NCBI GenBank assembly: GCA_022846035.1 | Contig: AP025580.1 | Location: 1,116,001-1,180,000, forward strand | Length of the DNA stretch: 64,000 bases | DNA from: Christensenellaceae bacterium | GTDB lineage: Bacteria; Bacillota; Clostridia; Christensenellales; Christensenellaceae | Direction of reading: 5' to 3' | Part shown: one piece after another, positions 1 to 64,000 of the stretch | How positions within the stretch are numbered: the stretch's first letter is position 1 | Layout: the number at the start of each line of letters is the position of its first letter | Position numbers and translations under genes: made by a program | The notes under the pieces: generated by a model | The model's input: only the letters and a program-made list of their open reading frames with translations | Databases searched by the model: none | Told to the model about the DNA's origin: nothing

Positions 1-816
1 CTTGAGCTGATTTATGATCGGCTGATGGAGTTTAAAATGGACAGGGGCGGCATATTGGCGGCTCTTGGCGGCGGCGTAGTGGGTGATATTTGCGGTTTTG
101 CCGCGGCAACATTCAAACGCGGTATTCGCTTCGTACAATATCCGACGACCCTGCTTGCGCAGGTCGACAGCTCGGTCGGGGGAAAGGTCGCAGTCAATTT
201 GAAAAGCGGAAAAAATATGGTCGGCGCTTTTTATCAGCCGGTTGCTGTTTTTGCGGATACCGATACACTCCAAACGTTGGATAAACGGCAATATGCGGCG
301 GGGATGGCGGAAGTCATCAAGTATGCGTATATCGCGGACAGCAAGCTTCATCAGGATTTACAGCGCGGCGGGGAAAAGATCGACACTATCGTAAAACGTT
401 GCTGTGAGACCAAGGCAGACTATGTGCGGCAGGATCCTTATGATACGGGAATCCGTATGCAGCTTAACTATGGACATACGATTGGACACGCCATCGAAAC
501 TGTGGCCGGATATGGGAGATTCCTGCATGGCGAGGCCATAGCGATCGGCATGGTGTATGCTGCCCGTCTTGGCGAAGCTCTGGGGATCTCGCCTGAGGGG
601 CTTGCGCAGGATACGATCTCGTTGTTGCGCAAATACGGTTTGCCTGTTATGCTGGAAAAGGATATTTTACTGGACGCCCTACAGATATTATTAGCGGATA
701 AGAAAGCGGAAAACGGCGATATATATTTTGTTTTGATCGACCGCGTCGGACATGCAATCACACGCAAGCTTCCGCTTGACGTAATACAGAAAACGGTAAA
801 GGAAATGGATATATGA
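1..816 (+). CDS. aroB: 3-dehydroquinate synthase, 5'-truncated by the window edge
   Basis: This enzyme converts DAHP to 3-dehydroquinate, the second step of the shikimate pathway, using NAD and a divalent metal in the cytosol. The frame is open from base 1, so the start codon and roughly the first 80-90 residues lie outside the window. Visible signatures are the glycine-rich NAD site GGGVVGD near the beginning, PTTLLAQVDSSVGGK with its following KSGKN, and the metal-binding stretch NYGHTIGHAIE about 155 residues in. The stop overlaps the aroA start by four bases (ATGA), so it is the first visible gene of an aro operon. The family is clear; only the N-terminus is missing. Confidence 0.96.
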   Translation, partial: LELIYDRLMEFKMDRGGILAALGGGVVGDICGFAAATFKRGIRFVQYPTTLLAQVDSSVGGKVAVNLKSGKNMVGAFYQPVAVFADTDTLQTLDKRQYAAGMAEVIKYAYIADSKLHQDLQRGGEKIDTIVKRCCETKADYVRQDPYDTGIRMQLNYGHTIGHAIETVAGYGRFLHGEAIAIGMVYAARLGEALGISPEGLAQDTISLLRKYGLPVMLEKDILLDALQILLADKKAENGDIYFVLIDRVGHAITRKLPLDVIQKTVKEMDI

Positions 817-2057
817 GACGAATTACACCATCGGTAATTTCCGGCAGCATCAAAGTGATTCCTTCCAAGAGTATCTCGCACCGTGCGCTCATTTGCGCCG
901 CCCTCGCACGGGGAATATCATCTCTGAAAAACATTGCGCTTTCGGACGATATTGAAGCGACCGCAAACGCCCTGAGAGATATGGGCTTATGCGAGTACGA
1001 TATGGTGGGCGACTGCTGCGTCATTTCGGGCGGGCTGCACAAGAAGAGCAAGCCCGTGATCGATTGCAGGGAATCTGGTTCTACGCTGCGTTTCATTTTA
1101 CCGCTTGCGCTTGACGGAAAGGAGCATTCCCTCACCGGACGCGGACGTTTGCTTAAGCGGCCGATGGGCGGTTATGATAAAATTTTCGCGCGTAACCACG
1201 TTCATATGGAGAGGACGGAGGACAAGATCCATATTTGCGGCTCGCTCGACGGCGGAGAATACGACCTGCCAGGCGACGTGTCCTCTCAATTTATTTCGGG
1301 ACTGCTGTTTAAGCTGCCGACCCTGTTCGACGACTCGGGTCTTCATATCTCAACAGAGCCGGAATCGAGGCCGTATATTGAACTGACGCAGGAAGTGCAG
1401 AAAAATTTCAAGGTGAAGAGCCGTTGGGAGGGAAACACCATTGAAATTTCCGGACGACAGGGATATGTGGCCTGTGATATGGAAATTGAGGGCGACTATT
1501 CCCACGCGGCATTTTTCGCAGCGGCTGCCGCTATGGCCGGCAGCGTGGAAATTACGGGCCTTAGCAGCAGTTCTAAGCAGGGAGACCGCGCGATAGTCGG
1601 ATTGCTGAAATGCATGGGCGCCGAAACCGAAGAAACAGAAAGCGCCCTTGTTGTGCGCAAGGCCGCTTTGAAGCCGATTGAAGTGGATGTTTCGCAAATA
1701 CCGGACCTGGTTCCCGTGCTGGCGGTGCTTGGCTGCGCGGCACAAGGAAAAACAAGAATTTTCAACGCGGGACGCCTGCGTTACAAAGAGAGCGACAGGC
1801 TTCACGCCATAACGATGGAATTGGAAAAATTAGGAGCGGACATCGTTGAATATCAGGACAGTCTGGTGATTCATGGGAACGGAAGTATTTCCGGCGGGCA
1901 GGTCGATAGTCATAACGACCACCGCATTGCAATGGCGCTTACCGTTGCATCCTGTATCGCGAAAGATGAAATTACGGTCCATGGCGCAGGCTGTGTCAGA
2001 AAATCGGCGCCAAACTTTTTTGAAGAATGGGCAAGCATAGGAGGTAAGGTGCAATGA
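813..2057 (+). CDS. aroA: 3-phosphoshikimate 1-carboxyvinyltransferase (EPSP synthase)
   Basis: EPSP synthase joins shikimate-3-phosphate and phosphoenolpyruvate, the sixth shikimate step. The 414-residue protein has the expected two-domain length. Motifs include PSKSISHRALICAALA near the N-terminus (phosphate and PEP contacts), ESGSTLRF about residue 90, RYKESDRL about residue 325 and the C-terminal HNDHRIAMAL. The ATG overlaps the aroB stop and the stop overlaps the aroC ATG, so translation is probably coupled through the three genes. Nothing is truncated or displaced. Confidence 0.97.
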   Translation: MRRITPSVISGSIKVIPSKSISHRALICAALARGISSLKNIALSDDIEATANALRDMGLCEYDMVGDCCVISGGLHKKSKPVIDCRESGSTLRFILPLALDGKEHSLTGRGRLLKRPMGGYDKIFARNHVHMERTEDKIHICGSLDGGEYDLPGDVSSQFISGLLFKLPTLFDDSGLHISTEPESRPYIELTQEVQKNFKVKSRWEGNTIEISGRQGYVACDMEIEGDYSHAAFFAAAAAMAGSVEITGLSSSSKQGDRAIVGLLKCMGAETEETESALVVRKAALKPIEVDVSQIPDLVPVLAVLGCAAQGKTRIFNAGRLRYKESDRLHAITMELEKLGADIVEYQDSLVIHGNGSISGGQVDSHNDHRIAMALTVASCIAKDEITVHGAGCVRKSAPNFFEEWASIGGKVQ

Positions 2058-3130
2058 GCGCAACCTTTGGCAGGGCGTTGAAAACTACAATATTCGGGGA
2101 ATCCCACTCGGCCGCGATCGGCGTTGTTATCGACGGCCTGCCTGCGGGAATGGAAATTGACGAAACAATGGTCAGGGAGGGCATGAAACGCCGCGCGCCA
2201 AATACCAGCAGTGCTTCAACCAAGCGCAGCGAGCCGGATCTCTACGAAATCGTAAGCGGGTTTTTTCAGGGGAAAGCGACAGGCACTCCTCTGTGCGCAA
2301 TCATCAGAAACCGTGATACACGATCGCAGGATTACGAAAAAACGGCTGACCTGCTGCGCCCGGGCCACGCAGATTATACCGGTATCATAAAATATCTGGG
2401 CGCTAACGACTACCGTGGCGGCGGGCATTTTTCCGGACGGTTGACCGCGCCCCTTGTATTTGCGGGCAGCGTTGCGCGTCAGTTCTTGCGCGGAAAGGGA
2501 ATATCCGTAGGCGCGCGGATTCGGACAGTCGCAGATGTGGAAGATACGCGGGAGTTTGATGAAACCGGTTTTACGGAAGTGGAAAACAAGTCATTTCCGG
2601 TTTTGAGCGATTCTGCAGGGCAGAAGATGCAGGAAGTGATTGAGAAAGCACGCCTTGATGGCGATTCTGTGGGCGGTATCATCGAATGCATGATTACCGG
2701 AATTCCGGCAGGATTGGGAGAGCCTTTCTTTGACAGCGTCGAAAGCCGTATGGCGCATATGATGTTCTCCGTACCGGCAGTCAAGGGAATTGAATTCGGC
2801 GATGGATTTGCTATTTCGGCTATGCGCGGAAGCGAGGCGAATGACGCGCCACGGGTTAAGGATGGACGCATTGACTTCAGGAGCAACCACAACGGGGGCA
2901 TTAACGGGGGTATCAGCAATGGAATGCCTATCGTGTTCAGGGTCGCGATCAAGCCGACCGCATCCATTTTTAAACCCCAGGAAACCGTGAATATAAGGAC
3001 GATGACGAATGAAACACTGCAAATACACGGACGGCACGATACCTGTATTGCACTGCGGGCGGCCGAAGTGATCAAGTGCGCTGCGGCCCTGGTAACGGCG
3101 GATCTTTTTTTGGAGGCGCGGCATGACTGA
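2054..3130 (+). CDS. aroC: chorismate synthase
   Basis: Chorismate synthase makes chorismate from EPSP with reduced FMN, closing the common aromatic pathway. The 358-residue length is typical. Family signatures are GESHSAAIGVVIDGLPAG near residue 16, the GGGHFSGRLTAP stretch near residue 122, RSNHNGGINGGISNG in the second half and GRHDTC near the C-terminus. It starts inside the aroA stop (ATGA) and runs 8 bases into pheA. The order aroA-aroC-pheA puts chorismate production next to its conversion to prephenate and phenylpyruvate. Confidence 0.97.
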   Translation: MSATFGRALKTTIFGESHSAAIGVVIDGLPAGMEIDETMVREGMKRRAPNTSSASTKRSEPDLYEIVSGFFQGKATGTPLCAIIRNRDTRSQDYEKTADLLRPGHADYTGIIKYLGANDYRGGGHFSGRLTAPLVFAGSVARQFLRGKGISVGARIRTVADVEDTREFDETGFTEVENKSFPVLSDSAGQKMQEVIEKARLDGDSVGGIIECMITGIPAGLGEPFFDSVESRMAHMMFSVPAVKGIEFGDGFAISAMRGSEANDAPRVKDGRIDFRSNHNGGINGGISNGMPIVFRVAIKPTASIFKPQETVNIRTMTNETLQIHGRHDTCIALRAAEVIKCAAALVTADLFLEARHD

Positions 3131-4247
3131 ACTTGAAAAATTGCGCGAGCAAATCGATGTGGTAGACAGAGAGATTATAAAGGCATTCAAAAAGCGCCTG
3201 CAGATAGCAAAGGGTGTGGCCGAATACAAAATCAGTAATGATTTGCCTGTGCTCGATGTTTCCCGCGAGAGGGCTGTGTTGCAAAAAAGACGGGAGATGG
3301 CTGGCGATCGTTCCTTATCGAGGGATATTGACCAGCTATTTGAACTTTTGATGAAAATCAGCAGAGAGCATCAGGCCGTGCTGGTGGAACAATCGCGGCC
3401 GGAAAAGGCGACAGCCGTTTGCAGGGGTAAGGTAGGTTACCAGGGTGTGCGGGGGGCCTATTCCGATCTGGCGCAAAACGAGTATTTTGGCGCACAGGCG
3501 GACACGAAGAGCTTCGATACTTTCGAGGGCGTGTTCAGGGCTGTTTTAAACGGCGAAGTGGAATATGGCGTGGTGCCTATCGAAAATTCCTATGCGGGAA
3601 GCGTGGAGCAGGTATACGACCTTTTAAACCAATATGATGTTAAAATAGTAGGAGAGCAGTTTATTCACATTGAAAATGCACTGCTGGGAATTGAGGGCGG
3701 CAGGATAGAAGACATACGCGAAGTATATTCGCACGATCAGCCGTTTTTGCAATGCGCAGAGTATTTGAAAGGACACGCGCACTGGAAGCAGATTCCTTAT
3801 TATAATACGGCAATCAGTGCAAAATATGTGGCCGAGTGTAAAGATAAAAGAAAAGCGGCGATTGCCAGCGAATATGCGGGAAGAATTTACGGACTGCAGG
3901 TTTTGGAGCCGTCCATCAGCACCAGTGGGGAAAACACGACGCGTTTTATCGTTTTGGGCGCATGTCTGCTGGAAAATACCGACGCCAACAAGGCAAGTAT
4001 AAGCTTTGTATTGGATCATAAACCGGGAGCGCTCGCGCGTGTGCTCAACGTTTTTGCCCACCTCAATCTGAATATGGTCAAAATCGAATCGCGCCCATTA
4101 CGCGACAAAAATTTTGAGTACCGTTTTTATGTTGATTTTGCGGGGAAAGGTATTTCGGATACGATTGCCAGTGCGCTTGATGAAATCAGGCAATATTGCA
4201 TACAACTGCGGTTGCTGGGCGTATATAAAAACGGGGAGCAGACCTGA
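3123..4247 (+). CDS. pheA: bifunctional chorismate mutase / prephenate dehydratase (P-protein)
   Basis: This fused enzyme turns chorismate into prephenate and then phenylpyruvate, committing flux to phenylalanine. Three domains are visible in 374 residues: an AroQ-type helical chorismate mutase (about 1-85, starting LEKLREQIDVVDREI), a prephenate dehydratase (about 100-280, with GYQGVRGAYSDLA, VPIENSYAGSV and the TTRF motif), and a C-terminal ACT domain (about 290-365, with KPGALARVL and ESRP). GAL and ESRP are the phenylalanine-binding motifs of the family, so feedback inhibition by Phe is expected. It begins within the aroC end and is followed one base later by aroK. Confidence 0.96.
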   Translation: MTELEKLREQIDVVDREIIKAFKKRLQIAKGVAEYKISNDLPVLDVSRERAVLQKRREMAGDRSLSRDIDQLFELLMKISREHQAVLVEQSRPEKATAVCRGKVGYQGVRGAYSDLAQNEYFGAQADTKSFDTFEGVFRAVLNGEVEYGVVPIENSYAGSVEQVYDLLNQYDVKIVGEQFIHIENALLGIEGGRIEDIREVYSHDQPFLQCAEYLKGHAHWKQIPYYNTAISAKYVAECKDKRKAAIASEYAGRIYGLQVLEPSISTSGENTTRFIVLGACLLENTDANKASISFVLDHKPGALARVLNVFAHLNLNMVKIESRPLRDKNFEYRFYVDFAGKGISDTIASALDEIRQYCIQLRLLGVYKNGEQT

Positions 4248-4248
4248 T

Positions 4249-4746
4249 ATGGGGAATATTTATCTGACGGGAATGATGGGATGCGGCAAGAGCGCGGTTG
4301 GACGGGCTGTCGCGCAAAAAACAAAAAGAAAGTTTTTTGACATCGATGCCTGCATCGAACGGGATGAAGAAAAAGAAATCTCCCGTATCTTCCAAGAACA
4401 GGGAGAAAGCGTCTTTCGCAGGATGGAGACGGATATGCTGCGGCGGATCGCGCAGAGCGAAGATAACGCTATTGTTTCATGCGGGGGAGGGATCGTCCTT
4501 GCAGATGAGAATATCCGCCTGATGTGCGAAAGCGGCGTGATTGTATATATTGAACGTGACATTGAGGAAATCGCCGGACGGGTGGATATTAAAAACCGGC
4601 CGGTACTAAAGGACGATAAAGGCAATATTGAAAAAGTTTTCAAAGAGCGGCGGGCGCGCTACGAATCGACCTGTCATTACCGGATTTGCAATGATAAGGA
4701 GATCGGTGACGCGGCGGATTCACTGATTACCCTGCTTCAGCTTTGA
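4249..4746 (+). CDS. aroK: shikimate kinase
   Basis: Shikimate kinase phosphorylates shikimate at O-3 using ATP. I take the ATG at 4249, immediately after the pheA stop; it puts the nucleotide loop MMGCGKSAVG at its usual place near residue 9. The in-frame ATG at 4114 lies inside pheA and would add 45 residues unrelated to the family. Other motifs are DIDACIERD (shikimate site), CGGGIVL and NRPVLKD (lid region). The predicted protein has 165 residues, normal for AroK. Its last 27 bases are also the last 27 bases of the convergent aroE. Confidence 0.95.
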   Translation: MGNIYLTGMMGCGKSAVGRAVAQKTKRKFFDIDACIERDEEKEISRIFQEQGESVFRRMETDMLRRIAQSEDNAIVSCGGGIVLADENIRLMCESGVIVYIERDIEEIAGRVDIKNRPVLKDDKGNIEKVFKERRARYESTCHYRICNDKEIGDAADSLITLLQL

Positions 4747-5544
4747 GAGTACCTTTTGGTAATCTTCGACGGTAGGAAGGATACCGCAAAATTTTTCAAA
4801 GGCATAGAAAGCTTGCCATATCAGCATACCAAGCCCGTTCATTGTTTTCAGGCCGCGTTTGCGCGCGCGCTTTAAAAACGCCGTTTCGCTCGGGCTGTAT
4901 ATCAGGTCGCATACCGTGGCGGAAGCAGGGAGCATATCAATAAAATCAAGGCTGTCAAAATCCTGTCCGGTGCCGCTCATTCCCAGCGGAGTCGTATTAA
5001 CAAGCAGTCCGCACTGCGGCATAAACGCCTGCAACTGATCGAGGCCGGCTGCCCTCGCGTTGCAATTTTGAGCGAGATTCTGCGCTTTTGGAAGTGTGCG
5101 GCCCAATATAGTGATTTCCTTTGCATTCCTGCGGGAAGCGTCCGCGCATAAAAGACCGGTGACCGCGCCCGCGCCGATAAAGACGATGTTTTGATCCGAA
5201 TAGTCTGCGCCAATGGAGCGCAGGGAAGTATAAAAACCTTGTGCATCCGTAGAATAGCCGCAGAGTTTGCCATCAGTTGCCACAACAGTGTTCACACTGC
5301 CGCGTGCATGCTCGGCAACCGAATCAAGGTAGGGAATAATGTCACGCTTTAAAGGCATGGTGATATTAAAGCCGTGTATATCCCGCGCGGAAATCTGCCG
5401 CAAAAATGCCTCAAGGTCTTTGCGGTCTACCGGATAAGCGGTATATTCGCAGTCGAGATGGTATAATTCATATAATGTATTGTGGATCGCGGGAGATAAG
5501 CTATGCGCGATCGGATAACCGATGACGCAGTATTTTTTTGTCAT
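4720..5544 (-). CDS. aroE: shikimate dehydrogenase (NADP+)
   Basis: Shikimate dehydrogenase reduces 3-dehydroshikimate to shikimate. The 274-residue protein opens with GYPIAHSLSPAIHN (shikimate site) and continues with NITMPLK, whose Lys is catalytic, a nucleotide loop GAGAVTG about residue 127, NTTPLGM and a C-terminal GMLIWQA. The usual NRT cofactor motif reads GRT, and the loop lacks the common GAGGA spelling, so NADP preference is less sure than the enzyme identity. The gene is opposite to its pathway neighbours and overlaps the aroK 3' end tail to tail. Its own promoter lies at 5596-5624. Confidence 0.95.
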   Translation of the reverse strand: MTKKYCVIGYPIAHSLSPAIHNTLYELYHLDCEYTAYPVDRKDLEAFLRQISARDIHGFNITMPLKRDIIPYLDSVAEHARGSVNTVVATDGKLCGYSTDAQGFYTSLRSIGADYSDQNIVFIGAGAVTGLLCADASRRNAKEITILGRTLPKAQNLAQNCNARAAGLDQLQAFMPQCGLLVNTTPLGMSGTGQDFDSLDFIDMLPASATVCDLIYSPSETAFLKRARKRGLKTMNGLGMLIWQAFYAFEKFCGILPTVEDYQKVLSKLKQGNQ

Positions 5545-5547
5545 GTG

Positions 5548-5576
5548 TTAAAAATCCTTTCGAACTATGATATAAT
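5548..5576 (+). promoter_or_regulatory. promoter for aroQ
   Basis: TTAAAA (5548-5553), a 17-base spacer and a perfect TATAAT (5571-5576), placed about 50 bases before the aroQ ATG. The -35 box is weak but the -10 is consensus. It lies head to head with the aroE promoter in an 83-base divergent gap. Confidence 0.65.
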
Positions 5577-5595
5577 AAAAAATGTTCCAAGAAAA

Positions 5596-5624
5596 AGTAT
5601 AGCACACTTTTAAAGTCAGGTAAA
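5596..5624 (-). promoter_or_regulatory. promoter for aroE
   Basis: Read on the minus strand: TTTACC, a 17-base spacer and TATACT, with TG one base before the -10 (extended -10). It lies 50 to 80 bases ahead of the aroE ATG. The predicted start point falls close to the -10 of the divergent aroQ promoter, so the two could interfere. Confidence 0.6.
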
Positions 5625-5627
5625 AAT

Positions 5628-6068
5628 ATGAAAAAAATATTGATCATGAATGGACCAAATCTTAACCTGCTGGGGATCAGGGAACCGGACGTGTACGGCA
5701 GTATGTCGCTGGGGGATTTGAACGATTATATCCGTGCGGAAAAAGAAAGGCGGGACTATGATGCGGAGCTGGAATTCTTCCAGTCGAACCATGAGGGCGC
5801 GCTGATTGATAAGCTGCATGAATGCTATGGAGTGAAAGATGGTATTATTTTGAATGCCGGCGCGTACACGCATTACAGCTATGCCCTGCGCGATGCGATC
5901 TCGTCGGTGGGTATTCCCTGCGTAGAGGTACACCTTTCGGATATTCATGCAAGGGAAGCGTTTAGACATGTATCCGTGATTCAGGACGTATGTCTTACGC
6001 AGATTTCCGGTCTGGGCGCGGACAGCTATATAAAAGCGTTAGAAATATTGATGGAGGAGAAACGATGA
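5628..6068 (+). CDS. aroQ: type II 3-dehydroquinate dehydratase
   Basis: The enzyme dehydrates 3-dehydroquinate to 3-dehydroshikimate by the anti-elimination (type II) route and normally forms a dodecamer. The 146-residue protein shows the family pattern: NGPNLNLLGIREPDVYG at the N-terminus with the catalytic Arg/Tyr loop, FFQSNHEG, NAGAYTHYS and EVHLSDIHARE with the active-site His. It supplies the step between aroB and aroE, so the window holds every common-pathway step except DAHP synthase. Its stop overlaps the next ATG by four bases. Confidence 0.96.
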   Translation: MKKILIMNGPNLNLLGIREPDVYGSMSLGDLNDYIRAEKERRDYDAELEFFQSNHEGALIDKLHECYGVKDGIILNAGAYTHYSYALRDAISSVGIPCVEVHLSDIHAREAFRHVSVIQDVCLTQISGLGADSYIKALEILMEEKR

Positions 6069-6928
6069 TACAGAGTTTGTCAGAAAAGGTAACGATGAAC
6101 AACGGCGAAAAAATACCTGGCTTTGGCCTGGGGGTTTTTGACGCCGTTGGAGAAGAGGTTTATAATGCCGTGCGTTATGCGATCGACGCAGGATACCGAC
6201 ATATCGATACGGCGACGCTTTATGGAAACGAGGAGGACGTAGGACGCGCTATCCGCGATTGCGGCCTGCCGCGGGAGGAGATCTTCCTGACCACGAAGAT
6301 ATGGCCGACGGATTTTGACGATCCGCAAAAAGCATTGGATTTGAGCATGCGGAAGCTGGATTGTGAATATCTGGACCTTTATCTGATGCATTGGCCGGGC
6401 GCAGACCAGAAGCGGCGGCTTAACGTATGGGAATTCCTGCTCAAACAGGTGCAGGCGCAAAAAATCAAAACGGCAGGCGTTTCCAACTTCCTAGTATGCC
6501 AGCTGGAAGAAATCCGCAAAGAAACAGGATCGCTTCCGGCAAACAATCAAATCGAATTCCATCCATGGCACCAGCAGAGGGAGCTTGTGAAGTACTGCAA
6601 GGAAAACGGGATTGTGGTGACCGCGTGGGGACCGATGTTCCATGGGCATTTGGCGGAGGAGCCGCTCATGCCGGAAATTGGTGCGAAATATGGAAAGAGC
6701 GCGGCGCAGGCAACACTTCGCTGGGCCTTGCAAAAGGACATTGTGATTATTCCTAAGTCGGTCAAAAAAGAGCGTATTATCCAGAATGCCGACATCTTTG
6801 ATTTTTCATTAAGCGCGGAGGATATGCAGAAGATAGACGCCCTTGACGGTAAAGGATCCTACTCGTTTGACGCTATGATCTTTGACGGCGACATCGAAGC
6901 GGAGATAGCCCAGAGGGGAAGCATTTAG
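6065..6928 (+). CDS. aldo/keto reductase
   Basis: A TIM-barrel NAD(P)H-dependent oxidoreductase of the aldo/keto reductase superfamily; the substrate cannot be told from sequence. The catalytic tetrad is visible: Asp in GYRHIDTA, Tyr in LYGNE, Lys in TTKIWP and His in LMHWPG. The cofactor motif IPKSVKKERI is near the C-terminus. I use the ATG at 6065, which overlaps the aroQ stop (ATGA); the in-frame ATG at 5990 lies within aroQ. The protein is then 287 residues, like small AKRs such as 2,5-diketogluconate reductases. Its link to aroQ may only be transcriptional. Confidence 0.9.
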   Translation: MIQSLSEKVTMNNGEKIPGFGLGVFDAVGEEVYNAVRYAIDAGYRHIDTATLYGNEEDVGRAIRDCGLPREEIFLTTKIWPTDFDDPQKALDLSMRKLDCEYLDLYLMHWPGADQKRRLNVWEFLLKQVQAQKIKTAGVSNFLVCQLEEIRKETGSLPANNQIEFHPWHQQRELVKYCKENGIVVTAWGPMFHGHLAEEPLMPEIGAKYGKSAAQATLRWALQKDIVIIPKSVKKERIIQNADIFDFSLSAEDMQKIDALDGKGSYSFDAMIFDGDIEAEIAQRGSI

Positions 6929-6941
6929 TATTCTTGTAACA

Positions 6942-6976
6942 AAAAACTGCGGTACATTTTGTACCGCAGTTTTTTT
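6942..6976. terminator. bidirectional terminator between the AKR gene and groEL
   Basis: A 10-base stem ACTGCGGTAC / GTACCGCAGT around a 5-base loop, with A residues on the left and a seven-T run on the right. It can serve both the plus-strand AKR unit and the minus-strand groESL operon, whose stop lies 20 bases away. Confidence 0.88.
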
Positions 6977-6995
6977 GCTTTGCTTGAATATGGAA

Positions 6996-8951
<1,956 letters not shown>

Positions 8952-8973
8952 TTAGATTTTTTAAAATTTCTTG

Positions 8974-9000
8974 TTAGCACTCAAATGAAGCGAGTGCTAA
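8974..9000. promoter_or_regulatory. CIRCE operator (HrcA site) of groESL
   Basis: TTAGCACTC (8974-8982), nine bases, then GAGTGCTAA (8992-9000): a perfect 9-9-9 CIRCE inverted repeat. It lies between the groES promoter and ATG, the usual position for repression by HrcA and heat induction. No hrcA gene is in this window. Confidence 0.97.
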
Positions 9001-9013
9001 TATCGTTATTTCT

Positions 9014-9042
9014 ATGATATATATAATCATGAAATAAATCAA
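9014..9042 (-). promoter_or_regulatory. sigma-A type promoter of groESL
   Basis: On the minus strand: TTGATT (9042-9037), a 17-base spacer and TATCAT (9019-9014). The predicted transcript start falls a few bases before CIRCE, so bound HrcA would block initiation or early elongation. Confidence 0.7.
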
Positions 9043-9188
9043 ATAACGTAATTAGAATGAAAATGCCAAATTTTAATGTTATTTTAGATTATAATATGAT
9101 ACCTTTAAAATACTGCTAAAATCTTCGGTTTTCTTACATGCGCCGCCTCGGCGTTAAAACATGAAACCATGTAAAATAATGTGTAATA

Positions 9189-9217
9189 CTGAAAGGACAC
9201 GGCGAAAGATATATAAT
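9189..9217 (+). promoter_or_regulatory. promoter for the dCMP deaminase gene
   Basis: CTGAAA (9189-9194), 17 bases, then TATAAT (9212-9217). The start point would be near 9224, leaving a very short leader with a GAAAGG ribosome site before the ATG at 9239. The rest of the gap back to the groESL promoter is AT-rich and shows no other feature. Confidence 0.55.
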
Positions 9218-9238
9218 ATAAGATGAAAGGGATTTAAC

Positions 9239-9688
9239 ATGGATAAGTGGGATAAACGTTTTATGGATCTGGCGGGAGAGATCGCGCACTGGTCCAGCTG
9301 CTATAAACCGAACCGCAGCGTCGGAGCGATCATTGTGAAAAACAAGCGTATCGTTACGACGGGATACAACGGAGCGCCTGCGGGGATTGACAGTTGCAAG
9401 GAGCGGGGAGAGTGTCTACGTAATAACCTTGGGATTGCTTCAGGAGAGCGGCATGAGTTATGTTATGCGATCCACGCGGAGCAAAACGCGATCATCCAGG
9501 CGGCAAAGCTGGGCATTGCGATCGACGGCGCAACGATGTATTGTACGCACCAGCCCTGCGCTATTTGCGCAAAAATGATCGTCAATGCCGGAATTATACG
9601 CATTGTGTATAAATACCCTTATCCGGATGACTTTGCAAAAAAGATATTTGAAGCGGTGGATATGCAGATCGAACAGTTTAGGGACTGA
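9239..9688 (+). CDS. dCMP deaminase (ComEB family)
   Basis: Zinc-dependent deaminase expected to convert dCMP to dUMP for thymidylate supply. The 149-residue protein has the paired zinc motifs of the cytidine/deoxycytidylate deaminase fold: HAEQNAI (His ligand and catalytic Glu) and PCAICAKMI (two Cys ligands). GYNGAPAG, typical of dCMP deaminases, lies near residue 41. In Bacillus the orthologue is called comEB. It has its own promoter, but the next gene follows after 21 bases, so it may feed transcription into the redox-sensor cluster. Confidence 0.93.
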   Translation: MDKWDKRFMDLAGEIAHWSSCYKPNRSVGAIIVKNKRIVTTGYNGAPAGIDSCKERGECLRNNLGIASGERHELCYAIHAEQNAIIQAAKLGIAIDGATMYCTHQPCAICAKMIVNAGIIRIVYKYPYPDDFAKKIFEAVDMQIEQFRD

Positions 9689-9709
9689 AAGAAGACAGGG
9701 AGGTTTTTT

Positions 9710-10063
9710 ATGGTAGTAAAAGAAATAGCGGATTTATTGGACGCCGAGTTCCTGTGCGGGCAAGACAAGGCGGACATGGAGATATTGTGCGCATGCGGCG
9801 CGGATATGATGAGCGATGTTTTAGCCTTTACCAAGCATGACGCGGTGCTTTTGACGGGACTCGTCAACAATCATGTCGTCAGAACGGCGGAGATGATGGA
9901 TATTCAATGCATCCTTTTTGTACGCGGCAAACGCCCGGCGGATGACATTATCAGTATGGCCAGTGAGCGCGACATGGTCCTTCTGGCAACAGAACAGCCG
10001 ATGTTCTCGGCGTGTGGGGTTCTTTACACAAGCGGTATCAAAGGCGGAATGCGGGAGGTGTAA
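9710..10063 (+). CDS. DRTGG domain protein
   Basis: A 117-residue protein made almost entirely of one DRTGG domain, a fold otherwise found as a regulatory or linker domain in phosphotransacetylases and CBS-type pyrophosphatases. Its biochemical role is unknown. The stretch CGADMMSDVLAF followed by LLTGLVNNHVVRTAEM resembles stand-alone DRTGG proteins encoded beside [FeFe] hydrogenase genes in Clostridia. A GGGAGG site lies seven bases before the ATG. It opens a tight five-gene set running to 12868. Ligand binding, perhaps a nucleotide, is only inference. Confidence 0.85.
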   Translation: MVVKEIADLLDAEFLCGQDKADMEILCACGADMMSDVLAFTKHDAVLLTGLVNNHVVRTAEMMDIQCILFVRGKRPADDIISMASERDMVLLATEQPMFSACGVLYTSGIKGGMREV

Positions 10064-10065
10064 AA

Positions 10066-10479
10066 ATGATATACTCCCAGGAATATGATGTGGCAAAAGA
10101 TGATTTTGTCGCAGCAGGAGAGGTGTCTGCCGGCATCAAAAACAAGCTCAAGAAGATGGGAGTGGACCCGATACTGATCAGGAAAATCGCGATCGCTTCC
10201 TACGAAGCGGAAATTAATATGATCATTCACAGTTTCGGCGGACAGATGACTTTGAATATCGACGACGATGCGATCGAAATTGTATGCCAGGACGTTGGAC
10301 CGGGCATACCCGATATTGATCTTGCTATGAAAGAAGGCTACTCAACTGCTTCGGATACCGTACGGGAAATGGGGTTCGGCGCAGGTATGGGGCTGCCGAA
10401 CATCAACAAAAACAGCGACAATATGCAAATCGAATCCAGCCCTGCTGGAACAAAGCTGACATTAAAGTTCAAAATGTGA
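10066..10479 (+). CDS. RsbW-like ATP-binding protein (anti-sigma/serine kinase type HATPase)
   Basis: A 137-residue GHKL/HATPase domain with no sensor or phosphoacceptor domain, the architecture of anti-sigma factor kinases such as RsbW and SpoIIAB. The N box region ASYEAEINMIIHS, the G1-type DVGPGIPD and the G2-type GFGAGMGLPNI are all visible. I take the ATG at 10066, two bases after the previous stop; the ORF can be extended to 10012 only by reading into that gene. Partner and target are unknown. The context suggests it passes on a redox or hydrogen signal from its neighbour at 10509. Confidence 0.85.
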   Translation: MIYSQEYDVAKDDFVAAGEVSAGIKNKLKKMGVDPILIRKIAIASYEAEINMIIHSFGGQMTLNIDDDAIEIVCQDVGPGIPDIDLAMKEGYSTASDTVREMGFGAGMGLPNINKNSDNMQIESSPAGTKLTLKFKM

Positions 10480-10508
10480 GTCTACATATATTGAAATGAG
10501 GCTTGGCT

Positions 10509-11837
10509 ATGGAAAAGTATTTTCATTCGGTGCGTCTGGAGAAAGAAAAATGTTCCGGATGTACCAATTGTATCAAGAGGTGTCCGACGGAAGCGATCAG
10601 GGTGCAAAAGGGAAAGGCCAAGATATTGGCGGAGCGCTGCATTGACTGCGGCGAATGTATCAGGGTGTGTCCTTATCATGCGAAAAACGCAGTGACGGAT
10701 CCGCTTTCCAGTATCAATAATTTTAAATATAAAATCGCTTTGCCTGCACCGGCCTTATATGCGCAGTTCAAAATGCTCAACAACAGGGATCGTGTGGACA
10801 GGGTCCTGTCGGCCCTTAAGACGATGGGCTTTGACGATGTGTTCGAGGTAGCGCGCGGCGCGGAGATTTGTTCAAAGGCGATTTCCGGCGAGTTAAAAAA
10901 GAGGAAGAAAAGGCCGTTGATTTCTTCCGCGTGTCCTGCGGTTGTACGCCTGATTCAGGTGAATTTTCCGGAATTGCTCGATAATGTGGTTAATGTGGAC
11001 GCTCCGGTAGAGGTAGCGGCCAAGGTAGCAAAGCGTGAATTTGCCCAAAAGAATAATGTCGATATTTCGGAAATCGGCGCATACTTTATTACGCCCTGTC
11101 CTGCTAAAATGACGAGCATAAAATCACCGCTCGCCAAGGATAAGAGCGAGGTAGACGGCGCGATTTCCATTTTGGAGGTATACGGCTTGCTGGCGGGGCA
11201 GTTAAAGGCATCGGAGACTAGGCCGTTCGATGGGGAAAAGGCCTCCGCCAAGGGGATTGGCTGGGCGAACAGCGGCGGGGAAGCGTTTGCCGTAGGAGAG
11301 AAGAACGCCTTGTCTGTGGACGGCATTGCCAATGTTGCGCGGGCGCTGGAGGACATCGAAAACGATAAGCTGAAAGACCTGGATTTCTTTGAGGGGCTGG
11401 CGTGTATCGGCGGATGCGTAGGAGGCCCGCTGGTATTCGAAAGCTCGTTTGTCGCGCAGTCGCGCGTAAATACGATCTGTGATTTGATCGGGTTTAATAA
11501 GGATGTGGAAAAGCATGCAGAAAGCTATGCAAGCGAGGGGATTGCGTCGACCATGAAATCGATTGAGCCGCTGGATGTGATGAAATTAGACGACGACCGG
11601 ATGGTCGCGCTCCAGAAAATACAGCAGATCGACGAGCTGCTGGAAATCCTGCCGGGAATGGATTGCGGGAGCTGCGGCGCGCCGTCCTGCCGCGCTCTTG
11701 CCGAGGATATTGTACGGGGACACGCGACGGAAATGGATTGCGTCTTCATGCTCAAGGAAAAGGTACGCTATCTGGCGGAGGAAATGGTGGACCTGGCCAG
11801 TAAGGATAAAATAAGAGGGGATGGAGAAGAAGAATGA
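10509..11837 (+). CDS. sensory-type [FeFe] hydrogenase-like iron-sulfur protein
   Basis: A 442-residue protein: two N-terminal [4Fe-4S] motifs (Cys 15/18/21/25 and 44/47/50/54), an [FeFe] hydrogenase catalytic domain, and a C-terminal [4Fe-4S] domain of CX2CX4CX16C form (Cys 386/389/394/411). The four H-cluster Cys positions are kept: C142 in SSACP, C197 in TPCPAK, and C299/C303 in ACIGGC. The Cys that normally precedes C142 and relays protons is Ala, and L2 lacks the usual Glu. This fits slow, sensor-like HydS enzymes rather than a turnover hydrogenase. No PAS domain is present. I choose ATG 10509, seven bases after TGAGG, over the TTG at 10503. Confidence 0.88.
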   Translation: MEKYFHSVRLEKEKCSGCTNCIKRCPTEAIRVQKGKAKILAERCIDCGECIRVCPYHAKNAVTDPLSSINNFKYKIALPAPALYAQFKMLNNRDRVDRVLSALKTMGFDDVFEVARGAEICSKAISGELKKRKKRPLISSACPAVVRLIQVNFPELLDNVVNVDAPVEVAAKVAKREFAQKNNVDISEIGAYFITPCPAKMTSIKSPLAKDKSEVDGAISILEVYGLLAGQLKASETRPFDGEKASAKGIGWANSGGEAFAVGEKNALSVDGIANVARALEDIENDKLKDLDFFEGLACIGGCVGGPLVFESSFVAQSRVNTICDLIGFNKDVEKHAESYASEGIASTMKSIEPLDVMKLDDDRMVALQKIQQIDELLEILPGMDCGSCGAPSCRALAEDIVRGHATEMDCVFMLKEKVRYLAEEMVDLASKDKIRGDGEEE

Positions 11838-12172
11838 CTACGGCGGAATTAGCAAAAAAACTGGAACTAAAGTTATTGACGACAGGGGTCAGCGAGACTG
11901 CTGAGGTGTCGGACGGGTGCGTATGCGATCTTTTAAGCTGGGTTATGGCGCGCGGCGAGGCAGGTATGGCGTGGATCACGGTACAAACGCATTTAAATGT
12001 TGTCGCGGTGGCTTGCCTGCACGAATTTGCTTGTGTAATTATCCCTGAAAATATTGAAGTACCGGCGGCGACGATCGATAAGGCCACGGAAGAAGGAGTG
12101 GCCATTTACTCCTCGCCAAAAACGTCTTATGCGCTTTGCTGCGGCTTGTGCGGGCTTGGGGTCGGACAATAA
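11834..12172 (+). CDS. small DRTGG-like protein
   Basis: A 112-residue protein resembling a second, diverged DRTGG-type domain (GCVCDLLSWVMARGEAG in the middle). The C-terminus is rich in Cys and Gly (YALCCGLCGLG). Function is unknown. It starts inside the stop of the sensory hydrogenase gene (ATGA) and ends four bases before the PHP gene, so it is firmly part of the same operon. The three closely spaced Cys could bind a metal or a cluster, but that is only inference. Confidence 0.75.
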   Translation: MTTAELAKKLELKLLTTGVSETAEVSDGCVCDLLSWVMARGEAGMAWITVQTHLNVVAVACLHEFACVIIPENIEVPAATIDKATEEGVAIYSSPKTSYALCCGLCGLGVGQ

Positions 12173-12175
12173 TTC

Positions 12176-12868
12176 ATGGAACTTTATTACGATTTTCATA
12201 TTCACTCCGCTCTTTCGCCCTGCGCGGATAATGATATGACGCCGAATAATATCGTGAATATGGCCAGGCTCAAAGGACTGGACGCGATTGCGGTCTGCGA
12301 CCACAACAGTACGAAAAACGTTATGGCGATAGAAAAGGTAGCGCGCGGCGCGGGCATTACATTCCTGCCGGGCATAGAGATGACGACGGCGGAAGAAGTA
12401 CATATGCTTGCGTTGTTTGAAAAGGCGCATGCGGCGGAAGCGTTCGGCGATATGGTTTATGCGGCCTTGCCGGATATTCCAAACAAACCGGACTATTTTG
12501 GTGAGCAACTGGTGATGGATGAAAACGATGAAATCACCGGAAGCCTCGACAAATTGTTAATTTCGGCATTGCCGTTTGATATGGACGAATGCTGCGCGAG
12601 GGTTTTGGAATATGGCGGTTATGTAATTCCCGCGCACATCAACAAGGGAGCGAATTCCGTGCTTGCCAATTTAGGGTTTTTCCCGCCCCAGCTTACGTTC
12701 AAGACGATCGAGGTAGTGAAAGGATTGGCCATTACCAACGATATATCGGGCTTTCATAAAATTCATTCCTCGGACGCCCACAATTTATGGCAAATTTCGG
12801 AGAGGGAAAATGCAGTGGAGATTTCTGAGAATTCGGTTTCCGCTATTTTAAAAAAATTGTGTGTATAA
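12176..12868 (+). CDS. PHP-domain metal-dependent phosphoesterase
   Basis: A 230-residue PHP (polymerase and histidinol phosphatase) domain, expected to hydrolyse a phosphoester using two or three metal ions. The ligand set looks complete: His8 and His10 in FHIHS, Asp42/His43 in CDHN, Glu68 in GIEMT, His76, His154 in PAHINK, and Asp200/His202 in SSDAH. Relatives include nucleotide phosphoesterases and RNase AM-type exonucleases; the substrate here is unknown. It closes the sensor-like operon. A hydrolase beside two DRTGG domains invites the idea of a small nucleotide signal, which is inference. Confidence 0.85.
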   Translation: MELYYDFHIHSALSPCADNDMTPNNIVNMARLKGLDAIAVCDHNSTKNVMAIEKVARGAGITFLPGIEMTTAEEVHMLALFEKAHAAEAFGDMVYAALPDIPNKPDYFGEQLVMDENDEITGSLDKLLISALPFDMDECCARVLEYGGYVIPAHINKGANSVLANLGFFPPQLTFKTIEVVKGLAITNDISGFHKIHSSDAHNLWQISERENAVEISENSVSAILKKLCV

Positions 12869-12975
12869 ATTCACAAAAATTCGTGCAATGTGATTGATAA
12901 TATGGTAAAATAATTTTCGTGTAAAGAATGATCTACTAAATTTAAGGGTTAGGATGGATAAGGAGGCACTTTTTA
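12869..12975 (+). other. intergenic region upstream of hydC
   Basis: A 107-base AT-rich gap holding a TTCACAAAA stretch, the 15-base element at 12892-12906 also found upstream of 15309, a possible -10 (TAAAAT, 12906-12911) without a convincing -35, and a strong AAGGAGG before the hydC ATG. No terminator is evident after the PHP gene, so read-through into hydC is possible. Confidence 0.6.
12892..12906 (+). repeat. 15-base element, copy 1 (GATTGATAATATGGT)
   Basis: Identical to 15065-15079. With a 4-base gap the match continues into TAATTTT in both places. Each copy lies upstream of a hydrogenase transcription unit, so a shared regulatory site is likely. The regulator is not identifiable from sequence. 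Confidence 0.6.
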
Positions 12976-13461
12976 ATGACCAACACAGCAGAAACTCAGG
13001 TAAAATACGATGAATTGAAAGCATACATTGGGGAAACGATGAAAAAGCCTGGTCCTCTTATGCCGATCATGCAAAAAGCGCAGGATCTTTTCGGTTCTCT
13101 GTCGTTTGACGTACAACGGTTTATTGCGGAGGAAATGGGAATTCCCATGACGGACGTTTACGGTGTAGCGACTTTTTACTCGCAGTTTGCATTGGAACCG
13201 AAAGGCAAACATGTCATCGGGGTATGCATGGGAACGGCCTGCTATGTTAAGAAAGCGGAAGGCGTTCTTAACGCACTGGCGGACGATTTACAGACTGCGC
13301 CCGGCAATACGACGCCGGACGGACTGTTTACGCTGGAAGCTACGCGTTGCCTTGGATGCTGCGGATTGGCGCCGGTCATGATGATCGACGATCAGGTATA
13401 CGGCAGGCTGAAGCCGGAAGATATACCGGATATACTGAACATTTACAGAAACAAACAATAA
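12976..13461 (+). CDS. hydC: NAD-linked [FeFe] hydrogenase subunit HydC (NuoE-like)
   Basis: A 161-residue thioredoxin-like [2Fe-2S] protein homologous to the 24 kDa subunit of complex I. The cluster ligands are visible as Cys84 and Cys89 (VCMGTACY) and Cys125 and Cys129 (RCLGCCG). In electron-bifurcating HydABC hydrogenases this subunit sits beside the flavin subunit HydB. Here hydC is followed by an ATPase gene, while hydB and hydA lie 2 kb away behind a reverse-strand gene. The ATG is six bases or more after AAGGAGG. Confidence 0.92.
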   Translation: MTNTAETQVKYDELKAYIGETMKKPGPLMPIMQKAQDLFGSLSFDVQRFIAEEMGIPMTDVYGVATFYSQFALEPKGKHVIGVCMGTACYVKKAEGVLNALADDLQTAPGNTTPDGLFTLEATRCLGCCGLAPVMMIDDQVYGRLKPEDIPDILNIYRNKQ

Positions 13462-13485
13462 AGGATCGCTTTTGAAGGCAGGACA

Positions 13486-14037
13486 ATGAAAGAGATTTCA
13501 TTGCATATTATGGATATCGTCCAGAATTCCATCACGGCAAACGCTACGTTGATTGAATTGCAGCTTGATATTCAGTATGCGGACAATACGGTTTCGGTTT
13601 CCATCGAGGATAATGGAAAAGGCATGAGCAGAGAAATGCTCGAGCATGTTACCAGTCCGTTTGTCACCACGCGTACAACGCGCAGGGTAGGTCTTGGAAT
13701 ATCGCTTTTCCAGGCGGGAGCACAAGCGTCCGGCGGGAGCTTCGAAATTGATTCGGAGGAAGGCGTTGGCACGACTGTGAAAGCGGTATATGGTCTTGAC
13801 CATCTGGACCGCCCGCCGATTGGCGACTTTGCGGGAACGGTGCATACTTTGATTGTCAGTAATCCGGATATTGATTTTGTGGTTACGGTGACTGTCGACC
13901 AGGCAGAAGAAGTGCTCGATACCAGAGACGTCAGGGCGACACTCGGACAGGATGTGCCGTTGGATACGCCGGAGGTATCGCTGTGGCTGAAAGAAAGTCT
14001 GGATGAAATGTTCAGGCCGGAATATGTTGATTTTTAA
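13486..14037 (+). CDS. histidine-kinase-like ATPase of the hydrogenase cluster
   Basis: A 183-residue protein whose first 110 residues are a GHKL ATPase domain: DIVQNSITANA (N box), EDNGKGM (G1) and RVGLGISLFQ (G2). The remaining 70 residues resemble no domain I know. It has no His phosphorylation domain and no membrane segment. Similar genes sit directly after hydC in clostridial and acetogen hydrogenase operons. Whether it phosphorylates a protein or only binds ATP is unknown. A bidirectional terminator follows directly. Confidence 0.82.
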   Translation: MKEISLHIMDIVQNSITANATLIELQLDIQYADNTVSVSIEDNGKGMSREMLEHVTSPFVTTRTTRRVGLGISLFQAGAQASGGSFEIDSEEGVGTTVKAVYGLDHLDRPPIGDFAGTVHTLIVSNPDIDFVVTVTVDQAEEVLDTRDVRATLGQDVPLDTPEVSLWLKESLDEMFRPEYVDF

Positions 14038-14049
14038 AAGAAAACAAAA

Positions 14050-14075
14050 AACAGGCGCTTGCCGCCTGTTTTTTT
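14050..14075. terminator. terminator between the hydC unit and the epimerase gene
   Basis: Stem ACAGGCG / CGCCTGT around CTTGC, preceded by an A-rich run and followed by seven T. It fits termination from both sides, since the next gene ends 11 bases downstream on the minus strand. Confidence 0.85.
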
Positions 14076-14085
14076 ATGATAATCT

Positions 14086-14934
14086 TTATTGGAAAACCGT
14101 TTTCAGGAAAGAAAGTCCGTTTTTTGCAAGAGCTTCGGGCGACTCGGCGAGCGGCCGCCAAAGAGAAGCCGCCTTGGCAATGGCGACGCAATCCGGTGTG
14201 AAAGATTCGATATTACAGTAATCGTCATAGCCCGCATCGTCGATCGCAGCTTTGATCGCCCGCCAGTCAAAATTATCCTCGCCGGGAGTTCCACGGTTAT
14301 TGCTGCAGGTATGAAAGTCAAAGATTTTACCTTTGGCGGCGCGGATTGCCGCAGGAATATCAGGTTCTTCAATGTTCATGTGAAACGTATCCAATAGGAA
14401 ACCGACATTTTCCATATTGATGAGGTCGAGCAGCTCAAGCCCTTGTTCTACGGTATTGATAAAATCCGTTTCAAAACGGTTAAGCGGCTCGATTGCCAGC
14501 CTAACATCGCGCTCGCCGGCATATTCCGCAACTGTTTTCATATTTTCGACGGCCCATGTCCATTGCTGTTTTTTTTCTTCCGCCGTGGTCATGCGCGCCT
14601 TACCAACGGAAGCATACATGGGACCGGCGATTACTTTTGAGCCTATGATGGAGGCGAGGTCGACCAGCTGTTTGATATATTCAACGCCAGCTTTGCGGTA
14701 TTCTGCGTTTTCGGAAGAAATGTCGTTTTGCTCGCCGAAAGCGCCGCACATAGACGAAAGATCGATGCCGGTTCTGTCACGCGCATCCAAAATACTATTT
14801 GTATCAATTGTGTCAAAATCCTCGACGGCAATTTCGTAAATGTCAAATCCCAGATCCTTGGCCTTCTTGAACTGCCCATAGGGATCGCTGCCGAAAGGGG
14901 AAGTAAATACATAAGAGCTGATACCGAATTTCAT
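14086..14934 (-). CDS. sugar epimerase/isomerase (tagatose/psicose 3-epimerase-like)
   Basis: A 282-residue TIM-barrel protein of the xylose-isomerase-like superfamily, closest in pattern to D-tagatose or D-psicose 3-epimerases. Metal and catalytic positions are visible: Glu in AIEPLNRFETD (about residue 150), Asp in LLDTFHMNIEE, His in DFHTCSNNRGTPG, and Glu in NIESF near residue 244. The true sugar cannot be told. It has no sugar transport or catabolic neighbours and lies opposite to the hydrogenase genes, dividing them. Its own promoter (14970-14998) and ribosome site AAGGAG suggest independent expression. Confidence 0.88.
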   Translation of the reverse strand: MKFGISSYVFTSPFGSDPYGQFKKAKDLGFDIYEIAVEDFDTIDTNSILDARDRTGIDLSSMCGAFGEQNDISSENAEYRKAGVEYIKQLVDLASIIGSKVIAGPMYASVGKARMTTAEEKKQQWTWAVENMKTVAEYAGERDVRLAIEPLNRFETDFINTVEQGLELLDLINMENVGFLLDTFHMNIEEPDIPAAIRAAKGKIFDFHTCSNNRGTPGEDNFDWRAIKAAIDDAGYDDYCNIESFTPDCVAIAKAASLWRPLAESPEALAKNGLSFLKTVFQ

Positions 14935-14969
14935 GGGTTTTAATCTCCTTGCGTTGAAACTTTACGGTC

Positions 14970-14998
14970 ATTATATCCCGGCACGCCATGGGATTCAA
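14970..14998 (-). promoter_or_regulatory. promoter of the epimerase gene
   Basis: On the minus strand: TTGAAT (14998-14993), a 17-base spacer and TATAAT (14975-14970). The start codon is at 14934, giving a short leader with AAGGAG. Confidence 0.75.
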
Positions 14999-15064
14999 AT
15001 ACACCCTGTAAAAAAGTTGTACGGTCTTGAATTTAAAAAAGTAAAATTTATGGCATATTATTGC

Positions 15065-15079
15065 GATTGATAATATGGT
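15065..15079 (+). repeat. 15-base element, copy 2 (GATTGATAATATGGT)
   Basis: Identical to 12892-12906. This copy ends 20 bases before the -35 box at 15099, a suitable place for an activator or repressor. Confidence 0.6.
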
Positions 15080-15098
15080 TAATTTTTCACAAAACTGG

Positions 15099-15127
15099 TT
15101 GCGTTCGCTTTCTTATATTGATATAAT
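15099..15127 (+). promoter_or_regulatory. promoter for the hydB-hydA unit
   Basis: TTGCGT (15099-15104), 17 bases, then TATAAT (15122-15127). The start would be near 15134, leaving a leader of about 175 bases before the first ATG. Confidence 0.65.
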
Positions 15128-15308
15128 AAAAACGGATCAATTTGTCTTTTTTTTCACTATTCGTTGAAATCGGACATTTTTCGTTCATATTGGCGGTTTG
15201 GTTTGGAAAGAATACGGTGGGCCGTTCACCGTTAAAAAAGAAACGGCAGCCGGAAAAAATTATGCAACTGAAATAGCATAAGCGGTCTATTTATAAAGGG
15301 GAGAGGTC

Positions 15309-15686
15309 ATGAAATCACTTGAGGAACTGGAAGCAATCAGAAAAAAGATGCAGGACAAAGTGGATATTCGCAAGAATGACGCGGAAAAGCGCATTGTTGT
15401 AGGTATGGCGACGTGCGGCATAGCCGCCGGAGCGCGTCCGGTGCTGCAGGCTTTTGTGGACGAGGTCGCCACAAGAGGCTTGGGCGATGTATCGGTATCG
15501 CAAACGGGATGCATCGGGGTATGTCGGCTAGAGCCAATCGCCGAGGTTTTTATGCCGGGACAGGAAAAGGTCACCTACGTTAAAATGACGCCGGAAAAAG
15601 CGAAAAAGGTTATTGCCGAACATATCGTAAACGGTAAGATAGTAACGGAATATACCATCGGGTATGCGGAACAAAACAACGCTTAA
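15309..15686 (+). CDS. small ferredoxin-like protein of the hydrogenase operon (HydD-like)
   Basis: A 125-residue thioredoxin-like ferredoxin relative, first gene of the hydB-hydA unit. Proteins of this type accompany HydABC in acetogens and other Clostridia. Only three Cys are present: Cys36 in MATCGIAAG, and Cys68 and Cys72 in TGCIGVCRLEP. The usual four-Cys [2Fe-2S] set (compare VCMGTACY in HydC) lacks its second ligand, so cluster binding is uncertain; an accessory or structural role is possible. A good GGGGAGAGG precedes the ATG. Confidence 0.83.
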   Translation: MKSLEELEAIRKKMQDKVDIRKNDAEKRIVVGMATCGIAAGARPVLQAFVDEVATRGLGDVSVSQTGCIGVCRLEPIAEVFMPGQEKVTYVKMTPEKAKKVIAEHIVNGKIVTEYTIGYAEQNNA

Positions 15687-15716
15687 GCAGCAAAAATTCG
15701 GGAGGTTAAGAGGTAG

Positions 15717-17507
15717 ATGGATTTTTATCGCTCACATGTATTAGTGTGCGGAGGTACTGGTTGTACTTCTTCGGGGTCGGGGGAAATCATTGAAAGATTT
15801 GAAAATGGCCTGAGCGCACATGGATTGGAAAAGGAAGTAAAAATAGTCAGAACGGGGTGCTTCGGTTTATGCGAAGCGGGTCCGATTGTAATCGTATATC
15901 CGGAGGGGGCTTTTTACAGTAGGGTAAAGCCGGACGATGTTGACGAAATTGTAGAAGAGCACCTTTTAAAGGGCCGTATCGTAGAACGGCTATTGCACAA
16001 GGAGGAAGATACAAGCGAAGTTGCGACGACGCTTGACGATATTGAATTCTATAAAAAACAGAATCGTGTTGCTCTTAGAAATTGCGGTGTGATCGATCCG
16101 GAAGTGATTGACGAATACATCGCTTTTGACGGTTATAGGGCACTTGGATTTTGTCTGACGGAAAAAACGCCGCAGGAAGTGATTGACATTATTAAGCAAT
16201 CAGGACTGCGCGGTCGCGGCGGCGGCGGGTTCCCGACAGGGCTCAAATGGCAATTCGGCCATGACGCCAAAGGCGACAAAAAATATGTAATTTGTAACGC
16301 TGACGAGGGCGATCCGGGCGCGTTTATGGACCGTTCCGTATTGGAGGGCGATCCGCACAGCGTCATCGAAGCGATGGCCATTGCCGGCTATGCGATCGGC
16401 GCGGATATGGGTTATGTATATGTGCGTGCGGAGTATCCGATCGCAGTCAAGAGATTACAGATCGCGATCGACCAGGCAAAGGAATACGGATTGCTTGGAG
16501 AAAGAATATTTGATACGGATTTCAATTTTGACATCGAAATCCGCCTCGGCGCGGGCGCTTTTGTATGCGGCGAGGAAACGGCGCTGATGGAGTCCATTGA
16601 GGGACGGCGCGGAGAACCGAGGCCGAAGCCGCCGTTCCCGGCAAACAAAGGCCTGTTTGGAAAGCCGACGATCATCAATAACGTTGAGACGTTGGCTAAT
16701 ATTCCGCAGATTATCCTAAAGGGCGCGGAATGGTTTGCCTCGATGGGTACGGAAAAATCCAAAGGAACAAAAGTATTTGCGCTCGGCGGCAAAATCAACA
16801 ATACCGGATTGGTGGAAATCCCGATGGGAACGACGCTGCGCGAGGTTATTTACGATATTGGCGGAGGTATTCCGGACGGTAAAAAATTCAAAGCCGCGCA
16901 GACAGGCGGCCCTTCGGGCGGTTGTATTCCTGCGGAGCATCTGGACCTCAAAATCGATTACGATACGCTGACATCCATCGGCTCGATGATGGGTTCCGGC
17001 GGCCTGATCGTTATGGATGAAGATAACTGTATGGTTGACGTGGCAAAATTCTTCCTTGATTTTACGGTGGATGAATCTTGCGGTAAATGCCCTCCGTGCC
17101 GTATCGGTACCAAACGTATGCTGGAAATACTGGAACGTATAACGGACGGTAAAGGGAAACCGGGAGATATTGAAAAGCTGATTGAGCTGGGCGAAAGCAT
17201 TAAGGCGGGAGCTTTATGCGGCCTTGGAAAGACGGCGCCGAACCCTGTGCTTTCGACGATTAAGTATTTCAGGGATGAATACGAAGCGCATATTTACGAT
17301 AAGCGCTGTCCCGCCGGCCAGTGTCAGCAGTTGCTCGTTTATGAGATTATTCCCGAAAAATGTATTGGTTGCGGCATGTGTGCAAGAATATGTCCGGCGG
17401 AGGCGATTACGGGTGAGAAAAAACAGCCGTATCATATCGATCCGGATAAGTGCATCAAGTGCGGAGCGTGCGTGGAAAAATGTAAGTTCTCCGCAATCAA
17501 GAGATAA
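15717..17507 (+). CDS. hydB: NAD-linked [FeFe] hydrogenase flavin subunit HydB (NuoF-like)
   Basis: HydB carries FMN and the NAD(H) site and links pyridine nucleotide to the hydrogenase and ferredoxin. Domains in 596 residues: an N-terminal thioredoxin-like [2Fe-2S] domain (CGGTGC, TGCFGLC), an NuoF core with GRGGGGFPTG and CNADEGDPGAFMDR (FMN/NADH), an SLBB segment, the [4Fe-4S] motif SCGKCPPCRIG, and a C-terminal pair of [4Fe-4S] motifs (CIGCGMCARIC, CIKCGACVEKC). This is the layout of bifurcating HydB, longer than respiratory NuoF. Ribosome site GGAGG, ATG at 15717. Confidence 0.96.
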   Translation: MDFYRSHVLVCGGTGCTSSGSGEIIERFENGLSAHGLEKEVKIVRTGCFGLCEAGPIVIVYPEGAFYSRVKPDDVDEIVEEHLLKGRIVERLLHKEEDTSEVATTLDDIEFYKKQNRVALRNCGVIDPEVIDEYIAFDGYRALGFCLTEKTPQEVIDIIKQSGLRGRGGGGFPTGLKWQFGHDAKGDKKYVICNADEGDPGAFMDRSVLEGDPHSVIEAMAIAGYAIGADMGYVYVRAEYPIAVKRLQIAIDQAKEYGLLGERIFDTDFNFDIEIRLGAGAFVCGEETALMESIEGRRGEPRPKPPFPANKGLFGKPTIINNVETLANIPQIILKGAEWFASMGTEKSKGTKVFALGGKINNTGLVEIPMGTTLREVIYDIGGGIPDGKKFKAAQTGGPSGGCIPAEHLDLKIDYDTLTSIGSMMGSGGLIVMDEDNCMVDVAKFFLDFTVDESCGKCPPCRIGTKRMLEILERITDGKGKPGDIEKLIELGESIKAGALCGLGKTAPNPVLSTIKYFRDEYEAHIYDKRCPAGQCQQLLVYEIIPEKCIGCGMCARICPAEAITGEKKQPYHIDPDKCIKCGACVEKCKFSAIKR

Positions 17508-17525
17508 GAAGGGAGATAATGTGAT

Positions 17526-19268
17526 ATGGTTTCATTAACAATAGACGGCATTAAAGTTGAAGTGCCGGATAATACAAGCGTTCTTGACGCTGCAAGGAAA
17601 GCGAATATCGATATTCCGACGCTTTGCTATCTGAAAGGCGTCAATGCAATCGGCGCATGCCGTATTTGCCTCGTTGAGGTCAAGGGAAATCCGAATCTGC
17701 AGGCGGCGTGTGTGCTTCCTGTTGCGGAGGGCATGGAAGTGCTGACATCTTCGGAAAAGGTCTTAAAAGCAAGGAAAGTAAGCCTTGATTTGTTGCTTTC
17801 AAACCACGACAGGGAATGCCTGACATGTGCGCGTAACGGCAACTGCGAACTGCAGACGCTGGCAGAAGAGTTTAACATGAGGACTATCCGCTATGAAGGC
17901 GAGAAGATCAAAAAAGACATTGACGACGAGTCGGTATCCGTCGTACGTAATCCGAACAAATGCGTAATCTGTAAACGCTGCGTGGCCGCCTGTGCAAACC
18001 AGCAGGGCGTCGGCGTGATCAGCGCGACCAACCGAGGATTTAAAACGACGATCGAACCCGTATGGGGAAAATCGCTGGTTGACGTGCCGTGCATCAACTG
18101 CGGACAGTGTATCGTATCCTGTCCGGTGGGCGCGCTGACTGAAAAGAGCGAGATCGATAAGGTATGGGCGGCGCTCCACAATCCGGACCTGCATGTGGTT
18201 GTGCAGCCGGCGCCGGCCGTACGTGTGGCGATTGGCGAGGAATTCGGTATGCCGATGGGCACGAGGGTGACAGGAAAACTGGCGGCTTCACTGCGCAAGA
18301 TTGGTTTTGATAAAGTGTTTGATACGGACTTTGGCGCAGACCTGACGATTATGGAAGAAGGTTACGAGTTTATTAACCGCGTGAAGAACGGCGGAACATT
18401 GCCGATGATTACATCCTGCTCTCCGGGCTGGATCAAATTTGCGGAATATTTCTTTCCGGATATGCTGGATAACCTTTCTACCTGCAAATCTCCGCATCAG
18501 ATGCTGGGCGCGATCATCAAATCGTATTATGCTGAGCAGAACGGGATCGATCCGGCAAAAATCTTTACGGTTTCCGTTATGCCGTGTACGGCTAAAAAGT
18601 ACGAAAAAGAGCGCGCAGGCGAAGCCGGAACGGGGTATGAGGACGTGGATGCCGTGCTGACGACGCGCGAAATGGCGCAGATGATCAAGGAAGCGAATAT
18701 TGATTTTGTCAATCTGCCGGATGAGGATTTTGATGAGGTGCTCGGAACTTCTACGGGCGCGGGCGTTATCTTCGGCGCGACGGGCGGCGTTATGGAGGCG
18801 GCGCTTCGCACGGTGGCGGAAGTGCTGACCGGCGAAGAATTGAAAAGCGTCGATTTCTGCGATGTTCGCGGTATTGCGGGCATTAAGGAAGCGGAGGTCA
18901 AAATTGGCGATATGAACGTTAAGGTTGCGATCGTCAGCGGTACAGGCAATGCGAAAAAGCTTTTGGAAGCGATTCGGCGCGGCGAAAAGGAATATCATTT
19001 TATCGAGGTCATGGCTTGCCCGGGCGGATGCGTAAACGGCGGCGGACAGCCGATTGTTTCGGCACGGGTGAAGAATGTGCTTGACCCGCGTATCGTACGC
19101 GCACAGGGACTCTACGACGAGGATTGTGATAAGCCTTTGCGGAAATCGCATGAAAATCCTGATATTCAGAGGCTTTACAAGGATTTCCTCGGCGAACCCA
19201 ACAGTCACAAGGCACATACGCTTTTGCATACTTTTTATGAACAAAAGCCCAAATACAGGGAACAGTAA
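17526..19268 (+). CDS. hydA: [FeFe] hydrogenase catalytic subunit HydA
   Basis: HydA reduces protons or oxidises H2 at the H-cluster. In 580 residues: [2Fe-2S] (Cys34/45/48/62), a His-ligated [4Fe-4S] (His94, Cys98/101/107), two [4Fe-4S] (Cys146-156 and 189-199), then the catalytic core with TSCSPGW (296-302), VMPCTAKKYE (Cys354) and MACPGGCVNGGG (Cys498/502), and the small-subunit-like C-terminus. In L1 the second Cys of the textbook TSCCP is Ser299; such TSC[CS]P spelling is tolerated in the family. With HydB and HydC it should form a cytosolic enzyme coupling ferredoxin, NADH and H2. No maturase genes are in the window. Confidence 0.97.
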   Translation: MVSLTIDGIKVEVPDNTSVLDAARKANIDIPTLCYLKGVNAIGACRICLVEVKGNPNLQAACVLPVAEGMEVLTSSEKVLKARKVSLDLLLSNHDRECLTCARNGNCELQTLAEEFNMRTIRYEGEKIKKDIDDESVSVVRNPNKCVICKRCVAACANQQGVGVISATNRGFKTTIEPVWGKSLVDVPCINCGQCIVSCPVGALTEKSEIDKVWAALHNPDLHVVVQPAPAVRVAIGEEFGMPMGTRVTGKLAASLRKIGFDKVFDTDFGADLTIMEEGYEFINRVKNGGTLPMITSCSPGWIKFAEYFFPDMLDNLSTCKSPHQMLGAIIKSYYAEQNGIDPAKIFTVSVMPCTAKKYEKERAGEAGTGYEDVDAVLTTREMAQMIKEANIDFVNLPDEDFDEVLGTSTGAGVIFGATGGVMEAALRTVAEVLTGEELKSVDFCDVRGIAGIKEAEVKIGDMNVKVAIVSGTGNAKKLLEAIRRGEKEYHFIEVMACPGGCVNGGGQPIVSARVKNVLDPRIVRAQGLYDEDCDKPLRKSHENPDIQRLYKDFLGEPNSHKAHTLLHTFYEQKPKYREQ

Positions 19269-19279
19269 AAACGATAAGA

Positions 19280-19309
19280 AAAGCGGCTGCTGTGATGGCA
19301 GCCGCTTTT
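19280..19309 (+). terminator. terminator after hydA
   Basis: Stem AAGCGGCTGC / GCAGCCGCTT with a 7-base loop and a T run, 12 bases after the hydA stop. Confidence 0.92.
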
Positions 19310-19387
19310 TCATGTGCGGGATAAAGGATTTATACAACCGTATGTGTAATTATATTATAAGGGAAAATTTTCGGAAAGGAGTACAGG

Positions 19388-21163
19388 ATGCCATATTTTT
19401 CGGAAGATTGGATACAGGAGTTGCTTGCAAAGGTAAATCTCGTAGATTTGATTGGCGAATATGTAACATTGCAAAATAAATCCGGACGATGGTGGGCATG
19501 CTGTCCTTTTCATAACGAAAAAACTCCCAGCTTTTCCGTGACGCCCGACAAGGGCTTTTTCCATTGCTTTGGCTGCGGCAAGGGAGGCAACGCAATTCAC
19601 TTTATCATGGAACAGGAAAAAATGACCTTTCCGGAAGCCTGCCGCTATCTGGCGGATAAGGTGAAATTGCCGGTGCCGGACGTAAAGGACGATTCCAACT
19701 ATGAAAAGCGTAAACAGCAGCGCGAAAGAATTTTTGCGATGAACAAGACAGCCGCGCGGTTTTTTCATAAGTGTCTGTATGAAGCGCAGGGAAAAGCGGC
19801 GCTTTCCTATTTACACAAGCGGGGCCTTAACGACCGTATCATCAAAACATTCGGCATGGGCTTCGCGCCGGATAAATGGGACGGTCTTCTTCGTTTGCTG
19901 GAAAAGGATGGCTGCACCAAGCAAGAAATGCAGCTTGCGGGACTGGTAAAAATAAACGACGGCAAGTGTTATGATATGTTTCGTAACAGGGTCATTATGC
20001 CGATCATTAATACGTTTTCCAATGTGATCGGGTTTGGCGGCCGCGTGATGGACGATAGCTTGCCCAAATACTTGAATTCACCGGAAACGGCTGCGTTCAA
20101 CAAAAGCCGGAATCTTTATAACCTGAATATGATCCGCAAGCAGAAGAACCTTTCTCACCTGATTCTTGTGGAGGGATATATGGACGTAATCGCCATGTAT
20201 GCATACGGTATTCCGGAATGCGTCGCGACGCTGGGAACAGCGTTGACGCAGGACCAGGCGAGGCTTTTAAAGCGGTATGTGAATAATGTATATGTTTCCT
20301 ATGACGGCGATGAGGCGGGGAAAAAGGCGACTTTGCGCGCTTTGGATATTCTTGCGCAGGAGGGTATTGAAACACGCGTCGTGAGCATTCCGGCAGGCCA
20401 GGATCCGGACGAATTCCTGAAGAAATACGGCAGGGACGGTTATCTCAAACTGATGAAATCCTCTTTGCCGCTTATGGATTATAAATTCCAGATTGCAGCT
20501 CAAAAGTATGATCTGGGCGACGGTTACCAGAAAGAAAAGTTCGCTAAGGAATGCGTTGCGCTTTTAAAGGGCGTTAATAGCGCAATGATACGTGAAAAAT
20601 ATATGAAAAAGCTTTCTGAAATGACAGGCTTTTCGGTGAATGCGATTGCGCAGGATACGCAGAGCACTGCGGAGCCAGCCGTTAGCTGGAAACCGCCGCA
20701 AAAGACGCGGGAAACAAAGTCGGCGGACCTGAAAACGGAAAACTGCCTGATCAGGCTGCTGGCGACGAATCCGCAGAACGCCTCCAGGCTGGATGGAAAG
20801 CTGACGGAAGAGGATTTTAAGCATCCGGCAAATAAAAAAATATTTTCATATACTTTAGAGTGTGCAAAAAAAGGGTTTTCGCCCACCAATGCCGAAATAT
20901 TATCCGTACTGCAAAGCGAAGAAGAGCTCGCTCACGCGACCGAGCTGTTCAGCCTGGCAGACGACATGCTCGGCGAGCTGAAGAATTTTGATGATTTCTT
21001 TGAAGACTGTGTACGGCGTATTCAATTAGGCAGGTTGGAAGCGGATTTGAAAATTGCCAACGTAAAGTATGAAAGTGAAACGGATCCGGAGCAAAGAAAA
21101 GAGTTATTGGAACAAATCAGCAGGCTGACGAAAGAGATTCATAAACTCAAGACAAGTTTTTAA
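19388..21163 (+). CDS. dnaG: DNA primase
   Basis: DnaG lays down RNA primers at the replication fork. The 591-residue protein has a CHC2 zinc domain (Cys39, His42, Cys60, Cys63 in CCPFH and [10 protein letters not shown]), the Toprim core with VEGYMDVIA about residue 259 and [10 protein letters not shown] about 300 (metal-binding acidic residues), and a C-terminal helicase-binding region. It starts at ATG behind GAAAGGAG and is followed 20 bases later by rpoD, the classic macromolecular synthesis pair. The upstream gap holds only a weak promoter candidate ending in TATTAT near 19353. Confidence 0.97.
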
Positions 21164-21182
21164 ATATTTTATAGTAGGTGAA

Positions 21183-22316
21183 ATGGATTTGGCAGATAAA
21201 AAAGAGAAAGAAATCATGGCGTCAAACGATGTAACGGATGCGCAGGCAAAGCTGGCGGAAGAACGTATCGCAAAGATCGTCGAAATGGGCAAGGCAAAGG
21301 GCGTTGTAAAATATCAGGAGATCGTGGGATCTCTTGATGACGTTCAGTTGCGTCCGGACCAGATTGAAAAGTTATACGAGACGCTAGAGGAACAAAATAT
21401 CGACGTGATCGACGACGAGATTGTCAAGGAAGAGGAAAAGCACGAAGAAGAAGTCAGCGATTTTGAAATATCCATGCCGGAGAATATCAACATTGACGAT
21501 CCGGTCAGGATGTATCTGAAAGAAATCGGCAAGGTCCCGCTCTTGTCGGCTTCGGAAGAGGTGGAACTGGCAAAGCGTATGGGCGAAGGAGACCAAGAGG
21601 CCAAGCGCAAGCTTGCAGAGGCTAATCTGCGCCTTGTTGTCAGTATTGCGAAACGTTATGTAGGGCGTGGAATGCTTTTTCTGGATCTGATACAGGAAGG
21701 AAATCTGGGGCTGATTAAAGCGGTCGAAAAATTCGACTATGAAAAAGGATATAAGTTCAGTACCTATGCGACATGGTGGATTCGCCAGGCGATCACGCGG
21801 GCAATCGCGGACCAGGCGCGAACAATCAGGATTCCCGTGCATATGGTGGAAACGATTAATAAGCTTATCCGTGTTTCGCGTCAGCTTTTGCAGCAATACG
21901 GAAGAGACCCTTTGCCGGAAGAGCTGGCCAAGGAGATGGATATTCCCGAGGAAAAGGTGCGTGAAATTTTAAAGATTGCGCAGGAGCCCGTATCTTTGGA
22001 AACGCCGATCGGCGAAGAAGAAGATAGCCATCTGGGAGACTTTATTCCGGACGACGATGCTCCAGCGCCGGCCGAGGCTGCGGCGTTTACGCTTTTAAAG
22101 GAACAATTGATCGATGTGCTGGATACGCTGACTCCCCGCGAGGAAAAGGTATTGAAGCTCCGTTTCGGGCTGGAGGACGGGCGCGCGAGAACCCTGGAAG
22201 AGGTCGGTAAGGAATTTCAGGTGACACGCGAAAGGATCAGGCAGATCGAAGCGAAAGCGCTTCGAAAACTGCGTCATCCCAGCCGCAGTAAGAAGCTGAG
22301 AGATTTTTTGGAATAA
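21183..22316 (+). CDS. rpoD: RNA polymerase primary sigma factor (SigA/RpoD)
   Basis: The housekeeping sigma factor recognises the TTGACA/TATAAT promoters seen through this window. The 377-residue length fits the short Bacillota form. Region 1.2 begins at [11 protein letters not shown], region 2 holds [17 protein letters not shown] (2.3/2.4, -10 recognition and melting), and region 4.2 holds [20 protein letters not shown] for the -35 box. The ATG at 21183 follows a TAGGTG ribosome site. It is co-transcribed with dnaG; a terminator follows. Confidence 0.98.
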
Positions 22317-22334
22317 AAAGAGAGTGGATGGAAG

Positions 22335-22370
22335 AAATAGCAGCGGCTAAAATCGGCAGCTGCTATTTTT
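22335..22370 (+). terminator. terminator after rpoD
   Basis: Stem AAATAGCAGC / GCTGCTATTT with a 14-base loop and a T run, 18 bases after the stop. mutM follows about 40 bases later, with GAGGAG before its ATG. Confidence 0.85.
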
Positions 22371-22410
22371 CAATCTATAGCCGATACGCAAAACAGAGGA
22401 GAAAGACAGT

Positions 22411-23247
22411 ATGCCTGAATTACCGGAAGTAGAAACCGTAAGATGTGTGCTTGAACCGCAGATAAAGGGCTGGAAAATCATGGAGATCGACATCGCAAAT
22501 GAGCAGGTGATTGCTTATCCGGACGCGGGTCGGTTCTGTGACGCCGCCATTGGACAAACGGTTGCAGGCATAGAGCGCAGGGGTAAGTTCCTGATCTTTC
22601 GCTTTGCATGCGGTGATCGGATGGTTGTGCATTTGCGCATGACAGGGTGTCTGCTTCTTACTCCGCCGGAATATGAAAAAGCCAAGCATACTCACGCGGT
22701 GTTTTCTTTGGAAAACAAAAGAGAACTCAGGTACATTGATCCGAGAAGGTTTGGGCGTTTTTGGTTTTTAAAAAGTGGCGAAGAGGATAAGGTCACCGGT
22801 ATGGATAAGCTGGGGTTGGAGCCGTTTGATGAGGCCCTGTCGGCGGAATACTTACAGGAATGCTTGTCGAAAAGAAAAAAATCGATCAAAGAATGCCTGC
22901 TTGATCAGAGTATAGTCGCCGGCATTGGCAACATTTACGGAGATGAGATTTTATTCGCGGCAGGGATACATCCGGCGCGGTGCGCGCGCAGTCTTACTGT
23001 AAGCGAATATGGAAAGCTGGTAAAACAAATACGCGAGACGCTGGAATATTTTATTGAAAAGAACGTTATCTCGGCGGAAGATTATTTGGCGGGGAATGGC
23101 AAAGACTATCGAAACACTCCCTATCTCAGCGTTTATGGGCAGGAAAAGAAGCAGTGCCCCATCTGCGGAAAAATTTTGCGGAAAACTGCAATCGCAGGCA
23201 GAAGCAGCGTTTTTTGTCCGCGTTGTCAACCAGAGAAAACGCCGTGA
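22411..23247 (+). CDS. mutM: formamidopyrimidine-DNA glycosylase
   Basis: MutM removes oxidised purines such as 8-oxoguanine and nicks the abasic site. The N-terminal PELPEVETVR supplies the catalytic Pro and Glu once Met is removed. The helix-two-turn-helix region has DQSIVAGIGNIYGDEIL, and the C-terminal zinc finger is CPICG...FCPRC with a lesion-contact Arg between. At 278 residues it is of normal size. It lies alone between the rpoD terminator and the trmK promoter. Confidence 0.97.
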   Translation: MPELPEVETVRCVLEPQIKGWKIMEIDIANEQVIAYPDAGRFCDAAIGQTVAGIERRGKFLIFRFACGDRMVVHLRMTGCLLLTPPEYEKAKHTHAVFSLENKRELRYIDPRRFGRFWFLKSGEEDKVTGMDKLGLEPFDEALSAEYLQECLSKRKKSIKECLLDQSIVAGIGNIYGDEILFAAGIHPARCARSLTVSEYGKLVKQIRETLEYFIEKNVISAEDYLAGNGKDYRNTPYLSVYGQEKKQCPICGKILRKTAIAGRSSVFCPRCQPEKTP

Positions 23248-23340
23248 TCTCCAGCCCAGAGCAAGGGTAACTATACACTGTACCATGGCGATGCGGAAGA
23301 TGACGATACTCATGAAACGAAATGAGAAGATAAAATCATA

Positions 23341-23369
23341 TTGATGGGAAAACGGTAATTTGATATAAT
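23341..23369 (+). promoter_or_regulatory. promoter for trmK and following genes
   Basis: TTGATG (23341-23346), 17 bases, then TATAAT (23364-23369). The leader to the trmK ATG is about 70 bases and contains a strong hairpin. Confidence 0.75.
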
Positions 23370-23410
23370 AGCACAAACAGAGCAATAATGAAGTGGCGGA
23401 GTATAAGATA

Positions 23411-23430
23411 AAGGCGGCGAATGCCGCCTT
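23411..23430 (+). other. hairpin in the trmK leader
   Basis: Perfect 8-base stem AAGGCGGC / GCCGCCTT with loop GAAT, 15 bases before the trmK ATG and without a T run. It could influence ribosome access or mRNA stability; it is not a standard terminator. Confidence 0.5.
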
Positions 23431-23445
23431 GTCTGATTTAAGGTT

Positions 23446-24135
23446 ATGGAAGAAAAACTGTCCCAGCGTATACGCTCAATCGTGGATCTGGCAGGAAAGG
23501 CGGATATTACCGCAGATATTGGCTGCGACCACGGGCTTGTCAGTCAGGCGTTGATTATGGAAAAGCATGCTGATAAGGTCATCGCCTGCGACATCAGTAA
23601 GAAATCCCTGCAAAAAGCAATAAATTTGGCGCGGGAAAATCATTGGTCCGACAGATTGGATGCACGCTGCGGAGACGGTTTGTCTGTTCTTGAAACGGGG
23701 GAAGCGCAGGTGATCATCCTAGCGGGGATGGGCGGTCTTTTGATCCGGCGAATTTTGGAGAATAACCTTGAGGTAGCGTTTGCTGCGGACAGGCTGATAT
23801 GTGTCCCGCACGGCAACGAGTATGAGTTGCGTGCCTTTTTGTATCAAAATGGATTTTCTATTACGGAAGAACGGCTGGTGAAAGAGGACGATCATTATTA
23901 TCAGATGATGGCGGCATGCCGTGGAAAAGAACGTATGCCGGATGAGTTTACGCTCCTGTTCGGAAAGAAGCTTTTGGAAAAAAAGGCGCCGGTGCTGCTT
24001 GATTACCTGAGCTTTAAGCGAACCGAATTAGATCATATTATTGAAAACGCAAAGCTGGGGAAAAATACAAAAGGTTATACGGAGCGTCTTAAAAGGCTGC
24101 GCGACCGGATTACGGAGGTGCTCATATGTCCATAA
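23446..24135 (+). CDS. trmK: tRNA (adenine(22)-N(1))-methyltransferase
   Basis: TrmK methylates A22 in the D-arm of certain tRNAs using S-adenosylmethionine. The 229-residue Rossmann protein shows the SAM loop ADIGCDHGL about residue 23, the acidic ACDIS (about 47), and ILAGMGGLLIRRIL, the conserved stretch after the catalytic region. Pairing with a Nif3/YqfO gene downstream of rpoD is the order known from Bacillus. The downstream gene begins ten bases before this stop. Confidence 0.93.
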   Translation: MEEKLSQRIRSIVDLAGKADITADIGCDHGLVSQALIMEKHADKVIACDISKKSLQKAINLARENHWSDRLDARCGDGLSVLETGEAQVIILAGMGGLLIRRILENNLEVAFAADRLICVPHGNEYELRAFLYQNGFSITEERLVKEDDHYYQMMAACRGKERMPDEFTLLFGKKLLEKKAPVLLDYLSFKRTELDHIIENAKLGKNTKGYTERLKRLRDRITEVLICP

Positions 24136-25238
24136 GTTTAAAGGAACTGGAATTGCTGATAGAAACCCTTTCGCCCAGGGAATATGCCTACGATTGGGAC
24201 AATAGCGGTTTTAATATCAATCTTAACAACGCGGAAGTGACAGGGATTATGCTCTGTCTTGACGTCTCGGAAGAAATCATCGAGGAAGCGGCGGCAAAAA
24301 AATGTAATCTTATTATTTCCCATCATCCGTTGCTCTTTCATGCCGCCAAACAGATTAACAGCGAAACCTATCAGGGGAAATGCATCGCCGCGCTGATCAG
24401 GAACGATATATCGCTTTATTGCGCACATACCAGCATGGATACGGCGCCGCAAGGCATTAACAGGTATCTGGCGGATACGCTCGGGCTTAGGAATCAGGAA
24501 TATTTGGAAGAAACTAATGTTGGACGTTATTTCGAGGTAGCGGTGCACGTACCTGAAAGCCATGTGGACAAGATAAGGAGCGCAATGTCCAAAGCAGGCG
24601 CCGGAAATATTGGAGACTACAGCGAATGTACTTATAATATTGCAGGTAAGGGAACCTTTCGGCCGAACGATCAGGCAAACCCTTATATTGGCAGCAACGG
24701 TAATCTGGAAACTGTGGATGAAGTGCGCGTGAGCGCCGTATGTCCGGAATGCCGGCTTACAGCGGTTTTAAGTGCAATACGTAACGTGCACCCTTATGAG
24801 GAACCGGCTATCAGCGCTCTTGTCGTCTCTGAGCCACGGTCGGTAAATGCGGGATTAGGGATCGTAGGCGATTTGGAAAAAGCGATGGCTGCCTCCGATG
24901 TAATCCTTGAAATCAAAAAGAAGCTGGAGATTGATTGTGTGCGAGCCGCGGGAGATTTAGGACGCATGATCAGCAGGGTAGCCATATGCGGCGGCGCTGC
25001 GGGAGATATGGAAGCGCTCGCCAAAGAGAAAGGCGCGCAGCTTTACCTGACAGGCGAAATCAAGCATAATTTTTATATGGAAGCACAGGACATGGTGCTT
25101 ATAGAAGCAGGGCATTACGATACCGAAAAGTGCTTTTGCAAACTATATGCGGAAGGTTTACAAAAATTGCTTGATGATGTAAACTATAATGTAGCTATTT
25201 ATATTACGAGTTTACATAGACCGTATGTGAACATTTGA
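24126..25238 (+). CDS. Nif3-like dinuclear metal-centre protein (YqfO/GTP cyclohydrolase 1 type 2 family)
   Basis: A conserved hexameric protein with a two-metal site, often annotated as GTP cyclohydrolase 1 type 2 although its role is not settled. The 370 residues contain SHHPLLFHA (metal-binding His pair), ALYCAHTSMDT-like IDLYCAHTS spelling as ISLYCAHTSMD, and GHYDTEK near the C-terminus. A PII-like insertion occupies roughly residues 130-230, as in the longer Bacillota form. It starts within trmK and is followed by a zinc-ribbon gene after 12 bases. Confidence 0.92.
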   Translation: MSISLKELELLIETLSPREYAYDWDNSGFNINLNNAEVTGIMLCLDVSEEIIEEAAAKKCNLIISHHPLLFHAAKQINSETYQGKCIAALIRNDISLYCAHTSMDTAPQGINRYLADTLGLRNQEYLEETNVGRYFEVAVHVPESHVDKIRSAMSKAGAGNIGDYSECTYNIAGKGTFRPNDQANPYIGSNGNLETVDEVRVSAVCPECRLTAVLSAIRNVHPYEEPAISALVVSEPRSVNAGLGIVGDLEKAMAASDVILEIKKKLEIDCVRAAGDLGRMISRVAICGGAAGDMEALAKEKGAQLYLTGEIKHNFYMEAQDMVLIEAGHYDTEKCFCKLYAEGLQKLLDDVNYNVAIYITSLHRPYVNI

Positions 25239-25250
25239 GGAGGATTATTG

Positions 25251-25979
25251 TTGAGTAATTTAAAAGCTTTATGGGATTATCAAGGCGCGGAAATTCAGTT
25301 GGAAAACTATGAGAAAGCGCTTAGGAATACGGAAACAAGGAAAAAATTAGTACAGCAGCAGCAGATTTTTCAAAACAACCAGCACAAGCTGAAGCAATTG
25401 GAGCAGGAGTCTGTGCTGTTGCAAAATAAGCTTTCAGAAGCCGCAGGGCAGGTTGAAATTCTGAAAAAGCAGATGAAATCCAAAAAGGAAGAGATCGCCG
25501 AGATTGCGGATTATGATCTGGAAGATCTGTTTTTGGAAGATGTACGCGAAATGATCAAGGAATGCGAAAACATCAAATCGGCTATTGAGCTCAATAAGCG
25601 CAAGGTTGTGGAAGTGATGCATCGGCTTGAAAAGTCCGAGGGAGAAATCAAGGAAACCCTCGTGAAAATGAGCAACGCCAAGAAACTTTTCGACCAGTTG
25701 AAAGAAGCGCACGCCAAGGAACTGGACGCAGGCAAGGGAGACCTTGAAAAGCTGCGCGCGGATGTGGCCAAGGCCGCTAAGAATGTTGACGCTGCGTTGA
25801 TGGAAAAGTATAAGCAAATCAAACAGCACAGGCCGAACCCGATCGCAAAGCTGGTGGGCGACCGGTGCGAGGGTTGCAAAATGCAGCTCCCGTCGGGGGT
25901 ACTGCAAAGCCTGAAAACGGAAGGAAATATTGTCGAGTGTGAAAACTGCGGCAGGATTCTTTACGTCATAGAAGAATAA
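25251..25979 (+). CDS. coiled-coil protein with C4 zinc ribbon (DUF164 family)
   Basis: A 242-residue protein that is a long helical hairpin (about 20-180, rich in K, E, Q and L heptads) followed by a four-Cys zinc ribbon, CEGCKMQLP...CENCGRILY. The family is widespread in bacteria and may bind nucleic acid, but function is not established. There are two tandem TTG codons, 25248 and 25251; the second lies seven bases after GAGGAGG and gives the MSNLKALW beginning common in relatives, so I choose it. The RNase P RNA begins five bases after the stop. Confidence 0.85.
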   Translation: MSNLKALWDYQGAEIQLENYEKALRNTETRKKLVQQQQIFQNNQHKLKQLEQESVLLQNKLSEAAGQVEILKKQMKSKKEEIAEIADYDLEDLFLEDVREMIKECENIKSAIELNKRKVVEVMHRLEKSEGEIKETLVKMSNAKKLFDQLKEAHAKELDAGKGDLEKLRADVAKAAKNVDAALMEKYKQIKQHRPNPIAKLVGDRCEGCKMQLPSGVLQSLKTEGNIVECENCGRILYVIEE

Positions 25980-25984
25980 AATTT

Positions 25985-26315
25985 GAGCAGGCTGGATGGT
26001 TGCGCGCCGCAAGGCGTGAGGAAAGTCCGGGCTCCGCAGGGCAGGGCGCCGGGTAACACCCGGTGGAGGCGACTCCAAGGAAAGTGCAACAGAAATATAC
26101 CGCACCGCTTGCCGGTGTAAGGGTGAAACGGCGAGGTAAGAGCTCACCGGCGTTGAGGTAACTCAGCGCGCAATGTAAACCCCGTCTGGTGCAAGATTGA
26201 TATGGGGACATTTAATGGCGGCCCGCCAAGTCCTCTGTAATCGCATGAGCCGTCTGGTAACAGGCGGCCTAGATAGATGACCATCGAAACAGAACCCGGC
26301 TTATAGGCCTGTCTC
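25985..26315 (+). ncRNA. rnpB: RNase P RNA, bacterial class A
   Basis: The catalytic RNA of RNase P, which trims tRNA 5' ends. The conserved P4 halves are present: GAGGAAAGTCCGGGC near the 5' end and ACAGAACCCGGCTTA near the 3' end. The AGTGCAACAGAAA and GTAAACCCC-type core segments also occur. The ends GAGCAGGC and GCCTGTCTC can pair as P1, which sets the boundaries to within a few bases. The presence of GGTGCAAGATT and the long middle region fits the A-type fold. A terminator follows at 26328. Confidence 0.95.
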
Positions 26316-26327
26316 AAAATTGTTTGC

Positions 26328-26356
26328 AAAAGCCTCTTTTTACGAAAGAGGCTTTT
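26328..26356 (+). terminator. terminator after rnpB
   Basis: Perfect 12-base stem AAAAGCCTCTTT / AAAGAGGCTTTT with loop TTACG, starting 13 bases after the RNA. The T run is within the stem's right arm and is short beyond it. Confidence 0.82.
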
Positions 26357-26372
26357 CTCATAAAGGAGTAAG

Positions 26373-28136
26373 ATGGACGGATTTTTGCCCGTTAATAAGG
26401 GCGATATGAAAAAAGAGGGAATAGGGCAGCTGGATTTTGTGCTGGTGACGGGGGATGCCTATGTGGACCATCCGTCTTTTGCCCATGCGATTATTTCCCG
26501 CTATCTTGTCGCGCACGGATATTCCGTGGGTATTATCGCACAGCCCGATTGGCGGAAAACGACGGCCTTTCAGGTCCTGGGGCGTCCGAGGCTGGGCTTT
26601 TTGATCAGCGCGGGAAATATGGACAGTATGGTTAACCTTTATACGGTCAATAAACGCAGGCGAAAACAGGACTTGTATACACCCGGCGGTAAAATGGGCA
26701 AAAGGCCGGAGCGGGCAACTGAGGTTTATACAAAAAAAATACGCGAAGCATATGGCGATATTCCGGTTATTATCGGTGGGATCGAAGCGAGCCTGCGGCG
26801 GTTTGCGCATTATGATTATTGGGATAACGCCGTAAAGCCGTCGATTCTGACAAGCAGCGGCGCGGATCTCCTTGTCTACGGTATGGGCGAGCGCGCGATC
26901 GTCGGAATCGCGGAGGCGCTTGACGGCGGGCTTTCCGTGGGGGATACCACATATGTGGAGGGAACCGTGTACCGCACCCCTGACCTTACACGCGTTTATG
27001 AATATGAAATGCTGCCATCCTATAAACAGGTAAACAGCGATAAGGAAGTGTATGCAAAGGCCTTTTTAAAGCAAATGCGCGACAGGAAACATGTGCTTGT
27101 GCAGCAGCAAAACAACGGATATGTGGTGCAAAACATTCCGGCAGAGACTTTAAGCCAGTCGGAACTTGACTTTGTGTATTCGCTGCCCTACACAAGAAAG
27201 GCGCATCCGATGTATGGGCAGGATATTCCGGCATTATCCGAGGTGCAATACAGTATTACGGCGACACGGGGATGCGCGGGGGCGTGCGCGTTCTGCGCGC
27301 TTTATTATCATCAGGGCAAGGATGTTGCCTGGCGCAGTGAAAAAAGTATCCTGGGGGAAGCAAACCTGTTTTTGCAGGATAAGGAATTCAAAGGCTATAT
27401 CCATGACGTGGGCGGGCCGACAGCTAATTTCTATGGACTTACCTGTACGAATCCCAAGGGAAGATGCGACACGCGCCGTTGCCTGACGCCGGAAAAGTGC
27501 AGGTTTTTGAAAGAAGACCACAGCAAATATCTTCACCTTCTGCGTCGCCTAAGGTCGCTTAAGGGGATCAAAAAGGTATTTATTCGTTCCGGTATCAGGC
27601 ATGACTATGCGTTGCTTGATAAAAGCGGGGAATTTATACGGGAACTGGCGGCCTACCATGTGAGCGGACAGTTGAAGCTGGCGCCCGAGCATGTCAGCCC
27701 CGACGTACTTACCTGTATGGGAAAGCCGGATATTGAAAAATACAGGCGTTTCTGCCAAAAATTCGAGGCGGCGTCAAAACGCGCGAACAAAAAGCAATAT
27801 GTGCTGCCGTATTTTATGTCTTCCCATCCGGGAAGCACTTTGGAAGACGCGGTGAGGCTGGCGGAGTTCATACGGGATACGGGGTTTATGCCAGAGCAGG
27901 CACAGGACTTTTATCCGACGCCGGGCACGCTTGCAACATGCATGTACTATACGGGCATCAATCCGCTTACGGGCAAGAAAGTATATATCCCCAAATCGGC
28001 TGAAGAAAAGGAAATGCAGAGGGCTCTGATTCAGTATAAGAACTCCAGAAACAAAGCATTGGTAAAGAAAGCTTTGCGTAAAGCAGAGCGGGATGATTTG
28101 ATTGGAAACTCCAGGCGGTGTTTGGTCCGCGAATAA
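26373..28136 (+). CDS. YgiQ-family radical SAM protein
   Basis: A 587-residue radical SAM protein of the YgiQ (UPF0313) family; its reaction is unknown. The N-terminal part (about 1-290) is the family-specific domain with GGIEASLRRFAHYDYWDN. The radical SAM motif is TRGCAGACAFCAL, CX3CX2C, about residue 300, with a second conserved KLAPEHVSPDVL and SSHPGS. The start ATG follows AAAGGAG. It sits alone between the rnpB terminator and the tig promoter. Confidence 0.92.
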   Translation: MDGFLPVNKGDMKKEGIGQLDFVLVTGDAYVDHPSFAHAIISRYLVAHGYSVGIIAQPDWRKTTAFQVLGRPRLGFLISAGNMDSMVNLYTVNKRRRKQDLYTPGGKMGKRPERATEVYTKKIREAYGDIPVIIGGIEASLRRFAHYDYWDNAVKPSILTSSGADLLVYGMGERAIVGIAEALDGGLSVGDTTYVEGTVYRTPDLTRVYEYEMLPSYKQVNSDKEVYAKAFLKQMRDRKHVLVQQQNNGYVVQNIPAETLSQSELDFVYSLPYTRKAHPMYGQDIPALSEVQYSITATRGCAGACAFCALYYHQGKDVAWRSEKSILGEANLFLQDKEFKGYIHDVGGPTANFYGLTCTNPKGRCDTRRCLTPEKCRFLKEDHSKYLHLLRRLRSLKGIKKVFIRSGIRHDYALLDKSGEFIRELAAYHVSGQLKLAPEHVSPDVLTCMGKPDIEKYRRFCQKFEAASKRANKKQYVLPYFMSSHPGSTLEDAVRLAEFIRDTGFMPEQAQDFYPTPGTLATCMYYTGINPLTGKKVYIPKSAEEKEMQRALIQYKNSRNKALVKKALRKAERDDLIGNSRRCLVRE

Positions 28137-28158
28137 TTGGGGAATGTGTTAATAATGG

Positions 28159-28187
28159 TTGCGCGCGGGGTATAAATATAGTATACT
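28159..28187 (+). promoter_or_regulatory. promoter for tig-clpP-clpX
   Basis: TTGCGC (28159-28164), 17 bases, then TATACT (28182-28187), about 55 bases ahead of the tig ATG, which follows AGGAGG. Confidence 0.65.
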
Positions 28188-28243
28188 GTTTCCTGTATTG
28201 TTCTACGAATTTGTAAGTATTGTAGCAATTTAGGAGGAAAGAT

Positions 28244-29731
28244 ATGACTGCAAAACTGGAGAAGCTGGATGGCAATAAAGTAAAACTTGAAATCACCGTT
28301 CCGGGTGAAAAGTTTGAAGAAGGCATTCAGAAAGCGTATCAAAAATTAAAAGGGAAGTTCAACATCCCCGGATTCAGAAAAGGAAAGGCTCCGAGAGGGA
28401 TTATCGAGAACTTCTACGGACCGCAGGTGTTCTATGAAGATGCGCTTGACGAGATCATCCCCGAAGCTTACCGCGAGGCAGTCGAAGAAAATAAGTTGGA
28501 CGTGGTTTCAAGACCGGATTACGATGTTTTGAGCATTGACAAGAAAGATGGTGTCGTGATAACGGCGGAGGTTTTTGTAAAACCGGAAGTAAAGCTTGGT
28601 AAATACGAGGGCTTGAAAATCAAAAAGCCGGTTGAAAAGATCGCGGCTAAGGATGTTGACGCTGAGGTTGAAAAGACGCGTGAGCAAAATGCCAGATGGG
28701 TCGAGGTTGACCGTGCTGCAAAAGACGGCGATACGGTTATCGTGGATTTCTTAGGTTCGGTTGACGGCGTTCCTTTCGAGGGAGGCGAAGCCAAAGAGCA
28801 GTCGCTTGTTCTTGGCGAAGGACGCTTTATCCCCGGATTCGAAGAACAGATCGTCGGTATGAAAGCGGGCGAACAGCGCGACATAAACGTAAAGTTTCCG
28901 GAGGGCTATACGCCGGAACTGGCGGGTAAAGACGCCGTGTTTGCAATTACAATGCACACGGTAAAGGAAAAGGAGCTGCCGGAAATCGATGATGATTTTG
29001 CGCAGGATGTATCGGAATTTGATACGCTTGCCGATTATAAAAAGGACATCAAGAAAAAGATGCAGGACCGCGCCGACATGAAAGCGAAAGCCGAGATGGA
29101 AAATCAGCTGCTTACGGCTATTGCAGACGGCATCAAGGCTGATATTCCGGAAGTCATGATAGATAACCAGATCGATTATCAGGTGCAGCAGCTTTCCTAC
29201 CAGCTTATGTATCAGGGGATGAAACTTGAAGATTATCTCCAGTACATTGGCATGACGCTGGATGATTTGCGTAAGGAATACAGGGAGGGCTCCGCGCAGC
29301 AGGTGAAAATGCGCCTCGCCGTGGAGGCTTTGCTCGACAAGCTGAAAATCGATCCGACTGAAGAAGACATCGAAAAGAAATACGAAGAGCTTGCAAAGGC
29401 GGAAAACAAGACAGTCCAGGAATACAAGGACGCGCTGGGGGCACAGGAACTTGATTATTTCAAGGACCGCGTTGCCATGGAGCAGTTGTTCGATTATCTA
29501 GTATCCAAAGCTGAAGTGCAGGAAGTAGATGCAAAGGCTTGGGAGAAAGAGCAGGCTGATAAGGCTAAGAAAGAATCCGAAAAGAAGGAAACCAAAAAGA
29601 CAACCGCTAAAAAGACGACAGCGAAAAAGGAAACGGCAAAAGCCGATACTAAGCCTGCTGCGGAAAAAAAGACAGAAAAGAAGCCCGCGGCAAAGAAGGC
29701 TCCGGCTAAGAAAGAAGCTTCAAAAGAATAA
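28244..29731 (+). CDS. tig: trigger factor with lysine-rich C-terminal extension
   Basis: Ribosome-bound chaperone and peptidyl-prolyl isomerase. The N-terminal ribosome-binding domain has the signature GFRKGKAPR (about residues 44-52). The FKBP-type domain spans about 155-240 (VIVDFLGSVDG, FIPGFEEQIVGM), and the helical C-domain follows to about 430. At 495 residues it is longer than the usual 420-450; the last 54 residues are low complexity with 21 Lys plus Ala, Thr and Glu in KKTTAKK-like repeats. That tail resembles nucleic-acid-binding basic tails. tig, clpP and clpX form an operon. Confidence 0.97.
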   Translation: MTAKLEKLDGNKVKLEITVPGEKFEEGIQKAYQKLKGKFNIPGFRKGKAPRGIIENFYGPQVFYEDALDEIIPEAYREAVEENKLDVVSRPDYDVLSIDKKDGVVITAEVFVKPEVKLGKYEGLKIKKPVEKIAAKDVDAEVEKTREQNARWVEVDRAAKDGDTVIVDFLGSVDGVPFEGGEAKEQSLVLGEGRFIPGFEEQIVGMKAGEQRDINVKFPEGYTPELAGKDAVFAITMHTVKEKELPEIDDDFAQDVSEFDTLADYKKDIKKKMQDRADMKAKAEMENQLLTAIADGIKADIPEVMIDNQIDYQVQQLSYQLMYQGMKLEDYLQYIGMTLDDLRKEYREGSAQQVKMRLAVEALLDKLKIDPTEEDIEKKYEELAKAENKTVQEYKDALGAQELDYFKDRVAMEQLFDYLVSKAEVQEVDAKAWEKEQADKAKKESEKKETKKTTAKKTTAKKETAKADTKPAAEKKTEKKPAAKKAPAKKEASKE

Positions 29732-29776
29732 CATACGTATATACAAAATTGTATATTAAAGGAGGGAGGATCCTTT

Positions 29777-30361
29777 ATGAGTTTAGTACCTATGGTCATA
29801 GAGCAAACAAACAGGGGAGAAAGGTCTTATGACATTTTTTCCAGGTTGCTGAAAGATAGAATCATATTTTTGACGGGTGAAATCGATGACATTACCGCCA
29901 ACCTTGTGGTTGCGCAGATGATTTTCCTGGAAGCAGAGGACCCGGACAAGGATATTTATTTATACATCAACAGCCCCGGCGGTTCTATTACGGCCGGTAT
30001 GGCGATTTATGATACGATGCAGTATATCAAGTGCGATGTCAGCACGATCTGCATCGGGATGGCGGCATCTATGGGTGCGTTTCTGATGGCGGCAGGCGCA
30101 AAAGGAAAACGTAAATCGCTGCCTAACAGCGAAATTATGATCCATCAGCCGCTGGGCGGCACGCAGGGCCAGGCCACGGATATTGCCATCCATGCGCAAC
30201 GGATTTTGGATATCAAAGAGAAGATGAACAAGATCCTCAGCGAAAGAACAGGTCAGTCTCTTAAAAAGGTTCAAAAGGACGTGGAACGCGATTACTTTAT
30301 GGGAGCGGAAGAAGCTCTTGCATACGGTATCGTTGATGAGATTATACCTGCGAAACGATAA
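29777..30361 (+). CDS. clpP: ATP-dependent Clp protease proteolytic subunit
   Basis: ClpP forms the 14-subunit proteolytic barrel fed by ClpX. The 194-residue protein shows YINSPGGS, the nucleophile Ser in GMAASMGAF (about residue 97) and the catalytic His in MIHQPLGG (about 122). The short N-terminus matches the processed-pro form of Bacillota. The ATG follows AAAGGAGGGAGG. It precedes clpX by 17 bases. Confidence 0.98.
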
Positions 30362-30378
30362 ACGTTTAGAGGTGAAAC

Positions 30379-31677
30379 ATGTACGATAATTATAACGACG
30401 ATGATAAAAAGCAGATCAAATGCTCCTTTTGCGGCAAGCCGCAGGATGAGGTAAAGCGTTTGGTTGCCGGTCCCGGCGTATTTATTTGCGACGAATGCGT
30501 GGAGCTTTGTCGGGAGATCATCGACGAAGAGTTTAAGGAAGCGGCGAAGTTCGAATTGAAAGACGTACCGAAGCCGCCGGAAATTGTGAGAATGCTTGAC
30601 GACTATGTCATCGGGCAGGAAAAAGCGAAAAAGTATCTTGCGGTAGCGGTATATAACCACTATAAAAGGATCAATGCCGATACGGCGGACGACGGAACGG
30701 AAATACAGAAGAGCAATATCCTGATGCTGGGGCCGACAGGAAGCGGTAAAACGCTGCTGGCACAGACCTTGGCGCGGATACTCGATGTGCCGTTCGCAAT
30801 GGCTGACGCAACGTCGCTGACGGAAGCGGGATATGTGGGCGAGGATGTGGAAAATATCCTCTTAAAGCTCATTCAGGCTGCTGATTTTGATATTGACCGC
30901 GCGCAAAAAGGGATCATCTATGTGGATGAAATTGATAAGATTGCGCGGAAGAGCGACAATCCCTCTATTACGCGCGACGTATCAGGCGAGGGCGTGCAGC
31001 AGGCATTGCTGAAGATTCTGGAGGGCACGGTTGCAAGTGTTCCGCCGCAGGGCGGACGGAAGCATCCGCATCAGGATTTCCTGCAGATCGATACAACGAA
31101 TATTTTGTTTATCTGCGGCGGCGCGTTCGATGGTCTTGACGACGTGGTAGAACGGCGCACGGGTAAGAAGTCTATGGGCTTTGGCGCGGATATACAAAGC
31201 AAAACCAACAAGGATGTCGGACAATTGTTCGAATTGATCGAATCGGAGGATCTGCTTAATTATGGGCTTATCCCTGAGTTCGTCGGACGTTTGCCGGTTG
31301 TCGTTAACCTGCACTCGCTCGACAAGGTCGCCTTGGTGGATATTCTCAAAAAGCCGAAGAACGCGCTTACAAAGCAGTTCAAAAAGCTGTTTGAGATCGA
31401 TGGTGTGGAACTTGAATTTGACGATGATGCGCTGGAAGAGGTCGCTAAACTGGCGATTGAAAGAAAGACAGGCGCCCGCGGCCTGCGCACGATTATCGAG
31501 AGTTCGATGATGGATATCATGTATGATATTCCGTCCCGTAACGATATTCTGAAATGCGTCGTTACAAAGGATACCATCAAAAATAAGAAACCGATGCTTG
31601 TGGTTGGGGAAAAGCCCGAGCCAAGCAAGCTGGAACAGAGAAAAACTGCGGAACCGGAGCAGGAATCGGTTTCCTAA
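30379..31677 (+). CDS. clpX: ATP-dependent Clp protease ATP-binding subunit ClpX
   Basis: ClpX is the hexameric AAA+ unfoldase for ClpP. In 432 residues: an N-terminal four-Cys zinc domain (CSFCG...CDECVELC), Walker A GPTGSGKT about residue 117, Walker [10 protein letters not shown], the pore-loop [10 protein letters not shown], sensor-2 GARGLRTI and the ClpP-docking loop. That loop normally reads IGF; here it is MGF (KSMGFGA), a mild change. A clean terminator follows the stop. Confidence 0.98.
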
Positions 31678-31687
31678 GGCAAAAATG

Positions 31688-31716
31688 AAGGGCGGATCAA
31701 ATATCCGCCCTTTTTT
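31688..31716 (+). terminator. terminator after clpX
   Basis: Stem AAGGGCGGAT / ATCCGCCCTT, loop CAAAT, followed by T residues. Confidence 0.92.
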
Positions 31717-31735
31717 GTTTGCTATATTTAGTGGT

Positions 31736-31764
31736 TTGAGATATAATTATACAGGATTTATAAC
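31736..31764 (+). promoter_or_regulatory. promoter for the topoisomerase pair
   Basis: TTGAGA (31736-31741), 17 bases, TATAAC (31759-31764), 30 bases before the ATG, which has CGGAGG. The AT-rich gap offers other weaker -10 options. Confidence 0.5.
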
Positions 31765-31793
31765 ATAATATAGTACTTTTCGGAGGACAAAAC

Positions 31794-33758
31794 ATGTCAA
31801 AAACATATACCGCCGCAGATTTACAGGTGTTAGAAGGCCTGGATGCGGTGCGCCGCCGTCCGGGTATGTATATCGGGACGACGAGTATCAAAGGCTTGCA
31901 CCATTTGCTTTGGGAAATTGTAGATAACGGGATAGACGAAGCGGCAAACGGCTATGCGGATAAATTACTGGTAACCATACATCCCGATAATTCCATATCC
32001 GTGGAAGACAACGGCAGGGGGATCCCTACCGGCATCCATCCGGAGCTCAAGATTTCAGGTGTGGAGGTCGTATTCACGCAGCTTCATGCAGGAGGCAAAT
32101 TCAACAATGAAAATTATGCATATTCGGGAGGACTGCACGGCGTAGGAGCCTCTGTTGTAAACGCGCTTTCCAAATGGCTTGAGGTGGAAGTCTATCAAAA
32201 TGGTAAGGTCTATTTCCAACGCTATACAACGGAGGTAGACGCCAAGGGGAAGCTGCACACCGGAAAGGCCGCCGCGCCCTTAAAGGAAATTGGCGAGTCC
32301 AAAAAGCACGGATCAAAGATCACTTTCCTGCCGGACGACACGATTTTCGACGAGATCAACTTCAGTTACGATACGATCCGCCGTCGTTTGCGCGAGCTGG
32401 CATTCCTGACGAAAGGCTTGAAAATTACCCTGGTGGACGAGCGTGAGCTTACCGGCGGACGCCCCAAAAAGGAAGTTTTTGAATATACGGGCGGTATCGT
32501 GGATTTTGTGCTCTATCTCAATAAGGACAAAACACCGCTCCATGCCGCGCCGATTTTACTGGAGGGACAAAAAGGCGATATTTTAGTAAGCATTGCGATG
32601 CAGTACAATTCCAGCTATACGGAAAGCATTTTTTCTTATGTAAACAATATCCCTACGACGGAGGGCGGCATGCATGAGACGGGCTTCAAGACAGCTATTA
32701 CTAAGGTTATGAATGATTATGCCCGCACCAATAACCTGCTTAAGGAAAAGGAAGCGAACCTTACGGGGGATGATTTTCGGGAGGGGTTATGCGCGGTCGT
32801 CAACATCAAGATGAAAGATGTGCAGTTCGAGGGGCAGACAAAAACAAAACTCGGCAACGCAGAAGCGCGTGTTGCCGTGGAAGCGGTAGTTACCGAAAAG
32901 CTATCAGCATTTATGTCTGACCTCAACAACACGCAGATGTGTACCAAAATATTGGAAAAAGCGATTTCCGCGGCAAAGGTGCGCGACGCGGCGCGCAAGG
33001 CCAAGAAAATGGAGCGCGCGAAAAACAAGCTGGAGAGCGCGCCTCTGGTAGGCAAGCTGTCCGCGTGTACAGGCCGCAAGGCGGAACTGAACGAGCTTTT
33101 TATCGTAGAGGGCGACAGCGCGGGCGGAAGCGCGAAGCAGGGGCGCGACAGGCGTTTTCAGGCGATTCTTCCTTTGCGCGGCAAACCGCTCAACGTGGAA
33201 AAAAAGCGCGTAGACCAGGTTCTGGCCAATGAAGAATTCCGTTCGATCATTACGGCGCTGGGCGCGGGCTTTGACGATAGCTTTGTGCTCAAAAACATGA
33301 AGTATAATAAAATCATTATCCTGGCGGATGCCGATCAGGACGGCGGGCATATCCGCGCGATTTTGATTACTTTCTTCTATCGTTATTTTAAGGACCTGAT
33401 CACGGACGGACACCTGTATATTGGCCGTCCGCCGCTCTATAAAATAGCAAAGGGAAACAAGGTGCTGTACGCCTATAATGAGGAGCAACTGGAAAAAGCG
33501 AAAGCGGAGATCGGCAGGGGCTATACAGTACAGCGTTATAAAGGACTGGGGGAAATGAACCCTGAGCAGTTGTGGGAAACGACGATGGATCCTGAGAAAC
33601 GCTCGCTGATTCGCGTGACGATCGAGGATCTTGCGGATGTTGAAAATATTGTAACGACGCTGATGGGCGATAATGTAGAGCCGCGCAAGCAGTACATTGC
33701 CGAATATGCGAATTTTAATAAGCAGGATAATTTTGAGGTAGTGCAGTATGAAGACTAA
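31794..33758 (+). CDS. parE: type IIA DNA topoisomerase ATPase subunit (ParE/GyrB family)
   Basis: Subunit with GHKL ATPase, transducer and Toprim domains. In 654 residues: [10 protein letters not shown] and EDNGRGIP (ATP site), [15 protein letters not shown], Toprim [15 protein letters not shown] (about 436-450) and the metal-binding [10 protein letters not shown] (about 518), then the tail ending [11 protein letters not shown]. The gene is not beside dnaA, dnaN or recF, and its partner lacks a GyrA box, so topoisomerase IV or a gyrase-like paralogue is favoured over canonical gyrase. The partner starts 11 bases before this stop. Family certain, ParE versus GyrB less so. Confidence 0.85.
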
Positions 33759-36189
33759 GCAGGTTGCATTTAACGAAGAAATCGTGGACGCGGCGCTCGA
33801 AGAGGTCATGCACACTTCCTTTATGACATATGCGGAATATGTCACGATGGAACGTGCGCTTCCGCGCGTTGAGGACGGGTTGAAGCCGGTTCAGAGACGT
33901 ATTTTATATACGATGTATGATCTGGGAATCCTGCCGGACAAGCCCTTTAAAAAGTCCGCAAGAATCGTCGGTGAGGCGCTGGGTAAATATCATCCGCACG
34001 GCGATACGAGCGTTTATGACGCGATGGTAAGGCTGGCGCAGCCGTATGCGATGCGTATGCCGCTTGTAGACGGGCATGGAAACTTTGGTTCTATGGATGG
34101 GGACAGCGCCGCCGCCATGCGTTATACGGAAGCGAGGCTTTCGCCGCTCGCGCTGGAGATGCTGCGGGATTTAAACAAGGATACGGTTCCTTTCCGGCCC
34201 AACTTTGACGATACGGAACGCGAACCGGATATGCTGCCCGCGCGCTATCCCAATCTTTTGGTGAATGGTTCCTCGGGAATCGCCGTAGGTCTTGCGACAA
34301 ACGTACCGCCGCATAACCTGGGCGAGGTTGTAAGGGGAGTAGTTGCGCGCATCGACAATCCGCAGTGTGGTTTAAAGGACGTCATGAAGTATATCAAGGC
34401 TCCGGATTTTCCCACCGGCGGTTATCTTGTCGGCGGCGACGGACTCAGGCAGGCTTATGAAACGGGCAGGGGCAAGATACAGATCCGTGCAAAAACGCAT
34501 ATCGAAAAAACGAATTCAGGCAAAAACCTGATCGTGATCACAGAGATACCTTACGAGGTCAAAAAGTCGGCGATGCTGGAAAAGATACTTTCCGTCAGCG
34601 AGTCGAAAAAGGAACTGTTTGCGGGCATAGACGACATCAGGGACGAATCCGACCGCGAGGGAATCCGTGCGGTTATCGAAATCAAAAAGGGCCATGATCC
34701 TGAGAAAATACTGAATTTGCTGTACAAGTATACAGATTTGCAGACTACGTTCGGCATCAATATGATGGTTATTGCGGACGGCTCACCAAAACAGCTTGGC
34801 CTGCTGTCGATCATCGACCACTATATCCTGCATCAGAAGAATGTTGTCACGCGCCGGACGCAGTTTGATCTTGAAAAAGCGGAGAAGCGGGAACACATTC
34901 TCCTGGGCCTTATTATCGCAGTTAAAAATATCGATCGCGTGATTAAGATCATCCGCGCGTCTAAAAATACAGACGAAGCAAAAAAAGCGTTAATGCAGGA
35001 ATTCAATCTCACAGGGATACAGGCGCAGGCCATCTTAGATATGCGCCTTGCTCGGCTGACCAATCTTGAAGTTGAGCTTTTGGAAAATGAATACAAGGAA
35101 GTTGTCGCCCTGATCAAATACCTGCGCTCTATTTTAGGTTCCGAGATCAAACTTCTCGAGGTGATCAAGGAGGAACTAACCGCAATCGGCGATAAATACT
35201 CTGACAAGCGCCGTACACAGCTTATGAACGAGGAGCACGCAAGCATTGAAATCGATGAAAGCGAATTCATGGTCATAGAGGAGTGCGCCGTTATTCTGAC
35301 GCGCGGCGGGAATCTTAAGCGTATGTCGCAAAAAGCGTTGCAAAAGGGCATCGAGGCTGGAGAACTGGAAGAAAAGTTGCAGCCGGAAATGCTTTTGCAA
35401 ACGGATACCGCAAGTAAGCTGTATCTTTTTACCAACAAAGGCAATATGATCATGATGCCGGTTTTAAGCGTGCCTGAGGCGCGCATGAAAGAAATGGGCA
35501 AGTCGCTGAATGCCCTCATGCCAGGTATCGACGCGGATGAAAAAATACTGAATATAATTACCAAGGCGGATTTTGATAAGCAGTTGATGTTCTTTGTGAC
35601 GGCAGGAGGACTTGTCAAGGCTACGGACATGAAAGAATTCGACGTTAAAAAGTCCAAGATCATGGCATGCGGTTTAAAGGACGGCGACGTGTTGATTTAC
35701 GCTAAACCATCCGATCCTAAGCTGCACAACATGCTCTTTATTACCTCAGACGGAATGTCTATCAATATCAAAAAGGAAGAAGTGTCCGTCATGGGAAGAA
35801 GCGGCAAGGGAGTGGGCGCGATTAAGCTCGGAAAGAATGCGAAAATTGTTTTTGCGGAGCAAATCGAAAACGGACAGGATGGCGAAATCCTGCTTATGAC
35901 AGACAAGGGATACGCCAAACGGACGCCGGTCAGCGAGTTTGAGGAGCAGGGAAGAAATGGAAAAGGCTTGAAAGCGTACCTTTTAAACGACGCTACGGGG
36001 AAAACGATTATCGGCGCACTGCTGCTAAGCCAAATATCCAAGGTGACAGTGATTCAGAAATCAGGAGATATGCATAAGCTGATGACGGATACGATCCCGC
36101 AGGATGCGCGCAACACCAAAGGCGAACAGGTTGTATTGGCGATTATGGGCAACGACGCGGCGGGACTATACAGGAATATATTCGAATAA
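33748..36189 (+). CDS. parC: type IIA DNA topoisomerase breakage-rejoining subunit (ParC/GyrA family)
   Basis: Cuts and rejoins DNA through Tyr126 ([11 protein letters not shown]). In 813 residues: winged-helix domain with [12 protein letters not shown] (quinolone-contact region, Thr at the usual Ser), tower and coiled coil, then a beta-pinwheel C-domain. The first pinwheel blade (TRGGNLKRM...) lacks the GyrA box QRRGGKG needed for DNA wrapping and negative supercoiling; only a degenerate QGRNGKG occurs in the last blade. That points to decatenase (topoisomerase IV-like) activity. Terminator at 36228. Confidence 0.85.
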
Positions 36190-36227
36190 GCGGAACTTAG
36201 CGGTTTTTTTTCGCGTAGTAATGTGTT

Positions 36228-36262
36228 AAAATGTAGGTATGATTAGAATACCTGCATTTTTG
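36228..36262 (+). terminator. terminator after parC
   Basis: A 13-base stem AAAATGTAGGTAT / ATACCTGCATTTT with one G-U pair, 7-base loop and T run. It overlaps a TAAAAT that could be read as a -10 box for yerC. Confidence 0.75.
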
Positions 36263-36281
36263 CATTGAGAGGTGCTTTACT

Positions 36282-36581
36282 ATGTATGAATCGAAATTGA
36301 AATCCAAAGAATTAGGCGAGCTTTTTAAGGCGATCCTTTCCCTTGAAAACGAAGAGGAGTGCTATATGTTTTTTGAGGACCTGTGTACGGTTGCAGAGCT
36401 TTCGGCGATCGGACAGCGTTATAAGGTGGCGCATATGCTGCGCGACAAAACGACATGCCATGCCATTGCGGAAAAAACCGGCGCTTCGACAGCGACGATT
36501 TCACGCGTTAACCGCAGCCTTAATTATGGCACGGGCGGGTACGACCTGGTGCTGAAAAGAAACCAAGAACAGGGAGAATGA
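36282..36581 (+). CDS. yerC: YerC/YecD family TrpR-related DNA-binding protein
   Basis: A 99-residue helical protein of the TrpR superfamily branch YerC/YecD. The helix-turn-helix is at about 55-80 (HAIAEKTGASTATISRVNRSL). Its target and ligand are not established in the family. It lies directly before pcrA, as in Bacillus, and its stop overlaps the pcrA ATG by four bases. Confidence 0.88.
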   Translation: MYESKLKSKELGELFKAILSLENEEECYMFFEDLCTVAELSAIGQRYKVAHMLRDKTTCHAIAEKTGASTATISRVNRSLNYGTGGYDLVLKRNQEQGE

Positions 36582-38764
36582 TTTTGCAGACATTAAACGA
36601 CAAGCAACAGAAAGCGGTTACGACAACACAGGGCGCGGTTTTGGTGCTGGCCGGCGCAGGCAGCGGGAAAACGAAAGTCCTGACACAGCGCGTCGCTTAC
36701 CTGATCAATGAAAAGAACGTCGCCCCGTGGCAGATATTGGCGATCACCTTTACCAACAAGGCGGCGCAGGAGATGAAAGACCGTATTTCAGAAATTATCG
36801 TGGCCGATATGCGGGATATGTGGATCAGTACTTTCCACGCCATGTGTATGCGTATGCTGCGCAAATATGCGGACAGGATCGGTTATACAAGCAATTTTCT
36901 GATTTACGATACGGATGATTCGCTGCGGATCATCAAAAAGATATTGGAAAATTTAGGACTGAAAGAGGATAAGACATATAGCGACCGCTATATGAAAAAT
37001 CTGATCAGCAAATATAAAAACGACAGTACGAAGCTGGATTTCGACGCATACGCCGAATTGAAAAACCCCTTTGTCTCCGAATTTGCGGGGGAAATCTACG
37101 AGCGGTACCACAGTGAGTTGAAAAAACAGAATGCGATGGATTTTGACGACCTGCTTTTGAATACGCTTATGCTTCTGGAAACGGATGAACAGGCGCGCAC
37201 CTTTTATCAAAACAAATTTCGTTATATCCTAGTGGACGAATATCAGGATACGAACATGGTGCAATATAAGCTGGTGAGGATTCTTTCGCAAGGTCACGGG
37301 AACATTTTTGTGGTAGGCGACGACGACCAGTCCATTTATGCTTTCCGTGGCGCAAACATCCGTAATATACTTGAATTCGAGAAAGATTTTCCGGGTGCGA
37401 CCGTCATACGGCTCGAGCAAAACTACCGTTCGGACAAAAAAATCCTCGACGTGGCAAACTGCGTCATTAAAAATAACGAGGGCCGCAAGGGAAAGACGCT
37501 ATGGAGCGATATTTCGAGCGGCGACAAGCCTGTTTTGTACACGGCGAACAGCGAATTTGACGAGGCCGAGACCATTGCACGGGAAATACAGCGATTATCC
37601 GATCGAGGAGTGCGCTATGCCGATATGGCGATTCTTTACCGCATTCATACGCTGTCGAGAATCCTGGAAGAAAAATTGCGCATGTACGCAATACCATATC
37701 GTATCTATGGCGGCATCAGCTTTTATGAGCGCAAGGAAATCAAGGATATGGTGGCCTACCTGAACATCATTGCCAATCCTGCGGCTGACCTGCAGCTTAT
37801 GCGCATCATCAACACGCCAAAACGCGCTATCGGGGATGCCAAGGTGACGGCGCTTGTGCAGGCGGCTTCCTACAATGGTATTTCCATGCTGGAGGTTATG
37901 AAAAACGCCAATGTCCTGATTGAGGATAAGGCGCTAAACAAAAAAGCCAACGAATTTTATGAGCTGTACGAAGCCATCAGCGACGGTTATGCCGATATGG
38001 CGGTGCATGAAATTTTGGAACGGGCTTACGATCTTTCCGGATATAAAGCAATGTTGGAAGAAGACCAGTCGCCTGAAAGCGAAGCGCGGATGGAAAATAT
38101 TGCCGAGCTGATTAACTCCGCTTATACGTATGACAGGGAAGAAGACGCGTCGCTGGAAGGCTTTTTGCAGAATATTGCGCTTATTACCGACCTTGACAGT
38201 ATGGACGACCAGGGCGGTGTGACACTCATGACTATGCATGCGGCCAAGGGATTGGAATTTGATGTCGTATTTGTGGCGGGAATGGATGAAAGCATCTTCC
38301 CCAGCCAGCGCGCAATCGATGAAGATAACGTTGAGGAGGAGCGCAGGCTGTGTTATGTGGCGGTGACGCGCGCTAAAAAAAGCCTGTATTTGATGCATGC
38401 GCAAATGCGTACGCTGTATGGACGGACGCAGCCGTCGGTTCCGTCGCGTTTTCTGGATGAAATCGACGAGGATATGGTTGTCCATACAGGTAAGGCGAAA
38501 AAACCTGTGATTTCCCATCGGCAAACGGAAGCTTCCAATGCGAAACCATTGTTCAGCGGCAGCCTGCCTGCCAAAAAGGCGGTACAGCAAAAGGTAAGCG
38601 GGGACTATCATGTGGGAACGGTCGTGGAGCACAAAACGTTCGGGCGCGGTAAAATCAAGTCGATCGCCGGCGCAGGACAAGCGCAGGTGGCGGTCGTTGA
38701 TTTTTACGAAGTGGGTGAAAAAAAGATGTTTCTGGCATTCGCGTCCCTGAAAATTTTGAAATAG
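36578..38764 (+). CDS. pcrA: ATP-dependent DNA helicase PcrA (UvrD family)
   Basis: Superfamily 1A 3'-5' helicase for repair and clearing of replication blocks. The 728 residues show the Q motif LNDKQQKAV, Walker A AGAGSGKTKV (about 25-34), motif Ia AITFTNKAAQEM, Walker B LVDEYQDTN, VGDDDQSIYAFRGA, QNYRS, and motif VI VAVTRAKK. The C-terminal Tudor-like segment VGTVVEHKTFGRGKI matches PcrA. It sits in the yerC-pcrA-ligA order of Bacillota. Confidence 0.97.
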   Translation: MILQTLNDKQQKAVTTTQGAVLVLAGAGSGKTKVLTQRVAYLINEKNVAPWQILAITFTNKAAQEMKDRISEIIVADMRDMWISTFHAMCMRMLRKYADRIGYTSNFLIYDTDDSLRIIKKILENLGLKEDKTYSDRYMKNLISKYKNDSTKLDFDAYAELKNPFVSEFAGEIYERYHSELKKQNAMDFDDLLLNTLMLLETDEQARTFYQNKFRYILVDEYQDTNMVQYKLVRILSQGHGNIFVVGDDDQSIYAFRGANIRNILEFEKDFPGATVIRLEQNYRSDKKILDVANCVIKNNEGRKGKTLWSDISSGDKPVLYTANSEFDEAETIAREIQRLSDRGVRYADMAILYRIHTLSRILEEKLRMYAIPYRIYGGISFYERKEIKDMVAYLNIIANPAADLQLMRIINTPKRAIGDAKVTALVQAASYNGISMLEVMKNANVLIEDKALNKKANEFYELYEAISDGYADMAVHEILERAYDLSGYKAMLEEDQSPESEARMENIAELINSAYTYDREEDASLEGFLQNIALITDLDSMDDQGGVTLMTMHAAKGLEFDVVFVAGMDESIFPSQRAIDEDNVEEERRLCYVAVTRAKKSLYLMHAQMRTLYGRTQPSVPSRFLDEIDEDMVVHTGKAKKPVISHRQTEASNAKPLFSGSLPAKKAVQQKVSGDYHVGTVVEHKTFGRGKIKSIAGAGQAQVAVVDFYEVGEKKMFLAFASLKILK

Positions 38765-40744
<1,980 letters not shown>

Positions 40745-40769
40745 GTATACGCAGAAAAGGAAGTTTTTG

Positions 40770-40778
40770 TGATATAAT
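40770..40778 (+). promoter_or_regulatory. extended -10 promoter for gatCAB
   Basis: TGATATAAT: TG, one base, then consensus TATAAT (40773-40778), about 40 bases before the gatC ATG. No good -35 box is seen, which is usual for extended -10 promoters. Confidence 0.5.
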
Positions 40779-40818
40779 AAATTATTAATGTTTTTGACTT
40801 TTTTTATGGAGGTTTTGT

Positions 40819-41106
40819 ATGCGTGTAACGATAGAAGATGTGGAAAAAATCGCCTCTCTCTCGATGCTGAGCCTGAGTGACGACAAAAAGAAAATGATGC
40901 AAAGGGATCTTGATAATATTTTAGGGCATGCGGAAAAGCTGAACGAACTTGATACGGATGGCGTGGAACCGACAAGCTATATTCTCAAGCAGCAGAATGT
41001 GGTACGTGAGGATATACCGGGCAAGGTTTGGCAGAGGGAAGATATGCTGAGAAATGCTCCGGAGACGGACGAGGGCTGTTTTGTCGTGCCTAAGGTAGTA
41101 GACTGA
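40819..41106 (+). CDS. gatC: Asp-tRNA(Asn)/Glu-tRNA(Gln) amidotransferase subunit C
   Basis: A 95-residue linker subunit that wraps GatA and GatB. The typical beginning VTIEDVEKIASLSMLSL and the central FNDILGHAEKL-like LDNILGHAEKLNELDTDGVEPT are present, as is VLREDIPG-like VVREDIPG. ATG follows TGGAGG, and gatA starts ten bases after the stop. Confidence 0.95.
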   Translation: MRVTIEDVEKIASLSMLSLSDDKKKMMQRDLDNILGHAEKLNELDTDGVEPTSYILKQQNVVREDIPGKVWQREDMLRNAPETDEGCFVVPKVVD

Positions 41107-41116
41107 GGAGGAATAC

Positions 41117-42571
41117 ATGGAACTGAATGCATTGAATATAAAACAGGCGGCGGACCTGTTGGAGAAAAAAGAAATATCCTCAGTGGAGCTGACAAAAGCC
41201 TGTATCGACCGGATTGAAGCGGTAGAGCCGGAGATACACGCGCTGGTAACGGTATGTGCGGACGAGGCTCTTGAAACGGCGCGGTGCGTAGATGCGAAAC
41301 GCGCGAAAGGCGAAAAACTGGGCAGGCTGGCAGGAATTCCCGCAATCATCAAAGACAATATGTGTACGAAAGGCGTGCTTTCGACAGCTTCTTCCAAAAT
41401 GCTTTATAATTATAAACCCGTTTATGACGCTACGGTGATCGAAAAGCTTAAGGCGGAGGACTATGTCATGGTCGCCAAGGCCAACATGGACGAATTTGCG
41501 ATGGGCTCCTCGACGGAAACATCCTATTTCGGCGTGACAAAAAATCCATGGGATACGTCGCGCGTTCCCGGCGGTTCATCCGGTGGCAGCGCCGCCTGTG
41601 TGGCGGCTGATGAAGCTGTTTTTTCGCTGGGTTCAGATACGGGCGGCAGTGTGCGCCAGCCGGCGGCTTTTTGCGGCGTGGTTGGCCTCAAACCGACCTA
41701 TGGTACGGTTTCGCGTTTTGGGCTCATGGCCTTTGCCTCCTCGCTGGATCAAATTGGCCCGCTCACTAAAAATGTAGAAGATTCCGCTTTTGTGATGGAT
41801 ATTATCTCCGGCAACGATAAGCGGGACACGACGTCCGCGATTATGGACTATCCGCATTACGGCGAGGGGATGAAGCAGGATATAAAAGGCATGAAAGTGG
41901 GAATTCCCAAGGAATACCTGGCTCAGGAAGTCGATCCCCAGGTAAAGCAGTCATATCTTGATGCGATCAAACTGTTCGAAAGTATGGGAGCGGTCGTGGA
42001 AGAGACTTCGCTGCCAACCTTTGACTACGCGCTTTCCGCATATTATGTGATTGCTTCGGCCGAAGTGGCGTCCAACCTCTCAAGGTTTGACGGCATTCGC
42101 TACGGATACCGGACCGAGCATTACGACGATTTAAAACAGATGTACAAAAATACGCGCAGCGAGGGTTTCGGCGACGAGACAAAACGCCGTATTATGCTGG
42201 GAAACTATGTTCTGAGTTCCGGATATTATGACGCGTACTATCTGAAAGCCCTGAAAGTCAAAACGCTGATTAAAAACGATTTTGACAATCTGTTTGGAAA
42301 ATATGACATTTTGCTGTCGCCTACGGCGCCTACGCCTGCGTTCCAGATCGGCGCCAAGTCGACGCCGCTTGAAATGTATGTGAACGACTTGTTTACTGTA
42401 CCTGTCAATATCGCGGGTGTGACGGCGATCTCGGTGCCTGCGGGCGTGACGGACGACGGATTGCCTGTTTCCGTACAGATGATTGCGAAAGCATTTGACG
42501 AAAATACGATGTTCCGCGCGGCCTGGAATTTTGAGCAGGCAGTAAAGTTTGATAAAAAACCGACGTTATGA
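41117..42571 (+). CDS. gatA: Asp-tRNA(Asn)/Glu-tRNA(Gln) amidotransferase subunit A
   Basis: Amidase-signature subunit that releases ammonia from glutamine for transamidation of mischarged tRNA. The 484-residue protein has the catalytic Lys in IIKDN (about 79) and the Ser-cisSer pair in PGGSSGGSAA (about 150-160), plus GSDTGGSVRQPA. The order gatC-gatA-gatB is standard. Presence of the set suggests that the organism makes Gln-tRNA and/or Asn-tRNA indirectly. Confidence 0.97.
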   Translation: MELNALNIKQAADLLEKKEISSVELTKACIDRIEAVEPEIHALVTVCADEALETARCVDAKRAKGEKLGRLAGIPAIIKDNMCTKGVLSTASSKMLYNYKPVYDATVIEKLKAEDYVMVAKANMDEFAMGSSTETSYFGVTKNPWDTSRVPGGSSGGSAACVAADEAVFSLGSDTGGSVRQPAAFCGVVGLKPTYGTVSRFGLMAFASSLDQIGPLTKNVEDSAFVMDIISGNDKRDTTSAIMDYPHYGEGMKQDIKGMKVGIPKEYLAQEVDPQVKQSYLDAIKLFESMGAVVEETSLPTFDYALSAYYVIASAEVASNLSRFDGIRYGYRTEHYDDLKQMYKNTRSEGFGDETKRRIMLGNYVLSSGYYDAYYLKALKVKTLIKNDFDNLFGKYDILLSPTAPTPAFQIGAKSTPLEMYVNDLFTVPVNIAGVTAISVPAGVTDDGLPVSVQMIAKAFDENTMFRAAWNFEQAVKFDKKPTL

Positions 42572-42581
42572 TGGAGTAGAT

Positions 42582-44015
42582 ATGGCGATGAAATATGAAA
42601 CAGTAATAGGCCTTGAAGTGCATGTGGAAATGGCGACGGAGACAAAAATATTCTGCGCATGCAAAAACCAGTTTGGTTCCGCGCCCAATACCAACGTTTG
42701 TCCGGTGTGCCTTTCCATGCCGGGAACGCTCCCCGTGCTCAATGAACAGGCGGTTGAATACGGTGTACGCGCCGGATTATCCTTAGGTTGTGAAATACCA
42801 AATTTTTCTAAGCTGGACAGAAAAGGATATTTCTATCCGGATCTTGCCAAAGCATATCAAATATCCCAGTTCGATTATCCGTTGTGCTCGCATGGCGAGG
42901 TCGAACTTAATGTAGACGGGGAAAAACACAGGATCGGCATCACGCGGATCCATATCGAAGAGGATGCGGGCAAGCTCGTGCATCAGGGTACGGAAAGCCT
43001 CGTGGATTATAACCGTGGCGGCGTACCATTGATGGAGATCGTCACGGACCCCGATTTTCGGAATGCCGCGCAGGTTAAGGCGTTTTTGGATACGGTGCGG
43101 GCGAATATGGAATATATCGGCGTTTCGGACTGCAAAATGGAAGAGGGGTCTATGCGTTGTGATATTAATATTTCAGTGCGTCCGCAGGGAGAGACGGAAT
43201 ACGGTACGCGCACAGAACTCAAAAATATCAACAGTATCTCGGCGGCGCAGCGCGCCATCGAATATGAATCCAAGCGGCATATCGAGGTCATAGAGGACGG
43301 CGGCAGCATAGTGCAGGAGACCCGTCGCTGGGATGATGCCAAGGGCAAGACGTTTCCTATGCGCGACAAGGAAGAAGCGCATGATTACAGGTATTTCCCC
43401 GATCCGGACCTGGTCCCCGTGTATTTGACGGACGAGCGGATTGCGGATATTAAGGCGGCCTTGCCGGAACTGCCTGCGGCCAAAAGGGCGCGGTACGTCG
43501 CGGAGTTCGGACTGCCGGAATATAATGCGGAGATCCTCACTATGTCTAAATACACGGCAAGGCTGTTTGAGGAATGCGTGGCGATTTATCCGGAAGCAAA
43601 AGCGATCAGCAATTACATTATGGTCGATCTTGCGCGGTTATTGAATGAAAACAATATCGAACCAAAAGACATACCGGTTACCGCGAAAGGCCTGACGGAT
43701 GTACTCAAGCTTGTTCAGGACGGAGTAATCAATTCGAGCGTAGGCAAGCAGGTTTTTGAAGAAATGTTCAAAACAGGAAAGGATCCGGCGCAGATCGTAG
43801 AAGAAAAAGGCCTGAAACAGATCGATAATGCGGATGAAATCCTTTCGCTTGTGCAGCAGATCATCAGGGATAATCCCAAGCCGGTCGCGGATTATAAGGG
43901 TGGAAATGCGAAAGCTATGACCTTTTTTGTCGGACAGGTTATGAAAGCGACTAAGGGAAAAGCAAACCCCAAGACAGTCAACGAATTGGTGAAAGCGGAG
44001 CTTGATAAAGCATGA
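42582..44015 (+). CDS. gatB: Asp-tRNA(Asn)/Glu-tRNA(Gln) amidotransferase subunit B
   Basis: The tRNA-binding and kinase subunit, which phosphorylates the mischarged aminoacyl group. ATG 42582 lies five bases after GGAG and gives a 477-residue protein starting MAMKYETVIGLEVHVE; an upstream in-frame start at 42549 would overlap gatA. Signatures are GLEVHVEM, IHIEEDAGKL and DYNRGGVPLMEIVT. The C-terminal YqeY-like helical domain covers about 330-477. Confidence 0.97.
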   Translation: MAMKYETVIGLEVHVEMATETKIFCACKNQFGSAPNTNVCPVCLSMPGTLPVLNEQAVEYGVRAGLSLGCEIPNFSKLDRKGYFYPDLAKAYQISQFDYPLCSHGEVELNVDGEKHRIGITRIHIEEDAGKLVHQGTESLVDYNRGGVPLMEIVTDPDFRNAAQVKAFLDTVRANMEYIGVSDCKMEEGSMRCDINISVRPQGETEYGTRTELKNINSISAAQRAIEYESKRHIEVIEDGGSIVQETRRWDDAKGKTFPMRDKEEAHDYRYFPDPDLVPVYLTDERIADIKAALPELPAAKRARYVAEFGLPEYNAEILTMSKYTARLFEECVAIYPEAKAISNYIMVDLARLLNENNIEPKDIPVTAKGLTDVLKLVQDGVINSSVGKQVFEEMFKTGKDPAQIVEEKGLKQIDNADEILSLVQQIIRDNPKPVADYKGGNAKAMTFFVGQVMKATKGKANPKTVNELVKAELDKA

Positions 44016-45001
44016 AGCAGGGAAAGTTAACGAACGACCAGCTTAAAAGGATCATTATCGACAAGATCGCACCTAAAAATGCGGAAACGGTTTTGGGCGC
44101 GGGCGTGGGCGAAGATTGCTGCGCCATCAAAGCCGGTGAGGATTTATGCGTGGTTTCGACCGACCCGATTACCGCCTCTAACGAACAGACAGGAACGCTT
44201 GCGATCCATATCAACGCAAATGATATTGCGGCGGCGGGGGCGCGCCCGATCGCGGCGCTGGTAACGCTGCTGATTCCGCCGTCGTCAAGCGAAAAAAAGG
44301 TCAGTCGGGTGATGCAGCAAATGATCGATACGGCAGATAGCCTAGGTATCGATATTATCGGCGGGCACACCGAGGTAACGGACAGCGTAAACAGGCTTGT
44401 CGCTTCGGTGACGATGATAGGAAAACCCGTTTTAAAAGGGCGTATATTCAAAACGGCGGATATGAAGCCTGGTGAAGACATCATCATGACAAAATACGCG
44501 GGACTGGAGGGGACCAGTATTATCGCGAGCGATTTTGCCGATGAACTGCAATCCGAACTGACAGGGGACGACGAGCGGCAGCTTACGGAAATCGGTCATT
44601 CACTGAGCGTCGTTTTAGACGGTACGACCGCTGCTGCGGTGGACGGCGTTTCGGCGATGCATGATGTCACGGAAGGCGGCCTGATCGGCGCTATTTGCGA
44701 AATGTGTATGGCCTCGGGAACAGGCGCCGATATTGATTTTTCCAAGGTTCCCGTCTATCCGGTGACCCGCAAAATATGCGTTCGATACGGGATTGATGTG
44801 CTGGGACTGATTTCCAGCGGCAGTATGATTATCACGGCAAGGGATGGCGCCATGGTCGTGGATGCTCTTGAAAAGGCCGGCGTCCGTGCGACAATGATCG
44901 GCACGGTGACACAGGCGGGCGTATGCGACGTTTCTTGCGGAGCGCGGCAGGAAATTACGCCGTATCGCGCGGATGAACTATATAAAGTACTGGAAAGATA
45001 G
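44012..45001 (+). CDS. AIR synthase (PurM/HypE/ThiL)-superfamily protein, unknown substrate
   Basis: A 329-residue ATP-binding protein of the PurM-like superfamily. The N-terminal half has GAGVGEDCCAIK, DPITAS and NANDIAAAGARP; the C-terminal half has HDVTEGGLIGAICEM. It is not HypE, since the C-terminal Pro-Arg-x-Cys end is missing, and it is too distant from PurM or ThiL to be either. Alpha-ribazole kinase (CblS) is one known member of similar size, but I cannot assign it. The ATG overlaps the gatB stop. Confidence 0.8.
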   Translation: MKQGKLTNDQLKRIIIDKIAPKNAETVLGAGVGEDCCAIKAGEDLCVVSTDPITASNEQTGTLAIHINANDIAAAGARPIAALVTLLIPPSSSEKKVSRVMQQMIDTADSLGIDIIGGHTEVTDSVNRLVASVTMIGKPVLKGRIFKTADMKPGEDIIMTKYAGLEGTSIIASDFADELQSELTGDDERQLTEIGHSLSVVLDGTTAAAVDGVSAMHDVTEGGLIGAICEMCMASGTGADIDFSKVPVYPVTRKICVRYGIDVLGLISSGSMIITARDGAMVVDALEKAGVRATMIGTVTQAGVCDVSCGARQEITPYRADELYKVLER

Positions 45002-45003
45002 TC

Positions 45004-45032
45004 TTTTTAATTGATATATTTTATGATATACT
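45004..45032 (+). promoter_or_regulatory. weak promoter candidate for yicC
   Basis: TTTTTA, 17 bases, TATACT (45027-45032), shortly before a GAGGG ribosome site. Only the -10 is convincing. Confidence 0.3.
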
Positions 45033-45069
45033 AGATTGCAGCGAATTTGCGGGGAAGAGGGATCAATCT

Positions 45070-45945
45070 TTGAAAAGCATGACTGGCTTTGGCAAAAGTG
45101 AAATAGCCTTGGATGGCAGAAAAATGCGCGTGGAGATTAAAACGGTAAACCACCGTTTTTTGGACATCAACATTCGTCAGCCAAGGTTTATGATGTTCCT
45201 GGAAGACGACGTACGGAAATTTTTAAAAAAGACATTGAATCGAGGACGCGTGGAGGTATTTATCAACTATTCCTCGGAGCGTGCGGACGCCAAAAAGGTA
45301 ATTGCGGATATGCCGCTTTTGACGGCTTATCTGAATACTGCCAAAGAAATTTGCGCGGCAACGGGCGTGACAGACGATCTTACCGTGTCTCAACTGATGC
45401 GCTTGCCGGATGCGGTAACGTACGAAGATGAAAATACCGATCAGGATGCGCTTCGGGAATTGCTTTATGTAAACCTTCAGGCCGCAGTGAAAGAACTTTC
45501 CGCCGCGCGTGAAAAGGAAGGCCAGCAGTTAAAGGCGGATATGTTGCACCGCCTTGACCTGATTCTTTCCTATGCGGATACGATCGGCGGAAAAGAACAT
45601 ATCGTTGTCGAAGAATATAAAACCAAGCTGAAAGAGCGGATCGAGGATATTCTGGACGGGGCGGAGGTCGACGAACAAAAACTGGCGCAGGAAGTTGCTT
45701 TTTATGCAGACCGGTGCAATATCACGGAAGAGCTGGTGCGTATCAAAAGTCATGTGGGACAGATGCGGGCCGGCAGTGAGCAAACTACGCCGCAGGGACG
45801 CAATATGGATTTTATCGTCCAGGAATTAAACCGTGAATTTAATACCATTGGTTCCAAAACGCAGGACGGGGAAATATTGAAGCTTGTCATCGCCGGCAAG
45901 GGCGAGATAGAAAAAATACGCGAGCAGATACAGAACATCGAGTAA
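45070..45945 (+). CDS. yicC: YicC/YloC family endoribonuclease
   Basis: Conserved stress-linked RNase family; the E. coli member YicC helps degrade small RNA RyhB. The 291-residue protein begins with the family hallmark [10 protein letters not shown] and ends with the conserved [17 protein letters not shown] and [13 protein letters not shown]. The start codon is TTG at 45070, eight bases after AGAGGG; the next ATG would remove three residues before SMTGFG. It heads the yicC-remA-gmk-rpoZ-coaBC-priA block shared with Bacillus. Confidence 0.93.
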
Positions 45946-45965
45946 CAGGCAGGAGGCGTTCAGAT

Positions 45966-46226
45966 ATGTCAATTAAATTAATTAATATAGGATTTGGAAA
46001 TATTGTTTCGGCGAACCGCCTGATTGCGATTGTGAGTCCGGAATCCGCGCCGATCAAGCGCATTATTTCGGAGGCGCGTGCAAAGGGGATGCTGATTGAC
46101 GCAACTTATGGAAGAAGGACGCGGGCGGTTGTTATAATGGACAGCGATCATGTCGTGTTATCTGCGGTGCAGCCGGAGACGGTGGCTCACAGGATCGTTT
46201 CCAAGGACGACGACCAGGACGACTGA
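45966..46226 (+). CDS. remA: extracellular matrix regulator RemA (DUF370)
   Basis: An 86-residue DNA-binding protein of the RemA/YlzA family. In Bacillus subtilis it activates biofilm matrix operons; the targets here are unknown. The conserved beginning [28 protein letters not shown]-like sequence and [11 protein letters not shown] are present. It lies between yicC and gmk, as in Bacillus. ATG follows GGAGG. Confidence 0.93.
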
Positions 46227-46256
46227 TCATAAAAAGTGGGGGAAAAGAAGAAATTC

Positions 46257-46829
46257 ATGGAAAAAGAAAAAGGGAAACTAATCGTCATCTCAGGGCCCTC
46301 CGGATGTGGAAAAGGGACGATCGTTGAGCGGTTGCTTCAAAAAGATGCGGATATTGAACTTTCCATATCCTGTACTACACGGCTTCCGCGCAGCGGCGAG
46401 CAGGACGGTGTGAATTACTTCTTTAAAACACATGAAGAATTTCAGAAGATGATAAAAGACCACGCTTTTCTGGAATACGCTGATGTGTTCGGAAAATGTT
46501 ACGGCACGCCCAAAGAATATGTGCTGGGTAAACTGAACCAAGGAAAAAGCGTGATTCTGGAAATCGACGTACAGGGCGCGATGCAGGTTGTTAAAAATTA
46601 TCCGCAGGCAGTCACCATCTTTATCCTGCCGCCTTCGGAGGAGATTTTGCTAAAACGTCTGCGGGGGCGTGGTACAGAAACCGACGAGCAGATCGAAAAG
46701 CGGTTCGGCAAGGCTAGAGCTGAGATGGAATACGCGCAGCAATACGGATACAGGGTTGTAAACGACGACCTTGACGTAGCTGTCGATGAAGTCAGGGATA
46801 TTATTGATCAGGCGCGTGCACAGGCATAA
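46257..46829 (+). CDS. gmk: guanylate kinase
   Basis: Phosphorylates GMP to GDP. Two starts are possible: GTG 46236, which has no ribosome site, and ATG 46257, which has GGGGGA 13 bases upstream. I use the ATG (190 residues, MEKEKGKLIVISGPSG). Walker A GPSGCGKGT, the GMP-binding TTRLPRSGEQDGVNYFF, ILEIDVQGA and LRGRGTETDEQIEKR are all typical. The start is the only doubtful part. Confidence 0.95.
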   Translation: MEKEKGKLIVISGPSGCGKGTIVERLLQKDADIELSISCTTRLPRSGEQDGVNYFFKTHEEFQKMIKDHAFLEYADVFGKCYGTPKEYVLGKLNQGKSVILEIDVQGAMQVVKNYPQAVTIFILPPSEEILLKRLRGRGTETDEQIEKRFGKARAEMEYAQQYGYRVVNDDLDVAVDEVRDIIDQARAQA

Positions 46830-46874
46830 AAGGCAGGCGGCGGTGAAAAAGATATAGAAGTTAGGAGAAAGAAC

Positions 46875-47081
46875 ATGATACATCTTGAATTGAATGATTT
46901 ACTGAAAAAGGTTGATTGCAGGTATACGCTGATTGTGGAAACGGCGAAGCGGGCGCGCCAGTTGATAGACGGTGCGCAGCCCTTAACAGAGAAAGTCGAT
47001 CCGAATCCGGTTTCGCAGGCCGTCAATGAAGTACTAAACGATAAAGTGACGTATATCAGGGTAACAGACGGTATCAAATAA
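46875..47081 (+). CDS. rpoZ: RNA polymerase omega subunit
   Basis: A 68-residue omega subunit that helps assemble the beta-prime subunit. It has the conserved helix start DCRYTLIVETAKRARQL and ends in KVTYIRVTDG. ATG follows TAGGAG. The gene is in its normal place between gmk and coaBC; its stop TAA shares a base with the coaBC ATG. Confidence 0.93.
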   Translation: MIHLELNDLLKKVDCRYTLIVETAKRARQLIDGAQPLTEKVDPNPVSQAVNEVLNDKVTYIRVTDGIK

Positions 47082-48271
47082 TGCTGGACGGTAAAAACGT
47101 GCTGCTCGGAGTGACGGGCGGCATTGCTGTATATAAAAGCGCATATGTAGTAAGCGGTCTCAAAAAAGCGGGCGCGAACGTGGATGTGATCATGACGGAT
47201 GCGGCCACGAAGTTTGTGTCGCCGCTTACCTTTGAAACCTTAAGCGCCAACCCTGTAACTACAGATATGTTTTCGCGCGAAAAGCCGTGGGAGGTGGAGC
47301 ATATAGCTCTGGCCCAAAAAGCGGACCTCGCAGTCATTGCGCCTGCAACGGCTAATACGATCGCGAAGCTTGCCTGCGGTATTGCCGATAATATGCTGAC
47401 AACGACAATTTTGGCATGTACCTGTAAGACCGTCATCGCACCGGCCATGAATACGGCGATGTATGAAAATATTGCGACGCAGGTCAACCTGCAGATTCTA
47501 AAAGACAGGGGATATATGATTCTTCCTCCGGCAGACGGCCAGCTTGCCTGCGGGACAACGGGCGCAGGGCGCATGAGAGAGCCTTGGGAAATCATTGATT
47601 TTTTACAGGAAACCACCAAGGAAGAATCTTTGCAGCTCGCCGGTAAAAAGGTCCTGATTACGGCAGGTCCAACGCGCGAGGCGATCGATCCTGTTCGCTA
47701 TATTACCAATCGCTCTTCCGGTAAAATGGGTTATGCGCTTGCGAGAAACGCTTGCCTGATGGGGGCGGAGGTCATGCTGGTATCTGGTCCTGTCGGGATA
47801 ACGCCGCCGGCCGGAGTGTCGGTATATCCGGTTGAAAGCGCACAGCAGATGTACGAGCAGGTTGTGGCTCTTAAAGATGGAGCGGACATCATTATTATGT
47901 GCGCAGCCGTGGCGGATTATACGCCGGAGGTATGCGAGGAACACAAAATGAAGAAGCGGGAAACGCTTTGTTTAAATTTGGTCAAGACGCGCGACATCCT
48001 CGCCGAAGTAGGAAAAAATAAAAAAGCATATCTAGTGGGCTTTGCTGCCGAAACCCGCAACCTTGAAGAATATGCGAAAGAGAAGCTTATAAAGAAAAAC
48101 CTGGACATGATTGTCGCCAACGACGTATCCGGATCGCAGACCGGTTTTGACAGCGATGACAATGCCGTTTCGATTTATACGCCTGATGACGGTGCGGTGC
48201 ATTTATCAAAAAGGAATAAAAACAATATTGCCGTCGGTATCATGGAAGAAATTATAAAACATCTCAAGTAA
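47081..48271 (+). CDS. coaBC: bifunctional phosphopantothenoylcysteine decarboxylase / synthetase
   Basis: Two successive coenzyme A steps in one polypeptide. CoaC-type flavoprotein domain (about 1-180): VTGGIAVYKS, APATANTIAK, PAMNTAMYEN and the Cys-containing DGQLACGTTGAGRM. CoaB-type synthetase domain (about 190-396): ITAGPTREAIDPVR, NRSSGKMG, AAVADY and VGFAAET. At 396 residues it is standard. A small terminator follows. Confidence 0.96.
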   Translation: MLDGKNVLLGVTGGIAVYKSAYVVSGLKKAGANVDVIMTDAATKFVSPLTFETLSANPVTTDMFSREKPWEVEHIALAQKADLAVIAPATANTIAKLACGIADNMLTTTILACTCKTVIAPAMNTAMYENIATQVNLQILKDRGYMILPPADGQLACGTTGAGRMREPWEIIDFLQETTKEESLQLAGKKVLITAGPTREAIDPVRYITNRSSGKMGYALARNACLMGAEVMLVSGPVGITPPAGVSVYPVESAQQMYEQVVALKDGADIIIMCAAVADYTPEVCEEHKMKKRETLCLNLVKTRDILAEVGKNKKAYLVGFAAETRNLEEYAKEKLIKKNLDMIVANDVSGSQTGFDSDDNAVSIYTPDDGAVHLSKRNKNNIAVGIMEEIIKHLK

Positions 48272-48294
48272 AAGCGTACATGGTACGCTTTTTT
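48271..48294 (+). terminator. terminator between coaBC and priA
   Basis: Stem AAAGCGTAC / GTACGCTTT with a 3-base loop ATG and a T run. priA starts about 20 bases later, so this may attenuate rather than fully stop transcription. Confidence 0.75.
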
Positions 48295-48313
48295 CGAATA
48301 TGGAGGTCATTGC

Positions 48314-50521
48314 GTGTACGCAAAAGTGATCGTTGATATTGCACATACCCAGGTCGACAGGGTATTTGAGTATCTAGTTCCGCAGCAAATGAATATTGCG
48401 CCGGGGATGCGCGTAAGCGTGCCCTTTGGAAAAAGCAAAACAACCGATGGGATTGTGATCGGCCTTTGTGAAACACCTGAATTTCCGGCGGAAAAAATCA
48501 AGCCCATTTATCGTCCGCTCGAGGATTTCTGCGCGCTTACCAAAGAACAGATCGCGTTGGCTGAATTCATTAAAGAAAAGTATAATACGACGCTGGCAAC
48601 GGCACTGCGTTTTATGATTCCCGCACAATTGCGCGGAGCAAAGGTCGGCGCAAAGACACAAAATACCGTTCGGCTGATCCTGGCGGGTTCCGATCTTGAA
48701 GCGGCCGAGCGGACTCTTTACAAGCCGGACGGCGCGGTAAAATTTTCAAGGCAGGCTGAAGTCCTCGAAAGGCTGAAAGAATGCGGCAGGCTTCCCCTAA
48801 AGGAGCTGCATGCCTCTGCGGTTCACGCCTTGGAGCGAAAAGGGATCGTCTGTGTGGAAAAGGAAGGAATACAGCGCGTTCCTTTCCAAAAAGATGTAGA
48901 GCAAATCAAGGATTATATCCTGACAGATACACAGCAGGCAATTCTGGATACGATCCGCACTTCCAAAAGCAAGTCTTTTCTGCTGCATGGCGTAACGGGA
49001 AGCGGCAAAACCGAGATTTATATTCGCACTATCCGCGATGCGCTTAAGGATGGCAAAACCGCGATTATGCTTGTACCGGAGATAGCTTTAACGCCGCAGA
49101 CATACCGTTTTTTAAAGCAGCGTTTTTCCGAGGATATTGCTGTTTTCCATTCGGGCCTTTCGGCCGGTGAACGCTATGACGAGTGGATGAAAGTAAAACG
49201 TGGCAGCGCGCGGATCGTGCTGGGGGCTCGCAGCGCGGTATTTGCGCCTGTGGAGAATCTGGGCGTGATTATTATCGACGAAGAGCATGAAACGAGCTAT
49301 AAGGCAGATAATTATCCAAAATACACAGCGCATGAAATCGCTCAAAAACGTTGCGAGTTAAACGGAGCGCGCCTGATCCTTGGCAGCGCGACCCCGCAGA
49401 TTGAAACATATTATCGTGCACTACAAGGCGGGTTTCAGATTTTGAAAATGCCAGAACGCCTGTTTGATTTAAAGCTGCCGCAAGTGGACATCGTAGATAT
49501 GCGCGCAGAGCTGCGCGCGGGTAACCGCACGGCTATCAGCGGAATGCTTTACGAGGCGCTTCGCGAGGTGCTGCGGCAAAAAAAACAGGCGATGCTGTTT
49601 TTAAACCGGCGGGGATATTCGACTTTTGTCATGTGCCGCTCGTGCGGATATGTGGTAAAATGCGACAGTTGCGATGTAACGATGACTTATCATAAGGCAA
49701 GCGATATATTAAAATGCCATTATTGCGGTAAAACAAAAACGCCCGGACAGGTCTGTCCGGAATGCGGCAAGCCGCATCTCAAATATTTCGGAGTGGGAAC
49801 GCAGCAAATCGAAGAACAGTTAAAGGAACTGTTTCCTAAGGCGCGCATTTTGCGGATGGACCTAGATACGACGACGACCAAGGATGCGCACATGAAGATA
49901 TTCGAGGATTTTGCGGCGCATAATGCGGATATTTTGATTGGTACGCAGATGATCACCAAGGGCTTCGACTTTGAAAACGTTACTTTGTCGGCGGTACTGG
50001 CGGCGGACACCATGCTCAATATCCCCGATTACCGCAGCGCGGAACGAACCTTTTCCCATATCACGCAAATCGCGGGGAGATCCGGCCGCAAGGAAGCGGG
50101 AAAGGTGATTTTGCAAACGTACAATCCCGATCACTATGCGGTACGCTATGCAAGCCGCCACGATTATGACGGATTTTATGATTACGAGATAAGAATGCGT
50201 GAAACGGCGATGTTGCCGCCGTTTTCAACATACGTGCAAATACAGTTTTCCGGCGAAAGACAGGAGCAGGTCATCGATGCGGTCAAAGAATTCATACATA
50301 AATTAAAATCCGTGTTATTGCCGCATAAACATGGTATAATAAGTATCAGGGCGGCGGAGGCCGCAATCAGACGAATCCGGAATATGGAACGGTATAATAT
50401 ACTCATTCACCTCAAAAATGACGAGGATGATTTGGTTCGCCTGATTTATAAAGTTTTTAATGAGTTTTCATATCATAACGTGCTTATCGGGATTGACATC
50501 AATCCGGTAAACATGGCTTAA
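48314..50521 (+). CDS. priA: primosomal protein N' (replication restart helicase PriA)
   Basis: Restarts stalled forks by loading DnaB at branched DNA. The 735-residue protein starts at GTG 48314, behind TGGAGG. It has the N-terminal DNA-binding domain (VDRVFEYLVP), Walker A GVTGSGKTEIY, DEEH box (IIIDEEHETSYK), the eight-Cys zinc module (CRSCG, CDSC, CHYCG, CPECG) between helicase lobes, and the motif QMITKGFDF. Confidence 0.97.
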   Translation: MYAKVIVDIAHTQVDRVFEYLVPQQMNIAPGMRVSVPFGKSKTTDGIVIGLCETPEFPAEKIKPIYRPLEDFCALTKEQIALAEFIKEKYNTTLATALRFMIPAQLRGAKVGAKTQNTVRLILAGSDLEAAERTLYKPDGAVKFSRQAEVLERLKECGRLPLKELHASAVHALERKGIVCVEKEGIQRVPFQKDVEQIKDYILTDTQQAILDTIRTSKSKSFLLHGVTGSGKTEIYIRTIRDALKDGKTAIMLVPEIALTPQTYRFLKQRFSEDIAVFHSGLSAGERYDEWMKVKRGSARIVLGARSAVFAPVENLGVIIIDEEHETSYKADNYPKYTAHEIAQKRCELNGARLILGSATPQIETYYRALQGGFQILKMPERLFDLKLPQVDIVDMRAELRAGNRTAISGMLYEALREVLRQKKQAMLFLNRRGYSTFVMCRSCGYVVKCDSCDVTMTYHKASDILKCHYCGKTKTPGQVCPECGKPHLKYFGVGTQQIEEQLKELFPKARILRMDLDTTTTKDAHMKIFEDFAAHNADILIGTQMITKGFDFENVTLSAVLAADTMLNIPDYRSAERTFSHITQIAGRSGRKEAGKVILQTYNPDHYAVRYASRHDYDGFYDYEIRMRETAMLPPFSTYVQIQFSGERQEQVIDAVKEFIHKLKSVLLPHKHGIISIRAAEAAIRRIRNMERYNILIHLKNDEDDLVRLIYKVFNEFSYHNVLIGIDINPVNMA

Positions 50522-50535
50522 ACGGAGGACAAAAA

Positions 50536-51030
50536 GTGGCTACAAGAACAATATTGGAAGGGGATAACCCAAGATTAAGAAAAATTTCCAGGCCGGTCGG
50601 CAATATCAACCAGAGAATATTGGACCTGCTTGACGATATGGCACAGACAATGTATGAGGCGCGGGGCGTAGGTCTTGCCGCGCCGCAGGTAGGCGTTCTG
50701 AGGCGCGTCGTTGTGATCGACGTGGGGGAAGGGCTGATTGAACTGATCAATCCCGAGATCGTGAGCGCGGAGGGTACGCAGAGAGAAGAAGAAGGCTGTC
50801 TTTCCTTGCCGGACGATACAGGCTATGTAATCCGGCCGCAAAAGGTTGTTGTCAAGGCTCTTGACCGCAGCGGCGAAGAAAGGGAATATACGGGCGAAGG
50901 GCTGTTGGCGCGTGCATTTGCACATGAAATAGACCATCTGGACGGCGTATTGTTTACGGATAAAATGGTAGAACGTATCATAGACGACGATCACGACGGA
51001 GAACAGGACGAGCATGAAGCAGAACTTTAA
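50536..51030 (+). CDS. def: peptide deformylase
   Basis: Removes the formyl group from nascent N-terminal Met. GTG start 50536 after CGGAGG gives 164 residues. The three metal motifs are present: GVGLAAPQVG (about 45), EEGCLSLPD with the Cys ligand (about 90) and HEIDHLDG (about 132). The last residues are an acidic tail (DDDHDGEQDEHEAEL) not needed for the fold. It overlaps fmt by 17 bases. Confidence 0.96.
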   Translation: MATRTILEGDNPRLRKISRPVGNINQRILDLLDDMAQTMYEARGVGLAAPQVGVLRRVVVIDVGEGLIELINPEIVSAEGTQREEEGCLSLPDDTGYVIRPQKVVVKALDRSGEEREYTGEGLLARAFAHEIDHLDGVLFTDKMVERIIDDDHDGEQDEHEAEL

Positions 51031-51982
51031 GATCGTATTTATGGGGACGCCGGATTTCGCCGTTCCCATTTTACAAATGCTGATAGACGAAGAATATGAC
51101 GTCGCTGCGGTGTTCACGCAGCCGGACCGAAAGGCAGGCAGAGGACATAAACAGGCGCCGCCGCCTGTGAAAATTTTAGCGCAAACGGCTGGCATACCGG
51201 TGTACCAATTTGAAAAAGTAAGCGGCGAGCAAGGCGTGGCGGCCCTAAAGGCCATAGAGCCCGACCTGATGATAACGGCGGCATACGGGCATATCCTGAC
51301 ACAGGAAATTTTGGATATTCCGTCGATGGGCTGTATCAACGTACATGCATCCCTGCTACCCAAGCTGCGCGGCGCGGCGCCGATTCAGTGGGCGATCATC
51401 AACGGAGAGACAAAAACGGGTGTTACGACCATGTATACGGTGCGCGCGCTTGACGCCGGAGATATTTTGGAACAGGCTGAAACGGATATTGCGGACGATA
51501 TGACTGCCGGACAGCTTTATATACGGTTGAGTGAATTGGGAGCGCGGGTATTAAAGCGAACGCTTGAAAAACTGCAGGCCGGTACGCTTAAGAGAACACC
51601 GCAAAGAGAAGAGGATGCGACTTATTTCCCAATGTTCAAAAAAGGATTTGGGGAGATTGATTTTTCCAGGACATCCTATGAGATTGTAAATTTTATCCGT
51701 GGCATAAATCCCGCGCCCGGCGCTTATGCTATGTACGGCGAAGAAAAGATCAAGATTTTTCGCGCTTCGGCAGGCGATTATGCTGGAACTGAAAAATGCG
51801 GAACTGTAATTTTTGCGAATGACAAGCAGGGATTAGGCGTCAAAACGGGCGACGGACTTATTCTTCTTGAAGAAATACAGAGGCAGGGCGCAAGGCGCAT
51901 GCCGGCGAAAGACAGCTTGCGCGGCAAAAAAATCGAAAGCGGATACCGGTTTCAGGCCAAAAGAATGGGGAACAATGATTGA
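51014..51982 (+). CDS. fmt: methionyl-tRNA formyltransferase
   Basis: Formylates initiator Met-tRNA with 10-formyl-THF. The 322 residues show VFMGTPDFAVPIL at the N-terminus, the folate-site NVHASLLPKLRGAAPIQWAI (about 108-127, shown here as SLLPKLRGAAPI) and a C-terminal OB-like domain from about 205. It is paired with def, its functional counterpart, and overlaps the next gene by 4 bases. Confidence 0.97.
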   Translation: MKQNFKIVFMGTPDFAVPILQMLIDEEYDVAAVFTQPDRKAGRGHKQAPPPVKILAQTAGIPVYQFEKVSGEQGVAALKAIEPDLMITAAYGHILTQEILDIPSMGCINVHASLLPKLRGAAPIQWAIINGETKTGVTTMYTVRALDAGDILEQAETDIADDMTAGQLYIRLSELGARVLKRTLEKLQAGTLKRTPQREEDATYFPMFKKGFGEIDFSRTSYEIVNFIRGINPAPGAYAMYGEEKIKIFRASAGDYAGTEKCGTVIFANDKQGLGVKTGDGLILLEEIQRQGARRMPAKDSLRGKKIESGYRFQAKRMGNND

Positions 51983-53277
51983 ATGCCAGACAGGTAGCGC
52001 TGGATGTATTATCCGATGTGCTGAAAAAACAAAGTTATTTGAATCTTGAATTGAAACGCGTACTGAAACCGTCGTGGCCCCTTGAGGATAGACGGTTTAT
52101 TACCGCACTCGTTAATACGACGATAGAAAACCTCTGCCGGATCGATTATATCCTGCGGCAATTTACCGCAGGGAAGAGATTGCATACGGTCATCAGGAAT
52201 ATTTTACGGCTGGGCGTATGCCAACTGGCTTTTTTTGAGTCCGTGCCTGTATCGGCGGCAGTCAATGAAAGCGTTAAACTGGCCGCCGGCAGCAATAAGC
52301 CGCAGCTTAAAGGCTTTGTCAACGCTGTACTGCGCAATATCTCCAAAAATCTGGGAAAAATCACCTATCCAGACCGTAAAAAAGATACGGCCGGTTTTTT
52401 TCATGTTTTTTATAGCTACCCCAAATGGCTGTGCGAAAAATATATCGCAGATTATGGAAGTGATTTTACGGAGCAGATGCTTTCTTATAGCGCGGATCCT
52501 TCGCTTACATGTATCCGTGTCCATAATCGGGAGCGGTTTTGCGCGACAGATCAATTTTTGCCCGCAAAATACAGTCAGGACGCTTATTATATCAAAAACG
52601 CATCCGACATCGAAAATATGCCGATGTTTACGGATGGGACCATCACCGTTCAGGGAGAGGCGTCTATGCTGTGCGTACAGGCCGCCCGTATCGGCGGGAA
52701 AAGCAATGTGCTCGACGCATGCGCAGCCCCCGGCGGGAAAAGCGCATATGCCGCACTGCTGGCAGAGGACGGGCATGTAACGGCTATGGAACTGCATGGA
52801 CACCGCGCGGAACTGATCCGGAAAACTTTTGACAGGCTGCACGTCCGCAATGCGGATATTTGTGTGGCCGACGCGTCGCGCTACGAAGAAGACTTAAAGG
52901 AACGATACGATGTCGTCATGGTCGATGCGCCGTGTTCCGCTTTAGGGCTTTTGTACCGCAAGGCGGACATCAAAATATTCAAAAACGAAACGGATATTGC
53001 AGGGCTGGTCAATATACAAAGAAAGCTGCTGGATACCTGCTGCCAATATGTTAAAACCGGCGGTACGCTTTTTTATTCCACCTGCACCATCGACCGGCAG
53101 GAAAATGAAGAGAATGTGCAATGGTTTTTAGATAATCATGCGGATTTTTTTGGCGCGGAACTTAAAGACTCCTTGCCGGATAAGCTAAAACCATATGCGA
53201 AAAAACATGCTTTGCAGTTGTTTCCGCATCGTGACGGAATCGACGGATTTTTTATGGCGAGGCTGCAAAAGAAATGA
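51979..53277 (+). CDS. rsmB: 16S rRNA (cytosine(967)-C(5))-methyltransferase
   Basis: Methylates C967 of 16S rRNA. The N-terminal NusB-like RNA-binding domain (about 1-135) is followed by a SAM methyltransferase domain with DACAAPGGKSAYAA, the Cys of VDAPCSALG and the catalytic Cys of YSTCTI. It has to start at TTG 51979, inside the fmt stop, because no ATG or GTG in this frame is near; GGGGA lies eight bases upstream. 432 residues, normal length. Confidence 0.93.
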   Translation: MNARQVALDVLSDVLKKQSYLNLELKRVLKPSWPLEDRRFITALVNTTIENLCRIDYILRQFTAGKRLHTVIRNILRLGVCQLAFFESVPVSAAVNESVKLAAGSNKPQLKGFVNAVLRNISKNLGKITYPDRKKDTAGFFHVFYSYPKWLCEKYIADYGSDFTEQMLSYSADPSLTCIRVHNRERFCATDQFLPAKYSQDAYYIKNASDIENMPMFTDGTITVQGEASMLCVQAARIGGKSNVLDACAAPGGKSAYAALLAEDGHVTAMELHGHRAELIRKTFDRLHVRNADICVADASRYEEDLKERYDVVMVDAPCSALGLLYRKADIKIFKNETDIAGLVNIQRKLLDTCCQYVKTGGTLFYSTCTIDRQENEENVQWFLDNHADFFGAELKDSLPDKLKPYAKKHALQLFPHRDGIDGFFMARLQKK

Positions 53278-54302
53278 AAAATTTACTGGATTACAGTCTT
53301 ACTGAATTGCAGGAATTATTGAAAGAATTCAATGAAAAGCCGTTTCGCTCAAAACAGGTCATGAGATGGCTGGCGCAGGGAAAGCGGTTTGACGAAATGA
53401 CGGATCTGCCTGCTTTATTGCGCGCCAGACTGAAAGAAAATTTCAGCGAGGGGTACGCCGATACGCTCAAAGTTCTGGAGTCAGATGACGGAACGAAAAA
53501 ATATCTCTTCGGGTTTCAGGACGGCTGCACGGTAGAAAGCGTTTTCATGCAAAAGAATTACGGCAATACGATTTGTGTTTCGACACAGGTCGGATGCAGG
53601 ATGGGCTGCGCGTTTTGCGCGTCCGGCGGGAACGGGCTGAAAAGGAGTTTGAGTGCAGGAGAGATTCTTGCGCAGATTGTAGCAGTCAATGCGGCGCAAG
53701 GCGCAGGGCGCAATATCACCAACGTCGTGCTGATGGGGATGGGCGAACCTCTTGATAATTATGGGAATGTCGTAAAATTCCTGAAACTGGTCAATGCGCC
53801 CGAGGGCTTTGGCATGGGAATGCGGAATATTTCGCTCTCCACCTGTGGGTTGGTACCTAAAATGCTGGCCTTTGCGCAAGAGGGCCTGCCGGTTACGCTT
53901 TCTGTGTCACTGCATGCCGCAAGCGACGAAAAGCGCAGACAAATTATGCTTGTTGCGCAGCGCTATTCCGTCAAAGAAATCATAAGCGCGGCAAATAACT
54001 ACTTTTTAAAAACAGGCAGACGTATTATAATAGAATACGCCGTGATAGACGGCTTGAATGACGGAGCGGAGGATGTGGAGCTTTTAAAGCAATTGCTTTT
54101 GGGGCTTAACTGCCACATCAATCTGATTCCGCTGAACGATAATATAGGCGTAACGCTAAAAGCTCCCGCCAGGAGAAAGGTGTATGCGTTCTGCGACATG
54201 CTTGAAAAGGCGGGTCTGTCCGCTACTGTGCGCAAGTCAATGGGGAGCGACATTGCGGGTGCCTGCGGACAGCTTAAACAGCAATATATATCCGGACAGT
54301 AA
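53274..54302 (+). CDS. rlmN: dual-specificity RNA methyltransferase RlmN
   Basis: Radical SAM enzyme that makes 2-methyladenosine in 23S rRNA (A2503) and some tRNAs. The 342-residue protein has the cluster motif CRMGCAFCASG (CX3CX2C, about 110) and VLMGMGEPLDNY. The C-terminal catalytic Cys in GACGQL (about 333) and the second catalytic Cys in STCGLVP are present. ATG overlaps the rsmB stop. Confidence 0.96.
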   Translation: MKNLLDYSLTELQELLKEFNEKPFRSKQVMRWLAQGKRFDEMTDLPALLRARLKENFSEGYADTLKVLESDDGTKKYLFGFQDGCTVESVFMQKNYGNTICVSTQVGCRMGCAFCASGGNGLKRSLSAGEILAQIVAVNAAQGAGRNITNVVLMGMGEPLDNYGNVVKFLKLVNAPEGFGMGMRNISLSTCGLVPKMLAFAQEGLPVTLSVSLHAASDEKRRQIMLVAQRYSVKEIISAANNYFLKTGRRIIIEYAVIDGLNDGAEDVELLKQLLLGLNCHINLIPLNDNIGVTLKAPARRKVYAFCDMLEKAGLSATVRKSMGSDIAGACGQLKQQYISGQ

Positions 54303-54312
54303 GGGAATTGTT

Positions 54313-55050
54313 ATGAAAACTGTAGCAAAAAGTCATGTTGGTAAAATCAGGACAGTCAATGAGGATACGATCTTTGTACATACGGACGGCAATCCATGCT
54401 ATATGATGGTTGCTGACGGCATGGGCGGACATGCGGCAGGCGAGGTTGCCAGCAAAATCACATGTGATTCAATCCGCGATTATATCGACAAACACCGCTT
54501 GGAGGTTTTGAAAAAAGAAGATATACTCAAGGCGATCGATTTTGCAAATACGCGTTTACGCTGTGAAATGGATAAAAACGAAAAACTTAAGGGCATGGGC
54601 ACGACGCTGACGTTTGCCGCCGTCAACGGCGACGAGATCATTGTGGCGCAGGTTGGAGATTCCCGTGCATACCACTTTAACGGGGAGGTCATCCGCAAGG
54701 TCACGGATGATCATACCTATGTGCAATACCTGATCGACAGCGGAGTGATCAAAAACAACGCGGCGGATGATTATCCTTTCAAAAACATCATTACGCGCGC
54801 AGTAGGCATGAAAGATTTAAAAATCGATTTCTTTGAATTTAAATGGGCGCATAATGATATGCTTCTTCTTTGCTCGGACGGTCTTACCAATTATGCAAAT
54901 GAAATGATACTCAAACAGGTTTTGGCGTCTGACGGCAGTCTTAAGGATAAAACGGAAAAGCTGATCGACGTTGCCCTGCAGGGTGGCGGCAAGGATAATA
55001 TCTCTGTCATAATTGCACAGTATGACGAAAAAGGAGATGGGCAGGTATGA
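54313..55050 (+). CDS. stp: PP2C-type serine/threonine phosphatase (Stp/PrpC)
   Basis: Reverses phosphorylation by the neighbouring kinase PrkC. I take ATG 54313, ten bases after the rlmN stop, giving 245 residues that begin MKTVAKSHVGKIRTVNED as in the family; an upstream in-frame ATG lies in rlmN. Metal-binding Asp residues are in ADGMGGH (about 37) and SDGLTNY, with GGKDNISVI at the end. The stop overlaps the prkC ATG. Confidence 0.95.
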   Translation: MKTVAKSHVGKIRTVNEDTIFVHTDGNPCYMMVADGMGGHAAGEVASKITCDSIRDYIDKHRLEVLKKEDILKAIDFANTRLRCEMDKNEKLKGMGTTLTFAAVNGDEIIVAQVGDSRAYHFNGEVIRKVTDDHTYVQYLIDSGVIKNNAADDYPFKNIITRAVGMKDLKIDFFEFKWAHNDMLLLCSDGLTNYANEMILKQVLASDGSLKDKTEKLIDVALQGGGKDNISVIIAQYDEKGDGQV

Positions 55051-56954
55051 TTGAATCAAACATACTCCTTGCAGGACGTTACAGGCTGTTAAAGCAAATT
55101 GACGCGGGCGGTTCCGCGTATATTTACAAGGCGTTTGACGAAATGACGAAGCAAACGGTCGCGGTCAAGGTCCTAAAGCCCGAACTGACGGAAAACGAGG
55201 AGTTTATCCAACGGTTTAAAAAGGAAGTACAGGCGTCTCTTAAGTTAAGGCATGCCAATATTATCCGTGCATACGATGCAGGATATGATCACGGAACATA
55301 TTATATTGTCATGGACCTGATCGAAGGGAAAACACTCAAGCACCTCATCAATATCAACGGGCCGTTGCCGCTCAAGTATGTGGTAAGCGTGGCCAAAAAG
55401 TTATGCCTGGCGTTGGAATATGCGCATGTGAAAGGCTTTGTACACCGTGATATTAAACCGCATAATGTCATGATCGATATGACGGGCGAGCCGTATATCG
55501 CCGATTTTGGTATTGCCAAAAATATCGCGCAGAATACCATCACCGTGGAGGACAACAGCGTGATGGGATCCGTGCATTATTTTTCCCCCGAGCAAGCGCG
55601 GGGCGAGCGCGCAGACAAGCGCTCCGATATTTATTCCCTGGGGATACTGATTTATGAAATGTTGTGCGGAAAGGTACCTTTCGATGCGGACAGCTCGGTT
55701 GCGATCGCCTTAAAGCACATCAACGATGAAATGCCCGATGTGACAAAACTTGTTTCCGGCGTGCCGGAAAGCGTCAATAAGATCATCCAAAAGGCGACAC
55801 AAAAAGATAAACATTTCCGCTATAAGTCCGCATTTAATATGTATGAGGATTTGCAGCGATGCTTAAGCGAACCGGACGGAGCATATATCCGCTATACGGA
55901 AAGCAAACGTACGCAGCAGCATATGGAAGAGATGCATGCACGCCGGTCGAAAAAAAGCCTGAAAAAGCTTGTCCTGACATATGGCATTGCCGCCGTGATC
56001 GTTGTGGCCATTATTTTCGCGGTGAGCGGGCTCATCAGCATAAACAGTTCAAAACCGCAGCCGATTCCGAATTTTGTCGGGATGACGCAGAAAAACGCCG
56101 CAGAGATGGCAAAAAACCTTGATATTGTGCCCACTATTACTTATGAAAACTCTTCGGAAGCGGAAAAGGATATTGTCATTGGGCAGGATCCCGCCGAGGG
56201 ATCGGAAGTGAAAAAGGGAGATCCCGTTACCTTTATCGTAAGCAATGGTACTGGCGCGGATACTATGCCAAACGTTTTAAATCTTGATATTGAGCAGGCA
56301 AAAAAAGTGCTTGCCGAGCAGGGCATTACGGTCAGCCGTGTTTTGGAACAAATCGACGGCGACGCGCCGATCAATGCCGTTGTCGATCAGGTGCCAAACG
56401 CCGGCGAATCCGTTGCCGAAAACGGCGGAACCGCTATCCTGACTGTAAAAAAAGCGCCGGATACCTTAAAGGTTATTATTTCCGATGTGCAGGGACAGCA
56501 AATCGGAGACGCCCTTACGCGCCTGAAAGCGGACGGCCTGGAAAAATTCTTTATTTATGACGAGCAAAGTACGGAAAAAGGCGGGATGATTCTTTCTCAA
56601 AGCCCGCAGGCCGGAACAGAACAGATTACCAGCAAACCGTTGAGCCTGCATATTTCGGAATTTGATTATAAACCATATTCGTATATTGGAACCATTGATG
56701 TCAGCGTGCCCAGCGACAATACTTCTGTAAAAATTGGAATACAGGGCTCGATCAACGACATTTCGGTTTATTATATTATATATGATCAGGTACTTTCGGC
56801 AGGACAGCAATCGATCCCGCTCGATGTCAAAAAGGTATTTGATTCAAGCGATGAAACGCTGAACAGGAAGCTTGTTGTGTTCCTAAACGATACGCTTGAT
56901 ACAAAGACACAGGCTCAGAGCGTAACGTTCAGCAGGGTTCAAGGAGGAAATTAG
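55047..56954 (+). CDS. prkC: PASTA-domain serine/threonine kinase
   Basis: Membrane kinase sensing peptidoglycan fragments. In 635 residues: Hanks kinase domain (about 10-275) with AVKVLKPEL, HRDIKPHNV, DFGIAK and SVHYFSPEQ; juxtamembrane basic segment; one membrane helix about 308-330 (AAVIVVAIIFAVSG core); then three PASTA repeats (each starting near IPNFVG, MPNVLN and LKVIISD) and a short extracellular end domain. Stp, PrkC and RsgA sit together as in most Bacillota. Confidence 0.97.
   Translation: MIESNILLAGRYRLLKQIDAGGSAYIYKAFDEMTKQTVAVKVLKPELTENEEFIQRFKKEVQASLKLRHANIIRAYDAGYDHGTYYIVMDLIEGKTLKHLININGPLPLKYVVSVAKKLCLALEYAHVKGFVHRDIKPHNVMIDMTGEPYIADFGIAKNIAQNTITVEDNSVMGSVHYFSPEQARGERADKRSDIYSLGILIYEMLCGKVPFDADSSVAIALKHINDEMPDVTKLVSGVPESVNKIIQKATQKDKHFRYKSAFNMYEDLQRCLSEPDGAYIRYTESKRTQQHMEEMHARRSKKSLKKLVLTYGIAAVIVVAIIFAVSGLISINSSKPQPIPNFVGMTQKNAAEMAKNLDIVPTITYENSSEAEKDIVIGQDPAEGSEVKKGDPVTFIVSNGTGADTMPNVLNLDIEQAKKVLAEQGITVSRVLEQIDGDAPINAVVDQVPNAGESVAENGGTAILTVKKAPDTLKVIISDVQGQQIGDALTRLKADGLEKFFIYDEQSTEKGGMILSQSPQAGTEQITSKPLSLHISEFDYKPYSYIGTIDVSVPSDNTSVKIGIQGSINDISVYYIIYDQVLSAGQQSIPLDVKKVFDSSDETLNRKLVVFLNDTLDTKTQAQSVTFSRVQGGN
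56942..56947 (+). promoter_or_regulatory. ribosome binding site of rsgA that decides an ATT start
   Basis: Perfect AGGAGG located nine bases before ATT 56957 and overlapping the prkC end. No ATG, GTG or TTG in the rsgA frame occurs until 57140, so this site supports initiation at ATT. Confidence 0.75.
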
Positions 56955-56956
56955 TT

Positions 56957-57826
56957 ATTCAAGGTCAAGGCAGGATCATCAAAGGAATCGGCGGTTTTTA
57001 TTACATCAGTGATGAAAACGGAATCGTATATGAATGTAAGGCGCGCGGCAGGTTTCGCAAGGAGGGGATCACGCCTTGCGTAGGGGACCGCGTAGTATTT
57101 GTTCCCCAGCCGGACGGCTATGCCGCAATAGAGGAGGTTTTGCCGAGGGACAATCAGCTCGTTCGTCCCGCAGTAGCCAATATCGACAGCGTAATCCTCG
57201 TCGTTTCCGCCGGTAAGCCGGATATTGATTTTTTATTGTGTGATAAAATGCTTGTGCAGGCAGACAGGCTGCATATTCATCCGGTGTTGGCGATCAATAA
57301 GACCGATCTGGACAGAGAAAACGCTTCGGCGATCAACGAGCAATATTCCTACTATGATACGATTTATGTTTCCGCGCTCGAAAAGCACGGAATCGACGAA
57401 CTGAAAGATATTATACGCGGCAAATGCGTTTGCCTGGCGGGGCAGTCCGCAGTGGGGAAATCCTCGCTTGTGAACGCCTTAAGCGAGGAGCTGCAACTGG
57501 AAACAGGCGCCATGAGCAGGAAGACGGAGCGGGGCAAGCATACGACGCGCCAAGCAGAACTTATCTACCTGCAGGATATTAACGCCTATATTGTAGATAC
57601 GCCCGGCTTTTCCATGTTCGATTTAAGCGGCATGGAGAAAATAGAATTGGGACAATATTACCGCGATATTGCCGAATATGCAGGGGAATGCCGTTTTTCG
57701 TCCTGCGTCCATAATCAGGAGCCCGGATGTGCGGTTAAGGCGGCGGTCGAGCGAGGCGAGATCAACCCAAACCGTTATGAACGATATTTAAAATTATTGA
57801 ATTTGATAGGGGAGAGAAAAGAATGA
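56957..57826 (+). CDS. rsgA: ribosome small subunit GTPase RsgA, with apparent ATT start
   Basis: Circularly permuted GTPase that aids late 30S assembly. From ATT 56957 the reading gives IQGQGRIIKGIGGFYYI, which matches the expected OB-domain beginning; the first ordinary start codon in frame (TTG 57140) would delete 61 residues and most of the OB fold. Motifs: NKTD (G4), GQSAVGKSSLVNAL (G1), DTPGF (G3) and a C-terminal zinc module (CRFSSCVHNQEPGC). The predicted length of 289 residues is normal. AGGAGG lies nine bases before ATT. It follows prkC immediately. Confidence 0.88.
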   Translation: MQGQGRIIKGIGGFYYISDENGIVYECKARGRFRKEGITPCVGDRVVFVPQPDGYAAIEEVLPRDNQLVRPAVANIDSVILVVSAGKPDIDFLLCDKMLVQADRLHIHPVLAINKTDLDRENASAINEQYSYYDTIYVSALEKHGIDELKDIIRGKCVCLAGQSAVGKSSLVNALSEELQLETGAMSRKTERGKHTTRQAELIYLQDINAYIVDTPGFSMFDLSGMEKIELGQYYRDIAEYAGECRFSSCVHNQEPGCAVKAAVERGEINPNRYERYLKLLNLIGERKE

Positions 57827-58467
57827 TCAAGATTGCACCATCTATTTTATCGGCAGACTTTGGGAACATGGACCGTGATATTGAGATGCTTAATAAAGCG
57901 GGCGCGGATTATGTGCATTGTGATGTTATGGACGGTATGTTTGTACCGAATATGACCTTTGGATTTCAGATGATTAGCGCGGTCAAAAAAGTGGCGGAAA
58001 TGCCTCTTGACGTGCACCTGATGATAGAACAGCCGGAACGTTATGTCGAACGTTTTGCGCAGGCGGGGGCGGACATCATTTCCGTGCATGTGGAAGCGAC
58101 CAATCACCTGCAACGGACCTTAAAGCAGATTACCGCTTGCGGCGCCAAGGCGGCGGTAGTCCTGAATCCGGCGACCCCTTTGGAAACGATCAAATATGTG
58201 ATGGATGATGTGGAAATGGTGCTCCTCATGTCCGTGAACCCAGGTTATGGCGGACAGAGCTTTATCCCCGCGGTTCTGGATAAAATCGCCGATTTGCGCA
58301 AGATGATTATACAGACGGGCAGGGACATCGACATTGAAGTGGACGGCGGCGTCAGCACTGATAACTGCAAAACCATCATTAACGCCGGCGCCAATGTATT
58401 GGTTGCGGGAAGCGCGGTGTTTAACGCCGACGATCCGATTGCCGTAATCAAACAATTAAGGGGCTGA
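57823..58467 (+). CDS. rpe: ribulose-phosphate 3-epimerase
   Basis: Interconverts ribulose-5-phosphate and xylulose-5-phosphate. The 214-residue TIM barrel shows APSILSADF at the N-terminus, HCDVMDGMFVPN, DVHLMI, MSVNPGYGGQSF and EVDGGVS, with metal-binding His and Asp residues in place. ATG overlaps the rsgA stop. rsgA-rpe-thiN is the common Bacillota order. Confidence 0.97.
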   Translation: MIKIAPSILSADFGNMDRDIEMLNKAGADYVHCDVMDGMFVPNMTFGFQMISAVKKVAEMPLDVHLMIEQPERYVERFAQAGADIISVHVEATNHLQRTLKQITACGAKAAVVLNPATPLETIKYVMDDVEMVLLMSVNPGYGGQSFIPAVLDKIADLRKMIIQTGRDIDIEVDGGVSTDNCKTIINAGANVLVAGSAVFNADDPIAVIKQLRG

Positions 58468-58477
58468 GGACGATTAT

Positions 58478-59110
58478 ATGCTTGCTGTACTGGTTGCCGC
58501 AGGGCAACAGCCAACCAAAGAGTTTGCAATGCGTTTTTTTGAGCAGGCGGATCTCAAAATCGCCGTAGACGGCGGCCTTTTCCTGTTTGAGGAATGCCGC
58601 GTTCTGCCTGACCTGCTTTTAGGGGACATGGATTCCGTTGACTCATCGCTTTTAAAACGTTATGCCGATCAAGAAATCCCGCTATATTGTGTGCCGCCTG
58701 AAAAGAACGAAACAGACGGCATGCTCGCGCTTGATACTGCCATCAAGCGCGGAGCGGATCGCATCGTTTTCCTTGGTGCGACGGGGGGGAGGATCGACCA
58801 TCTGCTTTCCAATCTGATGCTTTTAAAGCGCGCATATCGGCAAAACGTAAGGTTGTTGATTTGCGACGAGCGACAGGAGATCACGCTGGAAAAGGACGAC
58901 TTTAAAATTATGGGAACAGCCGGCCAGACTGTATCGCTCATTCCCATGGATGAAAGGGCTTGCGTTACTGCATATGAAGGGCTGTATTATCCTCTGGACA
59001 GCCTGGTACTGACCAACGATCAGCCGCGCGGGGTAAGCAATGTGCTGACGGGAACATGCGCGCGGCTAAAAAGCGAAGGATATGTGCTGGTGATTAAGAA
59101 TATGGAATAA
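58478..59110 (+). CDS. thiN: thiamine pyrophosphokinase
   Basis: Converts thiamine to thiamine diphosphate. The 210-residue protein shows AVDGGLFL (about 30), LLGDMDSVD (about 48), ETDGMLALDTAI and GATGGRIDHLLSN, the usual catalytic acidic patches. The end LTNDQPRGVSN is also typical. No TPP riboswitch precedes it; it is the last gene of the block and is followed by a terminator shared with rpmB. Confidence 0.94.
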   Translation: MLAVLVAAGQQPTKEFAMRFFEQADLKIAVDGGLFLFEECRVLPDLLLGDMDSVDSSLLKRYADQEIPLYCVPPEKNETDGMLALDTAIKRGADRIVFLGATGGRIDHLLSNLMLLKRAYRQNVRLLICDERQEITLEKDDFKIMGTAGQTVSLIPMDERACVTAYEGLYYPLDSLVLTNDQPRGVSNVLTGTCARLKSEGYVLVIKNME

Positions 59111-59114
59111 AAAA

Positions 59115-59147
59115 CAGAGCAGGCGCCGCCTGCTCTGCATTTGTTTT
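59115..59147. terminator. bidirectional terminator between thiN and rpmB
   Basis: Stem CAGAGCAGGC / GCCTGCTCTG with a 3-base loop, A run on the left and T run on the right, placed between two converging genes. Confidence 0.9.
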
Positions 59148-59151
59148 TTTA

Positions 59152-59343
59152 TTAAACGTAACGTTCTACTTTCCCTGAACGTAAGCAACGCGTACAAACA
59201 TACTTCCTGGTAGGAGTACCGTTCTCGATTACTCTTACGCGCTGTACATTGGGAGCCCAAATCCTTTTGGATGTCCTGTGGGAATGGCTGACTTTGTTGC
59301 CGGACGAAACACCCTTGGAACAGATTTCACAATATTTTGCCAT
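59152..59343 (-). CDS. rpmB: 50S ribosomal protein bL28
   Basis: A 63-residue ribosomal protein starting MAKYCEICSKG at 59343 (minus), with GGGAGGTG before the ATG; longer readings to 59427 add non-family residues. It is the zinc-binding (C+) form, with CEIC near the N-terminus and CTRC near the C-terminus. It reads against its neighbours, as in Bacillus. Confidence 0.96.
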   Translation of the reverse strand: MAKYCEICSKGVSSGNKVSHSHRTSKRIWAPNVQRVRVIENGTPTRKYVCTRCLRSGKVERYV

Positions 59344-59387
59344 CAGAAAACACCTCCCTCTTGGTGTATACATTTCAAACAGCATTG

Positions 59388-59416
59388 ATTTTATCATTTT
59401 CAGGAGGGTTTTGCAA
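59388..59416 (-). promoter_or_regulatory. promoter of rpmB
   Basis: On the minus strand: TTGCAA (59416-59411), 17 bases, TAAAAT (59393-59388), about 45 bases ahead of the ATG. Confidence 0.75.
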
Positions 59417-59466
59417 GTGTTTTGCAAAAGAAATTTGCTTGCGGCGCAAAAAACAGGATCAACCGT

Positions 59467-59495
59467 TTGATATTGCTAAAAAGATGGTATATAAT
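59467..59495 (+). promoter_or_regulatory. promoter of the yloU-yloV unit
   Basis: TTGATA (59467-59472), 17 bases, TATAAT (59490-59495); the ATG at 59527 follows GGGAGG. One of the best consensus matches in the window. Confidence 0.82.
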
Positions 59496-59526
59496 ATCAA
59501 TAATAACCAATGGGAGGTTTTTACCT

Positions 59527-59880
59527 ATGAGTGCAGCTTTAAAAAACGATTTGGGAACCATTACCTATACGGAAGATTATATTGCTTCCATCGCCGGCGT
59601 CAGCGCGACGGAATGCTACGGCCTGGTGGGGATGTCTCAGAAAAACATTACGGAAGCGATCACAAATCTTTTTAAAGGCGATAACCTTAAGAAAGGCGTT
59701 AAAGTAAAAACGGACGGTTCTGAAAATGTTGTCGTGGAATTATATATTACGGTCAAATACGGCGTTTCACTTTCGGCGGTAGCAGAGAATATCATTGATA
59801 AAGTAAAGTATTCGATTGAAAAAGAAACAGGGCTGAATGTGGCCAGCGTGGATATTATCGTACAGGGAATTCAGTTCTAA
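59527..59880 (+). CDS. Asp23/Gls24 family protein YloU
   Basis: A 117-residue member of the Asp23/Gls24 family, linked to envelope stress in Gram-positive bacteria. ATG 59527 fits the ribosome site; the longer frame from 59422 includes promoter DNA. The fold is recognisable from GTITYTEDYIASIAGVSATE (shown in part as IASIAGVSATE) and VELYITVKYG. It pairs with YloV downstream, as in Bacillus. Exact function is not known. Confidence 0.92.
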   Translation: MSAALKNDLGTITYTEDYIASIAGVSATECYGLVGMSQKNITEAITNLFKGDNLKKGVKVKTDGSENVVVELYITVKYGVSLSAVAENIIDKVKYSIEKETGLNVASVDIIVQGIQF

Positions 59881-59894
59881 GGGGGAAGCCTAGA

Positions 59895-61541
59895 TTGATA
59901 AAAACTCTTGACGGTAAGCTTTTAAAGGAAATGATCTTGGGGGCTGCCGCGATCCTTGAAAAGAACAAGGAAACATTGGATTCCTTGAATGTATTTCCTG
60001 TGCCGGACGGCGATACAGGTACAAATATGTCGCTTACCATGATTTCCGCCGCTAAGGAAGTAGCGGCGGTGGAGCAAGAAGACGATCTTGTTAAAATTGT
60101 GCAGGCGATGAGTCTGGGGGCATTAAAAGGCGCGCGGGGTAATTCCGGCGTTATTTTGTCGCAAATTTTTGCCGGCTTTGCAGACGCGATCGTAAAAGCG
60201 CAGCAGGATATGACTACTACGCTTATGGCTCAGGCCCTCAGGAATGGCGTCGAATATGCTTATAAGGCGGTCATGAAGCCCAAGGAGGGAACGATCCTTA
60301 CCGTAACGTCCAGCGTGGCTTCGGCGGCGGAAAAGATCGCAGAAAAAACCGAGGATTTGTATGAGCAGCTTGAGTATATTATCCGCGAAGGGGAAAAGAC
60401 CCTGAAGCAAACACCCGAGATGCTCCCTGTTTTGAAAGAGGCGGGAGTGGTGGATGCCGGCGGCGCCGGATTCCTAGTTATACTGATGGGCTATAAATCC
60501 GTCCTCGACGGAGAAACGGTGGACAGCGGAGACTTTCTTGCAAATAGCGAACCGATTGTTGATTTTTCGAATCTGACAACTGACGACGAAGACATTAAGT
60601 ATGCATATTGTACGGAATTTTTTATCAAAAACCTTTACCCCGACACCAAAGAACGCGATATTGATATATACCGCAATAATTTGTCCAAGATAGGCGACTG
60701 CGTTCTGGTCGTCGGTGATTTGAATTTAGTCAAAACGCATGTTCATACCAACGAGCCAGGGCTTGCGCTTCAATACGCGCAGATACTTGGAGAGCTGAGT
60801 AAAATCAAAATTGATAATATGCGTGAACAGCATAGGGAGCTTTCGGATCTTACGGAGGTTCCGGAGCTTGCGGAACGTCCTCAAAAAGAAATCGCTGTGG
60901 TGGCGGTTGTTGCAGGCGACGGCATCAAAACCATTTTTGAGGATTGGCAGGTTGAGATGTTCGTAGAAGGCGGGCAATCCATGAACCCTTCCGCGCAAGA
61001 CCTGATCCGCGCGATTGAAAGCGCTCCATCGGATAATATTATCGTGCTTCCCAACAATAAAAATATTATCTTGGCGGCAGAACAGGCGTCGGACCTGTGC
61101 AAAAAAAATGTCGTTGTCTTGAAAACAAAGACTATTCCGCAGGGAATTGCGGCGGCGGTTGCTTATGATCCCGAAGCGGATATTGACGCAAATGTCAAAA
61201 AGATGCAGCGCGCAATCGATATGATCAAAACCGGCTCGATCACCAGCGCGGTAAGGGATACCAAGATCAATGGTACGAGTATCCATCTGGGCGAGCTTTT
61301 GGGTATAGCGGAGAATACGATCGTCTCCAACGGTCCCATATTAAGCGAAGTATACCTTGCATTGCTCCAAAAAATGATCGACGAGGATTCCGAGTTGCTC
61401 ACTATCTATTATGGCGAGGGCGTGGATGAAGATACGGCGGCAGAGCTTGTTGCTTTGACGGAAAAAGAATTTCCGCAGTGCGACATTGAACTGCACTACG
61501 GGGGACAACCGGTATATCCCTATATTATTTCTGTGGAATAA
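59895..61541 (+). CDS. DAK2-domain protein YloV (fatty acid kinase FakA-like)
   Basis: A 548-residue protein of the YloV/FakA family. In Staphylococcus, FakA with a FakB partner phosphorylates fatty acids for phospholipid synthesis. The N-terminal DhaL (DAK2) domain has NVFPVPDGDTGTNMSLT with metal-binding Asp residues and LKGARGNSGVILSQI; a middle DegV-like domain and C-terminal region follow. TTG start 59895, six bases after GGGGGAAG. No fakB is in the window. Confidence 0.92.
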   Translation: MIKTLDGKLLKEMILGAAAILEKNKETLDSLNVFPVPDGDTGTNMSLTMISAAKEVAAVEQEDDLVKIVQAMSLGALKGARGNSGVILSQIFAGFADAIVKAQQDMTTTLMAQALRNGVEYAYKAVMKPKEGTILTVTSSVASAAEKIAEKTEDLYEQLEYIIREGEKTLKQTPEMLPVLKEAGVVDAGGAGFLVILMGYKSVLDGETVDSGDFLANSEPIVDFSNLTTDDEDIKYAYCTEFFIKNLYPDTKERDIDIYRNNLSKIGDCVLVVGDLNLVKTHVHTNEPGLALQYAQILGELSKIKIDNMREQHRELSDLTEVPELAERPQKEIAVVAVVAGDGIKTIFEDWQVEMFVEGGQSMNPSAQDLIRAIESAPSDNIIVLPNNKNIILAAEQASDLCKKNVVVLKTKTIPQGIAAAVAYDPEADIDANVKKMQRAIDMIKTGSITSAVRDTKINGTSIHLGELLGIAENTIVSNGPILSEVYLALLQKMIDEDSELLTIYYGEGVDEDTAAELVALTEKEFPQCDIELHYGGQPVYPYIISVE

Positions 61542-61553
61542 TTTTTAAAGCTT

Positions 61554-61585
61554 AAAAAACCGGCATGAAATAGTGTCGGTTTTTT
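61554..61585 (+). terminator. terminator before recG
   Basis: Stem AAACCGGCA / TGTCGGTTT with an 8-base loop and T run, 13 bases after the yloV stop. recG starts 25 bases later. Confidence 0.78.
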
Positions 61586-61610
61586 CATACATATGCATTG
61601 AAAGGTATTT

Positions 61611-63632
61611 ATGGAGAGTAACGGTCCGGTTACGCAAATAAGCGGTGTCGGTGAGAAAACAAAGAAACTGTTGCAAAAAATTGAAATCAGTACGGTAAAA
61701 GATTTGCTGTACTATTTGCCGCGTGCTTATAAAGACCTGTCCAGCATCAAAAAAATCAGCGAGGTAAAGTTTGGCGAACCGGCTTTTATGGAAGTCAAAA
61801 TATTCACCCAGCCGCAAGTAAAGCGCATTCGCAGGGGGCTGGAGATCACGTCGTTTCAGGTAACCGATGCAACAGGCATCGCAAATGTTGATATTTTCAA
61901 CCAGATATATATCAAGAACAATATCACGGTAGGCCAGGTTTTATATCTTTATGGAAAACTGGAATATAAATTTGGGAAGATGGTGATTTCCGCTCCGGAA
62001 CTTTATTTTAAAAAGCCGGAATCGCCTTTTTTGCCGATTTATCCGCTTACGGCAGGCCTTAACCAGAACATGATGCGCAGGTTCGTAAAAGAAGCCTTAT
62101 ATAAAACCAGCGTGCAGGAATTGTATTCGTCCGGCTTTTTGCATGAATTCCATATTCCAAATATCAAGCAGGCGCTGCGTGACGTACATTTTCCTGAGGA
62201 TATACAGGCAGCCTCTGTGGCACGCGCACGTATCGTGTTTGACGAACTGCTTATTTTTAACCGCATGATGGAACTTCTGGGCGAAGAAAAACGGCAGAAA
62301 AGCGCGGCGCGGTTAAGTTCCCCGCAAATACGCAAAGATCCTTTTTTAAGCAAGCTTGCTTTTAAACCGACAAACGCGCAAATACGCGTTATGGATGAGA
62401 TCGGAAAAGACTTTATGGGCAGCATGGCCATGAACAGGCTCGTGCAGGGCGATGTGGGAAGCGGGAAAACAATATTGGCTTTCTACGCAATGCACTGCAT
62501 GTATGAGGCGGGCCGCCAGAGCGTACTTATGGCGCCTACGGAAATTCTAGCGCAGCAACATTATGAAACCGCCAAAGAGCTGTTTTCTGATCGGGAGATC
62601 GCCTGCGTTACCGGAGCCCTGAGCGTAAAAAGCCGAAAGGAGCTTAATCAAAAAATAGAAAGCGGCGCGGTTAAAATTATCATCGGCACACATGCCTTGT
62701 TATATGGTGACGTGTACTTTTCCAATTTGGGACTTATTATAACGGATGAGCAACACCGTTTCGGTGTGAAACAGCGCGCGGCGCTCTCAGGCGATAAAAA
62801 CGATATTCATACGCTCATTATGTCTGCAACGCCCATTCCGCGTTCCCTGCAGCTTGTACTTTTTGGTAATACGGATATTTCTGTCGTGGACGAGCTGCCG
62901 CCCGGACGGACGCCTGTAAAAACATATTTGATCCACCAGAATAAATATAAAGATATGATCGGATTCATCAAAAATGAATTGCATAATAAACGGCAGGCTT
63001 ATATTGTTTGTCCGTTGATCGAGGACAGTGAAAATATGGAAGTAAAATCTGCAAAGCAGGTTTTCAATGAATTGAGACAATACTATGCGGGACATAGCAT
63101 GGCGCTCATTCATGGTAAAATAAAAAATGCCGAAAAGCAGGAAATCATGGAAGCGTTTACCGCAGGCAAAATTGATATACTGGTTTCGACGACGGTCATA
63201 GAGGTCGGTATCAACATTCCCAACGCTACGGTCATGGCGGTGATCAACGCCGAGCGCTTTGGCCTTGCGCAACTGCATCAGCTTCGCGGACGGGTGGGGC
63301 GCGGCTGCGCGCAATCCTATTGCTTTTTAGTATCGGATAATGAGGGAGCTTACGAGCGGCTGCGCGTGCTGACAGGCACAAACGATGGTTTTGAAATTGC
63401 GGAGCAGGATATGCGGCTGCGGGGAACGGGGGATATTCTCGGAACACGCCAGCATGGCGCAAGCAATTTGAAAGCAGCCAATCTGATCGCTGACATCCGG
63501 CAATTAGAACAAACGCGGGACGTTTTGAAAATTATGAAAGCAGCTCCGCAGTTTGAGTCCGAATATAGTGCGGTCACCAAGGCGGCGCAGTCTGAGCTGG
63601 AGCATAAAATGATTGAAATTGCCCTGAATTAG
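61611..63632 (+). CDS. recG: ATP-dependent DNA helicase RecG
   Basis: Branch-migrating helicase that reverses stalled forks. In 673 residues: an N-terminal wedge/OB domain (about 20-190) beginning QISGVGEKTKKLLQKI, then helicase lobes with GDVGSGKTIL (Walker A, about 280), DEQHRFGVKQR (Walker B), MSATPIPRS, TTVIEVGINIPNA and HQLRGRVGRG. C-terminal RecG end is intact. Order yloV-recG recalls Bacillus, but sdaAB/sdaAA, present between them in Bacillus, are absent here. Confidence 0.97.
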   Translation: MESNGPVTQISGVGEKTKKLLQKIEISTVKDLLYYLPRAYKDLSSIKKISEVKFGEPAFMEVKIFTQPQVKRIRRGLEITSFQVTDATGIANVDIFNQIYIKNNITVGQVLYLYGKLEYKFGKMVISAPELYFKKPESPFLPIYPLTAGLNQNMMRRFVKEALYKTSVQELYSSGFLHEFHIPNIKQALRDVHFPEDIQAASVARARIVFDELLIFNRMMELLGEEKRQKSAARLSSPQIRKDPFLSKLAFKPTNAQIRVMDEIGKDFMGSMAMNRLVQGDVGSGKTILAFYAMHCMYEAGRQSVLMAPTEILAQQHYETAKELFSDREIACVTGALSVKSRKELNQKIESGAVKIIIGTHALLYGDVYFSNLGLIITDEQHRFGVKQRAALSGDKNDIHTLIMSATPIPRSLQLVLFGNTDISVVDELPPGRTPVKTYLIHQNKYKDMIGFIKNELHNKRQAYIVCPLIEDSENMEVKSAKQVFNELRQYYAGHSMALIHGKIKNAEKQEIMEAFTAGKIDILVSTTVIEVGINIPNATVMAVINAERFGLAQLHQLRGRVGRGCAQSYCFLVSDNEGAYERLRVLTGTNDGFEIAEQDMRLRGTGDILGTRQHGASNLKAANLIADIRQLEQTRDVLKIMKAAPQFESEYSAVTKAAQSELEHKMIEIALN

Positions 63633-63646
63633 TAACAGATATATGC

Positions 63647-63675
63647 TTGACAATGAGTATTACTTGTATTATTAT
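63647..63675 (+). promoter_or_regulatory. strong promoter before hisZ
   Basis: Perfect TTGACA (63647-63652), 17 bases, TATTAT (63670-63675). Start point expected near 63682, within the dyad that follows. Confidence 0.82.
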
Positions 63676-63678
63676 AGT

Positions 63679-63702
63679 ATCGTAGTAGCGATTTACTACG
63701 AT
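63679..63702. promoter_or_regulatory. inverted repeat at the hisZ start point (operator candidate)
   Basis: ATCGTAGTA (63679-63687), six bases, TACTACGAT (63694-63702): a perfect 9-base dyad overlapping the predicted +1. It could be a repressor operator or a small leader hairpin; no T run follows. Confidence 0.55.
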
Positions 63703-63725
63703 AAATTATTAGGAAGAAGCAGCGA

Positions 63726-64000
63726 ATGAATAAGTTAAAATTGCAGGTGCCGGCAGGATCATGGGATTATCTGCCGGATGAATGCGCGGCCAAGCGCAAG
63801 ATTGAAAACGTAATCAGAAAAGAATTTCTGATGAGCGGCTATCAGGAGATCGAAACGCCGTCTTTTGAGCATTACGAGGTATTCATGCATGACGCGGTAC
63901 CGTATGTGCAGGAAAATATGATTAAGTTCTTCGACCTGCAGGGCAGGATACTTGCATTGCGTCCTGATATAACCGGACCGATCGCGCGTATGGCCGCCAC
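63726..64000 (+). CDS. hisZ: ATP phosphoribosyltransferase regulatory subunit HisZ, 3'-truncated by the window edge
   Basis: The reading from ATG 63726 is open to the last base (91 complete codons) and gives MNKLKLQVPAGSWDYLPDE, then LMSGYQEIETPSFEHYEVF and RPDITGPIARMAAT. This is the class II aminoacyl-tRNA synthetase-like catalytic fold of HisZ (motif 1 and 2 regions). HisZ has lost charging activity and regulates the short form of HisG. The dropped-in V at the N-terminus and lack of a KGT-type HisRS beginning favour HisZ over HisS. A his operon probably continues beyond the window. Confidence 0.85.
   Translation, partial: MNKLKLQVPAGSWDYLPDECAAKRKIENVIRKEFLMSGYQEIETPSFEHYEVFMHDAVPYVQENMIKFFDLQGRILALRPDITGPIARMAA

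Follow-up and report, generated by a model that had tools for sequence, protein, structure and literature searches.

A conserved gene cassette joining a putatively sensory group D [FeFe] hydrogenase to a SpoIIAB-like ATPase and DRTGG proteins: a candidate redox-signalling set for ferredoxin/NAD enzymes

Group D (M2e) HydS hydrogenases have been described beside kinases and the HydABC hydrogenase, and the available portions of the papers concerned name no proven partner (PMC8163306, PMC13104023, PMC3561251). In TamHydS, two methionines near the diiron site are replaced by leucine and serine (PMC8163306), the group D proton path is given as S249, E252, D265 and E289 (PMC10407848), and secondary-structure changes upon H2 are reported (PMC13104023). 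According to an excerpt of PMC10407848, the activity of the sole group D enzyme characterised is low but measurable. The accessible text of the 2026 TamHydS paper calls the finding of group D interaction partners critical for clarifying H2 signalling (PMC13104023). The literature searched on the Cthe genes, hydCMBAFX and Rnf with bifurcating hydrogenase yielded no HydS partner. A preliminary description of the locus analysed here stated that, to its author's knowledge, no function had been shown for the whole five-gene set, and the literature searched likewise held no description of it.

The window, which is the whole stretch of 64,000 nt analysed, covers positions 1,116,001-1,180,000 of the forward strand of contig AP025580.1 from a Christensenellaceae bacterium (GCA_022846035.1). 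Five ORFs on the plus strand (9710-12868), reported earlier as five tightly packed genes, form the set D1-A-HydS-D2-P. They encode a DRTGG-domain protein (D1; 117 aa, 9710..10063), a SpoIIAB-like GHKL ATPase and putative serine kinase (A; 137 aa, 10066..10479), a putatively sensory [FeFe] hydrogenase (HydS; 442 aa, 10509..11837), a second DRTGG-family protein (D2; 112 aa, 11834..12172) and a predicted PHP-family phosphoesterase (P; 230 aa, 12176..12868). The protein families named in the preliminary description were recovered in the same order: D1 and P exceeded their Pfam cut-offs, the RsbW-like ATPase was of the SpoIIAB/RsbW type, the sensory-type hydrogenase fell into group D, and the second DRTGG-like protein was recognised through family profiles, its own Pfam score being under the cut-off. 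Spacing was 2 bp between D1 and A, 29 bp between A and HydS, a 4-bp overlap between HydS and D2, and 3 bp between D2 and P. HydS starts with ATG; an alternative start, TTG, lies at 10503.

The first catalytic hydrogenase gene, encoding a HydC/NuoE-like subunit (12976..13461, plus strand; PF01257), lies outside the cassette, 107 bp beyond P; given this gap, co-transcription of the cassette with HydC is no more than a possibility, which counts against our model. It is followed on the same strand by HK2 (183 aa, 13486..14037), a second GHKL ATPase that is histidine-kinase-like without HisKA and extends the set, and by genes for a 2Fe-2S protein, HydB/NuoF and HydA of group A6 (15309..19268, plus strand). 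HydA scored above the NF040763 cut-off and HydB matched the NuoF family (NCBIfam profiles). The HydC-like subunit and these three proteins are likely targets of the cassette. Scans for promoters (18 sites, 11 expected) and terminators (11 sites, 7.7 expected, every one on the minus strand) were not decisive for co-transcription, and no RNA family reached its gathering score within 8900-20000. On balance, we lean slightly towards the cassette being a dedicated redox-signalling set through which ferredoxin/NAD energy enzymes are controlled, at this locus the electron-bifurcating HydABC.

HydS contained the Fe_hyd_lg_C domain (134 bits) and a C-terminal FeS domain (PF04060, 48.2 bits), and no PAS family was matched at E ≤ 0.05 (Pfam). 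The cysteines of the C-terminal cluster (C386, C389, C394, C411) were present in 140 of 140 alignment rows. Those of the H-cluster in the three signature motifs were almost as constant (C197, C299 and C303 in 140/140; C142 in 139/140, with one gap). The group A proton-relay cysteine was absent, as position 141 was A, S, T or N and held Cys in none of the 139 filled rows. Of the two positions that correspond to the methionines near the diiron site, 195 was T or S in 138/140 rows; position 297 was L in the window and in 37/140, Q in 81 and M in 6. The proton-path positions, transferred by a constant +6 offset with TamHydS itself unaligned, were E258 in 136/140 rows, D271 in 131/140, E295 in 140/140 and, at S255, Ser in 69/140. 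A HydG maturase gene was present in the genome. By sequence, HydS is assigned to group D (M2e) and is putatively sensory.

The ATPase carried HATPase_c and HATPase_c_2 domains (Pfam). It scored nearer to SpoIIAB (46.2 bits, cut-off 135) than to RsbW (21.3 bits, cut-off 145) among the NCBIfam equivalogs, falling short of both, which counts against our model. In a PDB profile search, every chain returned at E ≤ 1e-5 was an anti-sigma F (SpoIIAB) chain. The residues of the GHKL N, G1 and G2 boxes (E47, N51, D76, G78, G80, G105, G107, G109) were conserved in 130/130 rows; we take E47 and N51 to be the catalytic Glu and Asn of SpoIIAB/RsbW-type kinases. An intact ATP site and SpoIIAB as the closest solved structure would also suit partner switching of a sigma factor, with A as the anti-sigma factor of a distant sigma and HydS (with D1/D2) freeing that sigma upon a change in H2. 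Yet neither a sigma factor nor a STAS protein was found among the 28 neighbour clusters that recurred most often (at least 8 loci each) in 220 loci, judged by eye on one representative apiece and with Pfam on four. The fold of D1 is DRTGG, not STAS. In the own genome no STAS gene was linked to the set and the single STAS match lay about 130 kb away, which also counts against our model. We consider sigma switching unlikely, and regard A as a candidate partner of HydS.

For comparison, 140 regions were fetched and one was removed (L161, no true HydS); the remaining 139 and the window made up 140 loci, of which 13 lay near contig ends and were not counted as uncut (uncut, n = 127). The fetched loci were picked by their HydS match, and their frequencies therefore apply given HydS. 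Matches to the A of the window numbered at least 575, and the named loci are the best 80 of them. All five genes were recognised in the order D1-A-HydS-D2-P in 78 of the 127 uncut HydS loci and A in 120, the counts of D1 and D2 being lower bounds because the ORF filter drops short genes that overlap others. Median intergenic gaps ranged from -4 to +12 nt, and the same order and spacing recurred across many families. D1, D2 or P was missing from several loci, partly through the ORF filter and partly in reality, the latter speaking against our model; in the 12 uncut loci with P and without D2, HydS and P were separated by 216-372 bp in 11 and overlapped in one. Presence was profiled over 398 genomes after removal of 13 weak A matches (E above 1e-45) and two weak PHP matches (G025, G034). 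Both HydS and A occurred in 163 genomes, HydS only in 1, A only in 7 and neither in 227, with some HydS possibly missed as four candidates were scored per genome. The order and spacing shared by many families, together with this near-perfect co-occurrence, argue that the set is not a product of chance. The genes are conserved together beside HydABC, as the preliminary description had supposed for Clostridia. In the neighbour comparisons of these loci, a single label, E, stands for NuoE, 2Fe-2S, NuoF and RnfC-like genes.

Natural fusions joined D1 to A in 13 loci, A to HydS in two (L128, L131), HydS to D2 in two (L148, L149) and P to HK2 in five (L089, L093, L094, L095, L118). Pfam, run on 8 of the 22 fused proteins, detected both halves in seven; the DRTGG half of L171 was detected by the custom profile only. 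These fusions suggest that the cassette proteins, including HK2, form a single complex. HK2 is judged to belong to the set from its fusions to P and its presence in cassettes without HydS. Its fold search returned GHKL ATPases (MutL, histidine kinases, topoisomerase VI) and no closer function.

The set was not confined to HydABC neighbourhoods. Cassettes lacking HydS were located upstream of Rnf in three loci (L208, L211, L237) and upstream of acyl-CoA dehydrogenase-EtfBA in one (L178). All four retained A, D2, P and HK2, and three retained D1. Their A proteins were nested among HydS-linked A at two places in the A tree (FastTree). In six of the seven genomes with A and without HydS, RnfC was encoded beyond A, at a distance of 0.7-6.5 kb and in the same orientation, and four of these six had no HydA6 match near A. 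In G009, G144 and G279, HydA6 lay 5.8-7.5 kb upstream of A, so the linkage to Rnf there cannot be separated from that to hydrogenase genes. These three genomes and G033 (four of the seven) also gave no P match at E ≤ 1e-20 and thus carry A with neither HydS nor P. This counts against our model, as do the lack of an output protein conserved throughout the loci and the existence of HydS-free copies, since H2 cannot then be the sole signal. The HydS-less copies near Rnf and acyl-CoA dehydrogenase-EtfBA make the core look like a control cassette that is portable between ferredoxin/NAD enzymes and to which HydS adds an optional input for H2.

Of the 220 loci, 31 had a Rex gene in the vicinity of the cassette, in every case on its strand, and in 14 the gene lay at most 200 bp upstream. 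Rex is by family a redox-responsive repressor, and its proximity speaks for our model. Where it is linked, control may run through Rex alone, contrary to our model. No match to the Rex operator was found near the cassette genes, and the window held two (3.7 expected).

That the set adjoins three classes of flavin/Fe-S enzymes (HydABC, Rnf, acyl-CoA dehydrogenase-Etf) would also fit a role in assembly or repair, in which both GHKL ATPases and the DRTGG proteins chaperone these enzymes and HydS is a scaffold, not a sensor. Chaperone-like ATPases do occur among GHKL folds. However, 133 of 287 HydA6 genomes had no HydS match, so such a set is not generally required to assemble HydA6, and it would be odd for a scaffold to retain its H-cluster cysteines together with most residues of the group D proton path. 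We find an assembly function quite unlikely.

D1 scored 30.2 bits against the Pfam DRTGG cut-off of 25.2. The nearest solved fold to its AlphaFold model (pLDDT 91.5) was 2ioj (AF1212, DRTGG; TMq 0.84, E 1.7e-6), and the fold search pointed to the DRTGG domains of pyrophosphatase and HPr kinase, with no clear ligand. The D2 of the window reached 15.7 bits, and the D2 portions fused to HydS exceeded the cut-off (L148, 30.1 bits; L149, 25.7 bits). D2 formed its own clade, separated from D1 without error (support 100, FastTree). S35 and T49 were invariant in D1 (93/93) and D2 (112/112), and D32 was found in 91/93 and 112/112, respectively. Ser35 is a candidate phospho-acceptor in both proteins; against our model, D32 and S35 could instead hold a ligand.

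P matched Pfam PHP with 35.4 bits (cut-off 26.4). Its closest solved relatives were EndoQ, a 5'-3' exoribonuclease and other PHP phosphoesterases. The candidate metal ligands H8, H10, D42, H43, E68, H76 and H154 were conserved in 115/116 rows (one gap), D200 in 112/116 and H202 in 113/116. A near-invariant Pro-Cys pair (P15, 112/116; C16, 115/116) presumably lies near the usual position of the PHP Asp ligand, and the metal set of P may therefore differ. The nearness of P to nucleic-acid-cleaving PHP enzymes among solved structures agrees with a nucleotide-signal loop, in which a (di)nucleotide would be bound by the DRTGG proteins and hydrolysed by P, and A and HK2 would be ATP-dependent effectors, with no phosphotransfer to D1/D2. 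The presence of DRTGG domains in CBS-pyrophosphatases, where they are thought important for the response to Ap4A (excerpt of PMC7705103), also favours such a loop. Against it, the nucleotide in those enzymes is bound by the CBS domains, according to the same excerpt. We know of no ligand for stand-alone DRTGG proteins. Such a loop strikes us as very doubtful. That HydS is a minor catalytic hydrogenase whose turnover is tuned by its neighbours, with no signalling to HydABC or Rnf, would match the low activity of the characterised group D enzyme (PMC10407848, in part) and is highly improbable, as HydS-less cassettes persist beside other enzymes.

Returning to redox signalling, gene order, phylogenetic profile, fusions, conserved sites and HydS-less copies were observed directly, and we infer from here how complex formation, H2 sensing, phosphorylation, reset and target might be connected. 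HydS would carry an H-cluster and read H2 or the redox state, in line with the work on group D. It would sit in a complex with A in which, as the fusions indicate, D1 lies towards the ATPase and D2 towards HydS. The H2-dependent state of HydS might alter the nucleotide turnover or kinase activity of A, for which the DRTGG proteins would be switch partners, as STAS proteins are for SpoIIAB. P, coupled to HK2, would strip the phosphate or signal and so reset the switch. The output would be the activity or expression of HydABC, Rnf or the acyl-CoA dehydrogenase/Etf enzyme. A bolder version, which we put forward tentatively and think may well fail, is that D1, A, D2, P and HK2 make up a portable redox-control system of anaerobes that has so far gone unrecognised. 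It would be a kinase-phosphatase switch with DRTGG replacing STAS and would serve HydABC, Rnf and acyl-CoA dehydrogenase-Etf; group D HydS would be an exchangeable input that senses H2 and binds the ATPase directly.

The near-perfect profile of A and HydS and the fusions name candidate partners of HydS and make the question directly testable. The HydS-less copies beside Rnf and acyl-CoA dehydrogenase/Etf would tie the control of three energy-conserving systems of anaerobes to one cassette, with relevance to H2 production, acetogenesis, butyrate formation and gut fermentation.

Compared with known systems, the cassette resembles SpoIIAB/RsbW modules in that the alignment of A to SpoIIAB shows both the Glu/Asn and the nucleotide site preserved, and kinase, small partners and phosphatase would be analogous parts. 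The phosphatase of those systems is a PP2C. The cassette differs in having no linked STAS gene in its own genome and a longer ATP lid in A (GFGAGMGLPN); its candidate partners are DRTGG proteins, and a PHP enzyme would stand where those systems have the phosphatase. D1 shares its fold with the DRTGG domains of CBS-pyrophosphatases and the N-domain of HPr kinase; unlike these, the DRTGG proteins of the cassette are stand-alone or fused to A or HydS, fall into two fixed clades and have nearly invariant D32 and S35. In group C (M2f) sensory hydrogenases (HfsB of Thermoanaerobacterium, HydS of Ruminococcus albus, TmHydS), the gene of a putative H2 sensor is likewise accompanied by signalling genes and by that of a catalytic hydrogenase, and HfsC is similar to serine phosphatases (PMC11837493, available in part). 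Group C differs in having PAS and in the pairing of HfsB with a phosphatase-like gene, whereas the group D protein here is paired with a kinase-like ATPase. With the group D proteins TamHydS of Thermoanaerobacter mathranii, Cthe_0335 and Csac_1857, as far as the available portions describe them, HydS shares an [FeFe] domain with N-terminal [4Fe-4S] clusters, a C-terminal [4Fe-4S] cluster without PAS, the loss of the proton-relay cysteine, and a place near HydABC and a kinase-like gene (PMC8163306, PMC13104023, PMC3561251 Table 6).

The five closely packed genes that the preliminary description had placed in the window were borne out by the ORF positions. All on the forward strand, they encode a DRTGG-family protein (D1, 9710–10063), a SpoIIAB-like GHKL ATPase (A, 10066–10479), a putative sensory [FeFe] hydrogenase (HydS, 10509–11837), a second DRTGG-family protein (D2, 11834–12172) and a PHP-family phosphoesterase (P, 12176–12868). 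D1 and A are 2 bp apart and A and HydS 29 bp, HydS and D2 overlap by 4 bp, and P starts 3 bp after D2. Pfam identified D1 as DRTGG, A as HATPase, P as PHP, and HydS as Fe_hyd_lg_C, accompanied by ferredoxin-type domains and, at the C-terminus, an FeS domain; the DRTGG score of D2 by itself was under the cut-off. The closest named relative of A came from Christensenella hongkongensis (80% identity). HydC/NuoE follows 107 bp after P, then a second GHKL ATPase bearing a C-terminal extension (HK2, 13486–14037), while a 2Fe-2S protein, HydB and HydA lie further downstream beyond an opposite-strand gene. HydA exceeded the threshold of the group A6 model (HydA6), and the genome encodes HydG. A sugar isomerase-like gene (by eye; 14086–14934, reverse strand) breaks the usual HydC-HK2-2Fe2S-HydB-HydA run. 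A dCMP-deaminase gene (9239–9688, forward strand) stops 21 bp ahead of D1; none of the other 140 fetched regions contained a relative. Elsewhere searches of this genome (G000:C1) gave two HydA6-type matches (E ≤ 1e-200), one RnfC above the cut-off (511945–513234) and a sole STAS match (995331–995603), the latter two not adjoining the cassette.

HydS matches at E ≤ 1e-40 occurred in 164 of 398 genomes of the phylum (103 of 271 genera), and family profiles were built from 140 regions fetched around such matches. All five proteins were recognised in at least 78 of the 127 uncut loci, window included; the corresponding minima, all including fused forms, were 120 loci for A, 105 for P, 104 for D2 and 95 for D1. 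Median intergenic gaps along D1-A-HydS-D2-P were −4, +12, −4 and −4 nt. Exceptions were A-HydS pairs without an adjoining D or P in L138, L142, L034, L036 and L039. Four genomes of one family had HydS-D2-Hyd loci without recognised A, P or HK2 (L077, L082, L086, L090); each also carried a fuller second cassette copy (L168, L116, L169 and L167, respectively), and the reduced copies are possibly specialised paralogues. Among 80 named loci, the best 80 of at least 575 matches to the window's A, HydS was recognised in 76, D1 in 76, P in 70, D2 in 64 and HK2 in 62, contig ends not being allowed for. Isolates of Draconibacterium (L212, L244), a genus of Bacteroidota, and MAGs of spirochaetes (L173, L246) are among these loci, and the cassette's range therefore extends beyond Bacillota.

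Across the 398 genomes, HydS and A behaved almost as a single unit (163 genomes had both, 1 had HydS alone, 7 had A alone and 227 had neither), whereas HydA6 often occurred without them (HydS versus HydA6: 154 both, 10 HydS only, 133 HydA6 only, 101 neither). For HydS and P, the counts were 152 both, 12 HydS only, 5 P only and 229 neither. In G151, the sole genome with HydS only, the contig breaks off 89 bp from one of two HydS matches, on the flank expected to carry A.

Gene fusions joined D1-A in 13 loci, A-HydS in two (L128, L131), HydS-D2 in two (L148, L149) and P-HK2 in five (L089, L093, L094, L095, L118). Pfam confirmed both halves in seven of the eight fusion proteins searched, out of 22; in L171 the DRTGG half was detected by our own profile only. 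The ATPase tree, coding only the two fusions of A, required at least three changes of fusion state. D2-P was the only adjacent pair never seen fused, and P is joined to HK2. On the simplest reading, the cassette proteins, HK2 included, form a single interacting set.

The cassette was also found without HydS. D1-A-D2-P-HK2 lay upstream of rnfCDGEAB in Marinisporobacter MAGs (L208, L211) and of acyl-CoA dehydrogenase-EtfB-EtfA in an Anaerovorax MAG (L178), and an Anaerosolibacter MAG (L237) likewise had A-D2-P-HK2 ahead of rnfCDGEAB; approximately 300–425 bp separated these cassettes from the catalytic operon. Sedimentibacter (L221) and one Tissierellales MAG (L195) had HydS-containing cassettes immediately upstream of Rnf. 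The retrieved regions also took in RnfC at 23 of 139 HydS loci and at 7 of the 80 named loci (best 80 of at least 575). In six of the seven A-positive, HydS-negative genomes, RnfC shared the strand of A and lay 0.7 to 6.5 kb past it; in G279 the two were on separate contigs. HydA6 was not near A in four of the seven (G033, G109, G137, G293) and lay 5.8–7.5 kb upstream in G009, G144 and G279. P had no match at E ≤ 1e-20 in G009, G033, G144 and G279, so the A copies there do not form full cassettes. A second A copy in G293 has EtfA 7 kb beyond. The A proteins of the four HydS-less cassettes (L178, L208, L211, L237) sit within HydS-linked A proteins at two places of the ATPase tree, a position that suggests that HydS was lost while the other genes were kept.

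The H-cluster cysteines of HydS were conserved (C142 in 139/140 rows, with one gap; C197, C299 and C303 in 140/140), and the group A proton-relay cysteine was absent from all 139 filled rows. Residues of the proton path described for TamHydS, a group D hydrogenase of Thermoanaerobacter mathranii (PMC10407848), were mapped by a constant +6 offset, TamHydS itself not being in the alignment, to E258 (136/140), D271 (131/140), E295 (140/140) and S255, a Ser in just 69 of the 140 rows. The C-terminal cluster cysteines were invariant over 140 rows, and Pfam found no PAS domain in the window HydS. These features fit a group D (M2e) HydS; for the M2e class the literature cites Calusinska et al.

A tree placed D1 (91 rows) and D2 (112 rows) in two clades with no protein misplaced and support of 100, yet the two share S35 and T49 in 205/205 rows and D32 in 203/205. 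The predicted D1 model (pLDDT 91.5) resembled DRTGG structures and HPr kinase N-domains. In AF1212 (2ioj), the only solved DRTGG chain aligned across the D32/S35 stretch, both positions differ, so these residues are perhaps specific to the cassette system and may constitute a candidate phosphorylation or ligand site. The His/Asp/Glu residues characteristic of PHP enzymes are kept in P, and a near-invariant Pro-Cys lies close to the usual Asp.

The remaining ORFs of 220 loci were clustered to find recurrent neighbours, and one representative each of Rex, SPOR and RseC was searched with Pfam. A Rex-type repressor gene occurred in 31 loci, invariably on the cassette's strand (e.g. L160:7500–8162, +); 14 of these loci had it upstream within 200 bp, and 15 had it downstream. 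No Rex operator was found near the cassette genes in the window. RseC-type genes lay 0.5–1.0 kb past the cassette in 12 loci, and SPOR-domain protein genes upstream in 39. The Rex and RseC linkage fits a redox-control setting and could also provide a separate control route. Leucyl-tRNA synthetase (33 loci) was put down to chance genome context. A 90-aa protein recurring in nine loci (e.g. L149:1174–1443, −) presumably resembles, by eye, the small TM1266-type hydrogenase-system regulator. An [FeFe] hydrogenase-like protein adjoins the A-HydS pair in L142 (6956–8866, −), where the same chain also carries a methyl-accepting chemotaxis signalling domain, and in L156 (6797–8704, −), where CheW is next to A; a CheW-like gene (by eye) precedes D1 in L135 and L140. 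These neighbours hint at H2 taxis. In two loci that have only A-HydS, a Cache/GAF/PAS histidine kinase is encoded nearby along with a response regulator (L138:12035–15423, −, by Pfam; L142:10924–14351, −, by eye), a possible further output route.

From the genetic architecture observed here, we favour a signalling complex in which HydS would read H2, A would be a nucleotide-dependent switch with D1 and D2 as its partners, and P, together with HK2, would reset it, the target being a neighbouring ferredoxin/NAD enzyme. Phosphorylation is the least certain step. That the cassette is instead a sigma-factor switch seems unlikely, and a role in assembly slightly more so; a nucleotide-ligand loop is the most doubtful of the three.

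Among open-licence PMC papers, none was found joining DRTGG, hydrogenase and 'PHP domain', and DRTGG with hydrogenase gave nothing but one Desulfovibrio genetics paper. Related work includes PMC8163306, PMC10055695, PMC7705103, PMC4320612, PMC12174285 and PMC3478167, while PMC13039410 matched through its reference list. In earlier papers, M2e genes are listed near bifurcating hydrogenases and their closeness to kinases is remarked upon (PMC3561251, Table 6), H2 does not reduce the C-terminal cluster of TamHydS, whose interaction partners are described as unknown (PMC13104023), and the group C hydrogenase HfsB is paired with the serine-phosphatase-like HfsC (PMC11837493). A kept E47, N51, D76 and the ATP-lid glycines in 130/130 rows; the ATP lid of SpoIIAB is shorter than that of A.
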